Assembly (NCBI GenBank): GCA_938045585.1
Contig: CALIAU010000014.1
Location: forward strand, 1 to 64,000
Length of the DNA: 64,000 bases
Source: an uncultured Saprospiraceae bacterium
Lineage (GTDB): Bacteria; Bacteroidota; Bacteroidia; Chitinophagales; Saprospiraceae
Direction of reading: 5' to 3'
Under the pieces are notes generated by a model. That model searched no databases and was not told the DNA's origin. It worked only from the letters and a program-made list of their open reading frames with translations. Shown in pieces: positions 1-64,000 of the stretch. The position numbers were made by a program, and so were the translations under genes. Numbering within the stretch: position 1 is the first letter of the stretch; every line of letters begins with the position of its first letter.

Positions 1-76
1 CCGATTCGATTAAGCAGACCTGCTCTTTACGGAACGATTCGCTAAATCTTCGGCGACGCCTTTCTTCTACTGTCAT
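1..76 (-). CDS. IS3-like transposase OrfA, N-terminal fragment cut by window edge
   Basis: An ATG on the minus strand at 74-76 opens a frame that runs off the left edge, giving 25 residues: MTVEERRRRRF followed by SESFRKEQVCLIES. The basic, arginine-rich start followed by F-S-x-x-F-R/K-x-E/Q-x-V is how helix-turn-helix OrfA proteins of IS3-type insertion sequences begin. A possible element end lies just upstream at 110-137. Only the first helix is visible, so this is a family resemblance and not a firm identification. It could be a complete IS or a remnant, depending on sequence outside the window. Confidence 0.5.
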   Translation of the reverse strand, partial: MTVEERRRRRFSESFRKEQVCLIES

Positions 77-251
77 ATTATTAAATTTAAAGAAAGTTTT
101 CCACTATTCTGACGTCAACCTATACCATGGGAGTGCACTAGGTAAAATTAAGACGTAAAACTAATCAAGCGTGAAATCAGGAAAGCTGTTTTCCAAAGAA
201 AGCAGACAGCCGTGAAAGCTACCTACATGGGTAAGCAGAAAGGCCGTCAAG
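77..251. other. Spacer with a possible IS end, downstream of prfC
   Basis: No gene is seen here. The stretch at 110-137, read on the minus strand, starts TGCACTCCC and ends GGTTGACGTCA, which resembles the terminal inverted repeats of IS3-family elements and lies about 35 bp upstream of the transposase start. If so, the element ends about 115 bp beyond the prfC stop codon and does not interrupt that gene. The partner repeat is outside the window, so the assignment cannot be confirmed here. Confidence 0.35.
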
Positions 252-1832
252 CTAAAACTCACTTGTTTTATGAAAACTAATGTCAGGATTGTTTCCCATA
301 ACTGTTTGCAGGATGTAAGCTGACTCTGCCAAGAAAACATACTTCCCATCCTTGTCTTTTGCTATGTACTGGATCCGTCTTTTTAAAAACTCATTAAACT
401 TCTTATCGTCTGTCCAACTTAGCCAAAGTGCTTGGTGTAAGTTAATCGCTTCGTAGGTGCAGCTAGCTCCGTATTCATGTTCTAACCTATACTGAATCAC
501 TTCAAACTGTAGTGCTCCTACTGTACCTATTATTTTTCTATTGTTGTTTTCTTTAGTAAATAACTGCGCTACTCCCTCATCCATCAGTTGGTCTAAACCC
601 TTTGCAAGCTGTTTCGACTTTAATGGATTTGCGTTATTCACAAATCTAAATTGCTCTGGTGAAAAATTAGGAATTCCTTTGAAGTGCAAGACCTCACCTT
701 CTGTGAGTGTATCCCCTATTTTAAAATTACCAGAATCATACAGACCAATGATATCGCCAGGGTATGCTTCTTCGACGACAGTCTTTTTTGATGCCATAAA
801 AGCGGTAGGATTAGAGAATTTAAGTTTCCTTTCCTGTCTAACATGTAGATAGTTCGTATTTCTTTGAAAGATCCCCGAACAGATGCGCAGAAAGGCAATC
901 CTATCCCTGTGTTTAGGATCCATATTTGCATGAATCTTAAATACAAAGCCTGTAAAGCCAGGTTCTGTAGGTTCTATCATCCGTTCTTCTGTCTCTCTAG
1001 GCAGAGGTGATGGTGCAATTTCAACAAAGCAGTCCAGTAATTCTTTTACTCCAAAATTATTTAGTGCACTTCCAAAAAATACGGGAGATAGCTCACCTCT
1101 CTGATACGCTTCTTTATCAAAATCCGGATATATTCCTGTAATCATTTCCACCTCTTCTCTTAATTCAGCAGCAAGCTCCTCACCTACTTTTTCTTCAAGA
1201 ATCGTATCATTTAAATCTTCAATGGTAATTAGATTTTCCTCACTTTGTTTCCCATGTGGAGAGAAGAGTACTAGTTTGTTTTCATACATGTTATACACAC
1301 CACGAAAACGTTGCCCCATGCCTATAGGCCAAGAAAGCGGACATACTTTTAGACCCAGTTTTACTTCCACTTCATCTAATAAATCCAGAGCATCCTTTCC
1401 TTCTCTATCTAACTTATTTATAAACACTATCATAGGTGTGGTACGCATCTTACATACCTTTACAAGATTTTCTGTTTGATTCTCTACACCCTTAGCAACA
1501 TCTATCACCACGATAGCACTATCTACTGCTGTAAGCGTGCGGTAGGTATCTTCTGCAAAATCTTTGTGTCCAGGAGTATCTAAAATGTTAATTTTTTTGC
1601 CTCCATAATTGAAAGCCATAACTGAGGTGGCTACAGAAATTCCTCTTTGCCTCTCAATTTCCATAAAATCAGATGTAGCATGTTTCTTGATTTTATTGGA
1701 TTTAACAGCACCTGCTATCTGGATAGCGCCCCCAAAAAGCAGTAACTTTTCCGTTAGGGTAGTTTTCCCAGCATCGGGATGGGATACTATACCAAAGGTC
1801 TTTCTCTTATCTATTTCTTGCGCTATTGACAC
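252..1832 (-). CDS. prfC: Peptide chain release factor 3
   Basis: RF3 is the cytosolic translational GTPase that recycles RF1/RF2 from the ribosome after termination. The 526-residue length is normal for the family. Visible G motifs are the P-loop SHPDAGKTT at residues 17-25, RQRGIS at 61-66 (G2), DTPGH at 85-89 (G3) and NKLDRE at 139-144 (G4). The EF-Tu-like second domain and the RF3 C-terminal domain follow. The start is GTG at 1830-1832; no in-frame ATG lies nearby and the protein begins with the usual MSIAQEI-like sequence, so the GTG is likely real. The gene stands alone and is divergent from the antiporter. Confidence 0.95.
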
Positions 1833-1940
1833 TATTCACACGTTAAGGACGCAAAACTAATGAAAAGCTGCATTGTTTAGTGGTTTAAATTCTGCAATAA
1901 AAAAAGAAAATAAGATATTTGGGTAGATAGAAAATTGCAT

Positions 1941-3788
1941 ATGGTAGAGTTAGGAAGCATTATAGTATTAGGAATATTAGCACAATGGATAGCGTGGAAG
2001 TTAAAGGTTCCCGCCATTCTACCCCTAATACTCATTGGTCTAGCTGTAGGCCCATTTTCTACCTTTTATACAGAGTCTGGTGCCAAGTGGTTAGAACCTA
2101 TCTGGAATCAAAGTACTGAAAGTGGATTATTCCCTGGTGGCAACCTATTTTACTTTGTAGAACTCGCCATAGGTATCATCTTATTTGAAGGTGGACTGAC
2201 CCTCAAGCGAAATGAGATTAAAGGGATTGGTCCTGCAATCTTTAACTTGGTTACCCTGGGTGCTCTTGTTACATTTTTTGGTGCAGCTATTTTTACGCAC
2301 TATGTTCTTACTCTACCGTGGACCATGTCGTTCTTGTTTGCTGGTTTAATTATAGTAACTGGCCCTACGGTAATTGCACCTATACTTAGGAATGTACCGC
2401 TCAAAAAAGATGTCGCTAATGTTTTGAAATGGGAGGGTATTCTGATTGATCCTATAGGAGCACTAACTGCAGTTCTTGTTTTTGAGTTTATCATTTCATT
2501 GGGATCTTCGGGAGGAGATCATTTCACACAACATGCCTTTATTCAATTTTTACAAATTGCACTAGTAGGATGTTCTCTTGGATTTTTTGCAGCACATGTC
2601 TTACGCATATTTATACAGAGACATTGGGTCCCGCATTATTTATTAAATGTCTTTACCCTTGCAATGGTTCTTGCAACCTTTGTTGGCTCAGCCATCATAG
2701 TGCATGACTCTAGTCTTCTTACCATTGTTGTCATGGGATTACTTTTAGGGAATATGGATGATGTCCCCCATATTAAAGAGATACTCTATTTTAAAGAGTC
2801 TCTTAGTGTGCTTTTAATTTCTGTTTTGTTTATTCTTCTTTCTGCAAATATAGATATGAAAGACCTGCACCTCCTCTTAGATTGGAGATGTCTAGCTGTT
2901 TTTGGTTTTGTTGTCTTTGTGCTTAGACCTATTAGTGTATTTCTGAGCACGCGTACTTCTGAACTTACCACCAATGATAAACTCTTTATCAGCTGGGTAG
3001 GACCACGTGGTATTGTAGCGGCAGGTATTGCCTCTCTTTTTGGACTTAAGCTAGTAAAATTGGGTTATGCTGGAGCAGAGTATATCACTCCTCTTGTATT
3101 TATGATTGTATTAGGTACCGTTGTACTCAATGCTACTACTGCCAAACTTATTGCAGGACTCTTGGGAGTTTCCAATACTGTTACAAATGGTATCTTATTC
3201 GTAGGTGCAAACAAAGCTGCACGTATACTTGCTAAATACCTCAGCGATAATGGTCGTGAGGTCGCCTTAGTGGATAGCAATGCTTCTAATATTGATAAGT
3301 CCACAGCCTTAGGTTTACGTGCATATGAAGCCAATGTATACAAAGATGATCTAAAAGATAATATGGATCTAAATAACATGGGCTATTTACTTGCCTTAAC
3401 GGGAAGCTCAGATGTAAACAAACATGTTGTCAATAAATTTAAAGATACCTTTGGTGAAAATGGGGCGTATCGACTTGTTTCCGTGGATGAAATGAATGAC
3501 CCGAACAACAACCCTTCAAATGGTTTATTCTCAAATACAGATGACTATATTAACTTTAGCGAGGTAGCCAGAGATTATCCAAAACTGCATGAGTTGTCTG
3601 TTGATTCGCAAGAGGTGCTAGGTGAATATTTAAATAAAATGCAGGCGCAAGAAAGTACAATTCCATTGTTACTTAAAGACGAAAATGGGGTATTCCAAAT
3701 TATTACTTCAAAGTTTGATGTTCCAGCTATTTCAAACACATCTACTTTAATTTATATGGGCAAAGAACTAAAAGTAGAATCAGAGTAA
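1941..3788 (+). CDS. Cation/proton antiporter (CPA family) with C-terminal TrkA-N-like domain
   Basis: A polytopic inner-membrane Na+ or K+/H+ exchanger. Roughly the first 410 residues form about twelve hydrophobic segments, with the family signatures FEGGLTL near residue 90 and GPRGIVAAG in a late helix. Residues about 413-500 form a Rossmann-like nucleotide-binding RCK/TrkA-N domain (GILFVGANKAARILAKYL, then VDSNA), and an acidic tail follows. Domain order matches NhaP/KefB-like antiporters gated by a cytosolic nucleotide sensor. The longer reading frame begins with TTG at 1935, but ATG at 1941 is the more probable start. Monocistronic; the cation cannot be read from the sequence. Confidence 0.85.
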   Translation: MVELGSIIVLGILAQWIAWKLKVPAILPLILIGLAVGPFSTFYTESGAKWLEPIWNQSTESGLFPGGNLFYFVELAIGIILFEGGLTLKRNEIKGIGPAIFNLVTLGALVTFFGAAIFTHYVLTLPWTMSFLFAGLIIVTGPTVIAPILRNVPLKKDVANVLKWEGILIDPIGALTAVLVFEFIISLGSSGGDHFTQHAFIQFLQIALVGCSLGFFAAHVLRIFIQRHWVPHYLLNVFTLAMVLATFVGSAIIVHDSSLLTIVVMGLLLGNMDDVPHIKEILYFKESLSVLLISVLFILLSANIDMKDLHLLLDWRCLAVFGFVVFVLRPISVFLSTRTSELTTNDKLFISWVGPRGIVAAGIASLFGLKLVKLGYAGAEYITPLVFMIVLGTVVLNATTAKLIAGLLGVSNTVTNGILFVGANKAARILAKYLSDNGREVALVDSNASNIDKSTALGLRAYEANVYKDDLKDNMDLNNMGYLLALTGSSDVNKHVVNKFKDTFGENGAYRLVSVDEMNDPNNNPSNGLFSNTDDYINFSEVARDYPKLHELSVDSQEVLGEYLNKMQAQESTIPLLLKDENGVFQIITSKFDVPAISNTSTLIYMGKELKVESE

Positions 3789-3829
3789 GAAAGCATTTCT
3801 ATATGGAATGATTGACTTTGTTCTACTGG

Positions 3830-4468
3830 CTATCCTTTTTTTTTACCTCCAAAGGATTTACCCACTTCTTCTAGTGTATCCTTAAGATTATAGAGTTCTT
3901 CTTCCACCTGCTTAGAAATACTGTCTACATTGATAGGTTCGCCACGCATAGCCAACCTATCATTTGCGTTCCTTGCCACTGGAATTATCATCCAAAGTAT
4001 AGCATATATGATGAGAGGTACTCCAGTTACTATAGTTGCTATGATGAATATCATTCTGACGATAACTGGATCAGATACTCCAAAGTATGCAGCCAAGCCT
4101 GAACAAACACCAGCTACCACAGTTTCGTCTTGGTCTCTAAAGAGTCTTTTTGCCTGATATTTTTTTCTACTCTTCGTATCGCTTCCATTCACTCGTGTAC
4201 GCGTTGTTGCACCAAAGTCTTCAGGAGTACCCATGATTGCAATTACTTCATTTACATGCTTCATACTTATGATAGAATTAGCAGAGAATAAACTTTCATG
4301 AAACAATTCCGCCATTCTAATTTCAATATCTTCCATTATTTCTTCACAGCCTTCTGATTTTCTGAAATGAGATTCTATTGTGTCCAAGTAGTTTTCTAAT
4401 GCATCGTACGCATCCGTATCTATTACAAACTTTATAGTTCCTAGATTTATATTTTCAACTTTTTTCAT
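3830..4468 (-). CDS. PspC domain membrane protein
   Basis: A 212-residue protein. The N-terminal 100 residues form an acidic cytosolic region. Residues about 106-168 are a PspC domain: RLFRDQDETVVAGVCSGLA, then AAYFGVSDPVIVR and a membrane segment ending in a WMIIPV turn. The C-terminus is an amphipathic helix with a basic end (GGKKKG). PspC proteins sense or relay envelope stress; the Bacteroidota version is commonly paired with a PadR regulator, as here, with the regulator encoded 50 bp upstream on the same strand. The pair is probably one transcript controlled by the operator at 4905-4933. Confidence 0.85.
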   Translation of the reverse strand: MKKVENINLGTIKFVIDTDAYDALENYLDTIESHFRKSEGCEEIMEDIEIRMAELFHESLFSANSIISMKHVNEVIAIMGTPEDFGATTRTRVNGSDTKSRKKYQAKRLFRDQDETVVAGVCSGLAAYFGVSDPVIVRMIFIIATIVTGVPLIIYAILWMIIPVARNANDRLAMRGEPINVDSISKQVEEELYNLKDTLEEVGKSFGGKKKG

Positions 4469-4518
4469 TTAATTTATTTTGTTGGTTCGAGCTTTAAAAA
4501 TGGTTAGTTTATCGAGCT

Positions 4519-4866
4519 TTATTTTTGTTTTAGTTTTTGCTTTTGTTTTGTAGTACTTTCAACGGCATGATTAAGTTCTTTCCATGTCTCTCGCATTTCT
4601 GTTAGTACTCCCTTCCCTTCATCTGTTATAAAGTAATATTTCCTGGGAGGTCCTGCCTTCGATTCTATCCAATGATAGCTAAGTAGGCTAGAATTCTTTA
4701 GCCGATTAAGCAAGGGGTATAAGGTGCCTTCTACTACTATAAGCTTTGATTCTTTCAACTGCTTAATTATGTCAGAAGGATAAGCTTCTGCATGTTCCAG
4801 TAGAGATAGAACGCAGAGCTCTAAAACTCCCTTCCTCATTTGTGCTTTCATATTTTCTAGTTTCAT
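4519..4866 (-). CDS. PadR family transcriptional regulator
   Basis: A 115-residue winged-helix repressor of the short PadR type. It begins with MKLENMKAQMRKGVLELC, continues with a recognition helix region and ends with the wing RKYYFITDEGKG. Length and layout are typical of PadR-s1 proteins, which dimerise through the C-terminal helix and usually repress their own promoter. It precedes the PspC gene on the same strand. A perfect 12-bp inverted repeat lies 38-67 bp upstream of the start codon, across the predicted promoter, which suggests autoregulation. The effector is unknown. Confidence 0.88.
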   Translation of the reverse strand: MKLENMKAQMRKGVLELCVLSLLEHAEAYPSDIIKQLKESKLIVVEGTLYPLLNRLKNSSLLSYHWIESKAGPPRKYYFITDEGKGVLTEMRETWKELNHAVESTTKQKQKLKQK

Positions 4867-4888
4867 TGTTATCCTTTGTGTTCTATTA

Positions 4889-4933
4889 CAAATCTATACC
4901 ATTATAGACTACTATGCAATACATAGTAGTCTA
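4889..4933 (-). promoter_or_regulatory. PadR promoter with overlapping palindromic operator
   Basis: On the minus strand the Bacteroidota -7 box TAGATTTG (4889-4896) is preceded by TTG (4917-4919) with 20 bp between them, matching the TTTG-N19-21-TAnnTTTG rule. A perfect inverted repeat, TAGACTACTATG (4905-4916) and CATAGTAGTCTA (4922-4933) with a 5-nt spacer, covers the -33 element and most of the spacer between the boxes. Bound repressor would block polymerase. Further CATAG and AGTACTAT copies follow at 4935-4950. Assignment to PadR is inferred from position. Confidence 0.6.
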
Positions 4934-5033
4934 ACATAGCATAGTACTATACTAAAATGCTTGGATTATCGACGAACGGAGTGAAAGAATGTTATCAATA
5001 GAGATTAGATACCAGATACTGAACAAATAGACA

Positions 5034-5068
5034 TAAAAAAAAAAGCCCCTTCAAACGAAGAGGCTTTT
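5034..5068 (-). terminator. Intrinsic terminator after the 5.1-5.8 kb gene
   Basis: Read on the minus strand: AAAAGCCTCTT, loop CGTTTG, AAGGGGCTTTT, then a run of T. It lies 22 bp past the stop codon of the T9SS protein gene that ends at 5091. Confidence 0.85.
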
Positions 5069-5090
5069 ACATATTCTTTTAAATACTAGT

Positions 5091-5783
5091 TTATTTCTTA
5101 CTTACTCTTAGCGCTTTGAGTGCATTTCCTTGTGCATCAAATAAACGTACTAAGTAAACCCCTTTACGGAATTTAGAGATGTTGTATAGCTTTCCAGGAG
5201 TATGATCAAATTTTTCAATTTGCTTACCTACTATATTATACAAAGCTAAGCTTGCAATATTATTGTCTCCCTTTATTTGGAAGAATTCTGAAGTAGGATT
5301 TGGATACACTGCTAATCTTGCAGCTAAATCTTCATCATCTGTTGATGTAGAAGTATTTGTATTTAATCTAATTTCAATGCTATTGTATACATTGCTCGGA
5401 TCGTTTACGTCAAACAATTCAAACACAAAGGTAAAATCATGTTCTCCAGCGTTAGGCTGAACATGAAAATTGAACGTTGAAGATTGATCTGCAGAGAAGG
5501 TATTAGGATTAGAAGAAGGACAAGTATAAATACCGGGTGCATAACATAAATTAGAATCACAAATGTATGCTTTCCACGGTGATGGTATATCATCCTGATT
5601 TGCTATCCTCCACAAGAATGATGCTGAATTGGACATATCTGTATTGTGTACATCAAAGTCCATTTGTATATCCCACTCAGAAGGCGCTGCAGTCTCATCA
5701 ATGTTATTTGGACTTATAGAAATAGTTTGTCCAACTAACCCGCCTGAAACGAAAATAAAAAGTAGTAGTAAAATTTGCTTCAT
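5091..5783 (-). CDS. Secreted protein with T9SS type A sorting domain
   Basis: A 230-residue protein with a signal peptide ending at about residue 19 (LVGQ). Residues about 20-145 form a beta-rich domain of unknown family with two Cys-containing loops (CDSNLCYAPGIYTC). The C-terminal 75 residues are a type IX sorting domain: LAVYPNPTSEFFQIKG, the ALYNIVGKQI strand, KGVYLVRLFD and a basic end. T9SS cargo crosses the outer membrane and is released or anchored to the surface after removal of this tail. It is followed by its own terminator and appears monocistronic. The function of the N-terminal part is not recognisable. Confidence 0.8.
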   Translation of the reverse strand: MKQILLLLFIFVSGGLVGQTISISPNNIDETAAPSEWDIQMDFDVHNTDMSNSASFLWRIANQDDIPSPWKAYICDSNLCYAPGIYTCPSSNPNTFSADQSSTFNFHVQPNAGEHDFTFVFELFDVNDPSNVYNSIEIRLNTNTSTSTDDEDLAARLAVYPNPTSEFFQIKGDNNIASLALYNIVGKQIEKFDHTPGKLYNISKFRKGVYLVRLFDAQGNALKALRVSKK

Positions 5784-5958
5784 TCTATATGCATTTACTG
5801 TAAAAATAGGGAAAAAATCTAATAATTGAAGAGTGTAAAAGGCTTTTTGCTGTTAATAAATTGCTAAATCTAGCCACTTGAGCGACATTTTTATGGCTTT
5901 ACACAAAAATTTAGAGATTCATTTATGCTCCTAAGTTCCTAAGTTCCTAATAATATCA

Positions 5959-5990
5959 AAAAGGGCCTGAAACAATAGTTCCAGACCCTT
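5959..5990 (-). terminator. Intrinsic terminator after the Omp28-like T9SS gene
   Basis: On the minus strand AAGGGTCTGGAAC, loop TATT, GTTTCAGGCCCTT and TTTTGATA. The stem has two G-U pairs. It lies 24 bp past the stop of the gene at 6015-7952. Just beyond it, at 5930-5950, the heptamer CTAAGTT/CCTAAGTT is repeated in tandem. Confidence 0.75.
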
Positions 5991-6014
5991 CCTATATCTG
6001 ATACGATCTGTATT

Positions 6015-7952
6015 CTAAGATTTAAATATTTTCTTAGTAATCAGCTCACCATTTACATAAATATTCAAGTAGTATACCCCTGAATTTAGGGCACTCATAT
6101 TATAGTCTAATCTTTGGTTTCCAACTAAATCTCCATAGTTAACTGAAGACATCTTTTGTCCTAAAGAGTTCATTAATGACATCTGCACATTTGTTTTAGC
6201 TTTTAAAGCTAAGCTTACTGTTGCGTTGTCAGTAACTGGATTTGGATACACATCTAAATAGCTTAAATCAATGTGGTCTTCTACACTTGTAGTTCCATTT
6301 GCTAATGCATCACTAAATTTAGTGGTAACTGCATTCACAACCTGTCCTGAACCATCAAGAAGAACTCCAATAATATGCATATTTTCTGTATTCCAATCTG
6401 AGTTTAGAATGTAATCAGGGAAAACATATGAATCCCCATCGCCAGCTGCAAACGTTCCAGTGATTTGTCCTGTTGTACCATTAAAACCACCTATTACAGC
6501 TCTTGCTACGTGATCATATGGCCATACAGCTGCTGGAACAGATGCTGGTAAATATTCAAAACCAGCCATTGGTCCATTTGCACCTCCAGAATATGCTCCA
6601 CTTACCTGTGCCCATCCTGGTCCGTCTTCTTGTAAACCATCTTCTGTTATCGCCATAAATACAGAGAAGTCATCTGACATATCTTCTAAGAAGCTAACTG
6701 AAATTCTTGGACTCATTAAAATGCCATCTAGGTCTATACCTACTTCTAATTTAGCTGCAGGAGCTGTGCTCATTTCTGCTATAGAAGGTGCAACAATTGC
6801 ATCTGGATTAATAGGTGCTCCATCTCTATTCCAAATCACAGAAGGATAACCCGCGAATCCAGGATACGCTCCTACACCTGCATCATACTCTACATTTGCC
6901 ATTGGATCACTGTTATGTACTGCAATACCTGCAAAATGATCTCCAAAACGCTTACTCATTTCATCCATATAGGCAGTTCCTCTTGGACACCAAGTACACC
7001 ATGTACCTGTTGCTTCCTCTACCAGTACTGCTTTGTCTGGATGAATTGTATTAATCGGCTGTAACGTTAAGTTGGCTGAGTTATCTACTATATTATCATC
7101 AGGAGCTTCTTCTCCATTTACATTTGAAATTTCAAATTGCACTATCTTAAATCCATCAGCTTTGATAGTATTTGGTAGTTCATAGCGTGCGGCACCCCCT
7201 AAAGGAATATTAAATCCATCAAAAGAATATGTCTCTGTGACCCCACCTTCTGTAGCCAATACATCAAAAGATGTTATAGGCTCATAACCTGAGTTAGTTA
7301 TAACACCGGCTACTTGATAGTCCATATCTTGTAAAACCTGACTGAACAGATTACCACCATTTATGCTAAATGTATAACCTCTTCTTTGAGAGTTAATAGG
7401 TGCATCTAGAATTGATATATTATCAATTGCAAAGAAAAAATTCCAACCTGCTCCATCATCGTAGTCAAAGGCGATTTGGATACTTTCTCCAGCATATTCT
7501 GAAAGTCTTAAAGGTACATACGACCAATTTGCAACTCCTGCTAAATCTGCAACTAAGTCCCAAGTTGTACCATCATCTTTACTGACATAAACGGATGCTA
7601 CTTCATCTGCACCATCAAAATCTGCATTTAAAAACCAGTATTCAAATTCAAGCCAAACATCTCCTGTTACCGCTGTTAAATCTATAGCTCCTGTTACAAC
7701 ACGTCCTCCACCTACATGTGCACCACCCTGCGCATCATCATTGAAGGCATAAAACAAGGATGGGTTGGAACCAGTTGAAAAATCTGCATATTGACTTGTA
7801 TGCTCGGCAGGACCTCCAAAAGCCCACTCTCCAGTTGTCGTCCAATCTGCTGGCGCGCCAGATTCTAAGTCTTCAGTAAAATACGTAACCTGCGAAACCC
7901 CAAAAGTGATAGCCGCAAATAGTATAAAACTTAATAGTAATAGTCTTTTCAT
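6015..7952 (-). CDS. Secreted Omp28-related protein with T9SS sorting domain
   Basis: A 645-residue modular exported protein. It has a signal peptide (residues 1-20), a jelly-roll 'choice-of-anchor'-like domain (about 22-185, with EDLESGAPADWTTTGEW near the start and FFFAIDNISI at the end), a beta domain, and an Omp28/thioredoxin-like domain near residues 305-460. That domain has the redox-type motif TGTWCTWCPRG (CxxC) near residue 317. The last 80 residues are a T9SS type A tail (LDVYPNPVTDNATVS, GVYYLNIYVNGE, ITKKIFKS). Omp28-type CxxC proteins are common in Bacteroidota and their role is poorly known; disulfide chemistry on the surface is a guess. A lipoprotein paralogue lies at 32794. Confidence 0.82.
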   Translation of the reverse strand: MKRLLLLSFILFAAITFGVSQVTYFTEDLESGAPADWTTTGEWAFGGPAEHTSQYADFSTGSNPSLFYAFNDDAQGGAHVGGGRVVTGAIDLTAVTGDVWLEFEYWFLNADFDGADEVASVYVSKDDGTTWDLVADLAGVANWSYVPLRLSEYAGESIQIAFDYDDGAGWNFFFAIDNISILDAPINSQRRGYTFSINGGNLFSQVLQDMDYQVAGVITNSGYEPITSFDVLATEGGVTETYSFDGFNIPLGGAARYELPNTIKADGFKIVQFEISNVNGEEAPDDNIVDNSANLTLQPINTIHPDKAVLVEEATGTWCTWCPRGTAYMDEMSKRFGDHFAGIAVHNSDPMANVEYDAGVGAYPGFAGYPSVIWNRDGAPINPDAIVAPSIAEMSTAPAAKLEVGIDLDGILMSPRISVSFLEDMSDDFSVFMAITEDGLQEDGPGWAQVSGAYSGGANGPMAGFEYLPASVPAAVWPYDHVARAVIGGFNGTTGQITGTFAAGDGDSYVFPDYILNSDWNTENMHIIGVLLDGSGQVVNAVTTKFSDALANGTTSVEDHIDLSYLDVYPNPVTDNATVSLALKAKTNVQMSLMNSLGQKMSSVNYGDLVGNQRLDYNMSALNSGVYYLNIYVNGELITKKIFKS

Positions 7953-8166
7953 ATTTGATATAGTTATTTAGATTTAAAAATGTTTAAGTTTAGTTCTCGA
8001 ATTTAAGAAAAAACAATTAAGTCAGTGTACTAAATGACGTATTCTGTTTTTGATGACTAAATAATATATCGTCTTTTAACAGACGTTAATTGTATTTTTA
8101 ATGCTAAAAGGTATTGAATAGACAATATTCTATTGTTTCATTGTAGTTTAACAGCAAAACCTAAAG

Positions 8167-9510
8167 ATGGAGATTGTAATTATTGGTAACGGAATTAGTG
8201 GCGTTACTGCGGCAAGATGGATTCGTAAACTTTCAGATCATAGGATCACCATAATATCTTCAGAATCGGATCATTTTTATTCAAGAACGGCTCTCATGTA
8301 TATATACATGGGACACATGCGTTATGAAGATACCAAGCCTTATGAAGATTGGTTCTGGGAAAAGAATAAGATTGAGCTTGTTAATGATCATGTAGATAAA
8401 ATTAACAGTACAAACTCCACCCTATCATTGAAGAGTGGTAAAACAATCTCATATGACAAGCTAATTATAGCAACAGGTTCCAAGAGTAATAAGTTTGGAT
8501 GGCCCGGCCAAGATTTAAAAGCTGTGGGCGGACTTTACCATCTTCAGGATATGGAGAATATGGAACGCTACAGTAAGGGCTTAAAAAAAGCAGTAATTGT
8601 TGGTGGTGGTCTCATAGGTATTGAGATGGCAGAGATGTTCCATTCTAGACATATTGATGTTACCATGTTAGTGCGCGAAGCTTCCTATTGGAATAATGTT
8701 CTCCCCACGGAAGAATCACAATTGATTACTGAACATATAAAGGACAAACATATTGATCTTCGCCTAGGGGTCAACTTAGGTGAAATTGTGGATGATGGAA
8801 CTGGTACTGCGTCTGCAGTTATCGTAAAAGAAACACAAGAAAAAATTGATTGTGGTTACGTTGGATTAACAGCAGGTGTCAGCCCAAATATTGGTTTTGT
8901 AAAAGGGACTGAAATTGAATGCAATAGAGGCGTACTAGTCAATAGTAATTTACAAACTAACATTGAGAATATCTATGCAATTGGAGACTGTGCAGAACAG
9001 CGAGAGGCAAGGCCTGGAAGAAGACCTGTGGAAGCTATATGGTACACAGGTAGGATGATGGGTGAATCCGTCGCATATACTATCTGTGGAAAGAAAAATG
9101 ATTACGATCCTGGCATTTGGTTTAATTCGGCCAAATTTATGGACATCGAATATCAGGTGTATGGCGCTGTCTTAGCATCCCCTCCGGAAGAACACAAATC
9201 TATTTTTTGGAAACATCAGGATGGCACAAAAAGTATTCGAATTATCTATCATCGTGATGATCTATCCATCCTTGGATTTAATTTACTAGGAGTGCGATAT
9301 AGACATGAGGTTTGTGAAAAATGGCTAAGAGAAAAAACCCATGTGGAAGAGGTCTTGAAAGACTTATCTCTAGCAAACTTTGACCCTGAGTTCTTTAAAG
9401 AATATGAGAGCGAAGTTATTGCACTTTATAATCAACAAACAGGAAAAAAATTAGGCTTACGCAAAAAACGAAAGCTCGATAGTGTCCTTGAATTTTTATC
9501 CATAAAATAA
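8167..9510 (+). CDS. NAD(P)/FAD-dependent oxidoreductase
   Basis: A 447-residue pyridine nucleotide-disulfide oxidoreductase-fold flavoprotein. GNGISG at residues 7-12 is the FAD Rossmann loop, the KLIIATGS strand is typical, GGGLIG near residue 145 is the NAD(P)H loop, and YAIGDCAE near 270 contacts the flavin. No CxxxxC redox disulfide is visible, so it is closer to nitrite reductase or ferredoxin reductase flavoproteins than to disulfide reductases. The C-terminal 120 residues are specific to this subgroup. It is followed after 11 bp by a membrane polyferredoxin, which implies that the two pass electrons between NAD(P)H and an iron-sulfur chain. The substrate is unknown. Confidence 0.8.
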   Translation: MEIVIIGNGISGVTAARWIRKLSDHRITIISSESDHFYSRTALMYIYMGHMRYEDTKPYEDWFWEKNKIELVNDHVDKINSTNSTLSLKSGKTISYDKLIIATGSKSNKFGWPGQDLKAVGGLYHLQDMENMERYSKGLKKAVIVGGGLIGIEMAEMFHSRHIDVTMLVREASYWNNVLPTEESQLITEHIKDKHIDLRLGVNLGEIVDDGTGTASAVIVKETQEKIDCGYVGLTAGVSPNIGFVKGTEIECNRGVLVNSNLQTNIENIYAIGDCAEQREARPGRRPVEAIWYTGRMMGESVAYTICGKKNDYDPGIWFNSAKFMDIEYQVYGAVLASPPEEHKSIFWKHQDGTKSIRIIYHRDDLSILGFNLLGVRYRHEVCEKWLREKTHVEEVLKDLSLANFDPEFFKEYESEVIALYNQQTGKKLGLRKKRKLDSVLEFLSIK

Positions 9511-9521
9511 TCCACCGATTC

Positions 9522-11306
9522 ATGCAAAAATTAGGACTTTTATTATTCGTAATTGCTTTGGCAATATTTACTCTTTTACCTGGCTTAGGAACATTTAGTC
9601 TGAACTCAGACTCCCTCAAAACAAATACCCAGTATCACCAGCAAGAAATACTTGCAATTGCAAAGCAAGACGGTGTTTTAAACAAAGAATACAGTTCAAA
9701 TATCGCCTATATAAAGGACTTAAAGTCTGTATTAAAAAAGGCACAAACTGCATTAAATGAAAAGGCGCAAAATGGCCTACCTGAGGGTGTAAGTGAATGG
9801 GATTATAAACTGGGAGACTGGAATGTCAAAGACTATGTTTTAAATACGGTGAAGGCCTCCGCAAATGGACCAGTACAATCTAATTGGTTATGGATGTTTC
9901 TATTGACCTTTGGCTTAGCTATTTTAGGAGGCTTATTGTTTATACTCCCTAAGTTTAGAGACTTACCAGGCATTAAAAATGATCACATTTATACTGCCTC
10001 AGCAACACGTGGTTTAGAACATCCAATCCGGAATGGAATCTTATATTTAACTATTGCGGCTACACTTTTGTATGGTGTATTTTACATGAATTCTGACTTC
10101 TTTTGGTCTGTTCTCACCTTACTAATTATAGGTCTAATTGCCTATCTGGTGTTTAAAAAACAGGGGCATAGTGCATTAAATCCTCCTAAGTCTGCCTCTC
10201 CTTCTGCAACAGGATGGATAGGAATTATATCAGGTGCATATTTGATTGGTTTTTACGTCCTCTTATATTGGGCGCCACACTATATAACAAGTTGGATTTC
10301 CTTAGTAGATCCTATCAGTATGAAGTTAAGTGGAAACCCTGCAAGTCAGTGGTTTTTATATGGATTTTTGTATACCATTATTGTACTTGTTATGGGTATA
10401 CGTATGATATCTAAATACAGACATAACAAGTATCAAATTGTGCGTACAATTTCTGTGATATTTTTCCAAACGGCATTTGCATTTTTGATTCCAGAGATAT
10501 TAGTAGGATTGAATTATCCGTATTTCGATTTTAAAAACATTTGGCCATTAAATTATACCTTCTTCTTTGACTACAACTTATCGAGTTTGATGGCATCTGG
10601 TAAGTTAGGTATCTTCATGTTAGTCTGGGGAATTGCCCTAATCTTGATTGCGGTTCCAGTTATAACATATTTCTATGGGAAGAGATGGTACTGTAGTTGG
10701 GTCTGTGGATGTGGGGGACTTGCAGAAACTATGGGTGATCCTTACAGGCAGTTGTCTGATAAAAGTTTGAGAGCATGGAGTATAGAGCGATATAGTATCC
10801 ATGCAGTTCTAGTCTTTGCATTTATCATGACAATACTTGTATTGTACAGCTTTTTTTCCGGAAGTGATAGCGTATTATTTATCAGCTCTGGGAGTGTGCG
10901 TGCTTGGTATGGCTTTCTGATAGGAAGTGCGTTTGCTGGAATTATTGGAACAGGATTCTATCCTTTAATGGGAAATCGTATGTGGTGTCGTTTTGGTTGC
11001 CCACTAGCAGCGTATATAGGACTCGTACAAAAATTCAAATCACGATTTAGGATAACCACAAATGGAGGGCAATGTATCTCTTGTGGAAATTGTTCCACAT
11101 ATTGCGAGATGGGTATTGATGTGCGATGGTATGCACAACGTGGTCAAGATATTGTACGTTCTTCTTGCGTTGGTTGCGGAGTTTGTTCGGCTGTATGTCC
11201 TAGAGGAGTATTACGCCTTGAAAACGCTTCTTCGGACATTGGGTCTAGAGCACAAGAACTAAGAACAATACATATCAGTGAAAATGATGTCAAAATTCTT
11301 GCATAA
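9522..11306 (+). CDS. Membrane-bound 4Fe-4S protein (NapH/NosR/CcoG-like)
   Basis: A 594-residue inner-membrane protein. An N-terminal anchor is followed by a periplasmic or soluble loop (about 30-120) and roughly eight hydrophobic segments. Near residue 390 is the polyferredoxin signature RWYCSWVCGCGG and near 489 MWCRFGCPLAA, the paired Cys motifs of NapH/NosR-type proteins. Two 4Fe-4S motifs close the protein: CISCGNCSTYCEMGID near 518 and CVGCGVCSAVCPRG near 549. It is encoded directly behind the FAD oxidoreductase, so the two probably form one membrane electron-transfer unit, perhaps moving electrons from NAD(P)H across the membrane. No terminal reductase is present in the window. Confidence 0.82.
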   Translation: MQKLGLLLFVIALAIFTLLPGLGTFSLNSDSLKTNTQYHQQEILAIAKQDGVLNKEYSSNIAYIKDLKSVLKKAQTALNEKAQNGLPEGVSEWDYKLGDWNVKDYVLNTVKASANGPVQSNWLWMFLLTFGLAILGGLLFILPKFRDLPGIKNDHIYTASATRGLEHPIRNGILYLTIAATLLYGVFYMNSDFFWSVLTLLIIGLIAYLVFKKQGHSALNPPKSASPSATGWIGIISGAYLIGFYVLLYWAPHYITSWISLVDPISMKLSGNPASQWFLYGFLYTIIVLVMGIRMISKYRHNKYQIVRTISVIFFQTAFAFLIPEILVGLNYPYFDFKNIWPLNYTFFFDYNLSSLMASGKLGIFMLVWGIALILIAVPVITYFYGKRWYCSWVCGCGGLAETMGDPYRQLSDKSLRAWSIERYSIHAVLVFAFIMTILVLYSFFSGSDSVLFISSGSVRAWYGFLIGSAFAGIIGTGFYPLMGNRMWCRFGCPLAAYIGLVQKFKSRFRITTNGGQCISCGNCSTYCEMGIDVRWYAQRGQDIVRSSCVGCGVCSAVCPRGVLRLENASSDIGSRAQELRTIHISENDVKILA

Positions 11307-11693
11307 CTAAGTATTGGAGGGCTATTCTATAAAGGCAGCTATACCTTACTGAGCTTAATCAAATTTTGCCTTTTAGCGTTAATATCGCCCCAAAATGCTG
11401 TAGATTTGATCGATTTAAGCACTTTCGAAATAAAATATTATTATATTTAATAGTCTCTTAGGAGATAAAGACGCATACTAATACACCTTACTTTATGGGC
11501 CTCACTTTCTTAAAGTGGGGCTTTTTATTTTAAATTCTATCCGATTAACACTATTTTATACTGTATTTTAAGTATTTATCGAAATGTCGTTAAAATAGTT
11601 TTACTTAAAGTTAAATGCTTCTTTCTAATTGATATTTTTAACTAAATTTAATGGTAAGACAATTAACAATCAAACTGAGATAATACAGATAAT
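11307..11693 (+). other. 387-bp intergenic region before the TonB receptor
   Basis: No open reading frame of note. It holds one strong terminator (11498-11530), which lies about 190 bp after the iron-sulfur gene. The long distance leaves room for an extended 3' UTR or a short independent RNA beginning near TATATTTAATAG at about 11443. I see no known RNA family. The last 160 bp before the receptor gene are very AT-rich and must contain its promoter, but no convincing -7 box stands out. Confidence 0.4.
11498..11530 (+). terminator. Intrinsic terminator
   Basis: GCCTCACTTT, loop CTT, AAAGTGGGGC followed by TTTTTATTTT. It ends transcription from the FAD/iron-sulfur operon or from a short RNA in the same spacer. 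Confidence 0.8.
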
Positions 11694-14516
11694 ATGGGAT
11701 TAAAGAGGACTTGCGGTTTGTGCATTTTATTCACAATGCTATTTCAAACTTTAGGGTTTGGGCAGAGTACCTTGAAAGGAAAAGTAAATGACGCTAGTTA
11801 TGGAGACCCTCTGATAGGTGCTAACGTTGTAGTAAAAGGAACTACAGACGGTAATGTAACGGATTACGATGGATTTTTTGAACTAAAAACTACCAGTGAA
11901 TTTCCGCTTACTTTAGTATTCTCCTATTTAGGATATGTAGATAAAGAAATTCTAGTAAATTCTCCTGATGAAAAAGTAAATGTAAAATTAGAAGAGAACT
12001 CCATTGCTATCGATGTAGTGGAAGTAAAAGCGAGTAGAATTTCTGACGAAACAAAAAAGTCTCCGCTTACCATAGAATCCATGGATTTATTAGCAGTAAA
12101 AGAAACACCTGCTTCTAATTTCTATGAGGGTCTTGGTTCGTTAAAAGGGGTTGATTTAACAACTGCAAGTTTGGGTTTTCAAGTTGTAAATACTAGAGGT
12201 TTTAATTCTACGAGTCCTGTACGTTCGTTGCAGGTAATTGATGGTGTAGATAATCAAGCTCCGGGTCTTAACTTTTCATTGGGTAACTTTTTAGGTTCAA
12301 GTGAATTGGATGTACTTAAGGTGGATTTGATTGTAGGGGCTAGTTCCGCATTCTATGGACCTAATGCCTTTAATGGTGTAGTAAGCATGGAAACGAAAAG
12401 TCCATTTTTACATAAGGGATTATCTGCTTCCGTCAAATTAGGTGAGCGTTCGCTTATACAGCCAGAACTCCGTTGGGCAGATGCCTTTAAGAATGGGGAT
12501 GGTGATGAATGGTTTGCATATAAATTAAACCTTTCTTATTTCCAGGCAAACGATTGGGAGGCAAGGAATTCTGATCCTGTATTTGATACGGACACAGGTA
12601 GAGATAATTTTGGTGGCTGGGATCAAGTAAATACCTATGGAGACGAATATGTATCTATCCTAGATCAAACGTCTACTGTTCCATGGGAATTTAGAGGTCT
12701 AGGTATTTGGCATAGAACAGGCTACGAAGAAGCGGATTTAGTTGATTACGATACAGAAAATTTAAAGTCTAATATTTCACTTCACTTTAGAACGTCACCT
12801 GAAGATGGAATAGAATCGCCTGAAATTATTTTTGCTTCTAACTATAGTAGAGGGACAACTGTATATCAGGGGGACAATAGGTTTAGCCTTAAGAATATTG
12901 AATTTTTTCAGAATAGATTAGAGTATCGCAAAAAAGATAAATGGTTTTTACGAGCATACATGACCAAGGATGATGCTGGTGATTCCTACGATCCATATTT
13001 TACTGCACTCTTACTACAAGAAAATTCAAAAGATAATACGCAGTGGGGTCTTGACTATCTTAACTACTGGAGAAGAGAAATAGAGCCAAGGCTGCTTGAA
13101 GCGGGTTATCCAGAATTAGAAGTGGATATAATTGACGGTATGATTGTTACTTCGTTTGACCAAGATGCCTTAGATGCTTGGACAGCTGACCCAATCAATC
13201 AGGAAAACCTACGTCTATACCATTTGGAAACGAGCGCAGTGGCAAACGAAGGCGTTGCAGCTGATCTTACCCAAGACTTTTATGAACCTGGAACGGAACG
13301 TTTTGATTCCTTGTTTAACAGGATCACTACTACCGCCTCCGGTAATGCAAACGGTGGAACAAAGTTTATTGACCATTCTGCATTGTATCATTTACATGGT
13401 GAATACAAGTTTGAACCCAATAGCTTAGACTATTTAAAAGTGGGTGCAAATGCAAGATTGTATACTCCAGATTCAGAGGGAACTGTTTTTATTGACTCTA
13501 CGGACGAGGTAAACATTAATAATTTTGAATATGGTGTGTATGCAGGTTTTCAGAAACCGTTTATGGAAAGTAAAATAAAGATTAGTGGTACTGCACGACT
13601 AGACCACAATCAAAATTTTGATCCAATTCCATCTTTTGCCGCGAGCATCGTGTACAATCCTTCTGAAACAAACTTTTTGAGATTTTCATATTCCTCCGCG
13701 ATTAGAAACCCAACTTTGACAGATCAATATCTTGATTTGGATGTAGGACGTGCAATTTTAAGAGGACATTTAGATACAATCAAAAACCTTATCACCGTAG
13801 AATCATTTGATGATTTTAGAAGGTCAGGTTTAAGACAGGATACACTCCGATTTTTTGATATTGATCCAATCAAACCTGAGAAAGTACAGTCCTTTGAATT
13901 GGGTTACAGAACTACCCTATTTGAATCTACCTTTGTAGATGCGAGTTATTATTTCTCAACATATAGAGATTTTATTGGCTTTAATATTGGGATAGATGCG
14001 AGTTTTGATCCTGTTTCTGGATTTCCTCTAGGTGTGCAGGCCTTCCGATATTCGGCAAATTCAAAAAATACTGTTAATACGCAGGGGTTTTCTATTGGCA
14101 TTAATCATTATTTCAACAACTTCAAAATTGGTGGTAATTATTCATGGAATAAATTACTTAAGACCTTTGAAGACGACCCTATCATACCTGCTTTCAATAC
14201 ACCAGAACACAAGTACAATCTCAGTTTTTCTGGTAGAAACTTAGAATTTGGCAATAGTCCAGGTAAAATAGGCTTTAGTATTAATTATAAGTGGGTGCAA
14301 GGTTTTATATTTGAAGGATCACCTCAGTTTACAGGTACATTGCCATCCTATGGATTATTGGATGTTCAGGTGAATTATGGTTTTCCAAAACTTAACTCTA
14401 CTATAAAAGTAGGCGCTTCCAACGTTTTAAATAATCTAGTCTTCCAAACCTATGGCGGTCCATTGATTGGTAGATTGGCATATATAACTTATACATACGA
14501 TTTCAAAAAAGACTAA
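11694..14516 (+). CDS. TonB-dependent receptor with carboxypeptidase-like regulatory domain
   Basis: A 940-residue outer-membrane receptor. After a signal peptide ending near residue 24 (GFGQ), residues 26-100 form a CarboxypepD-regulatory-like domain (LKGKVNDASYGDPLIGANV). The plug domain follows at about 115-235, with VNTRGFNSTSPVRSLQVIDG and FYGPNAFNGVVSM. The rest is a 22-strand beta barrel ending in the terminal strand LAYITYTYDFKKD. No SusD partner is adjacent. Instead a T9SS esterase-fold protein follows after 13 bp, so the pair probably handles one ligand. The substrate cannot be read from the sequence. Confidence 0.88.
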   Translation: MGLKRTCGLCILFTMLFQTLGFGQSTLKGKVNDASYGDPLIGANVVVKGTTDGNVTDYDGFFELKTTSEFPLTLVFSYLGYVDKEILVNSPDEKVNVKLEENSIAIDVVEVKASRISDETKKSPLTIESMDLLAVKETPASNFYEGLGSLKGVDLTTASLGFQVVNTRGFNSTSPVRSLQVIDGVDNQAPGLNFSLGNFLGSSELDVLKVDLIVGASSAFYGPNAFNGVVSMETKSPFLHKGLSASVKLGERSLIQPELRWADAFKNGDGDEWFAYKLNLSYFQANDWEARNSDPVFDTDTGRDNFGGWDQVNTYGDEYVSILDQTSTVPWEFRGLGIWHRTGYEEADLVDYDTENLKSNISLHFRTSPEDGIESPEIIFASNYSRGTTVYQGDNRFSLKNIEFFQNRLEYRKKDKWFLRAYMTKDDAGDSYDPYFTALLLQENSKDNTQWGLDYLNYWRREIEPRLLEAGYPELEVDIIDGMIVTSFDQDALDAWTADPINQENLRLYHLETSAVANEGVAADLTQDFYEPGTERFDSLFNRITTTASGNANGGTKFIDHSALYHLHGEYKFEPNSLDYLKVGANARLYTPDSEGTVFIDSTDEVNINNFEYGVYAGFQKPFMESKIKISGTARLDHNQNFDPIPSFAASIVYNPSETNFLRFSYSSAIRNPTLTDQYLDLDVGRAILRGHLDTIKNLITVESFDDFRRSGLRQDTLRFFDIDPIKPEKVQSFELGYRTTLFESTFVDASYYFSTYRDFIGFNIGIDASFDPVSGFPLGVQAFRYSANSKNTVNTQGFSIGINHYFNNFKIGGNYSWNKLLKTFEDDPIIPAFNTPEHKYNLSFSGRNLEFGNSPGKIGFSINYKWVQGFIFEGSPQFTGTLPSYGLLDVQVNYGFPKLNSTIKVGASNVLNNLVFQTYGGPLIGRLAYITYTYDFKKD

Positions 14517-14529
14517 CAAATTATTAAAC

Positions 14530-16173
14530 ATGACATTTATGAAAAGACTTTTTACACTCTTAGTGCTTTGTTGCTTCGCAAGCTTGGCACTACAAGCCCA
14601 AGATATTAGATATATCGATGAGGTATTTACCGATGTCGACGTTCAAAAAGATGTTGTTTATGGGGAAAACTATACCATACTGTTTTTTCCTCTAAATGGA
14701 GGAAGATCCGTGAGACAGCCTTTACTTGCGGACATCTACTCACCATCTGGAGATACTGAAACAGACAGACCACTCATTCTAATGTTTCATACAGGTAACT
14801 TTTTACCGCAACTAGTGAATGGGCAAATTAATGGTAACAAAGACGATCCCTATTTAGTAAGCATGGCAGAACGTCTTGCACGCATGGGTTATGTAGTAGC
14901 ATCTGTAGACTACAGACTTGGATGGGATCCATTAAACCCGGAAGCAGATGTAAGGAAGGGAACACTAATTAATGCTGCATATAGAGGAATTCAAGATGCC
15001 TCTACCTGTGTACGTTTCTTTAGAAGATCATCGCAGGATGATGGAAATCCTTTTGGAATTGATTCTGGTAAAATTGCAACGTGGGGATTAGGTACAGGTT
15101 CTTACATTGCTTTAGGACAGGGCTATATTGATAGCTATTTTGACATAGTTATACCTAAGTTTATTGGGCCAGATATAACAGGAGATGGTCAACCAGATCC
15201 ACTCGTTATAGAACCGATCAATGGAGATCCTTGGGGTCAGGAAATACTTGGGCAGAATCCACTTAACGGAGATACACTTGCCCTACCTAATCTACCGGGG
15301 TATGACAACAATGTACAGTTAGTTGTTACTCTAGGTGGAGCCTTAGCTGATTCATCATGGATTGATGACACAGATCCTCCTCTTATTTCATTTCAAGTAC
15401 CAAACGATCCATTTGCTCCCTACTTAGAGGATATTCTAATAGTACCTACTACAGGAGAAACTGTAGTAACTGTCACCGGAGCAGGTATCAATGTTCCGCA
15501 AGCAAATGCTGTAGGAATTAATGATGTATTTAACTCATTTCCTTTGTGGGATCCATATACAGAAAGAGCTGATGCATTAAATGATGGTAACAATGGATTA
15601 TTTCCATTTGTACGCCCAGTCTGGGATATCGATATGGATGGTACTCCAGAAACTCCAGAGTCAAGCCCTTGGGACTGGTGGGATGAGACAACATGGTCTA
15701 CTGCTCCATTTGGACAAGCGACTTTAGATTCTGAAGGTGCTCCATGTGAGGGAGTTCCAATTGAATTCTGTAACTGGCACCTTATCTCTCTAAGAGGGAA
15801 TCCAGATATGTCTCTTACTAAGGCAACGACCTACTTAGATACTATTGTTGGTTACTTTGCACCAAGAGCATGTATGGCTTTAAATCTAGAAGGATGTATC
15901 GATGAACTTTCTAGTACAGAAGAGATTATCGAAGATCAGAGTTTAGTAAGCATTGCTCCAAACCCAGCGAGCTCAAGAATTGAAATCAAATCTGAATCTG
16001 ACAATATCATCAAATTAGAAATTGTAGATATTTCTGGTAAGGTAGTGTACAGAGAAAGTAATATCAATAAGCAATATATACAGATAAACGATGTAGATGT
16101 TTTAAGTGGAATGCATTTCATTAAAACTTACTTCGAAAAAGGAGTGCTGACTAAAAAAGTCATGTTCCAATAA
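14530..16173 (+). CDS. Carboxylesterase-fold protein with T9SS tail, catalytic residues apparently lost
   Basis: A 547-residue exported protein with a signal peptide ending near residue 23 (LQAQ). Residues about 60-330 match the start of the alpha/beta hydrolase fold of carboxylesterases (LLADIYSPSG, LILMFHTGNFL, GYVVASVDYRLGW, then a nucleophile-elbow region). Where active enzymes have HGGGF, this one has HTGNF; where they have GxSxG it has GLGTG, so the serine is missing. The T9SS domain at the C-terminus is intact (SIAPNPASSRIEIKS, then KKVMFQ). It lies 13 bp behind the TonB receptor and shares its terminator. It may act as a binding protein, not as an enzyme; a different nucleophile cannot be excluded. 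Confidence 0.72.
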   Translation: MTFMKRLFTLLVLCCFASLALQAQDIRYIDEVFTDVDVQKDVVYGENYTILFFPLNGGRSVRQPLLADIYSPSGDTETDRPLILMFHTGNFLPQLVNGQINGNKDDPYLVSMAERLARMGYVVASVDYRLGWDPLNPEADVRKGTLINAAYRGIQDASTCVRFFRRSSQDDGNPFGIDSGKIATWGLGTGSYIALGQGYIDSYFDIVIPKFIGPDITGDGQPDPLVIEPINGDPWGQEILGQNPLNGDTLALPNLPGYDNNVQLVVTLGGALADSSWIDDTDPPLISFQVPNDPFAPYLEDILIVPTTGETVVTVTGAGINVPQANAVGINDVFNSFPLWDPYTERADALNDGNNGLFPFVRPVWDIDMDGTPETPESSPWDWWDETTWSTAPFGQATLDSEGAPCEGVPIEFCNWHLISLRGNPDMSLTKATTYLDTIVGYFAPRACMALNLEGCIDELSSTEEIIEDQSLVSIAPNPASSRIEIKSESDNIIKLEIVDISGKVVYRESNINKQYIQINDVDVLSGMHFIKTYFEKGVLTKKVMFQ

Positions 16174-16186
16174 TCAAATCAATACG

Positions 16187-16222
16187 AAAAAAAAGAGTCC
16201 CAATTTTGGGGCTCTTTTTTTT
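16187..16222 (+). terminator. Intrinsic terminator of the TonB receptor/esterase-like operon
   Basis: AAAAAAGAGTCCC, loop AATTTT, GGGGCTC and a run of eight T. It starts 14 bp past the stop codon at 16173. Confidence 0.9.
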
Positions 16223-16249
16223 GTCTTTAATAGTGGAAGGGACGGAGAG

Positions 16250-16275
16250 CCTGCTTGCTTATGCACGCAGGCAGG
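16250..16275. repeat. 26-nt REP-like palindrome, copy 1
   Basis: CCTGCTTGCTTATGCACGCAGGCAGG in two halves (CCTGCTTGC and GCAGGCAGG flank the centre). Similar 26-mers occur at 22637 and 42190. The flank TGGAAGGGA upstream is shared with the 22637 copy. It is more GC-rich than the surrounding DNA. Confidence 0.7.
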
Positions 16276-16285
16276 ATGAAAGAGA

Positions 16286-16318
16286 TGGATTCCGTAGGTG
16301 CAAGCTCGAATAACGAGG
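16286..16318. repeat. Dispersed GGATTCGTAGGTGCA module, degenerate copy
   Basis: ATGGATTCCGTAGGTGCA, then GCTCGAATAACGAGG. A better-preserved copy at 22480-22513 forms a perfect 9-bp hairpin; here the hairpin partner is partly lost. Both copies are near a 26-nt palindrome. Confidence 0.6.
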
Positions 16319-16343
16319 ATGAAGGATTAAAGTTATATCTCCT

Positions 16344-16460
16344 CGTAGTTTGGAAACTACGGGAGGGTCGAAAACAAGGATATGTGCACGTAGTTTGGAA
16401 ACTACGAGGAACGGCGGAGGGTCGAAAACAAGAATATGTACACGTAGTTTGGAAACTACG
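16344..16460. repeat. Three-copy hairpin array (18-nt palindrome CGTAGTTTGGAAACTACG)
   Basis: The identical palindrome occurs at 16344-16361, 16389-16406 and 16443-16460. The arms are CGTAGTTT and AAACTACG around GG. The spacers are also copies of each other: GGAGGGTCGAAAACAAG-ATATGT(G/A)CA, 27 nt, with a 9-nt addition in the second. This is a tandem duplication with a structured core and lies between convergent terminators. Because the spacers repeat, it is not a CRISPR array. Confidence 0.85.
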
Positions 16461-16483
16461 AGGACCGATTCATGGGAAATAGG

Positions 16484-16511
16484 CAAAAAAAAGCCCTACT
16501 AAGAGTAGAGC
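16484..16511 (-). terminator. Intrinsic terminator of the atp operon
   Basis: On the minus strand GCTCTACT, loop CTT, AGTAGGGC followed by eight T. It lies about 28 bp past the atpG stop codon. Confidence 0.88.
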
Positions 16512-16538
16512 ATTTATATTTTTTAAGCAAGATTATGT

Positions 16539-17444
16539 CTAACCATTCTCTAAAGCAGCCGCTCCACCTACGATTTCTAGGATCTCGTTGGTAATTGATT
16601 CTTGTCTTGCTTTATTGTAGTTAATCTTAAGTTCTTTCAGTAGGTCTTTTGCATTCTCTGTTGCAGAATCCATTGCTGACATTCTTGCTCCGTGTTCGGA
16701 AGCGTGGTTGTCAAGACAGTACTTGTGAAAACTTGTTTGTAGGATACTTGGAATAAGTTTTTCAAGAAGTTCTTCTTTACTTGGCTCAAAGATATAGTCC
16801 GCGTTTCTACTTTTTGTTTTTTCACCACCTGTTGGTGTTGGCAATTTCTCTACTGGTAAAAAACGTACACAGGTAGGATATTGTACAACTGGATTCTTAA
16901 ATCGACCATAGCATACATAGACCTCATCATACTCACCTAGGGTGAATTTGTCCATGAGTTCTTGCGAAACTTTAGCTACATTATCAAACGAGAGGTCATC
17001 AAACAAGGCTGTATGTTCTTTAATAAATGCAGATTCTGGAAATTCACGCTTCAGGGCGTCATAGCCTTTTTTACCTACCGTTATTATTTTACAATTCCCG
17101 CTGGCCATAAAATCAGCATAGTCTTCCGTAATCTTCTTTCTTGCGGCTTTAATGACATTTGAATTAAATGCACCACAGAGACCTCTATTTGAAGTGATCA
17201 CCACTACAGCAACATTTACTCTTTCTCGTTCTTGACCAAAAGAAGTAGATCCTCCTCCTTCAATGTTTGATAATATGTTTATCATCATTCTATTGAGGCG
17301 ATCAGCATACGGACGCATTTCAGTAATTGCCTGCTGTGCTTTTCTCAGCTTAGCAGCAGATACCATTTTCATTGCGCTTGTAATCTGTTGAGTAGATTTA
17401 ACAGATCCGATTCTTTCTCTTACTTCTTTTAATTTACCACTCAT
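16539..17444 (-). CDS. atpG: ATP synthase F1 subunit gamma
   Basis: The central rotor shaft of the F1Fo ATP synthase, 301 residues, within the usual range. The N-terminal coiled-coil (KEVRERIGSVKSTQQITSAM, then KMVSAAKLRKAQQ) and the family signature near the C-terminus (ARMSAMDSATENAKDLL, NKARQESITNEILEI) are both present. It is the last gene of the minus-strand operon, two bases after atpA, and is followed by a strong terminator. The beta and epsilon genes that follow gamma in many bacteria are absent here. Confidence 0.97.
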   Translation of the reverse strand: MSGKLKEVRERIGSVKSTQQITSAMKMVSAAKLRKAQQAITEMRPYADRLNRMMINILSNIEGGGSTSFGQERERVNVAVVVITSNRGLCGAFNSNVIKAARKKITEDYADFMASGNCKIITVGKKGYDALKREFPESAFIKEHTALFDDLSFDNVAKVSQELMDKFTLGEYDEVYVCYGRFKNPVVQYPTCVRFLPVEKLPTPTGGEKTKSRNADYIFEPSKEELLEKLIPSILQTSFHKYCLDNHASEHGARMSAMDSATENAKDLLKELKINYNKARQESITNEILEIVGGAAALENG

Positions 17445-17446
17445 TG

Positions 17447-19033
17447 TTACTTCTTATATCGGCTAACTAGTTCAGAGGCAAGTTTCTTCACTGTATCAAT
17501 TGCTTCTGGATCTAATTTTCCTTTTCTAAATGTATCCAATACTTCAGGATGTGCAGATTCCAATTGTGTCAAGAAGTCTGCTTCAAACTCTCTTACCTTA
17601 TTCACAGGAACATCTTTAAGAAGACCCTGTGTTCCTAAGTATATGATTGCCACTTGTTTCTCTACAGATACTGGTGAGTACTGTGGTTGTTTTAGTATTT
17701 CTACATTTCTCTTTCCTTTTTCAAGAACTGATAGTGTTGCTGCATCTAGGTCTGAACCAAACTTCGCAAATGCTTCCAGTTCTCTAAACTGTGCTTGGTC
17801 TAACTTAAGCGTACCAGATACTTTTTTCATGGACTTAATCTGTGCTGATCCCCCTACCCTTGATACGGAGATACCCACATTAATTGCTGGTCTGATACCT
17901 GCGTTAAATAGATTTGATTCCAAGAAAATCTGACCGTCTGTAATTGAAATTACGTTTGTCGGAATATATGCTGATACATCACCTGCCTGCGTTTCAATAA
18001 TAGGAAGAGCTGTTAATGATCCACCTCCTTTTACGATACCTGCTTTCTTCAATGAATCAGGCAGGTCGTTCATATTTTGTGCAATCTCATCATCATTGAT
18101 CACTTTTGCTGCACGCTCTAACAATCTACTATGTAGATAAAATACATCACCTGGGTACGCCTCTCTACCTGGAGGTCTTCTCAATAGAAGAGATACCTCT
18201 CTATATGCTACTGCCTGCTTAGACAAATCATCATAGATAATCAATGCAGGTCTTCCTGTGTCTCTAAAAAACTCTCCGATTGCTGCTCCAGCAAAGGGTG
18301 CATAAAACTGAAGAGGTGCAGGGTCTGATGCTGAAGCTGAAACGATTACTGTGTAATCCATGGCTCCGTTATCTTCTAATACCTTAGCTACCTGTGCTAC
18401 TGTAGATGCCTTCTGCCCTGAGGCTACATAGATACAGTATACAGGCTCACCTCTGTCGTAAAATTCTTTTTGGTTAAGGATGGTATCGACTGCAATGGCG
18501 GTTTTACCCGTTTGTCTATCTCCAATGATCAGCTCTCTTTGTCCTCTACCAATTGGGATCATTGCGTCAATAGCTTTGATACCTGTTTGTAAAGGTTCAG
18601 TTACGGGCTGTCTGTAGATTACACCAGGTGCCTTTCTCTCAAGAGGCATCTCATATAAATCACCACCTATGGGTCCTTTTCCATCGATTGGCTTACCGAG
18701 TGGATTTACAACTCGACCGGTGAACTTATCACCCACATTAATCGATGCAATACGTCCAGTTCTTCTAACAGTAGAACCTTCTTTAATACCATCACTTGCT
18801 CCTAGGAGTACCACCCCTACGTTATCTTCTTCCAGGTTAAGTACAATTGCCTGTACCCCAGTTTCAAATTCAACAAGTTCTCCAGATTTTGCTTTCGTCA
18901 GTCCGTAAACACGCGCAATCCCATCTCCTACTTGGAGTACTGTTCCTACTTCTTCCAGTTCTGATTCTGTTTTGAATCCTGAAAGTTGTTGCTTAAGAAT
19001 TGCTGATATTTCATCGGGTTTTACACCAATCAT
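17447..19033 (-). CDS. atpA: ATP synthase F1 subunit alpha
   Basis: A non-catalytic nucleotide-binding subunit of the F1 hexamer, 528 residues. The P-loop GDRQTGKTA is at about residues 171-179, and the family signature [17 protein letters not shown] is near 365-380. The N-terminal beta-barrel and the C-terminal helical domain are complete. It lies between atpH and atpG with short gaps, as in most F-type operons. Confidence 0.98.
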
Positions 19034-19057
19034 AACGTTTAAATTTTGTCTGTTTTA

Positions 19058-19618
19058 TTAAAAGTCTTTTACGTATTCGTTCCCCACAAATTCTTTTCTA
19101 AGGTTTGCCAATTTGTGGGATACGCTGGCATCGTATAATTTATCTCCCACCTGAATAATAAATCCACCAATTATATCTGGATCTATCTCAGTTGTTATTT
19201 CTACCGATTCATCCGTTACATTACTTGCAAGTAATTTTGCCTTGATAGAATCAAGTTTTTCATTACTTAACTCAGTAGCAGTAATTAATGTTACGGTTGT
19301 TATTTTCTTGTGTGCTTTGTATTGTACTTCAAAGGCTTTTACGATTTCTGGAAGAAGATCTTCTCTTCCCTTTCGCAAGACGATATCTAAAAAGCTTTTG
19401 CTAAGTGGATCTAATTTACCTGTGAATAAGGCATCGAGAACCTTTTGTTTTCTATCCTTGCTTATGATTGGACTTTTCAGCATGAGCACTAAGTCTCTGC
19501 TTTCCATGCTTTCAGTGAGTCCCAACATGTCTGTGCGGATAGTCTCTACGTTCTGTCTTTCTAGAGAAAGATCCAGTAGCGATTTAGCATAGGTGGATGC
19601 AATTCTGTGTATTGACAT
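19058..19618 (-). CDS. atpH: ATP synthase F1 subunit delta (OSCP)
   Basis: The 186-residue peripheral-stalk subunit that joins F1 to the b subunits. It starts with IASTYAKSLLDLSLE, has the conserved LDPLSKSFLDIVLRKGR-type helix in the middle, and ends with the glycine-rich family signature DPDIIGGFIIQVGDKLYDASV. It follows atpF by two bases. Length and order are normal. Confidence 0.95.
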   Translation of the reverse strand: MSIHRIASTYAKSLLDLSLERQNVETIRTDMLGLTESMESRDLVLMLKSPIISKDRKQKVLDALFTGKLDPLSKSFLDIVLRKGREDLLPEIVKAFEVQYKAHKKITTVTLITATELSNEKLDSIKAKLLASNVTDESVEITTEIDPDIIGGFIIQVGDKLYDASVSHKLANLRKEFVGNEYVKDF

Positions 19619-19620
19619 TC

Positions 19621-20139
19621 CTAGTTAAGGTTAATTTCGTCCACTAATGTATTGACAAATCCTTCTTGTTCTGGATTGCCTTTTAATTCTTTCTTGAGTA
19701 CTTTTTCTGCAATATCTAATGCCATGATTCCTACTTTGTTTTTCACTTCAGTAAGTGCAGCATTTTTTTGATTCTCAATTTCAAGATTTGCGTCAGTCAT
19801 GATTTTCTGCGCTTCTGACTTTGCTTTTTCTTTGGCATCATTTACAATCTTTGCACCAGACTCTTTAGCTTCTCTGAGCATCTGTGCTCTTTCTTCTCTT
19901 GCCTCTACTAAGAGCTTTTCGTTTTCAGCCTTTAGATTAGACATTTCTTCTTTTGCTTTCTTCGCCTCATCAAGCGCACCTTGAATTGTTGTTTCTCTGT
20001 CTTTCAATGCACTTGCAATAGGTCCAAATGCCATCTTTCCTAGTATGTACCAGAAAAGAAGGAATATAACAGACGTCCAAAGAATAAGACCTAAATCAGG
20101 TTTTATTGGAGAAAAATCAAGTAATGTAATATATAACAT
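19621..20139 (-). CDS. atpF: ATP synthase Fo subunit b
   Basis: Peripheral-stalk membrane subunit. I choose the ATG at 20137-20139, giving 172 residues that begin MLYITLLDFSPIKPDLGLILW. The frame stays open upstream to 20205, but that extension is hydrophilic, lies in the atpE-atpF hairpin, and does not resemble b subunits. One membrane helix (about residues 12-35) is followed by a long charged coiled-coil rich in Ala, Glu and Lys, as expected for a right-handed b dimer. It sits between atpE and atpH. Confidence 0.93.
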   Translation of the reverse strand: MLYITLLDFSPIKPDLGLILWTSVIFLLFWYILGKMAFGPIASALKDRETTIQGALDEAKKAKEEMSNLKAENEKLLVEAREERAQMLREAKESGAKIVNDAKEKAKSEAQKIMTDANLEIENQKNAALTEVKNKVGIMALDIAEKVLKKELKGNPEQEGFVNTLVDEINLN

Positions 20140-20167
20140 ACCGTAAGGTTTTCTTTGCTTTTTAAAA

Positions 20168-20205
20168 TTGCAGAACAGTGAACCATCCGTCCTCCTGTTC
20201 TGCAA
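20168..20205 (-). promoter_or_regulatory. Hairpin between atpE and atpF
   Basis: A perfect 11-bp inverted repeat, TTGCAGAACAG (20168-20178) and CTGTTCTGCAA (20195-20205), with a 16-nt loop, lies just after the atpE stop codon. There is no T-run. Such a structure could stabilise the 3' end of the atpE message, whose product is needed in many copies, or partly attenuate downstream genes. The function is inferred from position only. Confidence 0.55.
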
Positions 20206-20217
20206 ATGATAATTTTA

Positions 20218-20439
<222 letters not shown>

Positions 20440-20466
20440 TTAAAAAATAAAATTAAAAATCACTTC

Positions 20467-22002
20467 TTAATGATGGTGCTCCTCTGTAGCAGCGCCAATA
20501 TATGAGGCAGTCAATATTGTAAATACGAATGCCTGTATAAATGCTACCAATAACTCGATAGCCATCATAAACATAGTTAAGAGAGCTGAAGGAACAACCA
20601 TGCCCCATCCAGCAGCTGGATTCATACCGTTCTTACCGAATATGAAAATCAAGCCAACAAAAATTACGATTACCATGTGCCCTGCTGTCATGTTTCCAAA
20701 CAGACGTAGCATAAGGGTTAGTGGCTTTACAATAAACGCCCCCATCATCTCCACAGGAGTTACAATCACTTTCACCCATGCTGGTAATCCAGGCATGTTA
20801 AATATATGCTTCCAATAATCTTTGTTTCCGTTTTTAGTTGTCACAAGAAATGCAACGATTGCGAGAACTGCTGTTACAGATAAACTTCCTGTTACATTAG
20901 ATCCTCCAAAGAAAGGCACTTGACCAAATAAGTTAAGTCCCAGTATAAAAAAGAACAGGGCCATCAGGATAGGAATAAATTCTTCCCAACGTTTCCCAAG
21001 GAATGGTTTTGCTACCTCATCTTGAATAAATACGAAGATAGGTTCTAAGAATCCTTGCACTCCTGTAGGAGCCATGCCTTTTCTAGTCTTGTATGCTCTT
21101 GCTACTTTTCTGAATAACCAGAATAAGAATAAACTGACAAGAAGCATACTTACTACATTCTTGGTTATAGAGAAATCTGTAAATGAGGTAATACCTCCTC
21201 CAAAGAGACCTCCATCCAAGGTACTTTTGCTATCTACTTTAAAGGACTGTCCTCCTTGGCACAAATAGAGTTGATCTTTTTTCTTGCCATTTTCTTGCAT
21301 CTCTTCTACCGCATATACACTATGGCTTCCATTTTTTAATTCAACCAATCCTTCTCTGTTGAAATTTCCTCTTACTCTTCTTGCAGAACCTTCATATAGT
21401 ACATAGCCATTGTATGCCATGCTACCATTTCCATGGTAATCTGGTTTGAATTTTCCTGAGGAGAACATATCAAATTTAGATCCTCCTTCTGCACTCTTAT
21501 GTGTATATAAAATACAAGGTAGGGGAATCTGTATAGGACCAATACTGTATACATTCTGATCACTAATGTGATGGAAGGCTACAGCACCTGGATTAAATTC
21601 TGCTGAATGATCATGCACCATATGTCCACAAGCGTTCTGGTGTGCATGTCCTCCGTGGCTATCATCTCCATGTGCATGTCCATCGTGACCGCCTTTTGCA
21701 TGATTGTGTCCGGAATGATCACCATGCGCATGATTGTGCCCAGAATGATCACCGTGTGCATGGTTATGTCCGGAATGATTTCCTTTTGCATGATTATGGC
21801 CAGAATGGTCACCTTTTGCATGATTGTGTCCAGAGTGATCACCTTTTGCATGGTTATGCCCAGAATGATCGCCATGATCGTGGTTATGCCCTTGGTGATT
21901 TTGCTGCGTAGATTGAGTAGATGTGCGTTTTGTACTGTGCTGTTGGGCACTGATAAAACACGCCATGGATACAAAAAGGAAAATGAAACCTAGTTTACGC
22001 AT
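20467..22002 (-). CDS. atpB: ATP synthase Fo subunit a with a signal peptide and His-rich periplasmic extension
   Basis: The proton-channel subunit, here 511 residues against about 250-400 in relatives. Residues 1-20 are a signal peptide (FVSMACFISAQ). Residues 36-132 are extremely His-rich: seven units of ten residues, GHNHAKGDHS or close variants, at 38-107, then more His up to VHDHS. Residues about 135-290 are a soluble extracytoplasmic region. The C-terminal part is the normal subunit with the stator arginine in LMLRLFGNMTAGH (near residue 432). It ends in EEHHH. It is the first gene of the operon, and a -7 box lies about 25 bp upstream. The repeat suggests metal or proton binding on the periplasmic side. 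Confidence 0.93.
   Translation of the reverse strand: MRKLGFIFLFVSMACFISAQQHSTKRTSTQSTQQNHQGHNHDHGDHSGHNHAKGDHSGHNHAKGDHSGHNHAKGNHSGHNHAHGDHSGHNHAHGDHSGHNHAKGGHDGHAHGDDSHGGHAHQNACGHMVHDHSAEFNPGAVAFHHISDQNVYSIGPIQIPLPCILYTHKSAEGGSKFDMFSSGKFKPDYHGNGSMAYNGYVLYEGSARRVRGNFNREGLVELKNGSHSVYAVEEMQENGKKKDQLYLCQGGQSFKVDSKSTLDGGLFGGGITSFTDFSITKNVVSMLLVSLFLFWLFRKVARAYKTRKGMAPTGVQGFLEPIFVFIQDEVAKPFLGKRWEEFIPILMALFFFILGLNLFGQVPFFGGSNVTGSLSVTAVLAIVAFLVTTKNGNKDYWKHIFNMPGLPAWVKVIVTPVEMMGAFIVKPLTLMLRLFGNMTAGHMVIVIFVGLIFIFGKNGMNPAAGWGMVVPSALLTMFMMAIELLVAFIQAFVFTILTASYIGAATEEHHH
21682..21891 (-). repeat. Seven tandem 30-bp repeats coding the His-rich segment of AtpB
   Basis: The repeat period is 30 bp and each unit codes for ten residues of the type GHNH-A-(K/H)-G-D-H-S. 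Units differ at single codons (AAG or CAT/CAC at the variable place, GAT or AAT before HS). The high identity suggests recent expansion or contraction by slippage, so copy number may vary between strains. Confidence 0.9.
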
Positions 22003-22026
22003 ATTTGAGTTCGTCTAAATTCGCTG

Positions 22027-22034
22027 CAAAGGTA
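22027..22034 (-). promoter_or_regulatory. Candidate -7 box of the atp operon promoter
   Basis: On the minus strand TACCTTTG fits TAnnTTTG exactly and lies about 25 bp upstream of the atpB start codon. No good TTTG is found 19-21 bp further upstream, so only half of the promoter is convincing. Confidence 0.45.
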
Positions 22035-22229
22035 AAATTATATGGATAGAAAGCCCTATATGACTAGTCTTTTTTGTCCATTTTCATTGAGTTTTTTAAA
22101 GAAAATTACTTTTTGGCAAACTGGCTTCTAAAATGGATAAACATAGAGTTATTTGTATAAGGGACTACTTCCAAACTAAGTTTACTGCGTTTCGCGAAAA
22201 TGGGAAATAATACTCTTTGAAAATGGGAA

Positions 22230-22470
22230 TTACCAAATATTGAGGAACGGAGGATGAGGACGAGCGGACTAACGGACGAACGAACGGAGCGGACGAAACG
22301 GACTCAACGGACTCAACGGACGAAAGAGAGCGGCGTGTTCGGAGGAACGGATGGAGCGGACGGATGGACCAACGGAGGAACGGACGGTACGGACCAACGG
22401 ACGGAAGAGAGCTACGTGTTCGGACAGGAAAGACGGAGCAGACGGAAGAGAGCGGCATGTTCGGACGAAC
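22230..22470. repeat. ACGGA-rich irregular repeat tract
   Basis: About 240 bp built from ACGGAC, ACGGAG and ACGAA words, GC-rich and purine-rich on the plus strand, unlike the neighbourhood. Inside it a 23-nt unit recurs three times with the core AAGAGAGCGGC-TGTTCGGA: 22321-22343, 22402-22424 and 22443-22465. A 9-nt unit ACGGACTCA is also doubled near 22300-22317. No coding potential is credible: frames on both strands are low-complexity. Confidence 0.75.
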
Positions 22471-22479
22471 GTGTAGATA

Positions 22480-22513
22480 TGGATTCGTAGGTGCAGCCTA
22501 CGAATAGCGAGGG
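22480..22513. repeat. Dispersed GGATTCGTAGGTGCA module, intact hairpin copy
   Basis: ATTCGTAGG (22483-22491) pairs perfectly with CCTACGAAT (22497-22505) around TGCAG, followed by AGCGAGGGATTA. The degenerate sister copy is at 16286-16318. Confidence 0.65.
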
Positions 22514-22554
22514 ATTAGGTGTGGATCTATCGACGACTTAGACAGAGCGGAGGA

Positions 22555-22693
22555 ACTTCTTGCGTGAGTTGCCTGGAGGGCACCGAAGGTGGTCGCATAG
22601 CGACCGAGCCGAATGGCGGAGTCTGGAAGGGAACGACCTGCCTGCTTGCGCACGCAGGCAGGCCGCTTTTCTTTAGAAAAGTGGGGCACGCCC
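22555..22693 (+). repeat. Structured dispersed element, family GCGTGAG...GCACGCCC, copy 1
   Basis: The element opens with CTTCTTGCGTGAG and closes with GGGGCACGCCC. Inside are a perfect hairpin GGTCGC-ATA-GCGACC (22591-22605), the 26-nt palindrome (22637-22662), and a perfect hairpin CTTTTCT-TT-AGAAAAG (22666-22681). The copy at 36915-37010 has the same ends and hairpin positions with different stem sequences. Confidence 0.65.
22637..22662. repeat. 26-nt REP-like palindrome, copy 2
   Basis: CCTGCCTGCTTGC and GCACGCAGGCAGG form a near-perfect palindrome with one mismatched pair. It is the best copy of the three in the window (others at 16250 and 42190). Confidence 0.75.
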
Positions 22694-22713
22694 AAATACT
22701 GAATCCTTTCTAA

Positions 22714-22747
22714 AGAAAAAGGGCTGACATTTCTATCAACCCTTTTC
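22714..22747 (-). terminator. Intrinsic terminator of rny
   Basis: On the minus strand AAAAGGGTTGA, loop, TCAGCCCTTTTTCTTT. It lies about 45 bp past the rny stop codon. Confidence 0.8.
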
Positions 22748-22791
22748 TATATCTAAACTGCGGTCTACATTGCTCGCTTAAGTATCTGTGT

Positions 22792-24456
22792 TTATCTAGC
22801 TATTGCTGTTGCTCTTTTCTCACGGATAACGGTCACCTTTACCTGACCTGGATACTGCATCTCATCCTGAATTTTCTGTGAGATCATAAAGGCGAGGTCA
22901 TCTGCAAATGCGTCGGTCACCTTATCACTTTCTACAATTACTCTCAGCTCCCGGCCGGCCTGAATTGCATATGCTTTCTGTACACCTTCGTAACCCATAG
23001 CGATGTCTTCTAATTCTCCAATACGCTTGAGGTAACTATCTAGTATTTCTCTTCTAGCTCCTGGTCTTGCTCCCGAAATAGCATCACAGGCTTGTACGAT
23101 CGGAGAGATAATATTATTCATTTCTATCTCATCGTGGTGCGCTCCTATTGCATTTAGGACCACGGGATGTTCTTTGTGCTTTTCTGCCATCTGCATCCCT
23201 AGCAGTGCGTGTGATAACTCAGACTCTTCTTCTGCCACCTTTCCTACATCATGTAAGAGGCCTGCCCTTTTTGCAGTTTTAATCTGGCTCTTACTCAGGC
23301 CAAGTTCTGCTGCCATGGTGGAGCAAAGAATTGCTGTTTCCATGGAGTGCTTAAGAAGATTCTGGCCGTAAGATGATCTAAAGCGCATTCTACCGACCAT
23401 TCTCACTAGGTATGGATGTAGGCCATGAATGTCAAGATCAATTACAGAGCGCTCTCCTATTTCGACTATCTGTTCTTCTAACTGCTTTTTAACCTTTGCA
23501 ACTGTCTCTTCAATTTTAGCTGGGTGAATTCTTCCATCAGCCACAAGACGTTTCAATGCCAATCTACATACCTCTCTTCGAATAGGGTCAAAGCTGGAAA
23601 TTATAATTGCTTCTGGCGTATCATCTACTACGATTTCAGCACCTGTTGCCGCTTCTAGAGCACGTATATTACGTCCTTCCCTTCCGATAATCTGTCCTTT
23701 GATATCATCAGAATCGAGATTAAATACAGAAACAGTATTTTCAATTGTGTATTCTGCGCACATCCTTTGGATGCTTTCAATGATAATTTTCTTGGCCTCT
23801 TTATTGGCATTTGCACGCGCCATATTGATGATGTCTTTTTCAATAGACATGGCATCTGTTTCTGCTTTTGCTTTTACAGCTTCTAGCAACTGATCTTTGG
23901 CCTCTGCTTCAGAAAGCATAGCAACTTTTTCCAGTGCCTTTATGTGTTTCTCGTTTGCGGTATCTAATTCCTCTTTCTTTTTAGCAATTATCTTGAGTTG
24001 CTTTTCTAGATTTTGGCGAACAGAGGTAATTTCCGTTTCTTTTTGGTCCAAAATATCTAAATCTCTTTTTACCTCTTTTTTCTTCTGGTTTAGATCTTTT
24101 TCCATAGAGACTACCTGAAGTTCTCTTTCTTTTAGCTCAACCTTTTGATCTGCTTTGTACGTTTCGAAATCAGATTTGAATTTGCTGAACTTCTCTTTTG
24201 CCTCTTGAATCTTCTTTTGTTTGATAGATTCGTTTGAAGACTTGGCTTTTGCAAGAATAGACTTGGCTTTACTTTCTGCATCGTGTAATTTTCTTGATGC
24301 TGTGGACTCTGCTTCTTTTAGTGTGAGGTCTGCTCTTTTATTTGCTTCTTCAATTTTTCCTTGTGAAGCTTTTTTTACGGACATGTTTACTCCTAGATAT
24401 CCTAGGACTGCTCCGACTAATGATGCGATAATGGCAAATATGCCTATCTCTCCCAT
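22792..24456 (-). CDS. rny: Ribonuclease Y
   Basis: Membrane-anchored endoribonuclease that starts mRNA decay, 554 residues (normal is about 520). An N-terminal membrane segment (residues 4-24) is followed by a long charged coiled-coil to about residue 220, a KH RNA-binding domain with [11 protein letters not shown], and an HD phosphohydrolase domain containing [12 protein letters not shown] and GAHHDEIE. The end is the conserved [13 protein letters not shown]. It is the last gene of the pheT-coiled coil-zapA-rny run, separated from zapA by 69 bp that hold a perfect 9-bp hairpin. Confidence 0.96.
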
Positions 24457-24474
24457 AATTATATATGTTTTATT

Positions 24475-24496
24475 AAAGTGAATTCATATTCACTTT
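24475..24496 (-). promoter_or_regulatory. Hairpin in the zapA-rny spacer
   Basis: AAAGTGAAT (24475-24483) and ATTCACTTT (24488-24496) pair perfectly around TCAT, 18 bp upstream of the rny start codon. It may be a weak terminator for zapA or a 5' UTR stem of the rny message. No long T-run follows in the minus-strand direction. Confidence 0.4.
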
Positions 24497-24525
24497 AGTA
24501 TTAATAAATAAAAAGAAGAGCGTGT

Positions 24526-24810
24526 TTAGACAGCTTTCTCAAGACTCTCTTGGATTTCTGAAATCTTGGCTAATACAGAATCTTTGTCTTTAGATTTTTT
24601 AGCATTTTGAAGATCAAATGCATAGGAAATAAGCGCCATGGAAATCGCATCTATCTTACTAAGATCTCTATAGTTAGCACTATACTCCGAGATACGTTCA
24701 TTTATCTGCTTTTCTATCTTAGGTAGATTCTCCATTTCACTGTCCGGCAGTTTTATGGGGTATACTTTCCCGGAAACGGTGATGTGCGTTGAATGTAACT
24801 CCTTTTCCAT
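24526..24810 (-). CDS. zapA: Cell division protein ZapA
   Basis: A 94-residue FtsZ-associated protein that cross-links Z-ring filaments in the cytoplasm. It shows the ZapA pattern: a beta hairpin (HITVSGKVYPIKLPDSE), a helix with INERISEY, and a long C-terminal coiled-coil after KIDAISMALISYAFDLQ. It follows the small coiled-coil gene by six bases, so the two are translated together. Confidence 0.88.
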   Translation of the reverse strand: MEKELHSTHITVSGKVYPIKLPDSEMENLPKIEKQINERISEYSANYRDLSKIDAISMALISYAFDLQNAKKSKDKDSVLAKISEIQESLEKAV

Positions 24811-24816
24811 CTTCTT

Positions 24817-25077
24817 CTATTCCAAAATTTTTAAGCAGCTTTCTATCTCCTCGACATATCCTTCCAATTCCTGCTTTATTTGATCAATTTGCTTTTGACT
24901 AAAATCTGTATTGGTTATTCCAATAACTTCTGCTGTTCTGTTTTCGCTGATTTTATTTTTAAGCTCAGCGTTCTCTTCTTTCAACTGTGCATTTTCTGTC
25001 TGCAAATACTCCATCTTCATGCGTATTTTTCTTGCGGACAACTCAAGTTGGTTAAGCTTGGATAATACATCTAGCAT
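24817..25077 (-). CDS. Small coiled-coil protein, probable division accessory
   Basis: An 86-residue protein that is almost entirely a coiled-coil (LSKLNQLELSARKIRMKMEY, then LQTENAQLKEENAELKNK, and a C-terminal helix KQIDQIKQELEGYVEEIESC). It is encoded just before zapA, an arrangement seen in other Bacteroidota. It resembles ZapB in size and heptad pattern, but there is no sequence signature to prove this. A role in Z-ring organisation is inferred from context. Confidence 0.7.
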   Translation of the reverse strand: MLDVLSKLNQLELSARKIRMKMEYLQTENAQLKEENAELKNKISENRTAEVIGITNTDFSQKQIDQIKQELEGYVEEIESCLKILE

Positions 25078-25114
25078 CCCTAAAATTACTCAAATATTTG
25101 GAAATAAGCAGTAT

Positions 25115-27556
25115 TTACTGCCTGATGGTCGCTGCAAGTTGTTTTTCGAAGCTAGCACTCAGGTGTTTCATAACCTTATCTATGTCCTTGTCTTTCAGTG
25201 TTTTAGATTCATCTTCGAAGATAAAACTGACTGCATATGACTTCTTATTCTCACCGAGATGTTCGGTACTTCTATAGATATCAAAGAGGCTGACCTCTTT
25301 AAGAATCTTGCTTTTAGCCTGTTTTACTAGACCAAGTATATCATCAAATTGCACACTTTCGTCCAAAACCAAGGCTAAATCTCTTCTGGAAGAAGGAAAT
25401 TTACCTAAATCTTTCACACGTATCTTAGCGGATTTATGTTCGCTTAAAAGCGTTTCAAAGTTAATTTCTGCAGCAAAAATAGGCTCTTGAATACCTAGTT
25501 TCTCTTGTATTTGGGAATGGATTTCTCCAATTACGCCTAATCTGGTTTTACCATTAAAATATCCGAGCGCATAATTAAATCGAGCGTCTTCCTCGACTTG
25601 CACCTGTATGCCTCCTAAACCCAGCTTAGAAAATAGTCCCTGCATTGCGGATTGCACTTGTGAAAGATTTACCGCTTTAGCTCCAGGGTTTGCCCAACTT
25701 TCTTTTGCACTCTTCCCTTTTACGAAGAGGCTCAGGAATTCCGTTTCGAGATATTTTTCAGCATCTCTTTTGTAGGACTTGGCAAATTCAAAGAGGTGCA
25801 CATCAGTTTGCTGATAGTTTTGGTTATGCAGGATATTTTTTAAGCCACTTAATAAGACATCAGGACGCATTATGTCCAAATGTATATTCGAGGTATTATT
25901 TATAAAAACAAGTTCGTCGTCTTTACTGCCTATCCAATCTTTTACTTCTCTGGACTCCATTAGGGAAAGCCCCATCATTTCATTCCATGCTCTTGCGCTT
26001 AGGTAATTAGCAATACGCTCCCTAAATTGATTACGAGATGGTTGTTCAGAATATTGGATGGTAGACTGTATTTTTTCTGGAATACCTACCTTGTTAAATC
26101 CGTAGATACGAAGAATCTCTTCTATTAAATCTACTTCTCTGAGCACGTCTGCTTTATTCGTAGGTACGAGCACGCGTATGCCTGAGTCATCAACAGGAAT
26201 AATTTGCATTTCCATTGCATTGAGAATGGCATGTATCGCTTCCTTCCCTATTTCCTCTCCTACAAGCGCGTTTACTTTTTCGTATCGTAAATGAATTTCA
26301 ACGGGTGCAATTTTCTTAGGGTAAATATCTACTAGGTCTGAACTAACTGTTCCACCAGCGTGCTGCATCAATAAGCTTGCTGCTCTTTTTATTGCAAACT
26401 CTGTTATACTAGGATCACTTCCTTTTTCGAATACCTTCGCAGCATCCGTTCTTAGCAGATGTCTCGTACTTGTTTTGCGTATAGACATTGCAGAAAAGTG
26501 TGCTGCTTCTAAAAATATATTTGTTGTATTCTCTGTCACTCCTGAATACGCACCTCCAAATACACCTGCTATACACATCCCTTTTCTATTGCCATCACAG
26601 ACTATCAAATCCTCTTCATGTAATTTTCTGTTTTTCTCATCTAGGGAAAGAAACTCAGTACCTGAGGATAGATTATCTACTATTATTTTTTTGCCTGCAA
26701 TTTTATCTGCATCATAGGCATGGAGTGGTTGTCCCAGTTCGTGCAGAATATAATTCGTTATATCCACTACTGTATTTATAGGTCGTACACCTACAGCCTT
26801 TAAGTGATCCTGCATCCACTGAGGAGAAGTACCCACTGTTATATTTGATATCGTGACGCCAGTAAATCTTGGACAGTCCTCTTCGTTTTTTATTTCTACC
26901 TCTATGGGGTAGGCATTTAGTTCCACTTGAAAGGATGAAACATCTGGTGTATTTACTGAAATTGTATCGTCAATATTTACTTTTATATAGGCAGCCAGGT
27001 CCTTAGCTACTCCTAGGTGAGACGTTGCATCTGATCGATTCGGTGTTAGACCAATATCAAATACAGTATCATTTGTGAGTTTATAAAATTCTGATGCTGC
27101 GGTTCCTACTTCAGCGGAATCTGGCAATACTACTATGCCATCATGGTCATTACCTAGACCAATTTCGTCTTCAGCACAAATCATACCCTGACTTACTTCT
27201 CCTCTGATTTTACCTTTCTTAATTTTAAATGGTTCTCCCTCATACGGATGGAGGGTGGCTCCCACAGTGGCAAGCAATACTTTTTGTCCTGCAGCAACAT
27301 TGGGTGCACCGCAAACAATCTGTAAAGGATCTCCTTCGCCGGTAGAAACTGTACAAAGGGATAGTTTATCTGCATTGGGGTGTTTATCACAGGTGAGCAC
27401 TTCTGCGATGACAATACCTTCTAGACCTCCAGGAATTGACTCTACTTCTTTTACACCTTCTACCTCTAAACCGATATTAGTGAGAATCTCACTAATCTGC
27501 TGGACAGGCATGTCCAGTTGTATATATTTCTTCAGCCAATTAAGGGATATGTTCAT
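25115..27556 (-). CDS. pheT: Phenylalanine-tRNA ligase subunit beta
   Basis: The beta chain of the alpha2-beta2 phenylalanyl-tRNA synthetase, 813 residues. It starts MNISLNWLKKYI; I use the ATG at 27554-27556, because the 11 residues upstream in the frame do not belong to the family. Domains in order are the tRNA-binding EMAP-like fold (40-150), B3/B4 editing region (about 220-390), B5, the catalytic-like core and the C-terminal anticodon-binding domain (FPSSRRDLALVLDESV). pheS is not in the window. The gene begins the run that leads to zapA and rny. Confidence 0.96.
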   Translation of the reverse strand: MNISLNWLKKYIQLDMPVQQISEILTNIGLEVEGVKEVESIPGGLEGIVIAEVLTCDKHPNADKLSLCTVSTGEGDPLQIVCGAPNVAAGQKVLLATVGATLHPYEGEPFKIKKGKIRGEVSQGMICAEDEIGLGNDHDGIVVLPDSAEVGTAASEFYKLTNDTVFDIGLTPNRSDATSHLGVAKDLAAYIKVNIDDTISVNTPDVSSFQVELNAYPIEVEIKNEEDCPRFTGVTISNITVGTSPQWMQDHLKAVGVRPINTVVDITNYILHELGQPLHAYDADKIAGKKIIVDNLSSGTEFLSLDEKNRKLHEEDLIVCDGNRKGMCIAGVFGGAYSGVTENTTNIFLEAAHFSAMSIRKTSTRHLLRTDAAKVFEKGSDPSITEFAIKRAASLLMQHAGGTVSSDLVDIYPKKIAPVEIHLRYEKVNALVGEEIGKEAIHAILNAMEMQIIPVDDSGIRVLVPTNKADVLREVDLIEEILRIYGFNKVGIPEKIQSTIQYSEQPSRNQFRERIANYLSARAWNEMMGLSLMESREVKDWIGSKDDELVFINNTSNIHLDIMRPDVLLSGLKNILHNQNYQQTDVHLFEFAKSYKRDAEKYLETEFLSLFVKGKSAKESWANPGAKAVNLSQVQSAMQGLFSKLGLGGIQVQVEEDARFNYALGYFNGKTRLGVIGEIHSQIQEKLGIQEPIFAAEINFETLLSEHKSAKIRVKDLGKFPSSRRDLALVLDESVQFDDILGLVKQAKSKILKEVSLFDIYRSTEHLGENKKSYAVSFIFEDESKTLKDKDIDKVMKHLSASFEKQLAATIRQ

Positions 27557-27666
27557 CTGCTCGTTAAATTGAGCAGCAAAGATATACAAAGGACTTAATA
27601 GCTAATAGCCCAAAAAGAAGAATGTTTTTTACGGAATGGCTAAGATTTTACGGTTCGGAGCAAAAT

Positions 27667-27683
27667 ATTGACGATTCGTCAAT
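27667..27683. promoter_or_regulatory. 17-bp palindrome upstream of a TonB receptor operon
   Basis: ATTGACGA and TCGTCAAT flank one T. It lies 58 bp before the receptor start codon, in the position expected for an operator. The operon encodes its own LytTR regulator, but LytTR sites are direct repeats, so another factor may be involved. Confidence 0.4.
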
Positions 27684-27740
27684 TCTTTATTTGAAGTACT
27701 GGATTTAATCCTCAGTTTTAGATTATAATAATTCAATATA

Positions 27741-29903
27741 ATGAAAGTCAACTTCTACATATTTCTTTTTATTCTTCAAGCTCTAATCGGATATAGTCAA
27801 ACAAGGGTAAGTGGTAATATTAGTGACAAGTCTGGTAATCCACTCATTGGTGCAAATATTCTTATTACTGGCACCTATGACGGAGGCATCAGTGATACGA
27901 ATGGAAACTTTGAATTTAGTTCTGAAGAAACTGGAGTTCAGACTCTGGAGGTTTCTTATTTGGGATTTCAATCTACAAAGCTCGAGACGGATATGTCTAA
28001 AATGCAGAACCTTAAGATTACTCTTAAGGAGTCAACACAGACGATGGATGCTGTGGAAATTTCAGCGAGCACATTTAAGGCGGGTGATAACTCTAAGGTA
28101 GCAGTTCTAAATCCATTGGATATAGTTACGACAGCCGGATCTATGGGAGATGTCGTTGCAGCCTTACAAACCTTACCAGGCACACAATCCAATGCAGAAG
28201 ACGGTCGACTCTTTGTTCGCGGAGGGGAAGCAAGAGAAACTGCAATTTTTATAGATGGAATGAAGGTCTTTAGTCCCTATACACGTAGTATTGAAGGGAC
28301 GCCATCAAGAGGACGTTACTCACCGTTTTTATTCAAGGGAGTTAGTTTTAGTACAGGGGGCTATGGGGTTCCTTTTGGTCAGGCCTTGTCTGGAATTCTA
28401 GACTTGCAAACAATTGATGAGCCGAGAGCAACAGAAACAAATATTTCTCTCATGACGGTAGGTCTTGGCATTGGGCATACCCTAAAGGGTAAAAAACAGT
28501 CTATAAGTTTAAGTGCCTCGTACATTGACTTGACGCCTTATTTCAAACTTGCACCTTCTAGGTTTAACTGGATTACTCCATATAGAGGGTTCGCAGGAGA
28601 GACTGTGTATAGATACAAAACAAGTGAAACGGGATTATTCAAAAGTTATTTAGCAGGCGATTGGGGGAATATCGAATTAAATGACACCAATCTTAATACA
28701 GGAATAGAAGAAGCTATAGCTGTGAAAAATGGAAATATCTATAGTAATAATGTATACCGTAATATCATAAATGATCAAACATCATTTTTTGTTGGTCTAA
28801 GTATAGGAATCAACAGTGATCTTATAGAAGTAGATGATATAGCTATTCGTGCAAATCTCATGGGATCACATATTAAATCACAATTCAAGACTATCCTACG
28901 TGATGACTTCATAGTTAACTACGGTATAGAAAGCATGTATCAAAGAGACAAGTTTGAATCTCTTTTATTTTCTCTCTCCAGTTTTATTCGTAATCCAGTA
29001 GAACGTTTTAATTCGGCAATCTTTTTAGATGGAGATTATTTCTTTTCTAAAAATACAGCCTTCAAGCCTGGCCTCCGCATAGAACACAACACATTGTTTC
29101 AGACTGTGGATGTGTTACCAAGAATTACCCTTGCGCAGAAGGTGTCAAAAAATGGACAGATAAGTGCGGCTGCAGGTTTATTTAGCCAAGAAGTGGACAG
29201 TGAATTTTTGTATACATCACAGGGGCTAGTGAGTGAAAAAGCAAAGCAGTTTTTACTGAACTATAATATTAAGACGAAGAAGCACATTTTGCGAGCAGAA
29301 GTGTTCCTGAAAGACTATACTGACTTAGTTAGCTTTCAAGAATTTCAACCCAATGTCCCTAGCAACATTAGCAATACAGGTCAGGGACAGGCATATGGTT
29401 TAGATCTTTTCTGGAGGGGAAATCAACTTATTAAAAATATAGATTTTTGGGTGAGTTATAGTTTTTTGGAAAACAAACGTAAATATCAAAATTATCCAGT
29501 TGAGGCTACACCTAATTTTTCATCAAGACATAATCTATCCTTGGTGAGCAAAACTTGGTTTGCAAGTTTAAAATCTCAACTAGGTGTAACATATCAATAT
29601 GGTAGTGGAAGGCCTTTTGAAAACCCTAATACGGATGGGTTTCTCAATGAGCGTTCTAAGGCTTATCAAAACTTGAGTTTGAGTTGGGCATACCTCATCT
29701 CACAACAAAAAATACTTTTTCTTTCAGCTTCAAACGTGACAGGTTTCAGGAATGAATTTGGATATCGCTATGCTGATCTTACGAACTCCGATGGTATCTA
29801 TCCAGGGCAGGTTATTCGTCCTTCAGAAGATAGATTCTTCTTCGCCGGTTTCTTTATTACGATTAGTGCAGACAAACAACAAAATCAATTAGATAACTTA
29901 TAA
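27741..29903 (+). CDS. TonB-dependent receptor with carboxypeptidase-like regulatory domain
   Basis: A 720-residue outer-membrane receptor, first gene of a five-gene operon. A signal peptide (to about residue 19) is followed by a CarboxypepD-regulatory-like domain (VSGNISDKSGNPLIGANILI, residues 22-100), a plug at about 110-230 (LFVRGGEARETAIFIDGM), and a shorter-than-usual barrel ending in FFFAGFFITISA. No SusD partner. Genes for a DUF2141 protein, a TPR-like protein and a LytS/LytTR pair follow closely, which suggests regulated uptake or envelope sensing. The ligand is unknown. Confidence 0.87.
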   Translation: MKVNFYIFLFILQALIGYSQTRVSGNISDKSGNPLIGANILITGTYDGGISDTNGNFEFSSEETGVQTLEVSYLGFQSTKLETDMSKMQNLKITLKESTQTMDAVEISASTFKAGDNSKVAVLNPLDIVTTAGSMGDVVAALQTLPGTQSNAEDGRLFVRGGEARETAIFIDGMKVFSPYTRSIEGTPSRGRYSPFLFKGVSFSTGGYGVPFGQALSGILDLQTIDEPRATETNISLMTVGLGIGHTLKGKKQSISLSASYIDLTPYFKLAPSRFNWITPYRGFAGETVYRYKTSETGLFKSYLAGDWGNIELNDTNLNTGIEEAIAVKNGNIYSNNVYRNIINDQTSFFVGLSIGINSDLIEVDDIAIRANLMGSHIKSQFKTILRDDFIVNYGIESMYQRDKFESLLFSLSSFIRNPVERFNSAIFLDGDYFFSKNTAFKPGLRIEHNTLFQTVDVLPRITLAQKVSKNGQISAAAGLFSQEVDSEFLYTSQGLVSEKAKQFLLNYNIKTKKHILRAEVFLKDYTDLVSFQEFQPNVPSNISNTGQGQAYGLDLFWRGNQLIKNIDFWVSYSFLENKRKYQNYPVEATPNFSSRHNLSLVSKTWFASLKSQLGVTYQYGSGRPFENPNTDGFLNERSKAYQNLSLSWAYLISQQKILFLSASNVTGFRNEFGYRYADLTNSDGIYPGQVIRPSEDRFFFAGFFITISADKQQNQLDNL

Positions 29904-29913
29904 AATATTAATT

Positions 29914-30339
29914 ATGAAACAGTGTATTCTTTTATTTCTTTTTACTGCCAGTGTATATTCAGGGAATGCGCAGAATGCAGATAATGCGACTTCAATCAGA
30001 GTGTTTATTCAAAATATTTCTTCAGAAGAAGGTACTATCCGTGTAGGACTTTACAATAGTAAAACTACTTGGCTCAACAAAGCAGTTGTTGGTAAGGTTT
30101 CCAAAATTGAGAACGGTAATGCAGTAGTTGAATTTTCTGGAATAGAAAAAGGCAATTATGCCATATCTCTTTATCACGATGAAAATGACAATGAAGAATT
30201 AGATACGGGTTGGTTTGGCATTCCTAAAGAACCCTATGCATGTTCCAATGGTGCCAAGGGGAAATTTGGGCCTCCAAAATGGGATGATGCTGTCTTTTTA
30301 TTTGACAATAAACTTGTAGAACATATAATTAAACTATAA
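29914..30339 (+). CDS. DUF2141 secreted protein
   Basis: A 141-residue exported protein with a signal peptide ending near residue 19 (GNAQ). The mature part fits DUF2141: IRVFIQNISSEEGTIRVGLY, ISLYHDENDNEELDTGWFG and the end PPKWDDAVF. The fold is probably a small beta sandwich. The Asp/Asn-rich loop HDENDNEELDTG looks like a calcium-type loop. It lies 10 bp after the TonB receptor gene; the function of the family is unknown. Confidence 0.82.
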   Translation: MKQCILLFLFTASVYSGNAQNADNATSIRVFIQNISSEEGTIRVGLYNSKTTWLNKAVVGKVSKIENGNAVVEFSGIEKGNYAISLYHDENDNEELDTGWFGIPKEPYACSNGAKGKFGPPKWDDAVFLFDNKLVEHIIKL

Positions 30340-30349
30340 ATTAAAAATC

Positions 30350-30982
30350 ATGAAAAATATCAAATACACATTCGTATTCATAGCCTTTATTTTTTCTGCT
30401 CAGAGCTTTGCACAGGGCGCCTATGAAAAAGGTATGCAAAAAGGATTGAGTCTTTGGGGCGAAAATAAAACAGTGGAAGCAGTTGCTATGTTTGAACGCA
30501 TAGCTCAGGTTGAAAAAGACAATTGGTTACCTCTATACTATGCGAGCAATATCTTAATCATTCAATCCTTTTCTGACTCTACCACAGATATAAAAAACGA
30601 ACGTCTAAAAAAGGCTACACAGCTTATAGAGAAGGCACATGGTCTTTCCCCTGATAATTCAGAATTATTGACCTTAGAGGGCATGTTATATACAGGCTAT
30701 GTAGCTATGGATCCCGCTACCTATGGCATGCAATATTCTGGAAAAATTATGGACCTCCATGCGCGAGCTATTGAACTAGACCCCAGCAACCCTAGAGCAC
30801 ATATGAATAGTATAGAATATGAACTGGGTGCAGCACAGTTTTTCAAAACGGACACTGCTCCTATTTGCGAAAAAATGAAGTCTGTGCTTGTGAAGTTTGA
30901 CGAACAATCTACAGATCTGCCTTTTGCGCCAAAAGGAGGTAAGGAAAGAGCATTACAAGTGATTGAAAACTGCGGTTTATAA
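30350..30982 (+). CDS. Periplasmic TPR-like protein
   Basis: A 210-residue protein with a signal peptide ending at about residue 21 (SFAQ). Helical repeats follow, of the tetratricopeptide kind: GLSLWGENKTVEAVAMFERI, KKATQLIEKAHGLSPDN and HARAIELDPSNPRAHMN. Conservation is too weak for exact repeat borders. It lies between the DUF2141 gene and the sensor kinase, two bases before the latter, and may link the envelope proteins to the kinase. That link is only inferred. Confidence 0.75.
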   Translation: MKNIKYTFVFIAFIFSAQSFAQGAYEKGMQKGLSLWGENKTVEAVAMFERIAQVEKDNWLPLYYASNILIIQSFSDSTTDIKNERLKKATQLIEKAHGLSPDNSELLTLEGMLYTGYVAMDPATYGMQYSGKIMDLHARAIELDPSNPRAHMNSIEYELGAAQFFKTDTAPICEKMKSVLVKFDEQSTDLPFAPKGGKERALQVIENCGL

Positions 30983-30984
30983 GG

Positions 30985-32013
30985 ATGAACTACACACTTC
31001 AAACATTGAAAGCTGGGATAAAAATCTGTTTGATTTTAACCCTTGCAACGATCTTTATTCATATGTTTCGGGTAGGTGGTTTTGAATGGGATTCATTTAA
31101 GTATTCTATTTTTTACAACTTCTATTACGGGCTCCCACTTAGTTTTGCAAATGGGCTTCTCCATGATTACTTAAATGAAAAAATACCTTGGGAGACGTCT
31201 ACAAAATTAAGGGCTTTGACAGGCTTCTTTGGATCCTTAGTCATTACTATGGTAGTCTTGGTAATTCTTAATTATCTGCTATGGGTTTTGATTAATGGAA
31301 ATGACAGCTCAGTTGTTTTTGCTCAAAAAAACAGAATGTTCTACATTGTTGCCTTACTCATTACCGTTATTATTTCTTCTGTTATACATGCCATTGCCTT
31401 TTTTAAAGAAATTCAAAGTGAAAAACTCAAATCAGAGAAATTAAAGAAGGAGGTGATGAGTTCAGAATTGAATGCTTTGAAGGCACATATAGATCCTCAT
31501 TTTTTATTTAATAGTTTCAATACACTATCTGGACTCATTGATGAGGATACTAAGCAAGCCCAAGCCTTTTTAAAGGGTCTATCAAAGATTTATAGATATA
31601 TTCTTGAAAATAGAAATCAGCAAATTAATAGTATTCGCTCAGAGGTTGATTTTGCAAGTGCCTATTTAGCGCTTCACCAGACTCGGTTTGAGGATAGTAT
31701 CTTTCTGAGTAATGAATTCAGTGAATCTAAAGAGGATAAAAAAATTGCAAGTTTGTCATTGCAGCTTCTTTTAGAAAATGCAGTGAAACATAATTCATTT
31801 GATGATAGTAATCCACTCCAAATTTCAATCAAGGAAGAAGCAGGCTTTTTAGTAGTTGAAAATAATGTAAAGGCTAGAACAAATTTACGCACTGGCAAAA
31901 GTGTTGGCATGGGGATACAGAATATAAAAGACAGATATGAATTATTAACGGACAGAAAAGTTATTGTTGAAAATTCAAATGGCACTTTTAAAGTAAAACT
32001 TCCCATCCTATGA
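30985..32013 (+). CDS. LytS-type sensor histidine kinase
   Basis: A 342-residue inner-membrane kinase. About four membrane segments occupy residues 10-150, with no large periplasmic sensor. The His_kinase domain (PF06580 type) has the phospho-acceptor box AHIDPHFLFNSFNTLSGLI near residue 170, then LQLLLENAVKHNS (N box) and GMGIQNIKDRY (G box). It overlaps the response-regulator gene by four bases and almost certainly phosphorylates its product. The stimulus is probably sensed within the membrane or through the neighbouring envelope proteins. Confidence 0.9.
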   Translation: MNYTLQTLKAGIKICLILTLATIFIHMFRVGGFEWDSFKYSIFYNFYYGLPLSFANGLLHDYLNEKIPWETSTKLRALTGFFGSLVITMVVLVILNYLLWVLINGNDSSVVFAQKNRMFYIVALLITVIISSVIHAIAFFKEIQSEKLKSEKLKKEVMSSELNALKAHIDPHFLFNSFNTLSGLIDEDTKQAQAFLKGLSKIYRYILENRNQQINSIRSEVDFASAYLALHQTRFEDSIFLSNEFSESKEDKKIASLSLQLLLENAVKHNSFDDSNPLQISIKEEAGFLVVENNVKARTNLRTGKSVGMGIQNIKDRYELLTDRKVIVENSNGTFKVKLPIL

Positions 32014-32762
32014 TCCAATCAGTCATTGTAGAAGACGAGGCAATAGCTGCACGAAAACTCATTAAATTGCTTGAGCGCTGTCAGGTAGAAGTACGTACCG
32101 TTTGTAAAAGCAATGCAGAACTGGCGGCTTATTTGGCAAATAATCCAGAGCCTGAGTTATTCTTTATGGACATCCATTTAAATGATGGTATCATATTCAA
32201 CTTTTTAAGCAATAACAACGTACAGGCGCCCATCATATTCACGACTGCTTATGATGCATATGCCATAAAAGCGTTTAAACAAAATAGCATTGACTATTTA
32301 TTAAAACCCATAGATTATGAGGAATTACAACAGGCAATTTCAAAGTTTTCCTCCCTGCAGAATAAGAATATAGATACCCAACTATTGTCTCAGATAATAC
32401 TGCAGGCTCAAACACAGGAAAAGTCCTATAGAGAGCGTTTAAAAATAAAGATTGGTGACAGAATAAAGAGTATCCCTATTCAGGATATTGCATTCTTTTA
32501 CAGCAAGGACAAAATTAATTTTGTGTATACGACTGCACATAGATCCTACCCTATTGACTATTCATTGGATAGTATTTTTGCAGAATTGGACCCCAAGGTT
32601 TTCTATAAGGTAAATCGGGGCTATGTTATCTCCATCTCTCACATTCAGGACATGATAAGCTATTCTAACAGCAGATTGAAAATTATCATGGACACCAAGG
32701 ATGATCACGAAATTATAGTCGCTAGAGAACGTACCAGTGCGTTTAAGGATTGGCTAGGATAA
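32010..32762 (+). CDS. LytTR family response regulator
   Basis: A 250-residue cytosolic DNA-binding regulator. The receiver domain (1-118) has the acidic pair VEDE at residues 6-9, the phosphorylated Asp in LFFMDIHLND and the Lys in IDYLLKPIDY. A linker leads to the LytTR domain (about 145-250; RLKIKIGDRIKSIPIQDI, FYKVNRGYVISISHI). The start codon overlaps the kinase stop. It ends the five-gene operon and may regulate that operon. It converges on the Omp28 gene. Confidence 0.92.
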   Translation: MIQSVIVEDEAIAARKLIKLLERCQVEVRTVCKSNAELAAYLANNPEPELFFMDIHLNDGIIFNFLSNNNVQAPIIFTTAYDAYAIKAFKQNSIDYLLKPIDYEELQQAISKFSSLQNKNIDTQLLSQIILQAQTQEKSYRERLKIKIGDRIKSIPIQDIAFFYSKDKINFVYTTAHRSYPIDYSLDSIFAELDPKVFYKVNRGYVISISHIQDMISYSNSRLKIIMDTKDDHEIIVARERTSAFKDWLG

Positions 32763-32793
32763 AAAAGACTGTGAGAAAGTTCTTTATTTCTAG

Positions 32794-33603
32794 CTATTCA
32801 CTTAGATGCGTTTCTGCAGCTTGAAGTACACCATCTGGACCTGTAACGTAGACTACAACTTCCAAGTCTTCAATTTTCCAAAGTCCTTCTTCTTCTGGCA
32901 CTTCAAAATTAAAGCTACTCGTTACAGTTTGGCCTACATCTATTCCAGAGCTAAAGTTATCTCCATCCCAGTTGGTTAGCATAGTTCTAAGAACATGTTT
33001 GTGATTATACTCTTGTATAATTTCACTTTGATCTTTCTGCACGTCAATAATATTCCCTTCTGTAATTACTACACTTAATTTCAATTGGTCTGAGACATTT
33101 TCTAATCCGGTTGCATTTACTTCTATTGCAGCCGTTCTATTTGAACTATTATAGGCTGATGAAACGCTGAGTTCTATTTTTGGTGCTTTTTCTAATTCTT
33201 GTACAACATAGGTCAACCACGTATCTTCTCCATAGATCTCTAGTTCGCCTTGGTCTGGGAATTGCACACGATTAATAACTGCACATGGCTTTGCGAATAT
33301 CCCGAAAGACTGTTCTATCTGCTGAGAAAATTCATTTCGGAAATCATATTTTGATCCAGACAAGGGAGTGGTTAATAAATCTCCATGGATACCTATACCA
33401 ATTACTTGGCCTTCAAATTGCGCGATTAAGTTATTGAGTATCGTACTACCCTTAGGACAATTTGGACAATCCACACCTGTGAGTTCTTCTATAAGTACAA
33501 CGCGATCTCCTGTTGGTACTGGAAATTCAGGAATCATCACCATTTGCTCTTCACAAGAAAGGCAGGCGCACATTACGAATAGTATTAATAAAAATTTGTT
33601 CAT
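32794..33603 (-). CDS. Omp28-related lipoprotein
   Basis: A 269-residue lipoprotein (start at ATG 33601-33603; a TTG nine bases upstream is in frame but less likely). The lipobox is CACLSC, giving a lipid-modified Cys near residue 18. The domain begins with VVLIEELTGVDCPNCPKGS, an Omp28-type CxxC (Cys-Pro-Asn-Cys) followed by a thioredoxin-like region. A beta-sandwich domain occupies the C-terminal half. It lies directly downstream of the DUF6029 barrel and opposite a TlpA thioredoxin, a grouping that suggests envelope thiol chemistry. The related T9SS protein is at 6015. Confidence 0.82.
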   Translation of the reverse strand: MNKFLLILFVMCACLSCEEQMVMIPEFPVPTGDRVVLIEELTGVDCPNCPKGSTILNNLIAQFEGQVIGIGIHGDLLTTPLSGSKYDFRNEFSQQIEQSFGIFAKPCAVINRVQFPDQGELEIYGEDTWLTYVVQELEKAPKIELSVSSAYNSSNRTAAIEVNATGLENVSDQLKLSVVITEGNIIDVQKDQSEIIQEYNHKHVLRTMLTNWDGDNFSSGIDVGQTVTSSFNFEVPEEEGLWKIEDLEVVVYVTGPDGVLQAAETHLSE

Positions 33604-33616
33604 GATGTTCAATAAA

Positions 33617-35308
33617 TTAAAACGTTGAATTAATAGTAAACTGTACTCCGCTGAACGCAGGCTCTAATCTACAAATACCACCTGTACAAACAACCCCTTC
33701 CACCTGTTTAACGTAACTCAGTCCAAATCTGTTTGATTCATGCGTATAAAACACATCAAATCTTGGGTAATGTAAACTGAGTTTTTCACCCGTTTCTTGA
33801 TCAATAGGTGAGTTTTTCCCAGGAGCTGTATTAAACATATCAGAAGCAACAAAGGACCATCCTGGAACAATATTATATTCTAGTTGGGCAAATAGCCAGT
33901 CTCCATAATCCTGCTTCGTATCGCCATCTGGGCCTACTTTCATGTATTGGATTTCAGTACGCAGTGATTTTTTTCTTGTAATTCTGTATAAGAAATCTAC
34001 ATAGGGAACGAAGGTTTCTACTAGAGGCACTTCTGGTTTTACTTCGTATACTGCCTGATTATAATTTTGAATTTGGAATCCTGTTTTGATCTGCCAATCC
34101 CTTTTATACTTATAATTAAATTCAGTAAAAAATTCTCTATAAAGCAATTCGCCATCTAAGTCGGTTATGTTAGAGGCATTGAACAAGATGGATGTTTTTC
34201 TATTAAAGGAATAGCGAATATCACCTTGGAATGCAAGTTCGCTCAAATCCTGTGTTGCGGGAGAATACCTTGTCGTTAAACGATAGGTATTTTGCCTGTT
34301 CATTGGAGGCAAGAAATTTATGATTCCATTGTTAAGAAGTAAGGTAGGATCTGTTCTTAAATTAAATGCCTCCGTACGTTTCCCTTCCACAGTTATCCCC
34401 AAGCCTTTTGCTGCATAACTTAAGCTGGAGTAGATCACACTCCCTGGTTTCTTTACAAATGAACCAGTAACTGTGCTTCCACCAAACACTTCTCTTTGTG
34501 CAGTAGGGTCATTAAATACATCAGAAGACTTAACACCTGACTCTACATACCAAACAAATTTTCCAGCATTTAGAGTATTAAAGATAGAACCCACATATAC
34601 GTTATGGACAGGTTTCACCCGTTCTGAATCTATATATCCGGTAAGTATACCTACAATGGATTCCATTGTTTGATCATCTAGAGTACGATTCACAACGCCG
34701 ATACCGGGCACTATACTTACTCCTGCAGCTTCAAAATTATGGAAGCCTTCTATGGCGGCTCCCTTTATGATACTTTCATAGGCATCAAAAACTAGTTTTT
34801 GTCTTCCAGTAAATGCTTTCGCTTGCCAATCATCATTAAAATCATATGCGACGCGTGCCCCGTATAAGGCATTATCTATAAAAAGTGGTCTTTCTTCGAA
34901 CGCTCTATATATGATACCAGAACCAATCTGATCATAAATGTGTCCAACAGTAAAACTAAACTTATCGATTTGTTTGCTTATAAACCATCTCCCTATACCC
35001 TGATCAGTAAAAGAGAAGTTGGGATTTCTAAGATTTGAGTTATTAAAAAGATCAAATCTTAAGCCCATATCAAAGCCATTTACCGAATATTTAAGATCTA
35101 GCCAACCTTGGGCTCCGAACAATTGTCGATCATACTGTGGAATCCCGGCTGCCCCAATAAGAGAATCTCTTAAAAAGAAGTTGGCCTGAGATTGGAACCC
35201 ACCAGAAAATCTACCTGTTTCCTGTGCCAAACCGCCTATGGCAAAGCACAGACAAAGGCAAAAAATTGTAATAAAATGTCTAAAAGTCATTGTTTTTTTG
35301 TTTAGCAT
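33617..35308 (-). CDS. DUF6029 family outer-membrane beta-barrel protein
   Basis: A 563-residue protein with a signal peptide ending near residue 29 (GGLAQ). The mature part consists of alternating beta strands with aromatic turns (RFSGGFQSQANFFLRDS, YDRQLFGAQGWLDLKYSV) and ends in the outer-membrane terminal strand FSGVQFTINSTF. This matches the DUF6029 family, which often accompanies Omp28 lipoproteins and TlpA proteins. A second ATG at 35290 is an equally possible start. The gene lies 13 bp upstream of the Omp28 lipoprotein gene on the same strand; transport or export of a small molecule is a guess. Confidence 0.78.
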   Translation of the reverse strand: MLNKKTMTFRHFITIFCLCLCFAIGGLAQETGRFSGGFQSQANFFLRDSLIGAAGIPQYDRQLFGAQGWLDLKYSVNGFDMGLRFDLFNNSNLRNPNFSFTDQGIGRWFISKQIDKFSFTVGHIYDQIGSGIIYRAFEERPLFIDNALYGARVAYDFNDDWQAKAFTGRQKLVFDAYESIIKGAAIEGFHNFEAAGVSIVPGIGVVNRTLDDQTMESIVGILTGYIDSERVKPVHNVYVGSIFNTLNAGKFVWYVESGVKSSDVFNDPTAQREVFGGSTVTGSFVKKPGSVIYSSLSYAAKGLGITVEGKRTEAFNLRTDPTLLLNNGIINFLPPMNRQNTYRLTTRYSPATQDLSELAFQGDIRYSFNRKTSILFNASNITDLDGELLYREFFTEFNYKYKRDWQIKTGFQIQNYNQAVYEVKPEVPLVETFVPYVDFLYRITRKKSLRTEIQYMKVGPDGDTKQDYGDWLFAQLEYNIVPGWSFVASDMFNTAPGKNSPIDQETGEKLSLHYPRFDVFYTHESNRFGLSYVKQVEGVVCTGGICRLEPAFSGVQFTINSTF

Positions 35309-35401
35309 CGCAAACTCGATAACTGAAGGCTAAAAACTCGTTAAATTCTAGTTAAACGATGTAACAAGCTTTCATTCTATACGTCATTACAATAGATTGC
35401 G

Positions 35402-35409
35402 TACGTTTG
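35402..35409 (+). promoter_or_regulatory. Candidate -7 box for the TlpA gene
   Basis: TACGTTTG matches TAnnTTTG exactly, 20 bp upstream of the start codon. The -33 region is not distinct. Confidence 0.45.
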
Positions 35410-35428
35410 CAAGACTAAATTTAAACAA

Positions 35429-35929
35429 ATGAATATATTTAAAGCCTTCTTTACTCTATGTATTGTCATAACAATGTCATCTTTTGTCGTGGCGCAGAAT
35501 AATGGTTTCCCATCTGTAAAGCTTAAGACTTTGGACGGAAAATCTGTAGATATACAGGATTATTTAGCAAAAGGTAAGCCCGTAGTGGTTTCGTTTTGGG
35601 CTTCATGGTGTGCTCCTTGTAAAAGAGAATTAGACGCAGTAGCAGATTTATACCCAGACTGGCAAGAAGAATATGATGTAGAGGTAATTGCGATTACAAT
35701 AGATAATGCTAGAGGAATGGCAAAAGTACCCGGTATCGTAGAATCCAAGCAGTGGGAATACACGGTCTTAGCTGATACTAAACAAGATCTTCAGCGAGCG
35801 CTTAATTTCCAGACAATACCACAGACCTTCGTTCTTAACCCTAAGGGTGAGATCGTATATTCTCACAACGGATATAATCCGGGTGACGAAGAAGAGCTAG
35901 AGGATGTCTTAGCAGAAATGAAAAAATAA
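35429..35929 (+). CDS. TlpA-like thioredoxin domain protein
   Basis: A 166-residue exported protein with a signal peptide ending at about residue 23 (VVAQ). The thioredoxin fold follows, with the active-site motif WASWCAPCKRE near residue 60 and the cis-proline in FQTIPQTFVLNP. Proteins of this type keep cysteines reduced in the periplasm, for instance in cytochrome c maturation or for surface thiol proteins. It is divergent from the Omp28/DUF6029 pair, and the three genes may serve one redox task. A terminator follows. Confidence 0.9.
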   Translation: MNIFKAFFTLCIVITMSSFVVAQNNGFPSVKLKTLDGKSVDIQDYLAKGKPVVVSFWASWCAPCKRELDAVADLYPDWQEEYDVEVIAITIDNARGMAKVPGIVESKQWEYTVLADTKQDLQRALNFQTIPQTFVLNPKGEIVYSHNGYNPGDEEELEDVLAEMKK

Positions 35930-35949
35930 AGAATCAAATATTACGATAT

Positions 35950-35983
35950 GAAAGCCTTGAAGGAAACTTCAGGGCTTTTTTGT
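35950..35983 (+). terminator. Intrinsic terminator after the TlpA gene
   Basis: AAAGCCTTGAAG, loop GAAA, CTTCAGGGCTTT and further T. It lies about 20 bp after the stop codon. Confidence 0.88.
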
Positions 35984-36085
35984 TTCTAGGATTACACATG
36001 CACTATATAGATAATTAAAATGAGTGTAACAATAAGCAAGTAGTTAGGGTCAAAACAATACCGTCATTGCTTATGTTAGATAAAC

Positions 36086-36361
36086 ATGGCATTTAGCGAA
36101 TCGGAAAAAGATAGAATCATAGAAATGGCTTGGGAGGACAGGACACCCTTTGAAGCGATTCGGGTCCAATTTGAAATTTCTGAAGGTGAGGTCATCAAAC
36201 TCATGCGGCGTGAACTAAAACCAAAGTCATTTAGATTATGGCGTAAAAGGGTAAACAGTGGCGTAAGCCAAAAACATCTCAAGAAAAGAAATCCTGATAT
36301 TAACAGGTTCAAGTGTTCCCGTCAAAGAGCTATTTCTGGAAATAAAATATCGAAGCGATAG
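36086..36361 (+). CDS. DUF2805 (TIGR03643 family) protein
   Basis: A 91-residue basic protein. The core, DRIIEMAWEDRTPFEAIRVQ, then SEGEVIKLMRRELKPKSFRLWRKRV, is the diagnostic sequence of TIGR03643/DUF2805. It looks like a small helix-turn-helix domain, and binding to DNA or RNA is likely given the charge. The family is widespread but uncharacterised. The C-terminal 25 residues are strongly basic and not conserved. Monocistronic. Confidence 0.85.
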   Translation: MAFSESEKDRIIEMAWEDRTPFEAIRVQFEISEGEVIKLMRRELKPKSFRLWRKRVNSGVSQKHLKKRNPDINRFKCSRQRAISGNKISKR

Positions 36362-36537
36362 TATCCAGCTCATTCCCTGAATTTTCCACTTTGTTTTAAA
36401 AAGGGTACCTTTTCATTATAAACTAAATATGATGCCAATTCTGAGAATCCGGATATAGCAAATTTCATAAAAAGAGCGATTATACGATAGTAGATCAAAA
36501 ATTCTATATATGTCTGCCAAGCTTTAAAAAAATAGAA

Positions 36538-36759
36538 ATGAAACTTAATCTTTTATCATGTGATGCACATCGTCCGGATAAACGTGCAATAGCAAACTGC
36601 CTTTCCGAAATCGCATTTTTGGATGCATCGCTTGCCAGAGAGTTGACTGATATTCTTTTAGAAGGTGACCCAGTGGATATTGAGGTAGCTGATAAAAATT
36701 CTAGTTCGGCTTTTAGATCCTTACGCAAGCTGAGTATTGATTATGAAATTTTAGAATAA
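36538..36759 (+). CDS. Small protein resembling the bL12 C-terminal domain
   Basis: A 73-residue protein. Its pattern follows the C-terminal domain of ribosomal protein L7/L12: a first strand (KLNLLSC), then DKRAIANCLSEIAFLDASLA in place of NK-x-x-VI-K-x-VR-x-x-x-x-L-x-L, a LTDILLEGDPVDIE segment in place of KDLVEGAP, and a last helix-strand (SAFRSLRKLSIDYEI). Free-standing bL12-like domains occur in a few bacteria with unknown role. The resemblance is by eye and the identity is low. It is not near ribosomal genes. Confidence 0.5.
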   Translation: MKLNLLSCDAHRPDKRAIANCLSEIAFLDASLARELTDILLEGDPVDIEVADKNSSSAFRSLRKLSIDYEILE

Positions 36760-37027
36760 GGGTGGTTTCGTGGTTCGCGGTATGGACTTGCGAAATTCCT
36801 GAAATTATGAATTGAAGCTGTGTATGGAAAAAATATAGAACCACCATAGTTAAACGCGTCGCATCGCTCTAATAATATAAGTTTTTCTTGAATGTAGGCA
36901 TCTTACAACTTTGTCTTCTTTGCGTGAGGGATAGTAAGGGAGCGGAGCTGTCACAGCTTGCTGTGACGGAACCCCTGAATAGCCCGACTCCATGCAATGG
37001 AGGCACGCCCTGATCCTAAAATTAGTA
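36760..37027. other. Spacer before the ABC-F gene with a structured repeat
   Basis: No gene seen. GCATCGCTCT at about 36860 matches the 3' end of the covarying element family found near tRNA-Val. A second element family occupies 36915-37010. The ABC-F and GT2 genes on the minus strand terminate in this region, and its hairpins could serve as the terminator. Confidence 0.5.
36915..37010 (+). repeat. Structured dispersed element, family GCGTGAG...GCACGCCC, copy 2
   Basis: It opens with CTTCTTTGCGTGAGGGATAG and closes with GGCACGCCC. Perfect hairpins are GTCACAGC-TT-GCTGTGAC (36950-36967) and CTCCAT-GCA-ATGGAG (36988-37002). The copy at 22555 has the same ends but different stems. Confidence 0.65.
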
Positions 37028-38875
37028 TTAATCCTCACTCAACTCTAACCACGCATCTTCTGATTGAGATAGTTTTGCTTCTACTTCTTTAAGTTCTTTT
37101 GAAAGCGCCATCATCTTATCTAATTCCATCTCGGGTTGTTCCGTAAAAAGTGTTTGAATTTCTTTTTTACGCGTTTCTAGGTTTTCCATTTCCCGTTCCA
37201 GTTTACGGATTTGGTTTTTAATTTTCTTCCGTTCTTGGTGGCCTAGATTTTTTTCTGATTTTACTTTCGGTGTTGCTTGTTCTTCTTTTTGTTTAGACTT
37301 GGCTTGTTTTCTGAAATCAGAATATTTGCCATTGTAGTCTTTAATTTTACCATTACCTTCTAGTATAAAAAGATGATCGACCATTTTATCCAGGAAGAAG
37401 CGATCATGTGTTACGATAAGCACACATCCCGGAAAACTCATGAGGTAGTCTTCTAGAACATTGAGTGTCATGATGTCTAGATCATTGGTGGGCTCATCCA
37501 GTATTAAGAAATTAGGATTATCCATGAGGACGGTGAGCAGGTAGAGTCTTCTTTTTTCCCCTCCACTTAATTGAGAAACGTAGACCTGTTGCTGTGGCCT
37601 TGGGAAAAGGAAATTTTCCAACATGCGTTCGGCTGTCAACTTCTTCCCTTTCTCTAGGGGTATATATTCTGCGATATCGCGAATAACATCTATTACTCGC
37701 TTATCTTGTTTTATAGTGATACCATCCTGGGTATAGTATCCAAACTTAATGGTATCTCCTACAATGATTTTCCCACCGTCTGGTCTCAGTTCCTTTGTGA
37801 TAATATTGAGGAAGGTAGATTTACCCGCACCGTTAGGTCCTACTATACCCAGCCTCTCCCCTTTTCTAAATTTATAGCTAAAGGCTTCTAAGATATTTTT
37901 GTCTCCAAAGGATTTTGAAACGGCATGCGCTTCTAATATTTTGGAACCCAGGCGCGAAGATTTTAAATCGATTTTTGCACTTTCTGCATTGAGATCTTTG
38001 TGTGCTTCTTTTTTAATTCTATCAAAATCATCAACTCTAGATTTAGCCTTGGTCGTTCTTGCCTGTGGTTGTCTGCGTATCCAATCGAGCTCTTTTTTAA
38101 ACAGCTTTTTAGATTTCTCCAAGTTCACTTGTTCGTTCGCTGTGCGTTCCGCTTTCTTCTCTAGGTAATCAGAATAATTACCTCTATATATTTGTAATTC
38201 TCCTCTTTCTAATTCAACGATTTCATTACACACCCTATCTAAAAAATAGCGATCATGCGTTACCATGAGCAGGGTCAATTTGGGATTTTGAAGAAACTCT
38301 TCTAACCACTCGATCATATCAATATCAAGATGGTTAGTAGGTTCGTCCATGATCAGAAAGTCTGGTTCTTCTAGTAGGACGCAGGCAAGTGAGAGACGTT
38401 TTAATTGGCCACCAGAAAGACTAGATAAGATCTGTGTAGTGTCTGATAGGTTTACCTGTGCGAGTAGCTCGTGTATCTTTGCTTCAATTCCCCAACCATG
38501 TAATTCGTCGAGTCGCCTTGAGTAACTCTCAGCAGCCGTCGCATCCTCCTCTAGCTGTGCTTTCTGATATCCACTATATGCCTTAATAGTAGGATTATCA
38601 ATAGCCATGATTTTTTCTTGGATACTCTGTGCCATATCCATGTAGGGATCTTGCTTCAGAAATGATATGCGAACATCTTTCGTTAGATACACCTGCGCAT
38701 TTTCTCCTTCCGGAGATTCTTCCCCTGCTATAACGCGAAGAAGAGTAGATTTCCCTGCACCATTTCTGGCGATGAGGGCTATTTTATCTCCTTTGGAAAT
38801 AGAAAGAGAAATATTTTCAAAAAGAGTTTTCTCTCCGTAGGATTTGCTTATGTTCTCAAGTTTGAGATACTGCAT
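37028..38875 (-). CDS. uup: ABC-F family ATP-binding protein, Uup type
   Basis: A 615-residue cytosolic protein with two ATPase domains and no membrane segments. Walker A motifs are ARNGAGKST near residue 37 and GPNGAGKST near 345; signature motifs are LSSLSGGQLKRL and VSQLSGGEKRRL; both Walker B motifs read DEPTNxLD. The linker contains IRRQPQARTTKAKSR and the C-terminus is a coiled-coil (residues about 540-610), as in Uup. ABC-F proteins act on stalled or structured ribosomes or on DNA excision events. Its start overlaps the GT2 stop by one base, so the genes are co-transcribed. Confidence 0.9.
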   Translation of the reverse strand: MQYLKLENISKSYGEKTLFENISLSISKGDKIALIARNGAGKSTLLRVIAGEESPEGENAQVYLTKDVRISFLKQDPYMDMAQSIQEKIMAIDNPTIKAYSGYQKAQLEEDATAAESYSRRLDELHGWGIEAKIHELLAQVNLSDTTQILSSLSGGQLKRLSLACVLLEEPDFLIMDEPTNHLDIDMIEWLEEFLQNPKLTLLMVTHDRYFLDRVCNEIVELERGELQIYRGNYSDYLEKKAERTANEQVNLEKSKKLFKKELDWIRRQPQARTTKAKSRVDDFDRIKKEAHKDLNAESAKIDLKSSRLGSKILEAHAVSKSFGDKNILEAFSYKFRKGERLGIVGPNGAGKSTFLNIITKELRPDGGKIIVGDTIKFGYYTQDGITIKQDKRVIDVIRDIAEYIPLEKGKKLTAERMLENFLFPRPQQQVYVSQLSGGEKRRLYLLTVLMDNPNFLILDEPTNDLDIMTLNVLEDYLMSFPGCVLIVTHDRFFLDKMVDHLFILEGNGKIKDYNGKYSDFRKQAKSKQKEEQATPKVKSEKNLGHQERKKIKNQIRKLEREMENLETRKKEIQTLFTEQPEMELDKMMALSKELKEVEAKLSQSEDAWLELSED

Positions 38876-39591
38876 TACTTAGACCAGATATTGTATTTGA
38901 GAATACAATAGATTGCTCTGAATCCATCCTTCCAATTTATTTTTTTGCCTTCCTCATAGGTACGGCCATAGTAAGAGATGCCTACCTCATAGATGCGCAC
39001 TTTGGGGATTCTAGAAATTTTGGCAGTAACTTCTGGTTCGAATCCAAACCGTTTCTCTTTCAGTTTAACGGATTGTATAAGTTCTCTTTTCCACATTTTG
39101 TAGCAGGTTTCCATATCTGTCAAATTGAGGTTAGAAAAAGCATTTGATAGTGCCGTGAGCCATTTGTTACCGATACTATGCCAGAAGAATAGGATACGAT
39201 GCGGTTTTCCACCTATGAATCTAGAGCCATATACGACATCTGCAAAATCATCAATGATGGGTTGCAAGAGTATATTAAATTCTTCTGGGTCATATTCTAG
39301 GTCGGCATCTTGGACAACTACATAATCTCCAGTGGCCTGTGCTATCCCCGTATGCAGTGCTGCTCCTTTGCCTTTATTTTTCTCGTGCTTAAAGTAAGAA
39401 ATTTGCATATCAGGATTTGCTGCTATAAACTTATTTAGTTCGCCTTCAGTATCATCACTAGAAAAATCATTGACTACAATAATTTCCTTAGCTACGTTAG
39501 CAATAAGTTTGACTTCTTTTATTCTATTCAAGATGTTTTGAATAGTTCTTTCTTCATTGTAGGCAGGTATTATAATAGATAGTGTTCTCAA
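38875..39591 (-). CDS. Family 2 glycosyltransferase (dolichol-phosphate mannosyltransferase-like)
   Basis: A 238-residue cytosolic GT-A enzyme. The start LSIIIPAYNEERTIQNIL, the VVNDFSSDDT motif, the GKGAALHTG loop and the catalytic metal-binding VVQDADLEYDP (DxD) fit the DPM1/UDP-glucose:polyprenyl-phosphate group. No membrane anchor is visible. It probably charges a lipid carrier with a sugar. It shares one base with the ABC-F gene downstream. Confidence 0.9.
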   Translation of the reverse strand: MRTLSIIIPAYNEERTIQNILNRIKEVKLIANVAKEIIVVNDFSSDDTEGELNKFIAANPDMQISYFKHEKNKGKGAALHTGIAQATGDYVVVQDADLEYDPEEFNILLQPIIDDFADVVYGSRFIGGKPHRILFFWHSIGNKWLTALSNAFSNLNLTDMETCYKMWKRELIQSVKLKEKRFGFEPEVTAKISRIPKVRIYEVGISYYGRTYEEGKKINWKDGFRAIYCILKYNIWSK

Positions 39592-39685
39592 GAACTTAAT
39601 TGCAATTTTGATTATTTAGTACTTTGGGACATCTTTGCGCAAAGCATTGGTTATTCCGGAGCTAAAAATAGTTTAATATACTAGA

Positions 39686-40786
39686 ATGAGTGATAATTTC
39701 TACAATTTAAAGATTAAGAAGACAGTATCTGAAACAGCAGACGCTACAAGCATATACTTTGAGGTACCTGAGGAACTAAAGGAAACCTTCCGTTACAAAT
39801 CAGGGCAATATCTGACTCTGCGGGTTGAAATAGATGGAAATTCCTATAGAAGATGTTATTCCTTATGTAGCAGTCCTTTAGAAAATGAGCATGCAGTTAC
39901 AGTTAAGCGGGTGCATACTGGAAAAGTGTCTAATTATTTAAATGATAATAAGGACAGCTTAAGCCTTATTGATGTGCTGCCTCCAGAGGGAAAATTTGTG
40001 CTTGTACCGGATGCAGACAAAAAGCGGGACCACTATTTCATTGCAGGTGGCAGTGGCATTACACCTATGATGTCTATGATAAAATCGGTTTTAGAAGACG
40101 AACCCAAAAGTGTCGCGCATCTGTTTTATGCAAATAGGAATATTGAGAGTATTATATTCAAAGATGAGTTGGATGCAATGGAAAAAAAGTATGCAGGCCA
40201 ATTGGAAGTCTTACATTGTCTGGAATCTCCACCCATGAAAAAGCAAGGTGGACTTATGGGTGCTTTTAAAAAAGCAAAATTAACTTGGGAAGGCTACGTA
40301 GGAAGAATTGATACAGAAAACTTATATGCAATGCTTAAAGACTCTGCATCACGGAGTACAAATGAAACATTCTACATCTGTGGACCAGGAAATATGATTG
40401 AGTCTATCAGTGAGACATTGATCATGAAGGGTAAAGAAAAGTCTCAGATAAAAAGAGAATATTTTACTGCAAGCAATGATAAGCCAGGTGCTGTAAACAC
40501 AAGTAATGGAGGAGCGCAAGTTATCGTGACTTTGCAGGGACGTAAGGTCGAGGTTCAGGTAGGCAAAGAAGAGACTATTCTAGATGCACTTATTAACAAG
40601 GGAGAAGACCCACCCTATTCTTGCACAAGCGGGGCGTGTTCTACCTGCGTAGCTAAGGTGACATCGGGTAAGGTGGATATGGAAGTTTGTCATGCCTTAG
40701 ATGATGATGAAATAGAGGATGGCTACATTTTAACATGTCAGGCGCATCCTGTTACGGAGACTGTAGAAATCAACTATGACGCTTGA
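39686..40786 (+). CDS. PaaE-type ferredoxin-NAD(P)H reductase
   Basis: A 366-residue flavo-iron-sulfur reductase. The N-terminal FAD domain (1-105) has RRCYSLCSSP, and the NAD(P)H domain contains IAGGSGITPMMSMI and FYICGPGNMIES. A plant-type 2Fe-2S domain occupies about 275-366 with the ligands in YSCTSGACSTCVAKV and the fourth Cys in ILTCQAHP. Such reductases feed electrons to di-iron or Rieske oxygenases. The paaABCD oxygenase genes are absent here, so the partner is unknown and paaE would be premature as a name. Confidence 0.88.
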   Translation: MSDNFYNLKIKKTVSETADATSIYFEVPEELKETFRYKSGQYLTLRVEIDGNSYRRCYSLCSSPLENEHAVTVKRVHTGKVSNYLNDNKDSLSLIDVLPPEGKFVLVPDADKKRDHYFIAGGSGITPMMSMIKSVLEDEPKSVAHLFYANRNIESIIFKDELDAMEKKYAGQLEVLHCLESPPMKKQGGLMGAFKKAKLTWEGYVGRIDTENLYAMLKDSASRSTNETFYICGPGNMIESISETLIMKGKEKSQIKREYFTASNDKPGAVNTSNGGAQVIVTLQGRKVEVQVGKEETILDALINKGEDPPYSCTSGACSTCVAKVTSGKVDMEVCHALDDDEIEDGYILTCQAHPVTETVEINYDA

Positions 40787-41008
40787 TGCATAGGTAGGAT
40801 AGTTCAACTCTTAACATTGAAAAAATGTCTTCCAGAGCGAAAAATCTTAAATTCTAAAACAATTCACATTATTTATGGTTACATTTATAAGCACTCCGAT
40901 AGGAATCACACAAACTCAAATCGGAAATCCAAAAACGATACAAAAGCTTTACTTTGGTTGGGATCGTCAGGTACAGGTCTGATGGTCCCCACTTATTTTA
41001 ACAGCACT

Positions 41009-41473
41009 CTATTCTACCACAAGCGGTACATTTCTTATAAAGGCAGTTTCAAACGATATAGTAGAATTTGTTCCTTCTACCCCTTCGATGGTGTGTATAC
41101 GTTCGTAGATAATGTCTCTGAGGTGCTTATTATTTTTTGCATAAATTTTCACTAAGAGAGCATAGCGTCCAGAAATATTCACGCATTCAACAATCTCCGG
41201 AATTTTACTGAGTTCCTTCTCGGCTGCAGGGATTAGTTTAGAATTTTCAAGCATAATGGAGGTGTAGGAAGATGTCTCATATCCAAGCTGTGCAGGTTTT
41301 AATCTATAGGTAGGATTTGAGATAATGCCCAGGGCTTTCATCTTTTTCATTCTCTGGTGAATGAGCGTGTTAGAAACCTTCAATTTTGTAGCCAATTTGA
41401 CAAAGGGAATACGTGCATCCAAAGTCAATTCATTCATGATTCGTTTGTCTATTGGGTCAAGTTGATTTTCCAT
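41009..41473 (-). CDS. Lrp/AsnC family transcriptional regulator
   Basis: A 154-residue regulator. The winged helix (1-60) reads LDPIDKRIMNELTLDARIPF with the recognition helix around NTLIHQRMKKMKALGII. The RAM/AsnC effector domain (about 70-150) contains the usual beta-alpha-beta strands and ends in SFETAFIRNVPLV. Such proteins form octamers and respond to amino acids. It is divergent from the MarC-family gene and may control it. Confidence 0.92.
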   Translation of the reverse strand: MENQLDPIDKRIMNELTLDARIPFVKLATKLKVSNTLIHQRMKKMKALGIISNPTYRLKPAQLGYETSSYTSIMLENSKLIPAAEKELSKIPEIVECVNISGRYALLVKIYAKNNKHLRDIIYERIHTIEGVEGTNSTISFETAFIRNVPLVVE

Positions 41474-41578
41474 ATATTCTAAATAGTCTAATAATTTATA
41501 ATTGACCTAAATTTAAGTCTTTTCATTAATATTTGACTCTGTATAACACTATATATTTCATATTGATTTAATTACATC

Positions 41579-41586
41579 TATTTTTG
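41579..41586 (+). promoter_or_regulatory. Candidate -7 box for the MarC-family gene
   Basis: TATTTTTG fits TAnnTTTG, 20 bp upstream of the start codon at 41606, with TTT at about the right distance upstream. It lies in the Lrp/MarC divergent spacer. Confidence 0.4.
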
Positions 41587-41605
41587 GGTCATAAATATAT
41601 GAGAC

Positions 41606-42166
41606 ATGAATGTAACATCAGTCATTTCAGTAAGCTTGGTTCTATTCACAGTAATAGATATTATTGGGACACTTCCGATCATCATTGACATGAAGAAACA
41701 AGGGACAGTTATTAATGCGCTTTCGGCCACATTTGCAGCTGCTCTTATCATGATTAGTTTCTTATTTTTTGGACCTGCAATGCTTGGATTTTTAGGTATT
41801 GAAATAGGATCGTTTGCTATGGCAGGATCTTTAATTTTATTTCTTATTGGATTAGAAATGCTATTAGGTATCCGTTTCTTTAGAGACAAACATGAGAATG
41901 GTTCGTCTGGCAGTATAGTACCGATTGCTTTTCCATTATTGGCAGGTGTAGGAACCTTAACTACTCTCCTTTCATTAAAGATTGAACATAGTAGTAACAA
42001 TATTATTGCAGGCATTTTAATTAACCTGTTTATCATCTATATTATTCTGAGATCTACAGATTGGTTAGGGGAAAAACTCCCTCCTGCTGCACTGAATACC
42101 TTACGAAAGGTGTTTGGGATTATTTTGATTGCTATTGCAATTCAGATGGTTAGGGATAATGTGTAG
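41606..42166 (+). CDS. MarC family (UPF0056) inner-membrane protein
   Basis: A 186-residue integral membrane protein with about six hydrophobic segments. The family pattern is visible in FTVIDIIGTLPIIIDM, in IVPIAFPLLAGVGTLTTLL (a conserved proline-rich helix) and in the terminal GIILIAIAIQMV. The length is slightly shorter than the usual 200 or so. MarC proteins have no established function; transport of small molecules has been suggested. It is divergent from an Lrp-type regulator. Confidence 0.88.
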   Translation: MNVTSVISVSLVLFTVIDIIGTLPIIIDMKKQGTVINALSATFAAALIMISFLFFGPAMLGFLGIEIGSFAMAGSLILFLIGLEMLLGIRFFRDKHENGSSGSIVPIAFPLLAGVGTLTTLLSLKIEHSSNNIIAGILINLFIIYIILRSTDWLGEKLPPAALNTLRKVFGIILIAIAIQMVRDNV

Positions 42167-42189
42167 GCGCAAAGCACCCGGGTTCTTGG

Positions 42190-42215
42190 CCTGCCTACTT
42201 GCGCACGCAGGTAGG
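42190..42215. repeat. 26-nt REP-like palindrome, copy 3
   Basis: CCTGCCTACTTGC and GCACGCAGGTAGG. It differs from the 22637 copy at two places, one in each arm. The two changes (G to A in the left arm, C to T in the right) do not pair with each other. Confidence 0.72.
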
Positions 42216-42407
42216 TTTCTTGGTATGCAAGACTTGATACATTTGAACAAGACGGAGGGATGAAGGGAGAGCGCACTTTAGTGCGCATGGAGATGAAGAG
42301 ATTATATGCAATAAGATCTGCGAGATCAGGTGTAAGATTTTATTTAAACTGTATCATAAGTTGTTCTAAACCAAGAGGCCAGCTCGAAGTGCGGATACCA
42401 AGAAACC
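42214..42407. mobile_element. MITE-like segment with 13-bp inverted repeats
   Basis: GGTTTCTTGGTAT (42214-42226) and ATACCAAGAAACC (42395-42407) are perfectly complementary and enclose 168 bp. No transposase frame is inside. The inner part has its own palindrome at 42272-42287. The left repeat overlaps the 26-nt palindrome by two bases. No target-site duplication is clear. Confidence 0.45.
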
Positions 42408-42446
42408 AGCGTAGCGGAAACCGTAACACATCGTGTCACCCTACTC

Positions 42447-43922
42447 TCAGCTTTCCAATTTAAGAATGCGCGTAGTCCTTGCTCTAACTTCTTTACAGAG
42501 TTGGTCGTCTTCAATCAGTGAGCTCCCATAGCTTGGTATCATTTCTTGAATCTTTGCTTTCCATGCTTCTGTTTTCATTTCTTCTGTAAAGCAATCATGT
42601 AATAGATCTATCATAATTCCAACGGAGGTGGATGCTCCTGGCGATGCACCTAGCAAAGCAGCAAGGGTGTTTTTTTCATTGGTTACTATCTCCGTTCCAA
42701 ACTTCAACACACCCCCTTCTTCGCCATCTTTCTTTATGATCTGTACACGTTGACCAGCAGTTATTAATTCCCAGTCTTCAAACTTAGCTTCAGGATAAAA
42801 AGTTTGCAAGAATTTAAACCTGTCTTTATCGGATTGCATCACCTGCTTAATAAGATACTTTGTCAGACCAATATTATGCACACCCGCTGAAAGCATAGGC
42901 CAAACATTATGTGCCTCAATAGATAAGGGAAGATCCAAGTAAGATCCGTTCTTCAAGAATTTAGTTGAAAATCCGGCATAGGGGCCAAAGAGTAAAGAGC
43001 GTTCACCATCCAGCATTCTTGTATCTAGATGAGGAACAGACATAGGCGGCGAGCCCTGGGCTGCCTTCCCATATACTTTCGCTTCATGCTGGGCTATAAC
43101 CTCGGGGTTATTACATTTTAAAAACTGTCCACTTACTGGAAAGCCTCCATATCCTCTCCCTTCCGGAATATCTGTCTTTTCTAAGAGTGGTAGCGCACCT
43201 CCACCAGCACCAATAAATACAAAATCAGTTGCTAGGGTTTTGTTTGTATCCGTGTGCAGGTCTTTGACCTTTACTAACCAGGCATTGTCAATTTCATCAA
43301 TATCTTCTACCTCGTGGCCCAACATCAATTCCACATTGTCGCAAGATTTTAGATACTCTATCATCGCTCGTGTGATGGCACCGAAGTTTACATCTGTTCC
43401 TATCTCCATCCGGGTCGCAGCAATCTTTTCATCCCTATTCCTGCCTTCCATCATAAGTGGAACCCATGCTGCTATCTCATCAAAAGACTCTGTATACTGC
43501 ATATCTGCAAACATGCCATACTGTGTTAAAGCTTCAAAACGCTTTTTTAGAAATTCTTTATTCTCCTCTCCCCAGACAAAACTCAAATGATCAATATCAT
43601 TTATAAAGGGAGATTCCGTTTGGATCAACTTATTCTCTAACAAATACGCCCACATTTGCTTTGACACTTCAAAAGATTCACTAATGCGCAATGCTTTGCT
43701 AATATCGACTTCACCATTTTCTCTAAGAGGTGTATAATTCAGTTCACAAAAAGCAGAGTGTCCTGTGCCTGCATTGTTCCAAGCATCCGAACTTTCTGCT
43801 CCTACTCTATCTAAGCGTTCAATAATCTGGATCTGGGCATCAGGCATTAGATGTTTTAAAAATACACCCAATGTTGCACTCATGATTCCAGCACCAATCA
43901 AAGTAAATCGAGAATTATTCAT
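42447..43922 (-). CDS. mqo: Malate:quinone oxidoreductase
   Basis: A peripheral membrane flavoenzyme that oxidises malate to oxaloacetate and reduces quinone, replacing or supplementing malate dehydrogenase in the TCA cycle. The 491-residue length is normal. The FAD loop GAGIMSATLG is at residues 10-19, the family sequence SSDAWNNAGTGHSAFCELNY follows, and the C-terminal LLGASPGASTSVGIMI is diagnostic. Monocistronic. An 18-bp palindrome (43946-43963) precedes the start codon by about 25 bp and may be an operator. Confidence 0.95.
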   Translation of the reverse strand: MNNSRFTLIGAGIMSATLGVFLKHLMPDAQIQIIERLDRVGAESSDAWNNAGTGHSAFCELNYTPLRENGEVDISKALRISESFEVSKQMWAYLLENKLIQTESPFINDIDHLSFVWGEENKEFLKKRFEALTQYGMFADMQYTESFDEIAAWVPLMMEGRNRDEKIAATRMEIGTDVNFGAITRAMIEYLKSCDNVELMLGHEVEDIDEIDNAWLVKVKDLHTDTNKTLATDFVFIGAGGGALPLLEKTDIPEGRGYGGFPVSGQFLKCNNPEVIAQHEAKVYGKAAQGSPPMSVPHLDTRMLDGERSLLFGPYAGFSTKFLKNGSYLDLPLSIEAHNVWPMLSAGVHNIGLTKYLIKQVMQSDKDRFKFLQTFYPEAKFEDWELITAGQRVQIIKKDGEEGGVLKFGTEIVTNEKNTLAALLGASPGASTSVGIMIDLLHDCFTEEMKTEAWKAKIQEMIPSYGSSLIEDDQLCKEVRARTTRILKLES

Positions 43923-44027
43923 GTAAAAAGATTTTTTACTATTTGTTCTGTGAAAGTACAGAATTTAGGAATGTAAAATATTGTTCATCAAGGTACATTT
44001 GCTTTTGTTCATCCATGCCTTAAATTT

Positions 44028-44927
44028 CTAATGATCAATACTTTTTTCTCCTGCCTCTATACGCAAACGCAATGTATTTTCTTTAGGTGGTAAGGGACAG
44101 GTAGCAAAATCAGTAAAGACGCAGGGAGGATTATATGCCTTGTTAAAATCCAAATCTATATACCCCTCTGCATCTGGCTTATTTACATACATAAAACGTC
44201 CCCCTCCATAAGTTTCTGCAGAATTGGTCTCATCACCAATGATGAGGAAATATTGCAAAGGGCCTCCATAAATAGCAGAAAGTCGAAAAGTTTCTTGGTT
44301 ATGTTCAAATTCCAAATAGCCTAAGACTGGTGTATCCTCCGTTACGCCCACTGCATTTGCAATCGGTACTATAGTACCTTTTGGAGGTTTTATAAATTTT
44401 GCTTTTTTCTTCCAAGCTGCGTTAATGGGAAAACTTGGAATTTCTTTTAATGCATACCGCGCTGCATTACTCGTATCTCGTAATCGCAGCCCATATTTTT
44501 CTCCTCTCTTGATGACATATCCAAATAGGCTTTTATAATTAATCGTACTAATTTCTCCATCACCATCACTGAATATTTGACCCTCCTTAAATTTCTGTTC
44601 ATTGACCTGGGTTGCTCTACTTAAATTCCTAAAGTAAAGGCTATCCTCGAGTAGCTCTATAGAGCCTAGGTGCAGGGGTGCATTTGTGGGTAAAACAATC
44701 GTGTTGCTTTCTGCTGAACCTAGCGTATTAATACCTTCTTTTAACCAATGGAGTCCAACTAAACTAAGCCAACCCTGGGGTGCTTTTAAGCGAGCTAATC
44801 TCTGATCTTGCCACATACTAATACTTTGCCTATAACTTGAACTATTAATACTGATACTTTTTTTTGTACCTGTACATGATAAAATCATAAAGATCAAAAC
44901 ACTTAGAAGGAAATACTTTAATTGCAT
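44028..44927 (-). CDS. DUF1684 lipoprotein
   Basis: A 299-residue protein with a lipobox (IFMILSC, Cys near residue 18). The C-terminal half is DUF1684: DLDFNKAYNPPCVFTDFATC, then PLPPKENTLRLRIEAGEK, with GDETNSAETYGGGRFM upstream. The N-terminal part (RLARLKAPQGWLSLVGLHWL) is also typical. The function of the family is unknown; it has a beta-rich fold. Lipidation places it in the envelope. It stands alone between mqo and the Cys-rich lipoprotein genes. Confidence 0.85.
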   Translation of the reverse strand: MQLKYFLLSVLIFMILSCTGTKKSISINSSSYRQSISMWQDQRLARLKAPQGWLSLVGLHWLKEGINTLGSAESNTIVLPTNAPLHLGSIELLEDSLYFRNLSRATQVNEQKFKEGQIFSDGDGEISTINYKSLFGYVIKRGEKYGLRLRDTSNAARYALKEIPSFPINAAWKKKAKFIKPPKGTIVPIANAVGVTEDTPVLGYLEFEHNQETFRLSAIYGGPLQYFLIIGDETNSAETYGGGRFMYVNKPDAEGYIDLDFNKAYNPPCVFTDFATCPLPPKENTLRLRIEAGEKSIDH

Positions 44928-45071
44928 AATAAAGATAGATGTAAAATAATGAATTAAAAGTTGTCACACTATACTCCAAACCTGATTGTAAAAATAAACG
45001 CAACTCGACTTGCTAAAGATACAACTGCTAGTCTGGTTTAATGTGATCAATTAATTTAAAAAATTATACAA

Positions 45072-46004
45072 ATGAAATATTTAAACATTTTTTTTATTGC
45101 AAGCATTTTCCTTGTCCTACATTCGTGTAGTAAGGATATTGAACATCAAGAAGACAAACAACTAAACTATCTTGAAGCTGAAGGTAGAGATATTTGCATA
45201 GAAAACTCTTTACCGCCCTGTCCTAGAGTTGACTTTACATATGATGAAGGAGACTGCTGCACTTATAATTATACTGTGGCTTTCATTGGAGATTGCCCTC
45301 CATTAATAAAAATCAATGATATAAAGTTTATTGATTACCAGTATGAGGATGAGAATACTATTACTTTTAGCATTGAGCTATGCCATGGTCGTGAAACAAT
45401 TCTAGATATTATTGGAATTGGTCTACTAGGAAATCCTGTAGTATGTTATTCTAAAGATATCACTTGCAATAGTTGTTGTGCTTCTACAAATCTGGGTGTT
45501 ACAGGCGTAAGACAAAATGATGAATGTTGCTTTTACACTATTGAAGCTGAAAATTTTTCAGAATGTGAATATCAGTTATGGTACGAATTTACAACATTCC
45601 TACCCGGGGATAGTCAAACTTTAGAAGTGGAGCATTGCGCAGATAATGCCTTAGTAACAGAATTAATATTTGTTGACACAGATTGGAAAGGATCCTGTGA
45701 ACCATTACATCTACAATGTGAATTATGTTGTGAAAGTGGATTCATTTTAGAACTTGCTGAAAATGCAAAACCTTCAACTAAGCAAGGTTGCTGTATATGG
45801 ACCATAATTACAAGAACATCTTTAGGATGCAATCTAGAAATGTGGGTGGATGGAACATTTTACAAGGATGTTCCCAACGGCAGTTCTCCCAGTGAAGTAG
45901 AAATATGTGGATATAGTGATTCCATTTTAGATATTGTGAAATCAACTGCAGAAGGAGATGTTGTATGTCTCAGTTTGGAATTAGAAAATGATTGCTCAGA
46001 ATAA
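45072..46004 (+). CDS. Cys-rich lipoprotein with three internal repeats, paralogue 1
   Basis: I do not recognise a family. The 310-residue protein has a lipobox (LVLHSC, Cys19) and 25 cysteines. After a 40-residue linker it has three units of about 75-80 residues, each starting with a CC pair (GDCCTYNYTV, DECCFYTIEA, QGCCIWTII) and the first two ending with C-x-x-CC (CNSCCAST, CELCCESG). Single cysteines sit at about +12, +30 and +50 in every unit. The spacing suggests a disulfide-stabilised beta domain exposed on the cell envelope. The next gene is a paralogue of the same length, and the two share a related 3' hairpin. Confidence 0.7.
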   Translation: MKYLNIFFIASIFLVLHSCSKDIEHQEDKQLNYLEAEGRDICIENSLPPCPRVDFTYDEGDCCTYNYTVAFIGDCPPLIKINDIKFIDYQYEDENTITFSIELCHGRETILDIIGIGLLGNPVVCYSKDITCNSCCASTNLGVTGVRQNDECCFYTIEAENFSECEYQLWYEFTTFLPGDSQTLEVEHCADNALVTELIFVDTDWKGSCEPLHLQCELCCESGFILELAENAKPSTKQGCCIWTIITRTSLGCNLEMWVDGTFYKDVPNGSSPSEVEICGYSDSILDIVKSTAEGDVVCLSLELENDCSE

Positions 46005-46022
46005 TTTTACTCAAATCACATT

Positions 46023-46059
46023 ATACATAAGGAAGTCTAATACAGACTTCCTTATGTAT
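46023..46059 (+). terminator. 16-bp hairpin after the first Cys-rich lipoprotein gene
   Basis: ATACATAAGGAAGTCT and AGACTTCCTTATGTAT pair perfectly around AATAC, 19 bp past the stop codon. No T-run follows, so it may act by stabilising the message or as a weak terminator. Its core AAGGAAGTC recurs in the hairpin after the second paralogue. Confidence 0.65.
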
Positions 46060-46196
46060 TCTACCACTGATCTCATCTCCAGATTTAATTTGCATTTTAA
46101 TGTCACATATTTAGGATTTGTCATTTATAATGGTGTACGATTGATTTTTCTTCACTGTAAGAAGACAATCTTAATCTTTAACTAAATAAAAAAATA

Positions 46197-47135
46197 ATGA
46201 AACATCTCAGTCTGTTTGTTAGCATTTGTTTATTAATGCTTTTCTACTCATGTGAAAAAAATAATGAGCCTCTTACAATTTTTAATCCAGATAATTTTCA
46301 AGTAGAACAAAGAATGTTGCTCCCTGATTGTGAGGATATTTCAGTGCAGATATCAATGAAGGATCTTGATTGTTGCATTTTTGCTGGTTCAATTGAATTC
46401 ATAGGAATCAATCCTCCTATAATTAGACTCAATGGTCAAAATTACACTGATTTTCCCCCTTCGCAGCCAGGTCTTATAGTATTCAATTTTGAGGTATGCT
46501 CAGAATCGGCCATCCTGGAAGTTATAGGATTAGATTCTGATGGAAATGAGGCTGTTTGTTGGTCTGAAGAATTATTATGTAATACTTGTTGTGCTTCTAC
46601 TAGTTTACAAGTTATTCAAGCTACAAATAATTCAAATACGGGTTGCTGTAGATACCGTGTGCAAGCAGAAAATAATTCTTCATGCGAATTTAGTCCAATT
46701 GTAGGAGGAGAAGTTCATCAAACTTTGTTTCCAGGTCAAGTAAGAAACATTGATGTGACTAACTGTGCATCACAAGATCCTATAGATATTTTTCTAGAAG
46801 ACAATAAAGGAACTCAATGCAAATCTCTTACGTTGGATTGTAATGCATGTTGTGATTTTGGAGGAACTGTATCTATTCGAGTCAATCATGAAGCAGATCC
46901 ATCAGAAAAACCAGGATGCTGCATTTTTAGAGTCCGGGTATCAAATCCAACCGGTTGTAATCTTGAACTTCATCTGGACGGAGAATTCTTTTTTGATATA
47001 CCACCAGGATTTCAACAATTAGTGGAAGTAGAAGTGTGCGGATTTGGCTTCTCTACGTTGTCGGTCATTAGTCCTACTGCAGGTGAAGAGTTGGAGTGTC
47101 TTTCCGTTGATTTAGAAAACATATGTTCAGAGTAA
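46197..47135 (+). CDS. Cys-rich lipoprotein with three internal repeats, paralogue 2
   Basis: A 312-residue paralogue of the preceding protein with 23 cysteines. The lipobox is MLFYSC (Cys19). The three units begin with LDCCIFAGS, TGCCRYRVQA and PGCCIFRVRV, and the first two end CNTCCAST and CNACCDFG. The last unit shares GCNLE(L/M) followed by DG-(E/T)-F and a V-E(V)-CG motif with paralogue 1. Sequence divergence is large while cysteine positions hold, as expected for an old duplication under structural constraint. Function unknown. Confidence 0.7.
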   Translation: MKHLSLFVSICLLMLFYSCEKNNEPLTIFNPDNFQVEQRMLLPDCEDISVQISMKDLDCCIFAGSIEFIGINPPIIRLNGQNYTDFPPSQPGLIVFNFEVCSESAILEVIGLDSDGNEAVCWSEELLCNTCCASTSLQVIQATNNSNTGCCRYRVQAENNSSCEFSPIVGGEVHQTLFPGQVRNIDVTNCASQDPIDIFLEDNKGTQCKSLTLDCNACCDFGGTVSIRVNHEADPSEKPGCCIFRVRVSNPTGCNLELHLDGEFFFDIPPGFQQLVEVEVCGFGFSTLSVISPTAGEELECLSVDLENICSE

Positions 47136-47158
47136 ATGAAAATCCAGCATTTTTATCT

Positions 47159-47189
47159 AAGGAAGTCCATGTAAGGGCTTCCTTTTTTT
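47159..47189 (+). terminator. Intrinsic terminator after the second Cys-rich lipoprotein gene
   Basis: AAGGAAGTCC, loop ATGTAA, GGGCTTCCTT and a T-run. It shares its stem core with the hairpin at 46023-46059. Confidence 0.85.
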
Positions 47190-47241
47190 ATTGTTTCTTA
47201 CTCATAGTGTAATATTTCCCATTTAATTCATAACTTTTGGT

Positions 47242-48360
47242 ATGAGAAAGCTATGTATAATATTGCCAATTGTAATTTCATTGATATTCTTTATTGCTTG
47301 TAATTCAGCAGAAACCCGCAATAGTCCAGTTGAAGAAGCAGTCCCAGAATCAAAAGTTGAATTGCTAAGTCTTGAGGAAGCAGAAAGACTCGCTAGTCTT
47401 CCCATGAAATGCATTCAGACTAACCTACCTTATAAGGCTGGTCTTACTATTGCAAAAGAAGAGGACTTGCAATTACCGATTGTTCATCATCCTGCGTTTT
47501 ATGGTTGTTTTGATTGGCATTCAGCTGTTCATGGACATTGGTCTCTTGTGTATTTGCTAAAACGTTTTCCAGATTTGAGCATACAGGCGGAGGCTAGAAA
47601 AAAATTAGCAGCGAATCTAACAGCTGAAAATATCAAGAAAGAGATTGAATATTTTTCTTTGAATAAATACACGCAATCGTTTGAACGCACCTATGGTTGG
47701 GCGTGGCTATTAAAGCTAGGAGAAGAACTAAAAACTTGGGATGATCCGGATGCTCAACAATGGTACTCAAATTTAGAGCCCTTATGTAAGTTACTTTCTG
47801 AAAAATACATCGACTATCTGCCCAAGCTAGTATATCCTATTCGAGTAGGCGAACATAGTAACACTGCTTTTGGTCTTAGCTTTGCACTTGACTGGGCGCG
47901 CACAGTGGGAGATGCACCCTTAGAAAAGATGATAACAGATCGCGCAAAAGAATTTTATTCTTCAGATGTAGACTGTCCCATCCAATGGGAACCGAGTGGA
48001 TATGATTTTCTATCTCCTTGCTTAGAAGAATTGAATATCATGCGTAGGGTGCTAACCAAGGAAGAATTCGCTCAATGGTCTGCAGATTTTTTACCCAAAC
48101 TCATACAGGGTATAGACTCACTGGAACCAGGGAAAGTTAAGGATAGAAGTGACGGAAAGCTTGTGCATTTAGATGGTCTAAATTTTTCTCGTGCCTGGTG
48201 TCTCTACCCTTTGGGACAGTCTAATGGACATATAGAAAACATAGCGAATGCGCATTTGGACTATTCCTTAAATAAGATAACAGATGGTGACTATGCAGGG
48301 GAACATTGGTTGGCGTCATTTGCCTTATATGCTTTAAAAACGAGAGATGAGCGAAAATAG
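47242..48360 (+). CDS. DUF2891 lipoprotein
   Basis: A 372-residue protein with a lipobox (IFFIAC, Cys near residue 20). The mature part fits DUF2891: HHPAFYGCFDWHSAVHGHW, RTYGWAWLLKL, EHSNTAFGLSFALDW and HIENIANAHLDYSL. The fold is predicted to be an alpha/alpha barrel; a His-rich centre suggests a metal or sugar site. Function unknown. It overlaps the Nramp-like transporter gene by 14 bp and so begins the operon that includes pxpABC. Confidence 0.85.
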   Translation: MRKLCIILPIVISLIFFIACNSAETRNSPVEEAVPESKVELLSLEEAERLASLPMKCIQTNLPYKAGLTIAKEEDLQLPIVHHPAFYGCFDWHSAVHGHWSLVYLLKRFPDLSIQAEARKKLAANLTAENIKKEIEYFSLNKYTQSFERTYGWAWLLKLGEELKTWDDPDAQQWYSNLEPLCKLLSEKYIDYLPKLVYPIRVGEHSNTAFGLSFALDWARTVGDAPLEKMITDRAKEFYSSDVDCPIQWEPSGYDFLSPCLEELNIMRRVLTKEEFAQWSADFLPKLIQGIDSLEPGKVKDRSDGKLVHLDGLNFSRAWCLYPLGQSNGHIENIANAHLDYSLNKITDGDYAGEHWLASFALYALKTRDERK

Positions 48361-49558
48361 GGGCTGGAAAAAATATTTTGGGCCTGCCACCCTAGTTACA
48401 GCGGCATTCATTGGTCCAGGTACTGTTACCGTTTGTACACTAGCAGGAGCAAATTCTGGATATGCACTCTTATGGGCCTTAGCGTTCTCCATCTTTGCCA
48501 CACTAGTTTTGCAAGAAATGGCTGCTAGATTGGGTTTTATAACCCAGGATGGTTTAGGAGCGGCGATACGAAACAATACGACTGAAGGTTTCTTACGCAT
48601 TCTCTTTTTTTTCATCGTACTCTCAGCTATCGTTATAGGTAATGCAGCCTATGAGGCAGGTAATATTTCTGGTGCTGTACTGGGTATGGATTTACTTGCT
48701 GGCAATTTTAAATTCTGGCCAGTCGTAATTGGCGTTATTGCTGGTCTGTTTTTGTACTTAGGGAGGTATGCATTCTTGGAAAAATTATTGGTTTCACTTG
48801 TTATAATAATGAGTTTGTGTTTTTTACTCACTGCTTTAGTTTTACGTCCATCCTTTGACGATATTATTAAGGGATTCATTCCTAGCAGTGATAACAATTT
48901 TCTTACGGTGCTAGCTCTTATAGGAACTACAGTTGTTCCTTACAATTTGTTTTTACATGCTGCTTCGATTTCTGAAAAATATACGGAGGGTGCCAATCTC
49001 AAGGATATACGGAGAGAAAATTTTGTTTCTATTTTATTAGGAGGTCTTGTGTCGATGGCTATTCTGATAGTAGCAGCAACAGCTATGCAGGGTATCACAA
49101 CAGAAATTAATTCAGCTAGTGACATGGCGAAGCAGCTAGAACCCTTACTCGGCTCTTGGGCAAAATATGTTATGGCTATTGGTTTGTTTGCTGCAGGCAT
49201 CAGTTCGGCTATTACTGCTCCGCTTGCAGCTGCATATGCTGCACGTGGTATATTTGGATGGGAGAAGAACAAAACAAGTACTCCCTTTCGGATTGTTTGG
49301 TTCAGCATTTTAGTCATCGGCGTAGTATTTTCCTCTTTAGGATTTAAACCAATTGTAATTATACAATTTGCTCAGATTGCGAATGGCTTACTTCTACCCA
49401 TCATCGCAATCTATCTTTTATATATGATGAACAGAAAAGATTTGTTGGGTAAGTATATAAATACTACTCTGCAAAATGCATTCGGTGGATTTGTAATTGT
49501 GATTGCCTTACTTTTATCTTTTAGAATACTAAATTCAGTATTTAGCTTTATCGGTTAA
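48347..49558 (+). CDS. Nramp-like transporter without the canonical metal ligands
   Basis: A 403-residue inner-membrane protein with about eleven hydrophobic segments and clear Nramp fold. The TM1 motif, which is DPGN in metal transporters, reads GPGT (residues 23-26), and the TM6 motif MPHN reads VPYN (near residue 196). The Asp, Asn and Met that bind Mn2+ or Fe2+ are therefore gone. The gene overlaps the DUF2891 gene and is 11 bp upstream of pxpA. A similar transporter (YcsG) neighbours pxpA (YcsF) in Bacillus subtilis. The context points to uptake of 5-oxoproline or a related compound; this is an inference. Confidence 0.82.
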   Translation: MSENRGWKKYFGPATLVTAAFIGPGTVTVCTLAGANSGYALLWALAFSIFATLVLQEMAARLGFITQDGLGAAIRNNTTEGFLRILFFFIVLSAIVIGNAAYEAGNISGAVLGMDLLAGNFKFWPVVIGVIAGLFLYLGRYAFLEKLLVSLVIIMSLCFLLTALVLRPSFDDIIKGFIPSSDNNFLTVLALIGTTVVPYNLFLHAASISEKYTEGANLKDIRRENFVSILLGGLVSMAILIVAATAMQGITTEINSASDMAKQLEPLLGSWAKYVMAIGLFAAGISSAITAPLAAAYAARGIFGWEKNKTSTPFRIVWFSILVIGVVFSSLGFKPIVIIQFAQIANGLLLPIIAIYLLYMMNRKDLLGKYINTTLQNAFGGFVIVIALLLSFRILNSVFSFIG

Positions 49559-49569
49559 TTGCAAGGCAG

Positions 49570-50331
49570 ATGGGAATACAAGAAATAGACATAAACTGCG
49601 ATTTGGGTGAGGTGGAACTGAATTCCGGTGAGAACATAGACCACCTGCTTATGCCCTACCTGAGCAGTTGTAATATTGCCTGCGGTGGGCATGCGGGAGA
49701 TCTTGATTCGATTCGGCATACTATGGACTTAGCTAGAATGCATAGAGTAGCAATTGGCATACATCCTTCTTATCCTGACAAAGAAAACTTTGGGAGAAAG
49801 AGTATGGATATTTCCTTGCAAGATTTAAGAGGGGCATTAGAAGAGCAAATTTCTAACTGTATTCAAATTGCAAAATCAATGGACCTTGCAATTCATCATA
49901 TCAAACCACATGGGGCACTTTATAATGACTTGGTGAAGCAGCCAGAAAAAGCAGAAATGTTTATTCGTCTGATGAAAGATTTAGATTCCAGTTTGTTACT
50001 ATATGGTTTGGCGAATACCGATTTAGCAGATCGGGCCGTTCAAGCCGGTATTCCATTTATTCATGAGGTATTTGCTGATCGCGCGTATGCGAACATACAT
50101 AGCTTAAGAAGTCGTAGCTTAGAGAATTCTGTATTTCATAGTTTATCCGATATCGAAAAACGGATAGCATCCTTGATAACTCGTAGTTCGCTCATTTTAT
50201 ATGATGGTACAGAGCAGAACACGAAGGCAGATTCTATTTGTGTACATAGTGATACACAGGGGTCTGAAAAAGCACTCGCGTTTATAAGTAATTATCTAAA
50301 AAAACATAAGGTAGATGTTCGTCCATGTTAA
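49570..50331 (+). CDS. pxpA: 5-oxoprolinase subunit A
   Basis: The LamB/YcsF family subunit of ATP-dependent 5-oxoprolinase, 253 residues. It starts with IDINCDLGEVELNSGENIDH and has the conserved SSCNIACGGHAGD, HPSYPDKENFGR and HIKPHGALYND segments. Together with PxpB and PxpC it hydrolyses 5-oxo-L-proline to glutamate. The gene overlaps pxpB by 17 bp. Confidence 0.95.
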   Translation: MGIQEIDINCDLGEVELNSGENIDHLLMPYLSSCNIACGGHAGDLDSIRHTMDLARMHRVAIGIHPSYPDKENFGRKSMDISLQDLRGALEEQISNCIQIAKSMDLAIHHIKPHGALYNDLVKQPEKAEMFIRLMKDLDSSLLLYGLANTDLADRAVQAGIPFIHEVFADRAYANIHSLRSRSLENSVFHSLSDIEKRIASLITRSSLILYDGTEQNTKADSICVHSDTQGSEKALAFISNYLKKHKVDVRPC

Positions 50332-51004
50332 TAAGAGTACGTTTCTAGTAAAAAAGTTGGATGATCTAATCCTATTACATCCTGAGCAGACGCACTCTCT
50401 TAGCCTCCCACAAATTGCAAAACAAATATTGGATGCTGCCATTGCTGGTGTTTCAAATGTTATTGCAACCGAAGACGAAATATGTATTCAATGCGAACAA
50501 GAGAATGATGAAATTATTGATTCAATTGCAAACTTAGAATTTAGCAAAGAAGAGCGTACAAGCAAACAGTTAAGATTACCTATTTATTTTGAAGAACATG
50601 TGGATACGCAAAGAATAGAGGAACATACGAAGATGGGAATCGATGCTTATCGAAATGCAATTTTAGAACAAAGTTATACACTTAGCATGTTTGGCTTTGT
50701 TCCGGGCTTTTTATATATGCGTGGCATGCCAAAAGTACTCTGGGTTCCTAGGAAGCAAAGTCCAAGCACACAAATAGAACAAGGCAGTATAGCTGTAGGC
50801 GGAGAATTTCTGGGCTTATATAGTTTAGAAACGCCGGCGGGATGGAATGTGATTGGTAAAACACCTATTCGTGTATTGAACCTATCGGACACGCCACCTA
50901 CCCTAATACATCCTGGAGATACTATTACATTAGAACCCATAGATGAAAAAGAATTCAAAGCGATTTCTGCGCTATCACAAAATATAATAGATTACAATGC
51001 TTGA
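50315..51004 (+). CDS. pxpB: 5-oxoprolinase subunit B
   Basis: A 229-residue KipI-like subunit. The family sequence FGFVPGFLYMRGMPKVLWVP, then IAVGGEFLGLYSLETPAGW is clear. It associates with PxpC to form the ATP-using part of 5-oxoprolinase. It overlaps both neighbours (17 bp with pxpA, 8 bp with pxpC), a sign of translational coupling. Confidence 0.95.
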   Translation: MFVHVNKSTFLVKKLDDLILLHPEQTHSLSLPQIAKQILDAAIAGVSNVIATEDEICIQCEQENDEIIDSIANLEFSKEERTSKQLRLPIYFEEHVDTQRIEEHTKMGIDAYRNAILEQSYTLSMFGFVPGFLYMRGMPKVLWVPRKQSPSTQIEQGSIAVGGEFLGLYSLETPAGWNVIGKTPIRVLNLSDTPPTLIHPGDTITLEPIDEKEFKAISALSQNIIDYNA

Positions 51005-51845
51005 GTTTTTACGTGCTGGTATGTATACAAGTATTCAAGATAGGGGCAGATATGGTCTAGCCTATTATAGTATACCGCAATCAGGTGCTATGGATCTGGG
51101 TGCTCTTGAAATGGCAAACATGCTAGCCGGTAATCCTAAGCATGCTGCCTGTTTTGAATTTACTTTGCAGGGTGCCAAGATTAGGTTTCATGAGGAAACA
51201 ATGATAGGGCTCACAGGAGCAGATATGCAATGGACTTTAAATGGTGAAGAAGCCGGACGTTTTCAATCCATACACGTGCAAGCCGGTGACATTCTACAAG
51301 GGGCTTATTCCATAGAGGGTGTAAGGGCCTACTTAGCTGTCCAAGGCAGACTTGACTGCCCTCTTCATCATGGTTCTTATTCCTTTTACACCTATGGAAA
51401 AACTACGCCTGCAAGAATTCAGCAGGGTGACTCAATCGCGATAATTAGAGACAGGCCTCTTAGTCATAATTATGTGAATTTGATGATACTGTTAGATCAT
51501 GATGCGAAAGAAATAAAATTTACTCGAGGTCCTGAATGGGATATACTAACAGAAGATGCAAAACAAAGCATGCAGGATTCAGCTTTCAAAATATCTGCGC
51601 AAAGTAATCGTATGGGTGCACGTCTTGAAGGAAACACCTTAGGATGGCGTCCTAACACTCAGACTAAAACTGCGCCCTTAGTACCTGGCATGATACAGTT
51701 ACCACCGTCTGGAAACCCCATTGTAATTCTTCAAGATGGGCAAACAACGGGTGGATATCCAAGGATTGGCTACATACATACAGAAGAATTATGGAAGTTT
51801 AACCAAATCAGATATGGTAGAGAATTTAGACTGATACTTTCTTAG
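50997..51845 (+). CDS. pxpC: 5-oxoprolinase subunit C
   Basis: A 282-residue KipA/biotin-dependent-carboxylase-like domain. It begins LEFLRAGMYTSIQDRGRYG, has SNRMGARLEG and ends with the family motif LQDGQTTGGYPRIGYI. It completes the PxpABC enzyme. It is slightly shorter than many homologues but has no evident loss. Confidence 0.94.
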   Translation: MLEFLRAGMYTSIQDRGRYGLAYYSIPQSGAMDLGALEMANMLAGNPKHAACFEFTLQGAKIRFHEETMIGLTGADMQWTLNGEEAGRFQSIHVQAGDILQGAYSIEGVRAYLAVQGRLDCPLHHGSYSFYTYGKTTPARIQQGDSIAIIRDRPLSHNYVNLMILLDHDAKEIKFTRGPEWDILTEDAKQSMQDSAFKISAQSNRMGARLEGNTLGWRPNTQTKTAPLVPGMIQLPPSGNPIVILQDGQTTGGYPRIGYIHTEELWKFNQIRYGREFRLILS

Positions 51846-51892
51846 GATGTGCCTTAAATTTTGTTTATTAGGTGCGTTAAAAACAATTTGCG

Positions 51893-52978
51893 TTGAAAGA
51901 GATTAGAAAGATAATTGCAGAATATGATAGTATAGATCATAGCCAAGAAAAAGTAGCCTTAGCCTCTGTAGTAAATGTAGAAGCCTCTTCCTATAGACGT
52001 ATAGGTGCACGTATGTTGGTCAGGAGTTCGGGGCTCTGGACGGGCGGAATAAGTGGAGGTTGTCTTGAGGGCGATGCCTTAAAGCGCTCGCAGAAAGCCA
52101 TATTTAAAAATGCTGCTTCCAATGTAGTCTATGATACAATGGAGGATGATAAAAATCAGATTGGAGTAGGTCTAGGCTGTAATGGAAGAATAGAGGTACT
52201 GTTTACACCTATCGACCCTGCAGATGCAAATAACGAAATCGAACAACTTCGAAAAATAATTGATGCAAAGGAAAAAAATCTAATTTTAAAGATTATTGAT
52301 AGCCGTGATGAAACTTTGCTGGGAAAATCAATGCTTGTCGATGACAATACAGCCACAAGTCAGTTTGCTAATATTCCTGCAGAAGATTTAGCTTTCTTTA
52401 TTGCTGAGACTAAAAAAAGAAAATCGCCATCCATCTTTAATATCACGGCAAATAATGAAGAGATAAAAATCCTTGTAGAATTCATCAGACCAGAAACTAA
52501 ATTAATTATTGTAGGTGATAATTATGATGTTTTAGCACTCTTAGAGATTGCGCAGGTACTCGGATGGAAATCGACAGTATTAGGAAAGGTTAAAAAAATG
52601 TCCAAAGCAATATATTCCCTTTGTGAAAACGTTCTTGACTATGATGCTGCAAGCAATATCGAGATAAATGAATACACAGCAGTTGTTCTCATGTCTCATG
52701 ACTATAGTAGAGATTTAAAAATGCTTCCTATTTTCCTAAGCAAACAACCTGTTTATCTGGGTATTCTAGGACCTAAAAAGCGGACAGAAAAAATGCAGAA
52801 TGAATTAGAATCTATAGATTTAAAAAATTACAACTATTTCTTTAGTCCTACCGGCTTAGAAATTGGTGCTGAATCTCCCGAAGAAATTGCGCTCTCCATT
52901 TCTGCGGAAATTATAGCAAAAATGCGCGATAAGCAGGGTGGATTTCTAAAAGAAAAACAAGGAAAAATTCATGACTAA
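51893..52978 (+). CDS. XdhC/CoxI family protein
   Basis: A 361-residue cytosolic protein. The N-terminal XdhC/CoxI domain contains SSYRRIGARMLV, GGISGGCLEGD and GLGCNGRIEVL. The second domain (about 205-345) is a Rossmann fold with LIIVGDNYDVLAL, VVLMSHDYSRD and LGILGPKKR. XdhC proteins handle and insert the sulfurated molybdenum cofactor of xanthine dehydrogenase-type enzymes. No such enzyme is in the window. The start codon is TTG, 48 bp after pxpC; an operon with pxpABC is likely. Confidence 0.85.
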   Translation: MKEIRKIIAEYDSIDHSQEKVALASVVNVEASSYRRIGARMLVRSSGLWTGGISGGCLEGDALKRSQKAIFKNAASNVVYDTMEDDKNQIGVGLGCNGRIEVLFTPIDPADANNEIEQLRKIIDAKEKNLILKIIDSRDETLLGKSMLVDDNTATSQFANIPAEDLAFFIAETKKRKSPSIFNITANNEEIKILVEFIRPETKLIIVGDNYDVLALLEIAQVLGWKSTVLGKVKKMSKAIYSLCENVLDYDAASNIEINEYTAVVLMSHDYSRDLKMLPIFLSKQPVYLGILGPKKRTEKMQNELESIDLKNYNYFFSPTGLEIGAESPEEIALSISAEIIAKMRDKQGGFLKEKQGKIHD

Positions 52979-53621
52979 GGAATCTAACTTGATTCATAAT
53001 CGAAAACTAGATCATCTTGTGTATTGTGTGCTTGATTTAAACCGTGCAATAGAACGCATATTTAAACAAACTGGTGTTGAAGCAACTTTAGGCGGGAGAC
53101 ATCTTAAGCATGGAACAAAAAACGCACTAATTCACTTAGGAGAATTATCGTATTTAGAGCTGCTTGCAATTGACAATTCCAACTCAACAGTAAAAGGCCC
53201 CAGGTGGATGGGCATCGATTTAATTTCAGAACCAAAAATAACACGTTGGGCAATTCATTCTAAAGATTTGCTCAGTGACCGTGTTCTGCTGAAGAGCTAC
53301 AATTCTAATATGGGAAATTTGATTGATGGTTCTCGAAAAAAACAAGATGGTAGCATATTGCAATGGGAAATGTTGATGCCATTGGCACATCCAGAGGTAG
53401 AAATTATTCCTTTTATGATCGATTGGTCAAAAAGTGATGCACATCCAACAAATGGTTTACAACAAAATTGCAGACTAGAAGAACTAAAATTCTACGGTCC
53501 AAATAATCAAAAAACAAAAGATGCCTTACAAGCCATAGATAACAATGTACAAATCCATGAATATAAAGACATAGCAATCCAAGCTATTATCGAAGGACCA
53601 CGCGGTAAGATGAAACTTTGA
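52971..53621 (+). CDS. Glyoxalase-like domain protein
   Basis: A 216-residue protein of the Glyoxalase_3 kind. It starts with RKLDHLVYCVLDLNRAIERI, then TGVEATLGGRHLKHGTKNAL and LGELSYLELLAID, which is the typical beginning with the first metal-ligand His (LDHLV) and a Glu (YLEL). The enzymatic reaction is not known. It overlaps the XdhC-like gene by 8 bp and ends the operon. Confidence 0.8.
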   Translation: MTKESNLIHNRKLDHLVYCVLDLNRAIERIFKQTGVEATLGGRHLKHGTKNALIHLGELSYLELLAIDNSNSTVKGPRWMGIDLISEPKITRWAIHSKDLLSDRVLLKSYNSNMGNLIDGSRKKQDGSILQWEMLMPLAHPEVEIIPFMIDWSKSDAHPTNGLQQNCRLEELKFYGPNNQKTKDALQAIDNNVQIHEYKDIAIQAIIEGPRGKMKL

Positions 53622-53679
53622 ATGGGATAAGCTAATTTTACTTTACATGCTAAATGAGTGATTCACTTAGAATGCAAGC

Positions 53680-55272
53680 TTACTGTTTAGAATTACCTAA
53701 CCCTGGCTGTTCGATCTCATACTCTTCTCCCTCTTTTGCTGCTTTTACCATCTTACGTACATCCGCTAAGAGTTCGTCACAATCGTAGATGATACCATCT
53801 TTTATTGTGTACTTAATTCCTCCTGTACGTATAATTTCATTATCGTCTGTCAGTTTGATTGCGCCAGTTCCATAGAGGACTTTTAGATTGGCCAGTGGGT
53901 TTTCATCAACAATAATCATGTCCGCTAACTTACCTACTTCAACCACGCCTATCTGGTCATCCATTCCTAATGCTTCTGCTCCATTGAGGGTAGCCGAACG
54001 AATGACTTCTAAGGGATGAAATCCTGCTTCACGCAATAATTCGAGTTCGCGTATGTAGGCAAAGCCATATACTTGAAATATAAAACCAGAATCCGACCCC
54101 GCGGTGACTCTTCCTCCTCTATTTTTGTATTCATTTATGAAGGTCATCCACAGTTGGTAATTTTTACGCCAGTCCACTTCTTCTTCTGTCCCCCAAAAGT
54201 GCCAATAGGAACCATGTGATATTTTGGAGGGCATAAAAAAGCGCCAAAGAGAAGGCATGGTGTATTCTTCATGCCATTCGAGTCGTCTTGTTCTATGCAG
54301 GTCTCTACTTGCCTCATAGATATTAAAGGTAGGATCAATGGTGAAGTCCAGCTCTAGGAGTTCATCCATAACCTTATTCCAATGATCAGAAAAGGGGTCG
54401 GCTGCCTGTGTCCAAAGACGGCCAGCTTCTGCGAAGCGATGTTGTTCGTTTTGGTAATTATAATCGACAGGATAATCCTGCACTGTTCTATCTTCAAAAA
54501 GTGCCTCTGGCAGACCGTACCAGTGCTCCATAGTCGTCAGTCCTGCTTTTGCGGAATGCAATACATTCCAGCGAGCGACATCCATTTGGGCGTGGTGGCA
54601 GGCTGAGCGTAGTCCTAGTTTTTTATTTTCATCCAGTGCAGCAGACATCAGTTCGGGAGCTGCTCCAAAAAACTTAATACCATCCGCACCCTTTTGAGAA
54701 TTAGATCTTACCCATGATCGTGCTTGCTGGGCGGAATTGATACCATTTTCTTCTCCCTGTCCAAAGACCGTATAGGCACGAATACGTGGAGCTGTAATGA
54801 GGTTACTATCCGATTTTCTTTTTTGATCAAGGACCCAATCTAAGCCATTCCCGCATGACGGATCACGCACTGTTGTGATACCATGTGCCATCCAAAGTTT
54901 GAATACATATTCAGCATCTGCTCCCTGGTTTTTTCCACCGATGTGTCCATGCATATCCACAAAACCAGGCAAGAGAAACATGCCTTCACAATTCAGTTCT
55001 TTCCCTCCTGCTTTTAACTGGGGTCTTTTTTCTTGGTCGATAGCAACACCAGGATATCCCACTACTTTTACTTGTTTGATTACATCATTTTCTACCACTA
55101 TATCTATGGGACCTCTTGGGGGTGCGCCATTCCCATTTATCAGGGTTACACCACGGATAATAAGTTGGGTATGTGGGCCGTCTCCTCGGACACGGTCTGG
55201 CGCAGGTTTAACTTGTGCGCAAAGTGTAATAGAAAGGAAGATAATGCTTAAAGCGAGCAGATAGTGTTTCAT
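53680..55272 (-). CDS. Secreted amidohydrolase
   Basis: A 530-residue exported metal-dependent hydrolase with a signal peptide ending at about residue 20 (LCAQ). The amidohydrolase signature PGFVDMHGHIGG provides the first two ligands, GADGIKFFGAAP the lysine segment, SACHHAQMD another His, and GSDSGF the final Asp. The C-terminal NGAEALGMDDQIGVVEVGKL, then ADMIIVDENP, is typical of imidazolonepropionase- or prolidase-like members. Substrate unknown; cyclic amides or dipeptides are plausible. It faces the pxp operon and might supply it. Confidence 0.88.
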   Translation of the reverse strand: MKHYLLALSIIFLSITLCAQVKPAPDRVRGDGPHTQLIIRGVTLINGNGAPPRGPIDIVVENDVIKQVKVVGYPGVAIDQEKRPQLKAGGKELNCEGMFLLPGFVDMHGHIGGKNQGADAEYVFKLWMAHGITTVRDPSCGNGLDWVLDQKRKSDSNLITAPRIRAYTVFGQGEENGINSAQQARSWVRSNSQKGADGIKFFGAAPELMSAALDENKKLGLRSACHHAQMDVARWNVLHSAKAGLTTMEHWYGLPEALFEDRTVQDYPVDYNYQNEQHRFAEAGRLWTQAADPFSDHWNKVMDELLELDFTIDPTFNIYEASRDLHRTRRLEWHEEYTMPSLWRFFMPSKISHGSYWHFWGTEEEVDWRKNYQLWMTFINEYKNRGGRVTAGSDSGFIFQVYGFAYIRELELLREAGFHPLEVIRSATLNGAEALGMDDQIGVVEVGKLADMIIVDENPLANLKVLYGTGAIKLTDDNEIIRTGGIKYTIKDGIIYDCDELLADVRKMVKAAKEGEEYEIEQPGLGNSKQ

Positions 55273-55569
55273 GACCTTCGGTTGATTTATATTAAGGTAT
55301 GAAAAAATGTGAGATATAACTACTGGGCAATTATTGTCTTTTGATTTAAAATGAAATTCTGGAGCTTATAATTCACACTATCGCATAGCTAATTGTAGTG
55401 TCACTAGATCTTGCTATATAAGTCCCAAGTACTAGTTAAGGCATAACCCTGATTAACATTTAACAGTCACAATTTGAGAACTAGTTGCGCTATATTACTT
55501 GTACGTCTTGTTTAATTCCTCAATCATAATCAAGAACAAATTTTCTCACAATTCAAAATTACAGTTATT
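55273..55569. other. 297-bp divergent spacer
   Basis: AT-rich and without a gene. It must hold the promoters of the amidohydrolase (-) and the metalloprotease (+), but no strong -7 box or operator stands out. Confidence 0.4.
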
Positions 55570-56757
55570 ATGAAACAGTTTAAATTTCTTTCTCTTACAT
55601 CATTGTTGCTTCTCATATTTTTTAGTTCATGTAGTACCGAAGACACTTCTAGTATTGATATTGAAACTAATGATAGTTTTGATAACTTAATTGAAGAAAT
55701 GTTATGTGATCACTCAGGTGACGATTGCGACATCTCTATACTTAATGATCATGTAGTACTTGAAGATGACATGGTGTTTGACAAATCAGAACTCATAGCA
55801 GAATTAGAAAACAGTACTGCCCCAGAGCAATACAAACATATGGCTCCTGATGGTTCAGGCTATTTAGATAATGACCCGGAAGCAGAGTCTCGCAATAGGA
55901 TTGCAAATTTTTGGCGATATGTTTCGCAAACACAAGCAACAGATATAACGTATCGCATTCTCCCTTCTTTACGAGATAATGGCTCTTGTTTTGATGGATG
56001 GGCTGATGCTGTACGTGATGCTGCACAAGCATATAATAATCTAGGGACTAAATTAAATTTCCGTGAGGTCAGTCCAATTTATGAAGCAGACATAACACTT
56101 GGTTGTGATGATGATGAATTTTTTAATACAACCTTCGATAATAGGATGCCATTTTTTGATATAGCAAATACTGCTAAGGCTCGGGTCACAAATACGAATA
56201 GAACACCCGGTAAATACATTTCAGTAAACAATACTTCTAACTCTATTAGAAAGAAAGGAATTATAATCCATGAGTTTGGTCACACACTAGGTTTTAAGCA
56301 TACAAACACCAATGATGGCGTTCTGGTTACTTGTGGAAATATTGAAAACTATACACATAATGCAGCAAGTTCTGTCTACAGAAGTGTGGTAAATAGAAAT
56401 ACGTTTCACTCTACTGATTCACGATCGGTCAAACAATTGTGGCCCACAAGTTTAACAACTCCAATTAACGGGACACTTACCCGATTAAGTAACGACTGGG
56501 TTAAATTTACCTTTAAAAACAATAGCCATTTCGCAAAACCATATACGGAAACAGTAATGGCCCACCTTAAGAACGGCGTGTGGCAGCCCGCAAGAAAGTG
56601 GTGTGACAAACCAGTTGATGCTGTTGGTAATTATACTATTTACTACTGGTCTCCGGGAGCTTTCACGAATGGCGTACAGCATTTCTGGATGAAGGGAGTT
56701 AGTCATGGCGAAGAAATTCATTCTGGTTGGGAATATTTGGGCGGATTTAATATTTAA
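55570..56757 (+). CDS. Zinc metalloprotease lipoprotein (HEFGH type, M57-like)
   Basis: A 395-residue lipoprotein (lipobox LIFFSSC, Cys near residue 21). An acidic propeptide-like region (to about 110) is followed by a catalytic domain. The zinc motif is HEFGHTLGFKH, the extended HExxHxxGxxH of metzincins and the dual-action HEIGH family. The substrate strand upstream is TPGKYISVNNTSN. The last 100 residues form a separate beta domain. It is probably surface-exposed and secreted through the lipoprotein route. A hairpin terminator follows. Confidence 0.85.
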   Translation: MKQFKFLSLTSLLLLIFFSSCSTEDTSSIDIETNDSFDNLIEEMLCDHSGDDCDISILNDHVVLEDDMVFDKSELIAELENSTAPEQYKHMAPDGSGYLDNDPEAESRNRIANFWRYVSQTQATDITYRILPSLRDNGSCFDGWADAVRDAAQAYNNLGTKLNFREVSPIYEADITLGCDDDEFFNTTFDNRMPFFDIANTAKARVTNTNRTPGKYISVNNTSNSIRKKGIIIHEFGHTLGFKHTNTNDGVLVTCGNIENYTHNAASSVYRSVVNRNTFHSTDSRSVKQLWPTSLTTPINGTLTRLSNDWVKFTFKNNSHFAKPYTETVMAHLKNGVWQPARKWCDKPVDAVGNYTIYYWSPGAFTNGVQHFWMKGVSHGEEIHSGWEYLGGFNI

Positions 56758-56829
56758 GCACTTGCAATGTGAATCTTTCTTGATGATAGATAAACAAAGC
56801 GTTTATTCCTCTAATGCTATATATAAACT

Positions 56830-56859
56830 AAGCAGCCACTTATCTTAAAGTGGCTGCTT
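56830..56859. terminator. Bidirectional hairpin between converging genes
   Basis: AAGCAGCCACTT and AAGTGGCTGCTT pair perfectly around ATCTTA. Short T-rich sequences flank both sides. It is suited to end both the metalloprotease gene and the FG-GAP gene. Confidence 0.7.
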
Positions 56860-56917
56860 AATTTAGCTAGTCTTTATTAATAATGAGCGACCCAACATTG
56901 AATTCCTTTTAGGAACC

Positions 56918-58252
56918 CTATAACTTTATAATCTTGCTAAAATACATTTTCTCTGCTTCTGTAATTCTAAGTATATAAGCCCCCTTACTAAGCATACTTA
57001 TATCTAAGGTTTTCTTGTTTATCATTTCCCCAGAAAACAATCTTTGTCCAGAAAGATTTAGGACATCATACTGCAATGCACCTTTTGTCTCAATGTTTAA
57101 GAAATCAGTAGTAGGGCTCGGATATATCTTTATGCTTGCTGGTAGTTCATTAATTGTAGAACTAGGTGGTGTATCATTATTATAAATTACGAGACCAGGA
57201 TCAAAAAACTCTGAAGAGAAGATAAAGAAATCCAAATCACCATCCTGATCAATATCTGCAATTCCTCCGGCTTCTCCATCCTCATGTTCTGTGCTATACG
57301 TAGTCTTTTCAAATAGTCCATCTTGATTTAGGTACAAAGAATTTCCTTCCTCCTCTACATAAAGTATATCTATATCCCCATCTTGATCAATATCTGCAAA
57401 GGTCGAAAATATATTTCTTCCTAGTTCGGAATCTATTTTTGCATTATCGTAGGTACCAGAGCTATTACTTATAACAAATTTAGTGCTGCCAGAAAACGAA
57501 TCATAGATTAAAAAGTCATACAAATCATCATCATTGATTAAAGCTGATTTAACTCTTTTTGCATTTGTCCCTGTATCTGAAATTTCAATTCTTTCAAAAT
57601 ACCCAAGTGCATCCTGTAGAAACACATACACGCCTCTAAAAGTAAAAATTGCAGCAAAGTCTGTTATGCCATCTCCGTTGTAATCAAGAGCATCGATTGA
57701 ATTCGGCTCTCCAAAAGTTATATCAGATGAGACGATATTCTTTATATTTAAGTTGCCATCTGTAAAACTATATATTCTAAGATTATTACTAACACCTACT
57801 GCCATTTCTTCCTGCCCATCCTTATCAAAATCACCAACAAGTATAGAGTCATAGTCTAATAGAGAAAGTTCTTGCGGAGTAAAATTGCCATTACCATCAT
57901 TGAGCAAAACATATGCAGTATCCTCAAAAGGAGATGAGCCTATGATGTCAACATCCCCGTCTTGATCAAAATCTAAATTTGCCATCAACTCTAATCTTAA
58001 ATCTTCAGAAATAGTGCTAACAACAACATTAGATTGGGACACATATTCTATAAAAAACAAATCATTCGGAAAGGGAGCTGTTAATACAAAATCTAAGTCA
58101 CCATCATTATCATAATCTGCTGTAAGCATCTCAGTAATATTAGGTAGGTCGAATTCGTAGTAGGTTTTTTCAAAAATTAATTGGGCCTCTATACTGTTTG
58201 TGATCAAACAGAACATTAAAAATAATGTCAGAAAATTTGAGTTGGTTTTCAT
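56918..58252 (-). CDS. Secreted FG-GAP/VCBS repeat protein with T9SS tail
   Basis: A 444-residue exported protein. I use ATG 58250-58252, which gives a proper signal peptide (MKTNSNFLTLFLMF, ending SIEAQ); the frame upstream crosses repeat DNA. At least six calcium-loop repeats occur: DYDNDGDLDF, DFDQDGDVDI, DFDKDGQEEM, DYNGDGITDF, DIDQDGDIDI and DIDQDGDLDF. They form a seven-bladed propeller as in integrin alpha chains. The C-terminus is a T9SS type A tail (IKIYPSPTTDFLNIE, KGAYILRITE). It probably binds a ligand or mediates adhesion on the cell surface. Confidence 0.85.
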   Translation of the reverse strand: MKTNSNFLTLFLMFCLITNSIEAQLIFEKTYYEFDLPNITEMLTADYDNDGDLDFVLTAPFPNDLFFIEYVSQSNVVVSTISEDLRLELMANLDFDQDGDVDIIGSSPFEDTAYVLLNDGNGNFTPQELSLLDYDSILVGDFDKDGQEEMAVGVSNNLRIYSFTDGNLNIKNIVSSDITFGEPNSIDALDYNGDGITDFAAIFTFRGVYVFLQDALGYFERIEISDTGTNAKRVKSALINDDDLYDFLIYDSFSGSTKFVISNSSGTYDNAKIDSELGRNIFSTFADIDQDGDIDILYVEEEGNSLYLNQDGLFEKTTYSTEHEDGEAGGIADIDQDGDLDFFIFSSEFFDPGLVIYNNDTPPSSTINELPASIKIYPSPTTDFLNIETKGALQYDVLNLSGQRLFSGEMINKKTLDISMLSKGAYILRITEAEKMYFSKIIKL

Positions 58253-58302
58253 AGCATTTATTTTATTGATTAGTGAGACTGGGAATGACCGACTGGTGAC
58301 GA

Positions 58303-58380
58303 AGTCAACTGCTTGACTAAATGTCAAGCAGTAAGGAGGGAACCGCATTATCAAATGCGGGTGGGATGGAGAATCGCTCT
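58303..58380 (+). repeat. Covarying double-hairpin element E0
   Basis: Hairpin 1 is ACTGCTTGAC-TAAAT-GTCAAGCAGT (58308-58332). Hairpin 2 is CCGCATT-ATCA-AATGCGG (58343-58360). Then GGGATG and ATCGCTCT follow. The minus-strand copies at 58542 and 58727 keep TTGACTAAATGTCAA, GGAACCG, ATCA, GGGATG and ATCGCTCT, but have other stems. Confidence 0.7.
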
Positions 58381-58418
58381 AGGTGAAACTAAACAGCAAC
58401 TAAAGAGTGGCTGTGTAG

Positions 58419-58493
58419 TGAGACTGGAGGGATTCGAACCCACGACCTCTGCCCTGTCAAGGCAGCGCTCTAAACCAACTGAGCTACAGTCTC
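58419..58493 (-). tRNA. tRNA-Val (anticodon GAC)
   Basis: On the minus strand the cloverleaf is complete: acceptor GAGACTG/CAGTCTC, D-stem GCTC/GAGC, anticodon stem CTGCC/GGCAG with loop TTGACAG (anticodon GAC at 58454-58456), T-arm GTGGG-TTCGAAT-CCCTC. The T-stem has one T-T mismatch. CCA is not encoded. A tandem array of its own 5' half lies immediately upstream. Confidence 0.93.
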
Positions 58494-58541
58494 TGAAAAA
58501 TGTAATTTAACCAATGTGAGAATTCTTCTATTCCCTGTAAA

Positions 58542-58616
58542 AGAGCGATGCCTTGCATCCCTTCCGAAACTGATGTTTCGGTTCCTTCTTTTGCGATTGA
58601 CATTTAGTCAATCACA
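58542..58616 (-). repeat. Covarying double-hairpin element E1
   Basis: On the minus strand: TGTGATTGAC-TAAAT-GTCAATCGCA, then GGAACCG, stem AAAC-ATCA-GTTT, CGG, GGGATG, ATCGCTCT. Compared with E0 four bases in each arm of hairpin 2 have changed and still pair. A third copy, E2, lies at about 58727-58801 with loop ATAA. Confidence 0.7.
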
Positions 58617-58653
58617 TCCTGCGGACCATGCAGTCAGATCTAAACCAACTGAG

Positions 58654-58672
58654 CCTGTCTGCCTTAGGCAGG
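58654..58672. repeat. 19-nt palindrome inserted in a tRNA-Val 5' half
   Basis: CCTGTCTGCCTTAGGCAGG, a hairpin with CTGCC/GGCAG stem, sits between TAG and CTCAG of the D-arm sequence. The second array copy at 58839-58857 has loop TCA in place of TTA. It resembles the arms of the 26-nt palindromes elsewhere. Confidence 0.75.
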
Positions 58673-59009
58673 CTACAGTCTCTGAAAAATGTAATTTAAC
58701 CAATGTGAGAATTCTTCTATTCCCTGTAAAAGAGCGATGCCTTGCATCCCTTCCGAAACTTATGTTTCGGTTCCTTCTTTTGCGATTGACATTTAGTCAA
58801 TCACATCCTGCAGAACATTCAGATCTAAATCAACTTAGCCTGTCTGCCTCAGGCAGGCTACAGTCTCTGAAAAATATAATTTATCCTATATGAGAATTCG
58901 TTAATCCCCGAATAAAGGAGCGCTGTAAAGAAACTAAGTTTTATTGAGACTTAAAAAGAAGTAAGGATTAATTGAAACTATGCAATGATTATATTATGTT
59001 TCAATCCTC

Positions 59010-60074
59010 CTATTCAACATTTAGATTTTGTCTTTCAACTAAAAAGTCAAACGTTAATTCAAATAAGCCTTTGCCATCTACTACACCATTCCAAGCTCCA
59101 TGTCCTGCGGGTTCACCATTAGGTAGAGTTAGGGTCGCTAGTGTATTGTGAATACCCAATGAATCATAGATGCTCTGCAATTCCAGTGCCTCCTCATAAG
59201 GTGTCACAGGATCTTCTCCGGTACCATGTCCCATAAACAATTCGGGATCATTGATATCATATCTATCATATTTCTCTAAGTTATACACCCCTTCCTGAAC
59301 GTCTAGTTTTATGTTAGAGCCCCAGAAATAAACCATAGTTCTTAGCTCAAAAGACTCATTTAAATTTGTAGTGGATAAAGTAGGGTCGTCCGTGATGGAA
59401 ATTTCGTCTCTGAAGTCTTCTTGATTTGAAATCCCTAAGGCTATTGTTGTAATTGCTCCTGCAGAGGCTCCTCCAACAGTAATAAAGTCTGTGTTTATAT
59501 TATACGTGTCAGAATTTGCAGTAACCCAACGGAGGGCTGCTTTCGCATCTCTTTGAGCCGCATACATTGCGATGCTCTGCTGTAACTGGCTCGGAGACTC
59601 TGCTCCCTGTATGGCAAATTCTATCCATTCTTGCGGTACAATACCTTTATAGAAGGCAAGCAGCTCATCTTGGGAGTTTACTTGAATCTCGCTTAATTCC
59701 TCTGTTGTTCTATAGTCAATAGAAATAAAGACCCATCCTCTTGCAGCATAGTAATTTCCCATTTCAACAATTTCTGGCTTGTGTTTAATCCCTCCAGTAA
59801 AACCACCTCCATGTATAAACATAAAGACTGGTCTATTATTAGTATTATTATCAGGGTAGTAAACATCCAAGTATAAAGGAATGGGGAAAGGAGTACTACT
59901 TGATTCGTCATGCGCTAAGCCTTCTGCATAACTGATATCCTCTTCCACAAAAACTGGATATGTAGCCTCTGCTTTTACCAATGGTATATCCATATCTGAG
60001 CTAGTGGGTTCGTCTTCTTTACAAGCTGCAAATATTAAGATTATGCACATGAATGTATAAACCAGTTTATTCAT
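59010..60074 (-). CDS. Lipoprotein alpha/beta hydrolase (carboxylesterase type)
   Basis: A 354-residue esterase with a lipobox (IFAACK, Cys18). The catalytic elements are present: oxyanion hole HGGGF (near residue 90), nucleophile elbow GGASAGA (Ser near residue 201), and a His in AGHGAW near the C-terminus. It belongs with the acetylxylan-/carboxyl-esterase group of secreted lipases, and contrasts with the degenerate homologue at 14530. It likely acts at the cell envelope. It is 35 bp downstream of the HxlR regulator gene and may be co-transcribed with it. Confidence 0.87.
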   Translation of the reverse strand: MNKLVYTFMCIILIFAACKEDEPTSSDMDIPLVKAEATYPVFVEEDISYAEGLAHDESSSTPFPIPLYLDVYYPDNNTNNRPVFMFIHGGGFTGGIKHKPEIVEMGNYYAARGWVFISIDYRTTEELSEIQVNSQDELLAFYKGIVPQEWIEFAIQGAESPSQLQQSIAMYAAQRDAKAALRWVTANSDTYNINTDFITVGGASAGAITTIALGISNQEDFRDEISITDDPTLSTTNLNESFELRTMVYFWGSNIKLDVQEGVYNLEKYDRYDINDPELFMGHGTGEDPVTPYEEALELQSIYDSLGIHNTLATLTLPNGEPAGHGAWNGVVDGKGLFELTFDFLVERQNLNVE

Positions 60075-60109
60075 ACTTTTTAGTTTGTTTAGTTTCCACT
60101 TTATAATTC

Positions 60110-60547
60110 TTAGCAGACTATTTGATTTTCAAATTGTGCTGCAAACTCTCTGTATTGCTTTTGAGCAAATGATATTGCTTTTTCTTTGTCCATATTAACA
60201 GTATCTGAAGTATTCAGATCTGCATGATATTCTCTTACATATACATCACTCCATATCACCAATTCCATAATTAAGGGGGCCAAATCTATTCCTTTTTCGG
60301 TCAGCAAATAGATATTTTCCTTCTTGTTGTTCTTCAATTTGTTTTTTGTAATTATTTCAAATGACTCCAAAAATTTCAATCTTGAAGAAAGCAAATTAGT
60401 GGCCACTTTCTCATCAGAAACTACAAATTCCTTGAAAGAAGTCTTCTTATTAAGCAACATATCTCGAACAATCAAGATGGACCATTTATCACCAATCACG
60501 TCAAGGGCAGACGCAATCATACAAGAAGATCGAAATCTATGTTTCAT
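60110..60547 (-). CDS. HxlR family transcriptional regulator
   Basis: A 145-residue winged-helix protein. The family start SSCMIASALDVIGDKWSILIV, with Cys near residue 9, the recognition-helix area (NLLSSRLKFLESFEII) and the wing (KKENIYLLTEKGIDL) are clear. HxlR proteins often sense electrophiles or oxidants with that cysteine. It is divergent from the membrane-protein gene at 60626; two spaced palindromes in the shared spacer are likely its binding sites. Probable targets are its own operon, with the esterase, and the membrane protein. Confidence 0.9.
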   Translation of the reverse strand: MKHRFRSSCMIASALDVIGDKWSILIVRDMLLNKKTSFKEFVVSDEKVATNLLSSRLKFLESFEIITKNKLKNNKKENIYLLTEKGIDLAPLIMELVIWSDVYVREYHADLNTSDTVNMDKEKAISFAQKQYREFAAQFENQIVC

Positions 60548-60563
60548 AAAAACTAAGATAATA

Positions 60564-60578
60564 CTTTTCTTTTTAAAG
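60564..60578. promoter_or_regulatory. Candidate HxlR operator 1
   Basis: CTTT-N7-AAAG (extended TACTTT...AAAGTA), part of the repeat TTAAAGTAATAA at 60573-60584. It lies 17 bp upstream of the hxlR start codon. Operator 2 has the same spacing. Confidence 0.5.
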
Positions 60579-60596
60579 TAATAAATTGTAATATCG

Positions 60597-60611
60597 CTTT
60601 AATTATTAAAG
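60597..60611. promoter_or_regulatory. Candidate HxlR operator 2
   Basis: CTTTAAT-T-ATTAAAG, a perfect palindrome of the same CTTT-N7-AAAG form, followed by a second TTAAAGTAATAA (60606-60617). The centre-to-centre distance to operator 1 is 33 bp, close to three helical turns. Confidence 0.5.
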
Positions 60612-60625
60612 TAATAACTTTTATT

Positions 60626-61318
60626 ATGCTAGCAGGACATTATGCCACAGCTCTCGTTGCCTATCAAAAATACCCGAAGGGTACTTTGCTCTATTTCTTA
60701 TTTGCGTCACAGCTACAGGATATGTTGTGGTTTGCCTTTCATTACTTAGGCCTTGAAAGAACAACACCTAATGATGTTTTTGATACTACTGTAAGTAATA
60801 TGATGGTAAACATGCTTTATAGCCATGACTTAGTCCCTCTTATCGCTTGGTTAATAATCATATTCTTGATTGGCAAATTTTTGTTTAAGGATAATACAAT
60901 AGGACTAATAGGTACAGCTTTAGTTCTAGGTCATTTTGTTTTGGATTTCTTTTCTGGTCATCCGCATCATTTTTTCGGCTTAGATTCAGGTTCTGTAGGT
61001 TTAGGCAATTATGCTACGAATGTGTATCAAGCAATAGCTATAGAAGCTTTCGCTACCGCAGGGATACTTTGGTATTTCTTTAGTCAAGAAAACAAACATG
61101 GAGTCAAACGTAGTACCGGAAACAAAGCAAGTATTATAGGTTTATTCGTTTTTGGAATTGTATTTATGCTGTCCATTGCGACGACTTCGTTTAGAGAATT
61201 ACTTGGTATACCAGAATTTGATCTAGGCTTTAATACAAGTGTGCCTACCTTAATTTTTACTTATATAGCTATGATATTTTATCTAAATCACTTCGTGCCA
61301 AAGTTCTCAAAGCAGTAA
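60626..61318 (+). CDS. Membrane protein with His motifs, YdjM/DUF457-like
   Basis: A 230-residue polytopic inner-membrane protein with about six hydrophobic segments. It begins MLAGHYATALVAYQ. Histidines cluster in conserved-looking places: GHYATAL near residue 5, SHDLVP near 67, and GHFVLDFFSGHPHHFF near 105. This layout resembles the membrane metal-dependent hydrolases of the YdjM/DUF457 group. The identity is uncertain. The gene is divergent from hxlR with a 78-bp shared promoter. Confidence 0.65.
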   Translation: MLAGHYATALVAYQKYPKGTLLYFLFASQLQDMLWFAFHYLGLERTTPNDVFDTTVSNMMVNMLYSHDLVPLIAWLIIIFLIGKFLFKDNTIGLIGTALVLGHFVLDFFSGHPHHFFGLDSGSVGLGNYATNVYQAIAIEAFATAGILWYFFSQENKHGVKRSTGNKASIIGLFVFGIVFMLSIATTSFRELLGIPEFDLGFNTSVPTLIFTYIAMIFYLNHFVPKFSKQ

Positions 61319-61423
61319 GGAATACATAAGACTTCTTTATCGATATATTGATACTTGTTCAATCTGCAATACATGACTACAAGAATGAAATATTTCTTTT
61401 AGGCTGCTCTCCCCATCAATAAA

Positions 61424-62422
61424 TTAGTCCACATGCCCTATCACAATCTTCCCCGTCTGCTTCCCCGTCGCAAGTGCATCCAGTGCATCAATTGCTTGTG
61501 TAAATGGGAATACCTTATGAATCTTAGGACGAATGCTATGTTCTTCCATAAAGGCAATAACATCTTTAAAATCTTTTGGGCTGCCCATGGTAGATCCTAT
61601 GAACTGAATGTGTCGCAGAAAAAACTTACTGATACTAATTGTCGTTTTTGGTGACCCCGTAGATCCGTAGGTTACAATACGGCCACCGTAGTTCATAAAT
61701 TTAAAATACCTGTCCAGGGTATCCACAGGTGAACTATCCAAAACAATATCAATACCTCCCGACAATTCCTTGAGTTGCAAATGCCAATCCACATCTTTAT
61801 AATTGACTCCGGCAATTGCACCAGATTCTACGGCTACAGCGATTTTATCTGGACTTGAACTGCTAACAAATACGTCTGCTCCCATTGCAAGGGCAATTCC
61901 CAATCCAGCCTGCGCTACTCCACCGCCTATACCTGTTATTAATACTTTGTGTCCTTTTTTTAAACCACCCATTTTTACCATGGCTCTCCATGAGGTCAAA
62001 CTAGCAAGTGGAGCAGCTGCTGCTTCTTCCCAATTCAGGTACTTAGGTTTCTCTAGAATATTAGAGACGGGCACTTTAATATATTCTGCAATTGTACCAG
62101 GATCTGGCATTCCTAAGACTCTAAACTGACGGGTGGGCGCTTGCTCATCATTTCCCCAATCATAGGCAGGATAAATGATCACTTCTTTGCCTTTCCAATC
62201 TGCTGAAACTTCTGAACCTATTTCAGTAACTACTCCTGCACCATCAGCACCTAAGATACAGGGCAAACGCATCCCTGGATACAAGCCTTTACCTAACCAA
62301 ATTTCTCTGTGATTAAGTGCTGAAGCTTTTAGAGCTACTACACATTCATTAGGACCTGCAGTTGGTTTGGGTTCATCACGGATGATCAAGGTTTTGTCCT
62401 CTTTCAGTACTAGTGCTTTCAT
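61424..62422 (-). CDS. Quinone oxidoreductase-like medium-chain dehydrogenase
   Basis: A 332-residue NAD(P)H-dependent enzyme of the MDR superfamily. The GroES-like N-terminal domain has LPCILGADGAGVVTEIG, and the Rossmann domain has the loop VLITGIGGGVAQAGL near residue 160. The zinc-binding Cys and His of alcohol dehydrogenases (GHE and the four-Cys lobe) are missing, so it is of the zinc-free quinone/enoyl reductase type. Substrate unknown. It lies 32 bp downstream of the GntP-permease gene on the same strand, so an operon is likely. Confidence 0.86.
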   Translation of the reverse strand: MKALVLKEDKTLIIRDEPKPTAGPNECVVALKASALNHREIWLGKGLYPGMRLPCILGADGAGVVTEIGSEVSADWKGKEVIIYPAYDWGNDEQAPTRQFRVLGMPDPGTIAEYIKVPVSNILEKPKYLNWEEAAAAPLASLTSWRAMVKMGGLKKGHKVLITGIGGGVAQAGLGIALAMGADVFVSSSSPDKIAVAVESGAIAGVNYKDVDWHLQLKELSGGIDIVLDSSPVDTLDRYFKFMNYGGRIVTYGSTGSPKTTISISKFFLRHIQFIGSTMGSPKDFKDVIAFMEEHSIRPKIHKVFPFTQAIDALDALATGKQTGKIVIGHVD

Positions 62423-62454
62423 TGCTGTCTCTTATAATTGTACATCCACTCTAT

Positions 62455-63795
62455 CTACAATAGATAGAATAAGATGCAAGATAATATACCTCCTGTTATT
62501 CCTATGATGGAAGATGCAATAGTCCAGACTCGGATACCCTGCTTTTCTGTCAGAGCTAAATATTCTTTGACCAACCAAAAGCCACTATCATTTAAATGGG
62601 AGGCCATGGTTGCCCCTGAACTTATAGCAATAACCAGACAGGCTAATTGGCCCCCTGATAAATCATAGGAAGTCAATAGGGGTGCTACTAAGCCCGCAGC
62701 AGTAATCATTGCTACTGTTGCAGAACCTTGTAATACTCTGACCAGCAAGGCCGCTAGAAAGGCAAAAAACACAATGCCAAGCCCCCAACTCTGAAGGGAG
62801 TTTGCTAGGAGTTCGCCCGCGCCTGTATCCACCAGTGTTTGTTTATACACACCGCCCGCACCTGTTACCAATATGATAATCCCTGCAGGGTATAATGACT
62901 TTGCCGATATATCTCCAAGCTGCTTGGAGTTAAGCCCACTTGACTTTCCTAAAAGATACCATGCTAATAGATTAGCTATAATTAGGGCCGTAAAGGGATG
63001 ACCTAATAGAATGATAAATTGATTTATGGCATTACTACCCAAGCCAACATAGCCTTCTTTGACAAGTGTGCCTAAGACAATCAAAATGATTGGAAGAAGG
63101 ATTATCCAGATAATTTTTCCAAATGTATGTCTGAATTCAGCAAACTCGGATGTGGTATCTGTCTCCTGTTTTAACTGAATGTTTAGTCTGTTTCCAATAT
63201 ACTTTCCATAGACTATTCCACCCGCATAGGCCATCGGTATTCCAATCACGAATCCCAAGATAATTACCCAGGCCAAAGAGGCGCCTAATATTTCTGCTAC
63301 AGCGATGGGGCCAGGTGTAGGCGGAATACAGGCATGCGTTACAGCGAGACCTGCAAGGAGAGGCACCGCATAATGAATAATGGATTTTCCTGTTTTATTA
63401 TGTAGGGCATGGAGAATGGGAAATAGAATAATGAAGCCCACGTCAAAAAAAACAGGAATAGCCACGAAAAAACCGGTGATCATCATCGCAAGAGGTGCTT
63501 TCTTTTCTCCTGTTAGACCAAGTAATTTTTGCGCGATAATATTCGCACTATTTGTTTTCTCCAATATTCCTCCAAATATGGCACCTAGTCCAACTACCGT
63601 AGCCACAAAGCCAAGGGTTCCTCCCATACCATTTTGGATGGTTTTAATTATCGCTTCTCCATCTAGACCTGCAAATAAACCAGTTAGGATACTTGCAATG
63701 AGCAAGGAAATGAAGGCAGGGATTTTCATCCTCAGAAGGAGAATAAGTAGAACAATGATTCCAATAAGTACTGCTCCTAATACACCTATGCCCAT
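62455..63795 (-). CDS. GntP family gluconate:H+ symporter
   Basis: A 446-residue inner-membrane permease with about twelve hydrophobic segments. The family signatures VGLGAIFGGILEKT, then HACIPPTPGPIAVAEILGA, and VRVLQGSATVAMITAAG are clear. It imports gluconate or a related sugar acid with protons. The upstream gene on the same strand is an SGLT-type symporter, and the downstream gene is a zinc-free dehydrogenase, so a sugar-acid locus extends past the right edge of the window. Confidence 0.92.
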   Translation of the reverse strand: MGIGVLGAVLIGIIVLLILLLRMKIPAFISLLIASILTGLFAGLDGEAIIKTIQNGMGGTLGFVATVVGLGAIFGGILEKTNSANIIAQKLLGLTGEKKAPLAMMITGFFVAIPVFFDVGFIILFPILHALHNKTGKSIIHYAVPLLAGLAVTHACIPPTPGPIAVAEILGASLAWVIILGFVIGIPMAYAGGIVYGKYIGNRLNIQLKQETDTTSEFAEFRHTFGKIIWIILLPIILIVLGTLVKEGYVGLGSNAINQFIILLGHPFTALIIANLLAWYLLGKSSGLNSKQLGDISAKSLYPAGIIILVTGAGGVYKQTLVDTGAGELLANSLQSWGLGIVFFAFLAALLVRVLQGSATVAMITAAGLVAPLLTSYDLSGGQLACLVIAISSGATMASHLNDSGFWLVKEYLALTEKQGIRVWTIASSIIGITGGILSCILFYLL

Positions 63796-63809
63796 TTTTG
63801 AAATTTAGT

Positions 63810-64000
63810 CTAACCCATAAATAAAGGTGAAAAATAAATATAGATCATAATCACAATCACGCACACCAAGATGCCGACCTGTTTTACATACTTCCAAGGA
63901 GAAATATCCACCTGATTCGTGTAAGTCAATTGATAGTCCTCAGTTCTAGGTTTGATCTTCCCAATGATTAGCATGATGATGACATTCAATACAAAGAGTA
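63810..64000 (-). CDS. SGLT-type sodium/solute symporter, C-terminal part
   Basis: A minus-strand frame enters from the right edge and ends at TAG 63810-63812. The 63 visible residues contain a transmembrane segment with FVLNVIIMLIIGKIKPRTED, a hydrophilic stretch (YTNQVDISPWKYVKQVG) and a last helix ending FSPLFMG. This is how sodium/sugar cotransporters of the SLC5/vSGLT group end. It is 14 bp upstream of the GntP gene. The start lies outside the window. Confidence 0.7.
   Translation of the reverse strand, partial: LFVLNVIIMLIIGKIKPRTEDYQLTYTNQVDISPWKYVKQVGILVCVIVIMIYIYFSPLFMG

Follow-up and report, generated by a model that had tools for sequence, protein, structure and literature searches.

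A histidine-rich N-terminal arm on the ATP synthase subunit a of a Saprospiraceae bacterium

The window, i.e., the whole 64,000-nucleotide stretch of an uncultured Saprospiraceae genome analysed here, carries on its minus strand an open reading frame of 511 aa that the first-pass annotation had assigned to ATP synthase subunit a. Family and structure searches bear this out: PF00119 matches residues 284-502 with 176.1 bits against a cut-off of 33.9, TIGR01131 matches with 118.1 bits against a cut-off of 102.6, and the predicted model retrieves many subunit a structures with Foldseek (best E 7.1e-9). The gene adjoins atpE and atpF, which are followed by the delta, alpha and gamma reading frames, and the whole is a standard ATP synthase operon. 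The true start of atpF probably lies further in than the listed TTG.

20467..22002, minus strand: atpB, F1Fo ATP synthase subunit a, 511 aa plus stop (open reading frame, PF00119, Foldseek)
20497..21153, minus strand: membrane domain ATP-synt_A, residues 284-502 (PF00119)
20704..20706, minus strand: Arg433, invariant in 47 aligned sequences
20677..20679, minus strand: His442, invariant in 47 aligned sequences
20554..20556, minus strand: Glu483, invariant in 47 aligned sequences
20470..20484, minus strand: C-terminal EEHHH tail (tail His count in 228 AtpB sequences)
20218..20424, minus strand: atpE (subunit c), ALVEGAAL around the ion-binding Glu (family search)
19621..20205, minus strand: atpF (subunit b), listed start TTG (family search)
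19058..19618, minus strand: atpH (delta), assigned from its place in the operon and its sequence only
17447..19033, minus strand: atpA (alpha), assigned from its place in the operon and its sequence only
16539..17444, minus strand: atpG (gamma), assigned from its place in the operon and its sequence only

We take Arg433, by its motif, to be the equivalent of E. coli aArg210, His442 that of the inlet residue aGlu219 and Glu483 that of aHis245, with His442 and Glu483 as the swapped pair; His442 presumably also corresponds to the position of the proposed Zn site in Polytomella. Since all three residues are invariant in the 47 sequences, the proton path looks normal. Na+-coupled ATP synthases have Ser or Thr after the c-ring Glu. 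The c subunit at this locus has EG at the ion-site Glu, and in all 174 loci read (of 228) the next residue is Gly, Ala or Val, which we read as the H+ type; with no ES or ET among these 174, Na+ coupling was rejected. Membership of the N-ATPase (altF1) subunit a family was likewise rejected (TIGR03306, 57 bits against a cut-off of 302.1). AtpB is thus apparently an ordinary, H+-coupled F-type subunit a. Promoter-like sites upstream of atpB numbered 2 against 0.8 expected, which is near chance. Three further repeats were seen in the window: an intergenic 52-bp unit in three copies at 16317-16467, each containing GTAGTTTGGAAACTAC; degenerate repeats rich in CGGACGAA-like units at 22242-22471, between atpB and the next long gene; and a 189-bp direct repeat in 2.2 copies at 58483-58899.

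With other F-type subunit a proteins (PF00119, TIGR01131) the protein shares the membrane domain, the invariant Arg/His/Glu, the gene neighbours and the fold, but it adds, ahead of the first membrane helix, a signal-peptide-like start, a His-rich arm of 114 residues and a folded periplasmic domain. It is a new variation on a known enzyme, and no description of such an arm was found in open-licence PMC papers. None of the three added parts has a Pfam match.

21946..22002, minus strand: signal peptide, residues 1-19 (MRKLGFIFLFVSMACFISA), with an inferred cleavage site (hydrophobic stretch, AQ junction of the alignment)
21604..21945, minus strand: His-rich arm, predicted disordered, residues 20-133 (composition, pLDDT)
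21694..21873, minus strand: six 10-residue units G[DN]HSGHNHA[KH], residues 44-103 (sequence count)
21628..21630, minus strand: Cys125, base of the arm, predicted disulfide partner (covariation)
21178..21603, minus strand: folded periplasmic domain, residues 134-275 (invariant columns, model)
21259..21261, minus strand: Cys248, on predicted strand 241-249 within the folded domain, putative disulfide partner (covariation, model)

In the alignment a consensus AQ junction lies behind the signal-peptide-like segment of AtpB. Among the 122 residues of the stretch 20-141 are 34 His, 11 Asp+Glu and 6 Lys+Arg. A signal-peptide-like start followed by a His-rich segment, as seen at first reading, is thus confirmed. 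In the full-length model the pLDDT of residues 20-133 is mostly below 50, and the arm is therefore predicted to be disordered; that model (pTM 0.63) gave no usable placement of the arm. From the signal-peptide-like start and the known topology of subunit a, the arm is expected in the periplasm, and we infer that it lies near the proton inlet half-channel.

GHNH occurs seven times, at residues 38, 48, 58, 68, 78, 88 and 98. Seven 10-residue units had been described; the seven GHNH are there, but the clean units number six, and the GHNH at residue 38 sits outside them in a different context. At the DNA level Tandem Repeats Finder reports a 30-bp tandem array at 21692-21891. Its units were first thought nearly identical, which does not hold: the six differ from each other with pairwise identities of 73-93% (mean 82%), while the peptide identity averages 91%. 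The variable columns fall at codon positions 1, 2 and 3 in the numbers 2, 0 and 9, and the dN/dS between units is about 0.035, a rough value from 15 non-independent pairs of 10 codons each. As the differences are mostly synonymous, the protein repeat looks kept by selection, and fresh DNA slippage as its sole cause was rejected on the same ground. Such a low dN/dS also speaks against a rival reading that we consider improbable, in which the exported linker tolerates a weakly selected low-complexity expansion with no role in the enzyme, His-rich strings being a common product of repeat growth in Saprospiraceae. The variation of copy number between close species is in its favour: the same-genus genome G001 has five GHNH (L002), and another relative (G141, L108) has five GHNH and one GHTH.

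AtpB N-termini across Bacteroidota, whose alignment the first-pass annotation had proposed, were compared in 228 sequences; repeat number differs between species. The loci were 146 from Saprospiraceae, 26 from elsewhere in the order, 27 from elsewhere in the class and 29 from elsewhere in the phylum. In the family, 148 of 150 genomes were matched and 146 loci taken, the weak matches G094 and G149 being left out; of 145 non-family genomes, 61 were newly taken (27 best-scoring rows and 34 hand-picked for spread) in addition to G055, so that the non-family sample is not random. The tree and the segment counts leave out L016 (masked stretch) as well as L217, L225 and L258, whose N-terminus is cut or masked. 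With a threshold of at least 8 His in the most His-dense 40-residue stretch ahead of the HHI motif, a His-rich arm is present in 67/146 Saprospiraceae versus 3/82 other Bacteroidota (order 2/26, class 1/27, phylum 0/29); with the folded domain counted too, 77/146 versus 4/82 are His-rich. His makes up 19.7% of the N-segments in the family, 7.6% in the order, 5.2% in the class and 4.0% in the phylum, and the family segments contain 21.8% Asp+Glu and 3.1% Lys+Arg. The growth of the arm is mainly His: segment length and His fraction are correlated (rho 0.75, relatedness uncorrected), and 57 of the 62 segments of at least 45 residues reach at least 12% His. A simple hydrophobicity rule detects a signal-peptide-like segment in 141/143 family members, 26/26 of the order, 26/26 of the class and 22/29 of the phylum. 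The earlier view that subunit a normally lacks such a domain is thus correct only in part, because the signal-peptide-like start is widespread, while the His expansion is for the most part specific to Saprospiraceae.

Within the family the trait is labile, the AtpB tree of 143 sequences requiring a minimum of 33 changes between arms that are His-rich and arms that are not, and dispensable, given that 67/143 members are His-rich in neither the arm nor the domain (threshold 8). Both numbers fit a low-complexity expansion, and the latter also counts against a functional antenna of the kind discussed below. What recurs among relatives is the His content, not the sequence, copy number or position. 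Locus GC has no link with the His content of the arm, so that a GC-driven origin was rejected, and this lack of correlation is a further point against mere low complexity. Overall, the arm looks like a real family-level trait under selection.

Another, much shorter His-rich element lies at the opposite end of the protein, the C-terminal end of subunit a being on the cytoplasmic side by known topology. At least two His occur in the last 8 residues of 199/228 AtpB (family 134/146, order 20/26, class 24/27, phylum 21/29), and a short His-rich tail (EEHHH and similar) is common throughout Bacteroidota.

The folded domain behind the arm begins near a conserved AFHHISDxN motif and ends before DFSITKN. 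Modelled alone, residues 120-275 give a mostly beta structure (pLDDT 80.6, pTM 0.76). Residues 21-275 matched no PDB sequence, and a Foldseek search of the periplasmic domain listed no PDB structure with E up to 0.001, which does not show an absence of relatives; VIA-align returned one chain (Z 2.1). We scored insertions of at least 10 residues in rarely filled columns of this domain in the 143 family sequences. Sixteen were found, 15 of which, in 12 genomes, contain 15-46% His, while the sixteenth (L233, 10 residues) has zero His; such a bias counts against mere low-complexity growth. The His-rich inserts occupy more than one loop. Their carriers, a set assembled after inspection, are 13 genomes (12 from the column filter and L230 added by eye), which form about seven tree groups by eye with a minimum of 8 changes, and all 13 are among the 26/143 with at most 2 His per 40 residues in the arm. 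For the nine strict cases (at least 9 His per 40 in the domain; L180, with a His-rich arm and no long insertion, excluded) the association of domain insert and His-poor arm has a Fisher p of 5.9e-8, with relatedness ignored. Tree-aware comparison of domain insertion with His-poor arm gave p 0.25 (4 starred pairs, 2.6 same and 0.0 other, 2-His cut-off) and was no better at cut-offs of 3, 5 and 7, and that of His-rich arm with His-rich domain was not significant (16 starred pairs; 0.1 same, 1.0 other, 14.9 none); in both comparisons the informative pairs were too few. The pattern is suggestive of a relocation of the His-rich string within the periplasmic domain when the arm is His-poor. It is conceivable, though on the doubtful side, that the ATP synthases of the family have acquired a proton antenna that can move, selection acting on the number of imidazoles and carboxylates near the periplasmic inlet and not on their sequence or place; after loss of the N-terminal His arm, a His-rich string would then arise in another loop of the same domain. 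If so, imidazole clusters would flank the proton path on either membrane side, the C-terminal His tail being the cytoplasmic one.

The base of the arm contains a linker Cys that varies together with a late Cys of the folded domain: 86 sequences have both, 50 have neither, and 136/143 are concordant. This holds in the tree-aware test (8 starred pairs, 6.6 same and 0.0 other; median p 0.016, range 0.008-0.125), and a C125-C248 disulfide probably ties the arm base to the folded domain. The covarying pair leaves a slim chance for a structural or assembly role, in which the disulfide-anchored arm would act as a spacer or as a docking element for another protein of the periplasm or envelope, its His residues being there for hydration or for binding that switches with pH. 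The linker Cys is usual in His-rich arms (61/66 versus 30/77 others), which agrees with such a role, but this association is not significant on the tree (p 0.25). Against this role, the arm is predicted to be disordered and offers no invariant column as a docking motif, the invariant columns beginning only at A142.

Similar His strings occur in other exported proteins, which would fit the low-complexity reading, but in the genome under study two motif scans, covering certain His spacings only, detected just three His-cluster proteins besides AtpB, which speaks against it. The first-pass annotation had tied a neutral expansion to His repeats in many unrelated exported proteins and no conservation in the orthologues; with three such proteins and 67/146 His-rich AtpB arms in the family, this is not the pattern observed. 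A general excess of HxHxH was not seen in the genome either (25 matches versus 24 for the reversed pattern). One of the three (L074:844-2232, G000:C20) is an FtsX-like permease with a GHDH-rich insertion before the FtsX domain, and genes like it, with His strings, are present in other family genomes. The second (L061:435-1688, G000:C4) is a TolB-like beta-propeller lipoprotein with a His-rich N-terminus. The third (L082:121-2016, G000:C27) is an NrfD-family membrane protein that carries a His-rich linker and, at its C-terminus, a helix-hairpin-helix domain; it may be the ActC subunit of alternative complex III. Open frames longer than 530 aa were found in only 4 of the 30 loci returned for the NrfD-like subunit, which gives little support to its sharing the His trait.

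These proteins lead to the metal-binding alternative, in which the GH[DN]H strings would be periplasmic ligands for Zn, Cu or Ni and would either shield the inlet from inhibitory metal or provide a metal buffer on an abundant complex. The motif GHxHxGHxH, which the AtpB described here does not match (its GHNH are ten apart), occurs in 39/150 family genomes. By eye, 30 of these loci comprised 8 FtsX-like permeases, 8 short lipoproteins, 4 AtpB and 10 others, two of the latter resembling metal-efflux adaptors. The 8 lipoproteins carry CPM[HYS]C...CP.C, which we take to be the motif of heavy-metal-binding domains. Such strings in apparently metal-handling exported proteins are probably metal-competent, which keeps metal binding as a rival and weighs against an antenna. 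The FtsX-like permease of the same genome also has a ZrgA match over its His-rich stretch, favourable to metal binding, of 33.6 bits against a cut-off of 185 and perhaps due to composition alone. No curated zinc-protein model was among the family matches of AtpB listed up to E 0.001, and inspection of the operon reading frames by eye noted no metal genes, the latter a point against a metal arm.

The His spacing statistics are equivocal. HxH is enriched in segments with at least 6 His (z 6.5) and HH is avoided in the His-rich arms, which favours metal binding. On the other hand, HxH is not over-represented in the 62 segments with 3-9 His (z -1.7) and shows no preference in the 15 domain insertions (z 0.4), which tells against metal binding and, being expected of a bulk property, favours the antenna. 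The one spacing preference of moderate-His segments, i,i+6 (z 5.5), and the HxH enrichment are unfavourable to the antenna, while the free variation of position and length fits no defined metal site. Taken together, metal binding by the arm is a serious possibility, though we would not bet on it, and ranks close behind the antenna. Both options raised by the first-pass annotation, proton buffering at the inlet and Zn/Ni/Cu binding, survive, and sequence alone cannot separate them.

Precedents exist on both sides. ZrgA and other zinc proteins have His-rich loops. PA4063 is a periplasmic zinc protein (PMC8561739); PA4063 and ZrgA resemble the arm as exported proteins with disordered His-rich segments but differ in serving zinc trafficking, with no proton motor. 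For the P. aeruginosa ATP synthase, PMC12796488 describes a likely Zn at the channel on the cytoplasmic side and cites a proposed Zn at Polytomella aHis248, equated with P. aeruginosa aGlu230; these reported or proposed sites in other subunit a proteins support metal binding. The P. aeruginosa metal cap likewise uses subunit a His and carboxylate ligands near the proton channel, although it is cytoplasmic, a single defined tetrahedral site, and has no repeat. The periplasmic funnel of E. coli Fo was proposed as a proton-gathering antenna in PMC9447477; it has carboxylates and imidazoles at the periplasmic inlet, but these are residues of subunits a and b and do not form a long disordered His array. 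The nearest precedent is the ice worm Mesenchytraeus solifugus, whose mitochondrial ATP6 also has a His-rich extension of subunit a that gave faster ATP synthesis once moved to the E. coli enzyme, as cited in PMC12796488. That extension is C-terminal, i.e., on the opposite membrane side from the N-terminal arm, which limits its value for the antenna; by position, its closer analogue is the short His tail at the C-terminus of Bacteroidota AtpB. The AtpB described here has no long His-rich C-terminal extension of the ice-worm type, only the short EEHHH tail.

The reading that we favour, tentatively and at somewhat less than even confidence, is that the arm is a proton-collecting or buffering antenna at the inlet. 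In this mechanism, growth of the exported N-terminal segment would have produced a long disordered arm in which His, Gly and acidic residues abound and Arg and Lys are scarce. The imidazole groups of the arm, with a pKa near 6-7, and its carboxylates could keep many exchangeable protons near the inlet half-channel and hand them on towards His442/Glu483, so that the local proton supply would stay high when bulk protons are scarce or pulsed. By composition, the His/acid cluster is present in the arm and in the family N-segments, on the presumed uptake side. In favour of the antenna are the place of the arm between the signal-peptide-like start and the first membrane helix, periplasmic by known topology, the His- and acid-rich composition with few basic residues, and the free variation of its position and length. 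The rise of the His fraction with segment length, the missing link with locus GC, the excess of synonymous differences in the repeat and the His-rich inserts elsewhere where the arm is His-poor point the same way, the last of these weakened by the tree-aware tests, in which the relocation pattern is not significant. The E. coli funnel proposal and the ice-worm transplant, as given in PMC9447477 and cited in PMC12796488, lend further support.

The antenna is also in line with the H+-type c subunit and with the N-ATPase-type paralogues of three family genomes (one partial), which have 0-2 His and no extension, although these may be armless merely through separate descent. A second, armless subunit a, an open frame of 252 aa (L403, G100:C173), lies in a genome listed at 5% contamination and may be foreign.

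If the arm binds metal, the proton-channel subunit of ATP synthase would have a metal-handling segment as part of its own chain. If it gathers protons, it would be a modular part that could be transferred from one ATP synthase to another, as is reported of the ice-worm extension cited in PMC12796488. With members that have the arm, members without it, members with the string in another loop, and arms with or without an apparent disulfide anchor, the Saprospiraceae provide a natural series for asking whether the proton supply of Fo needs an antenna.
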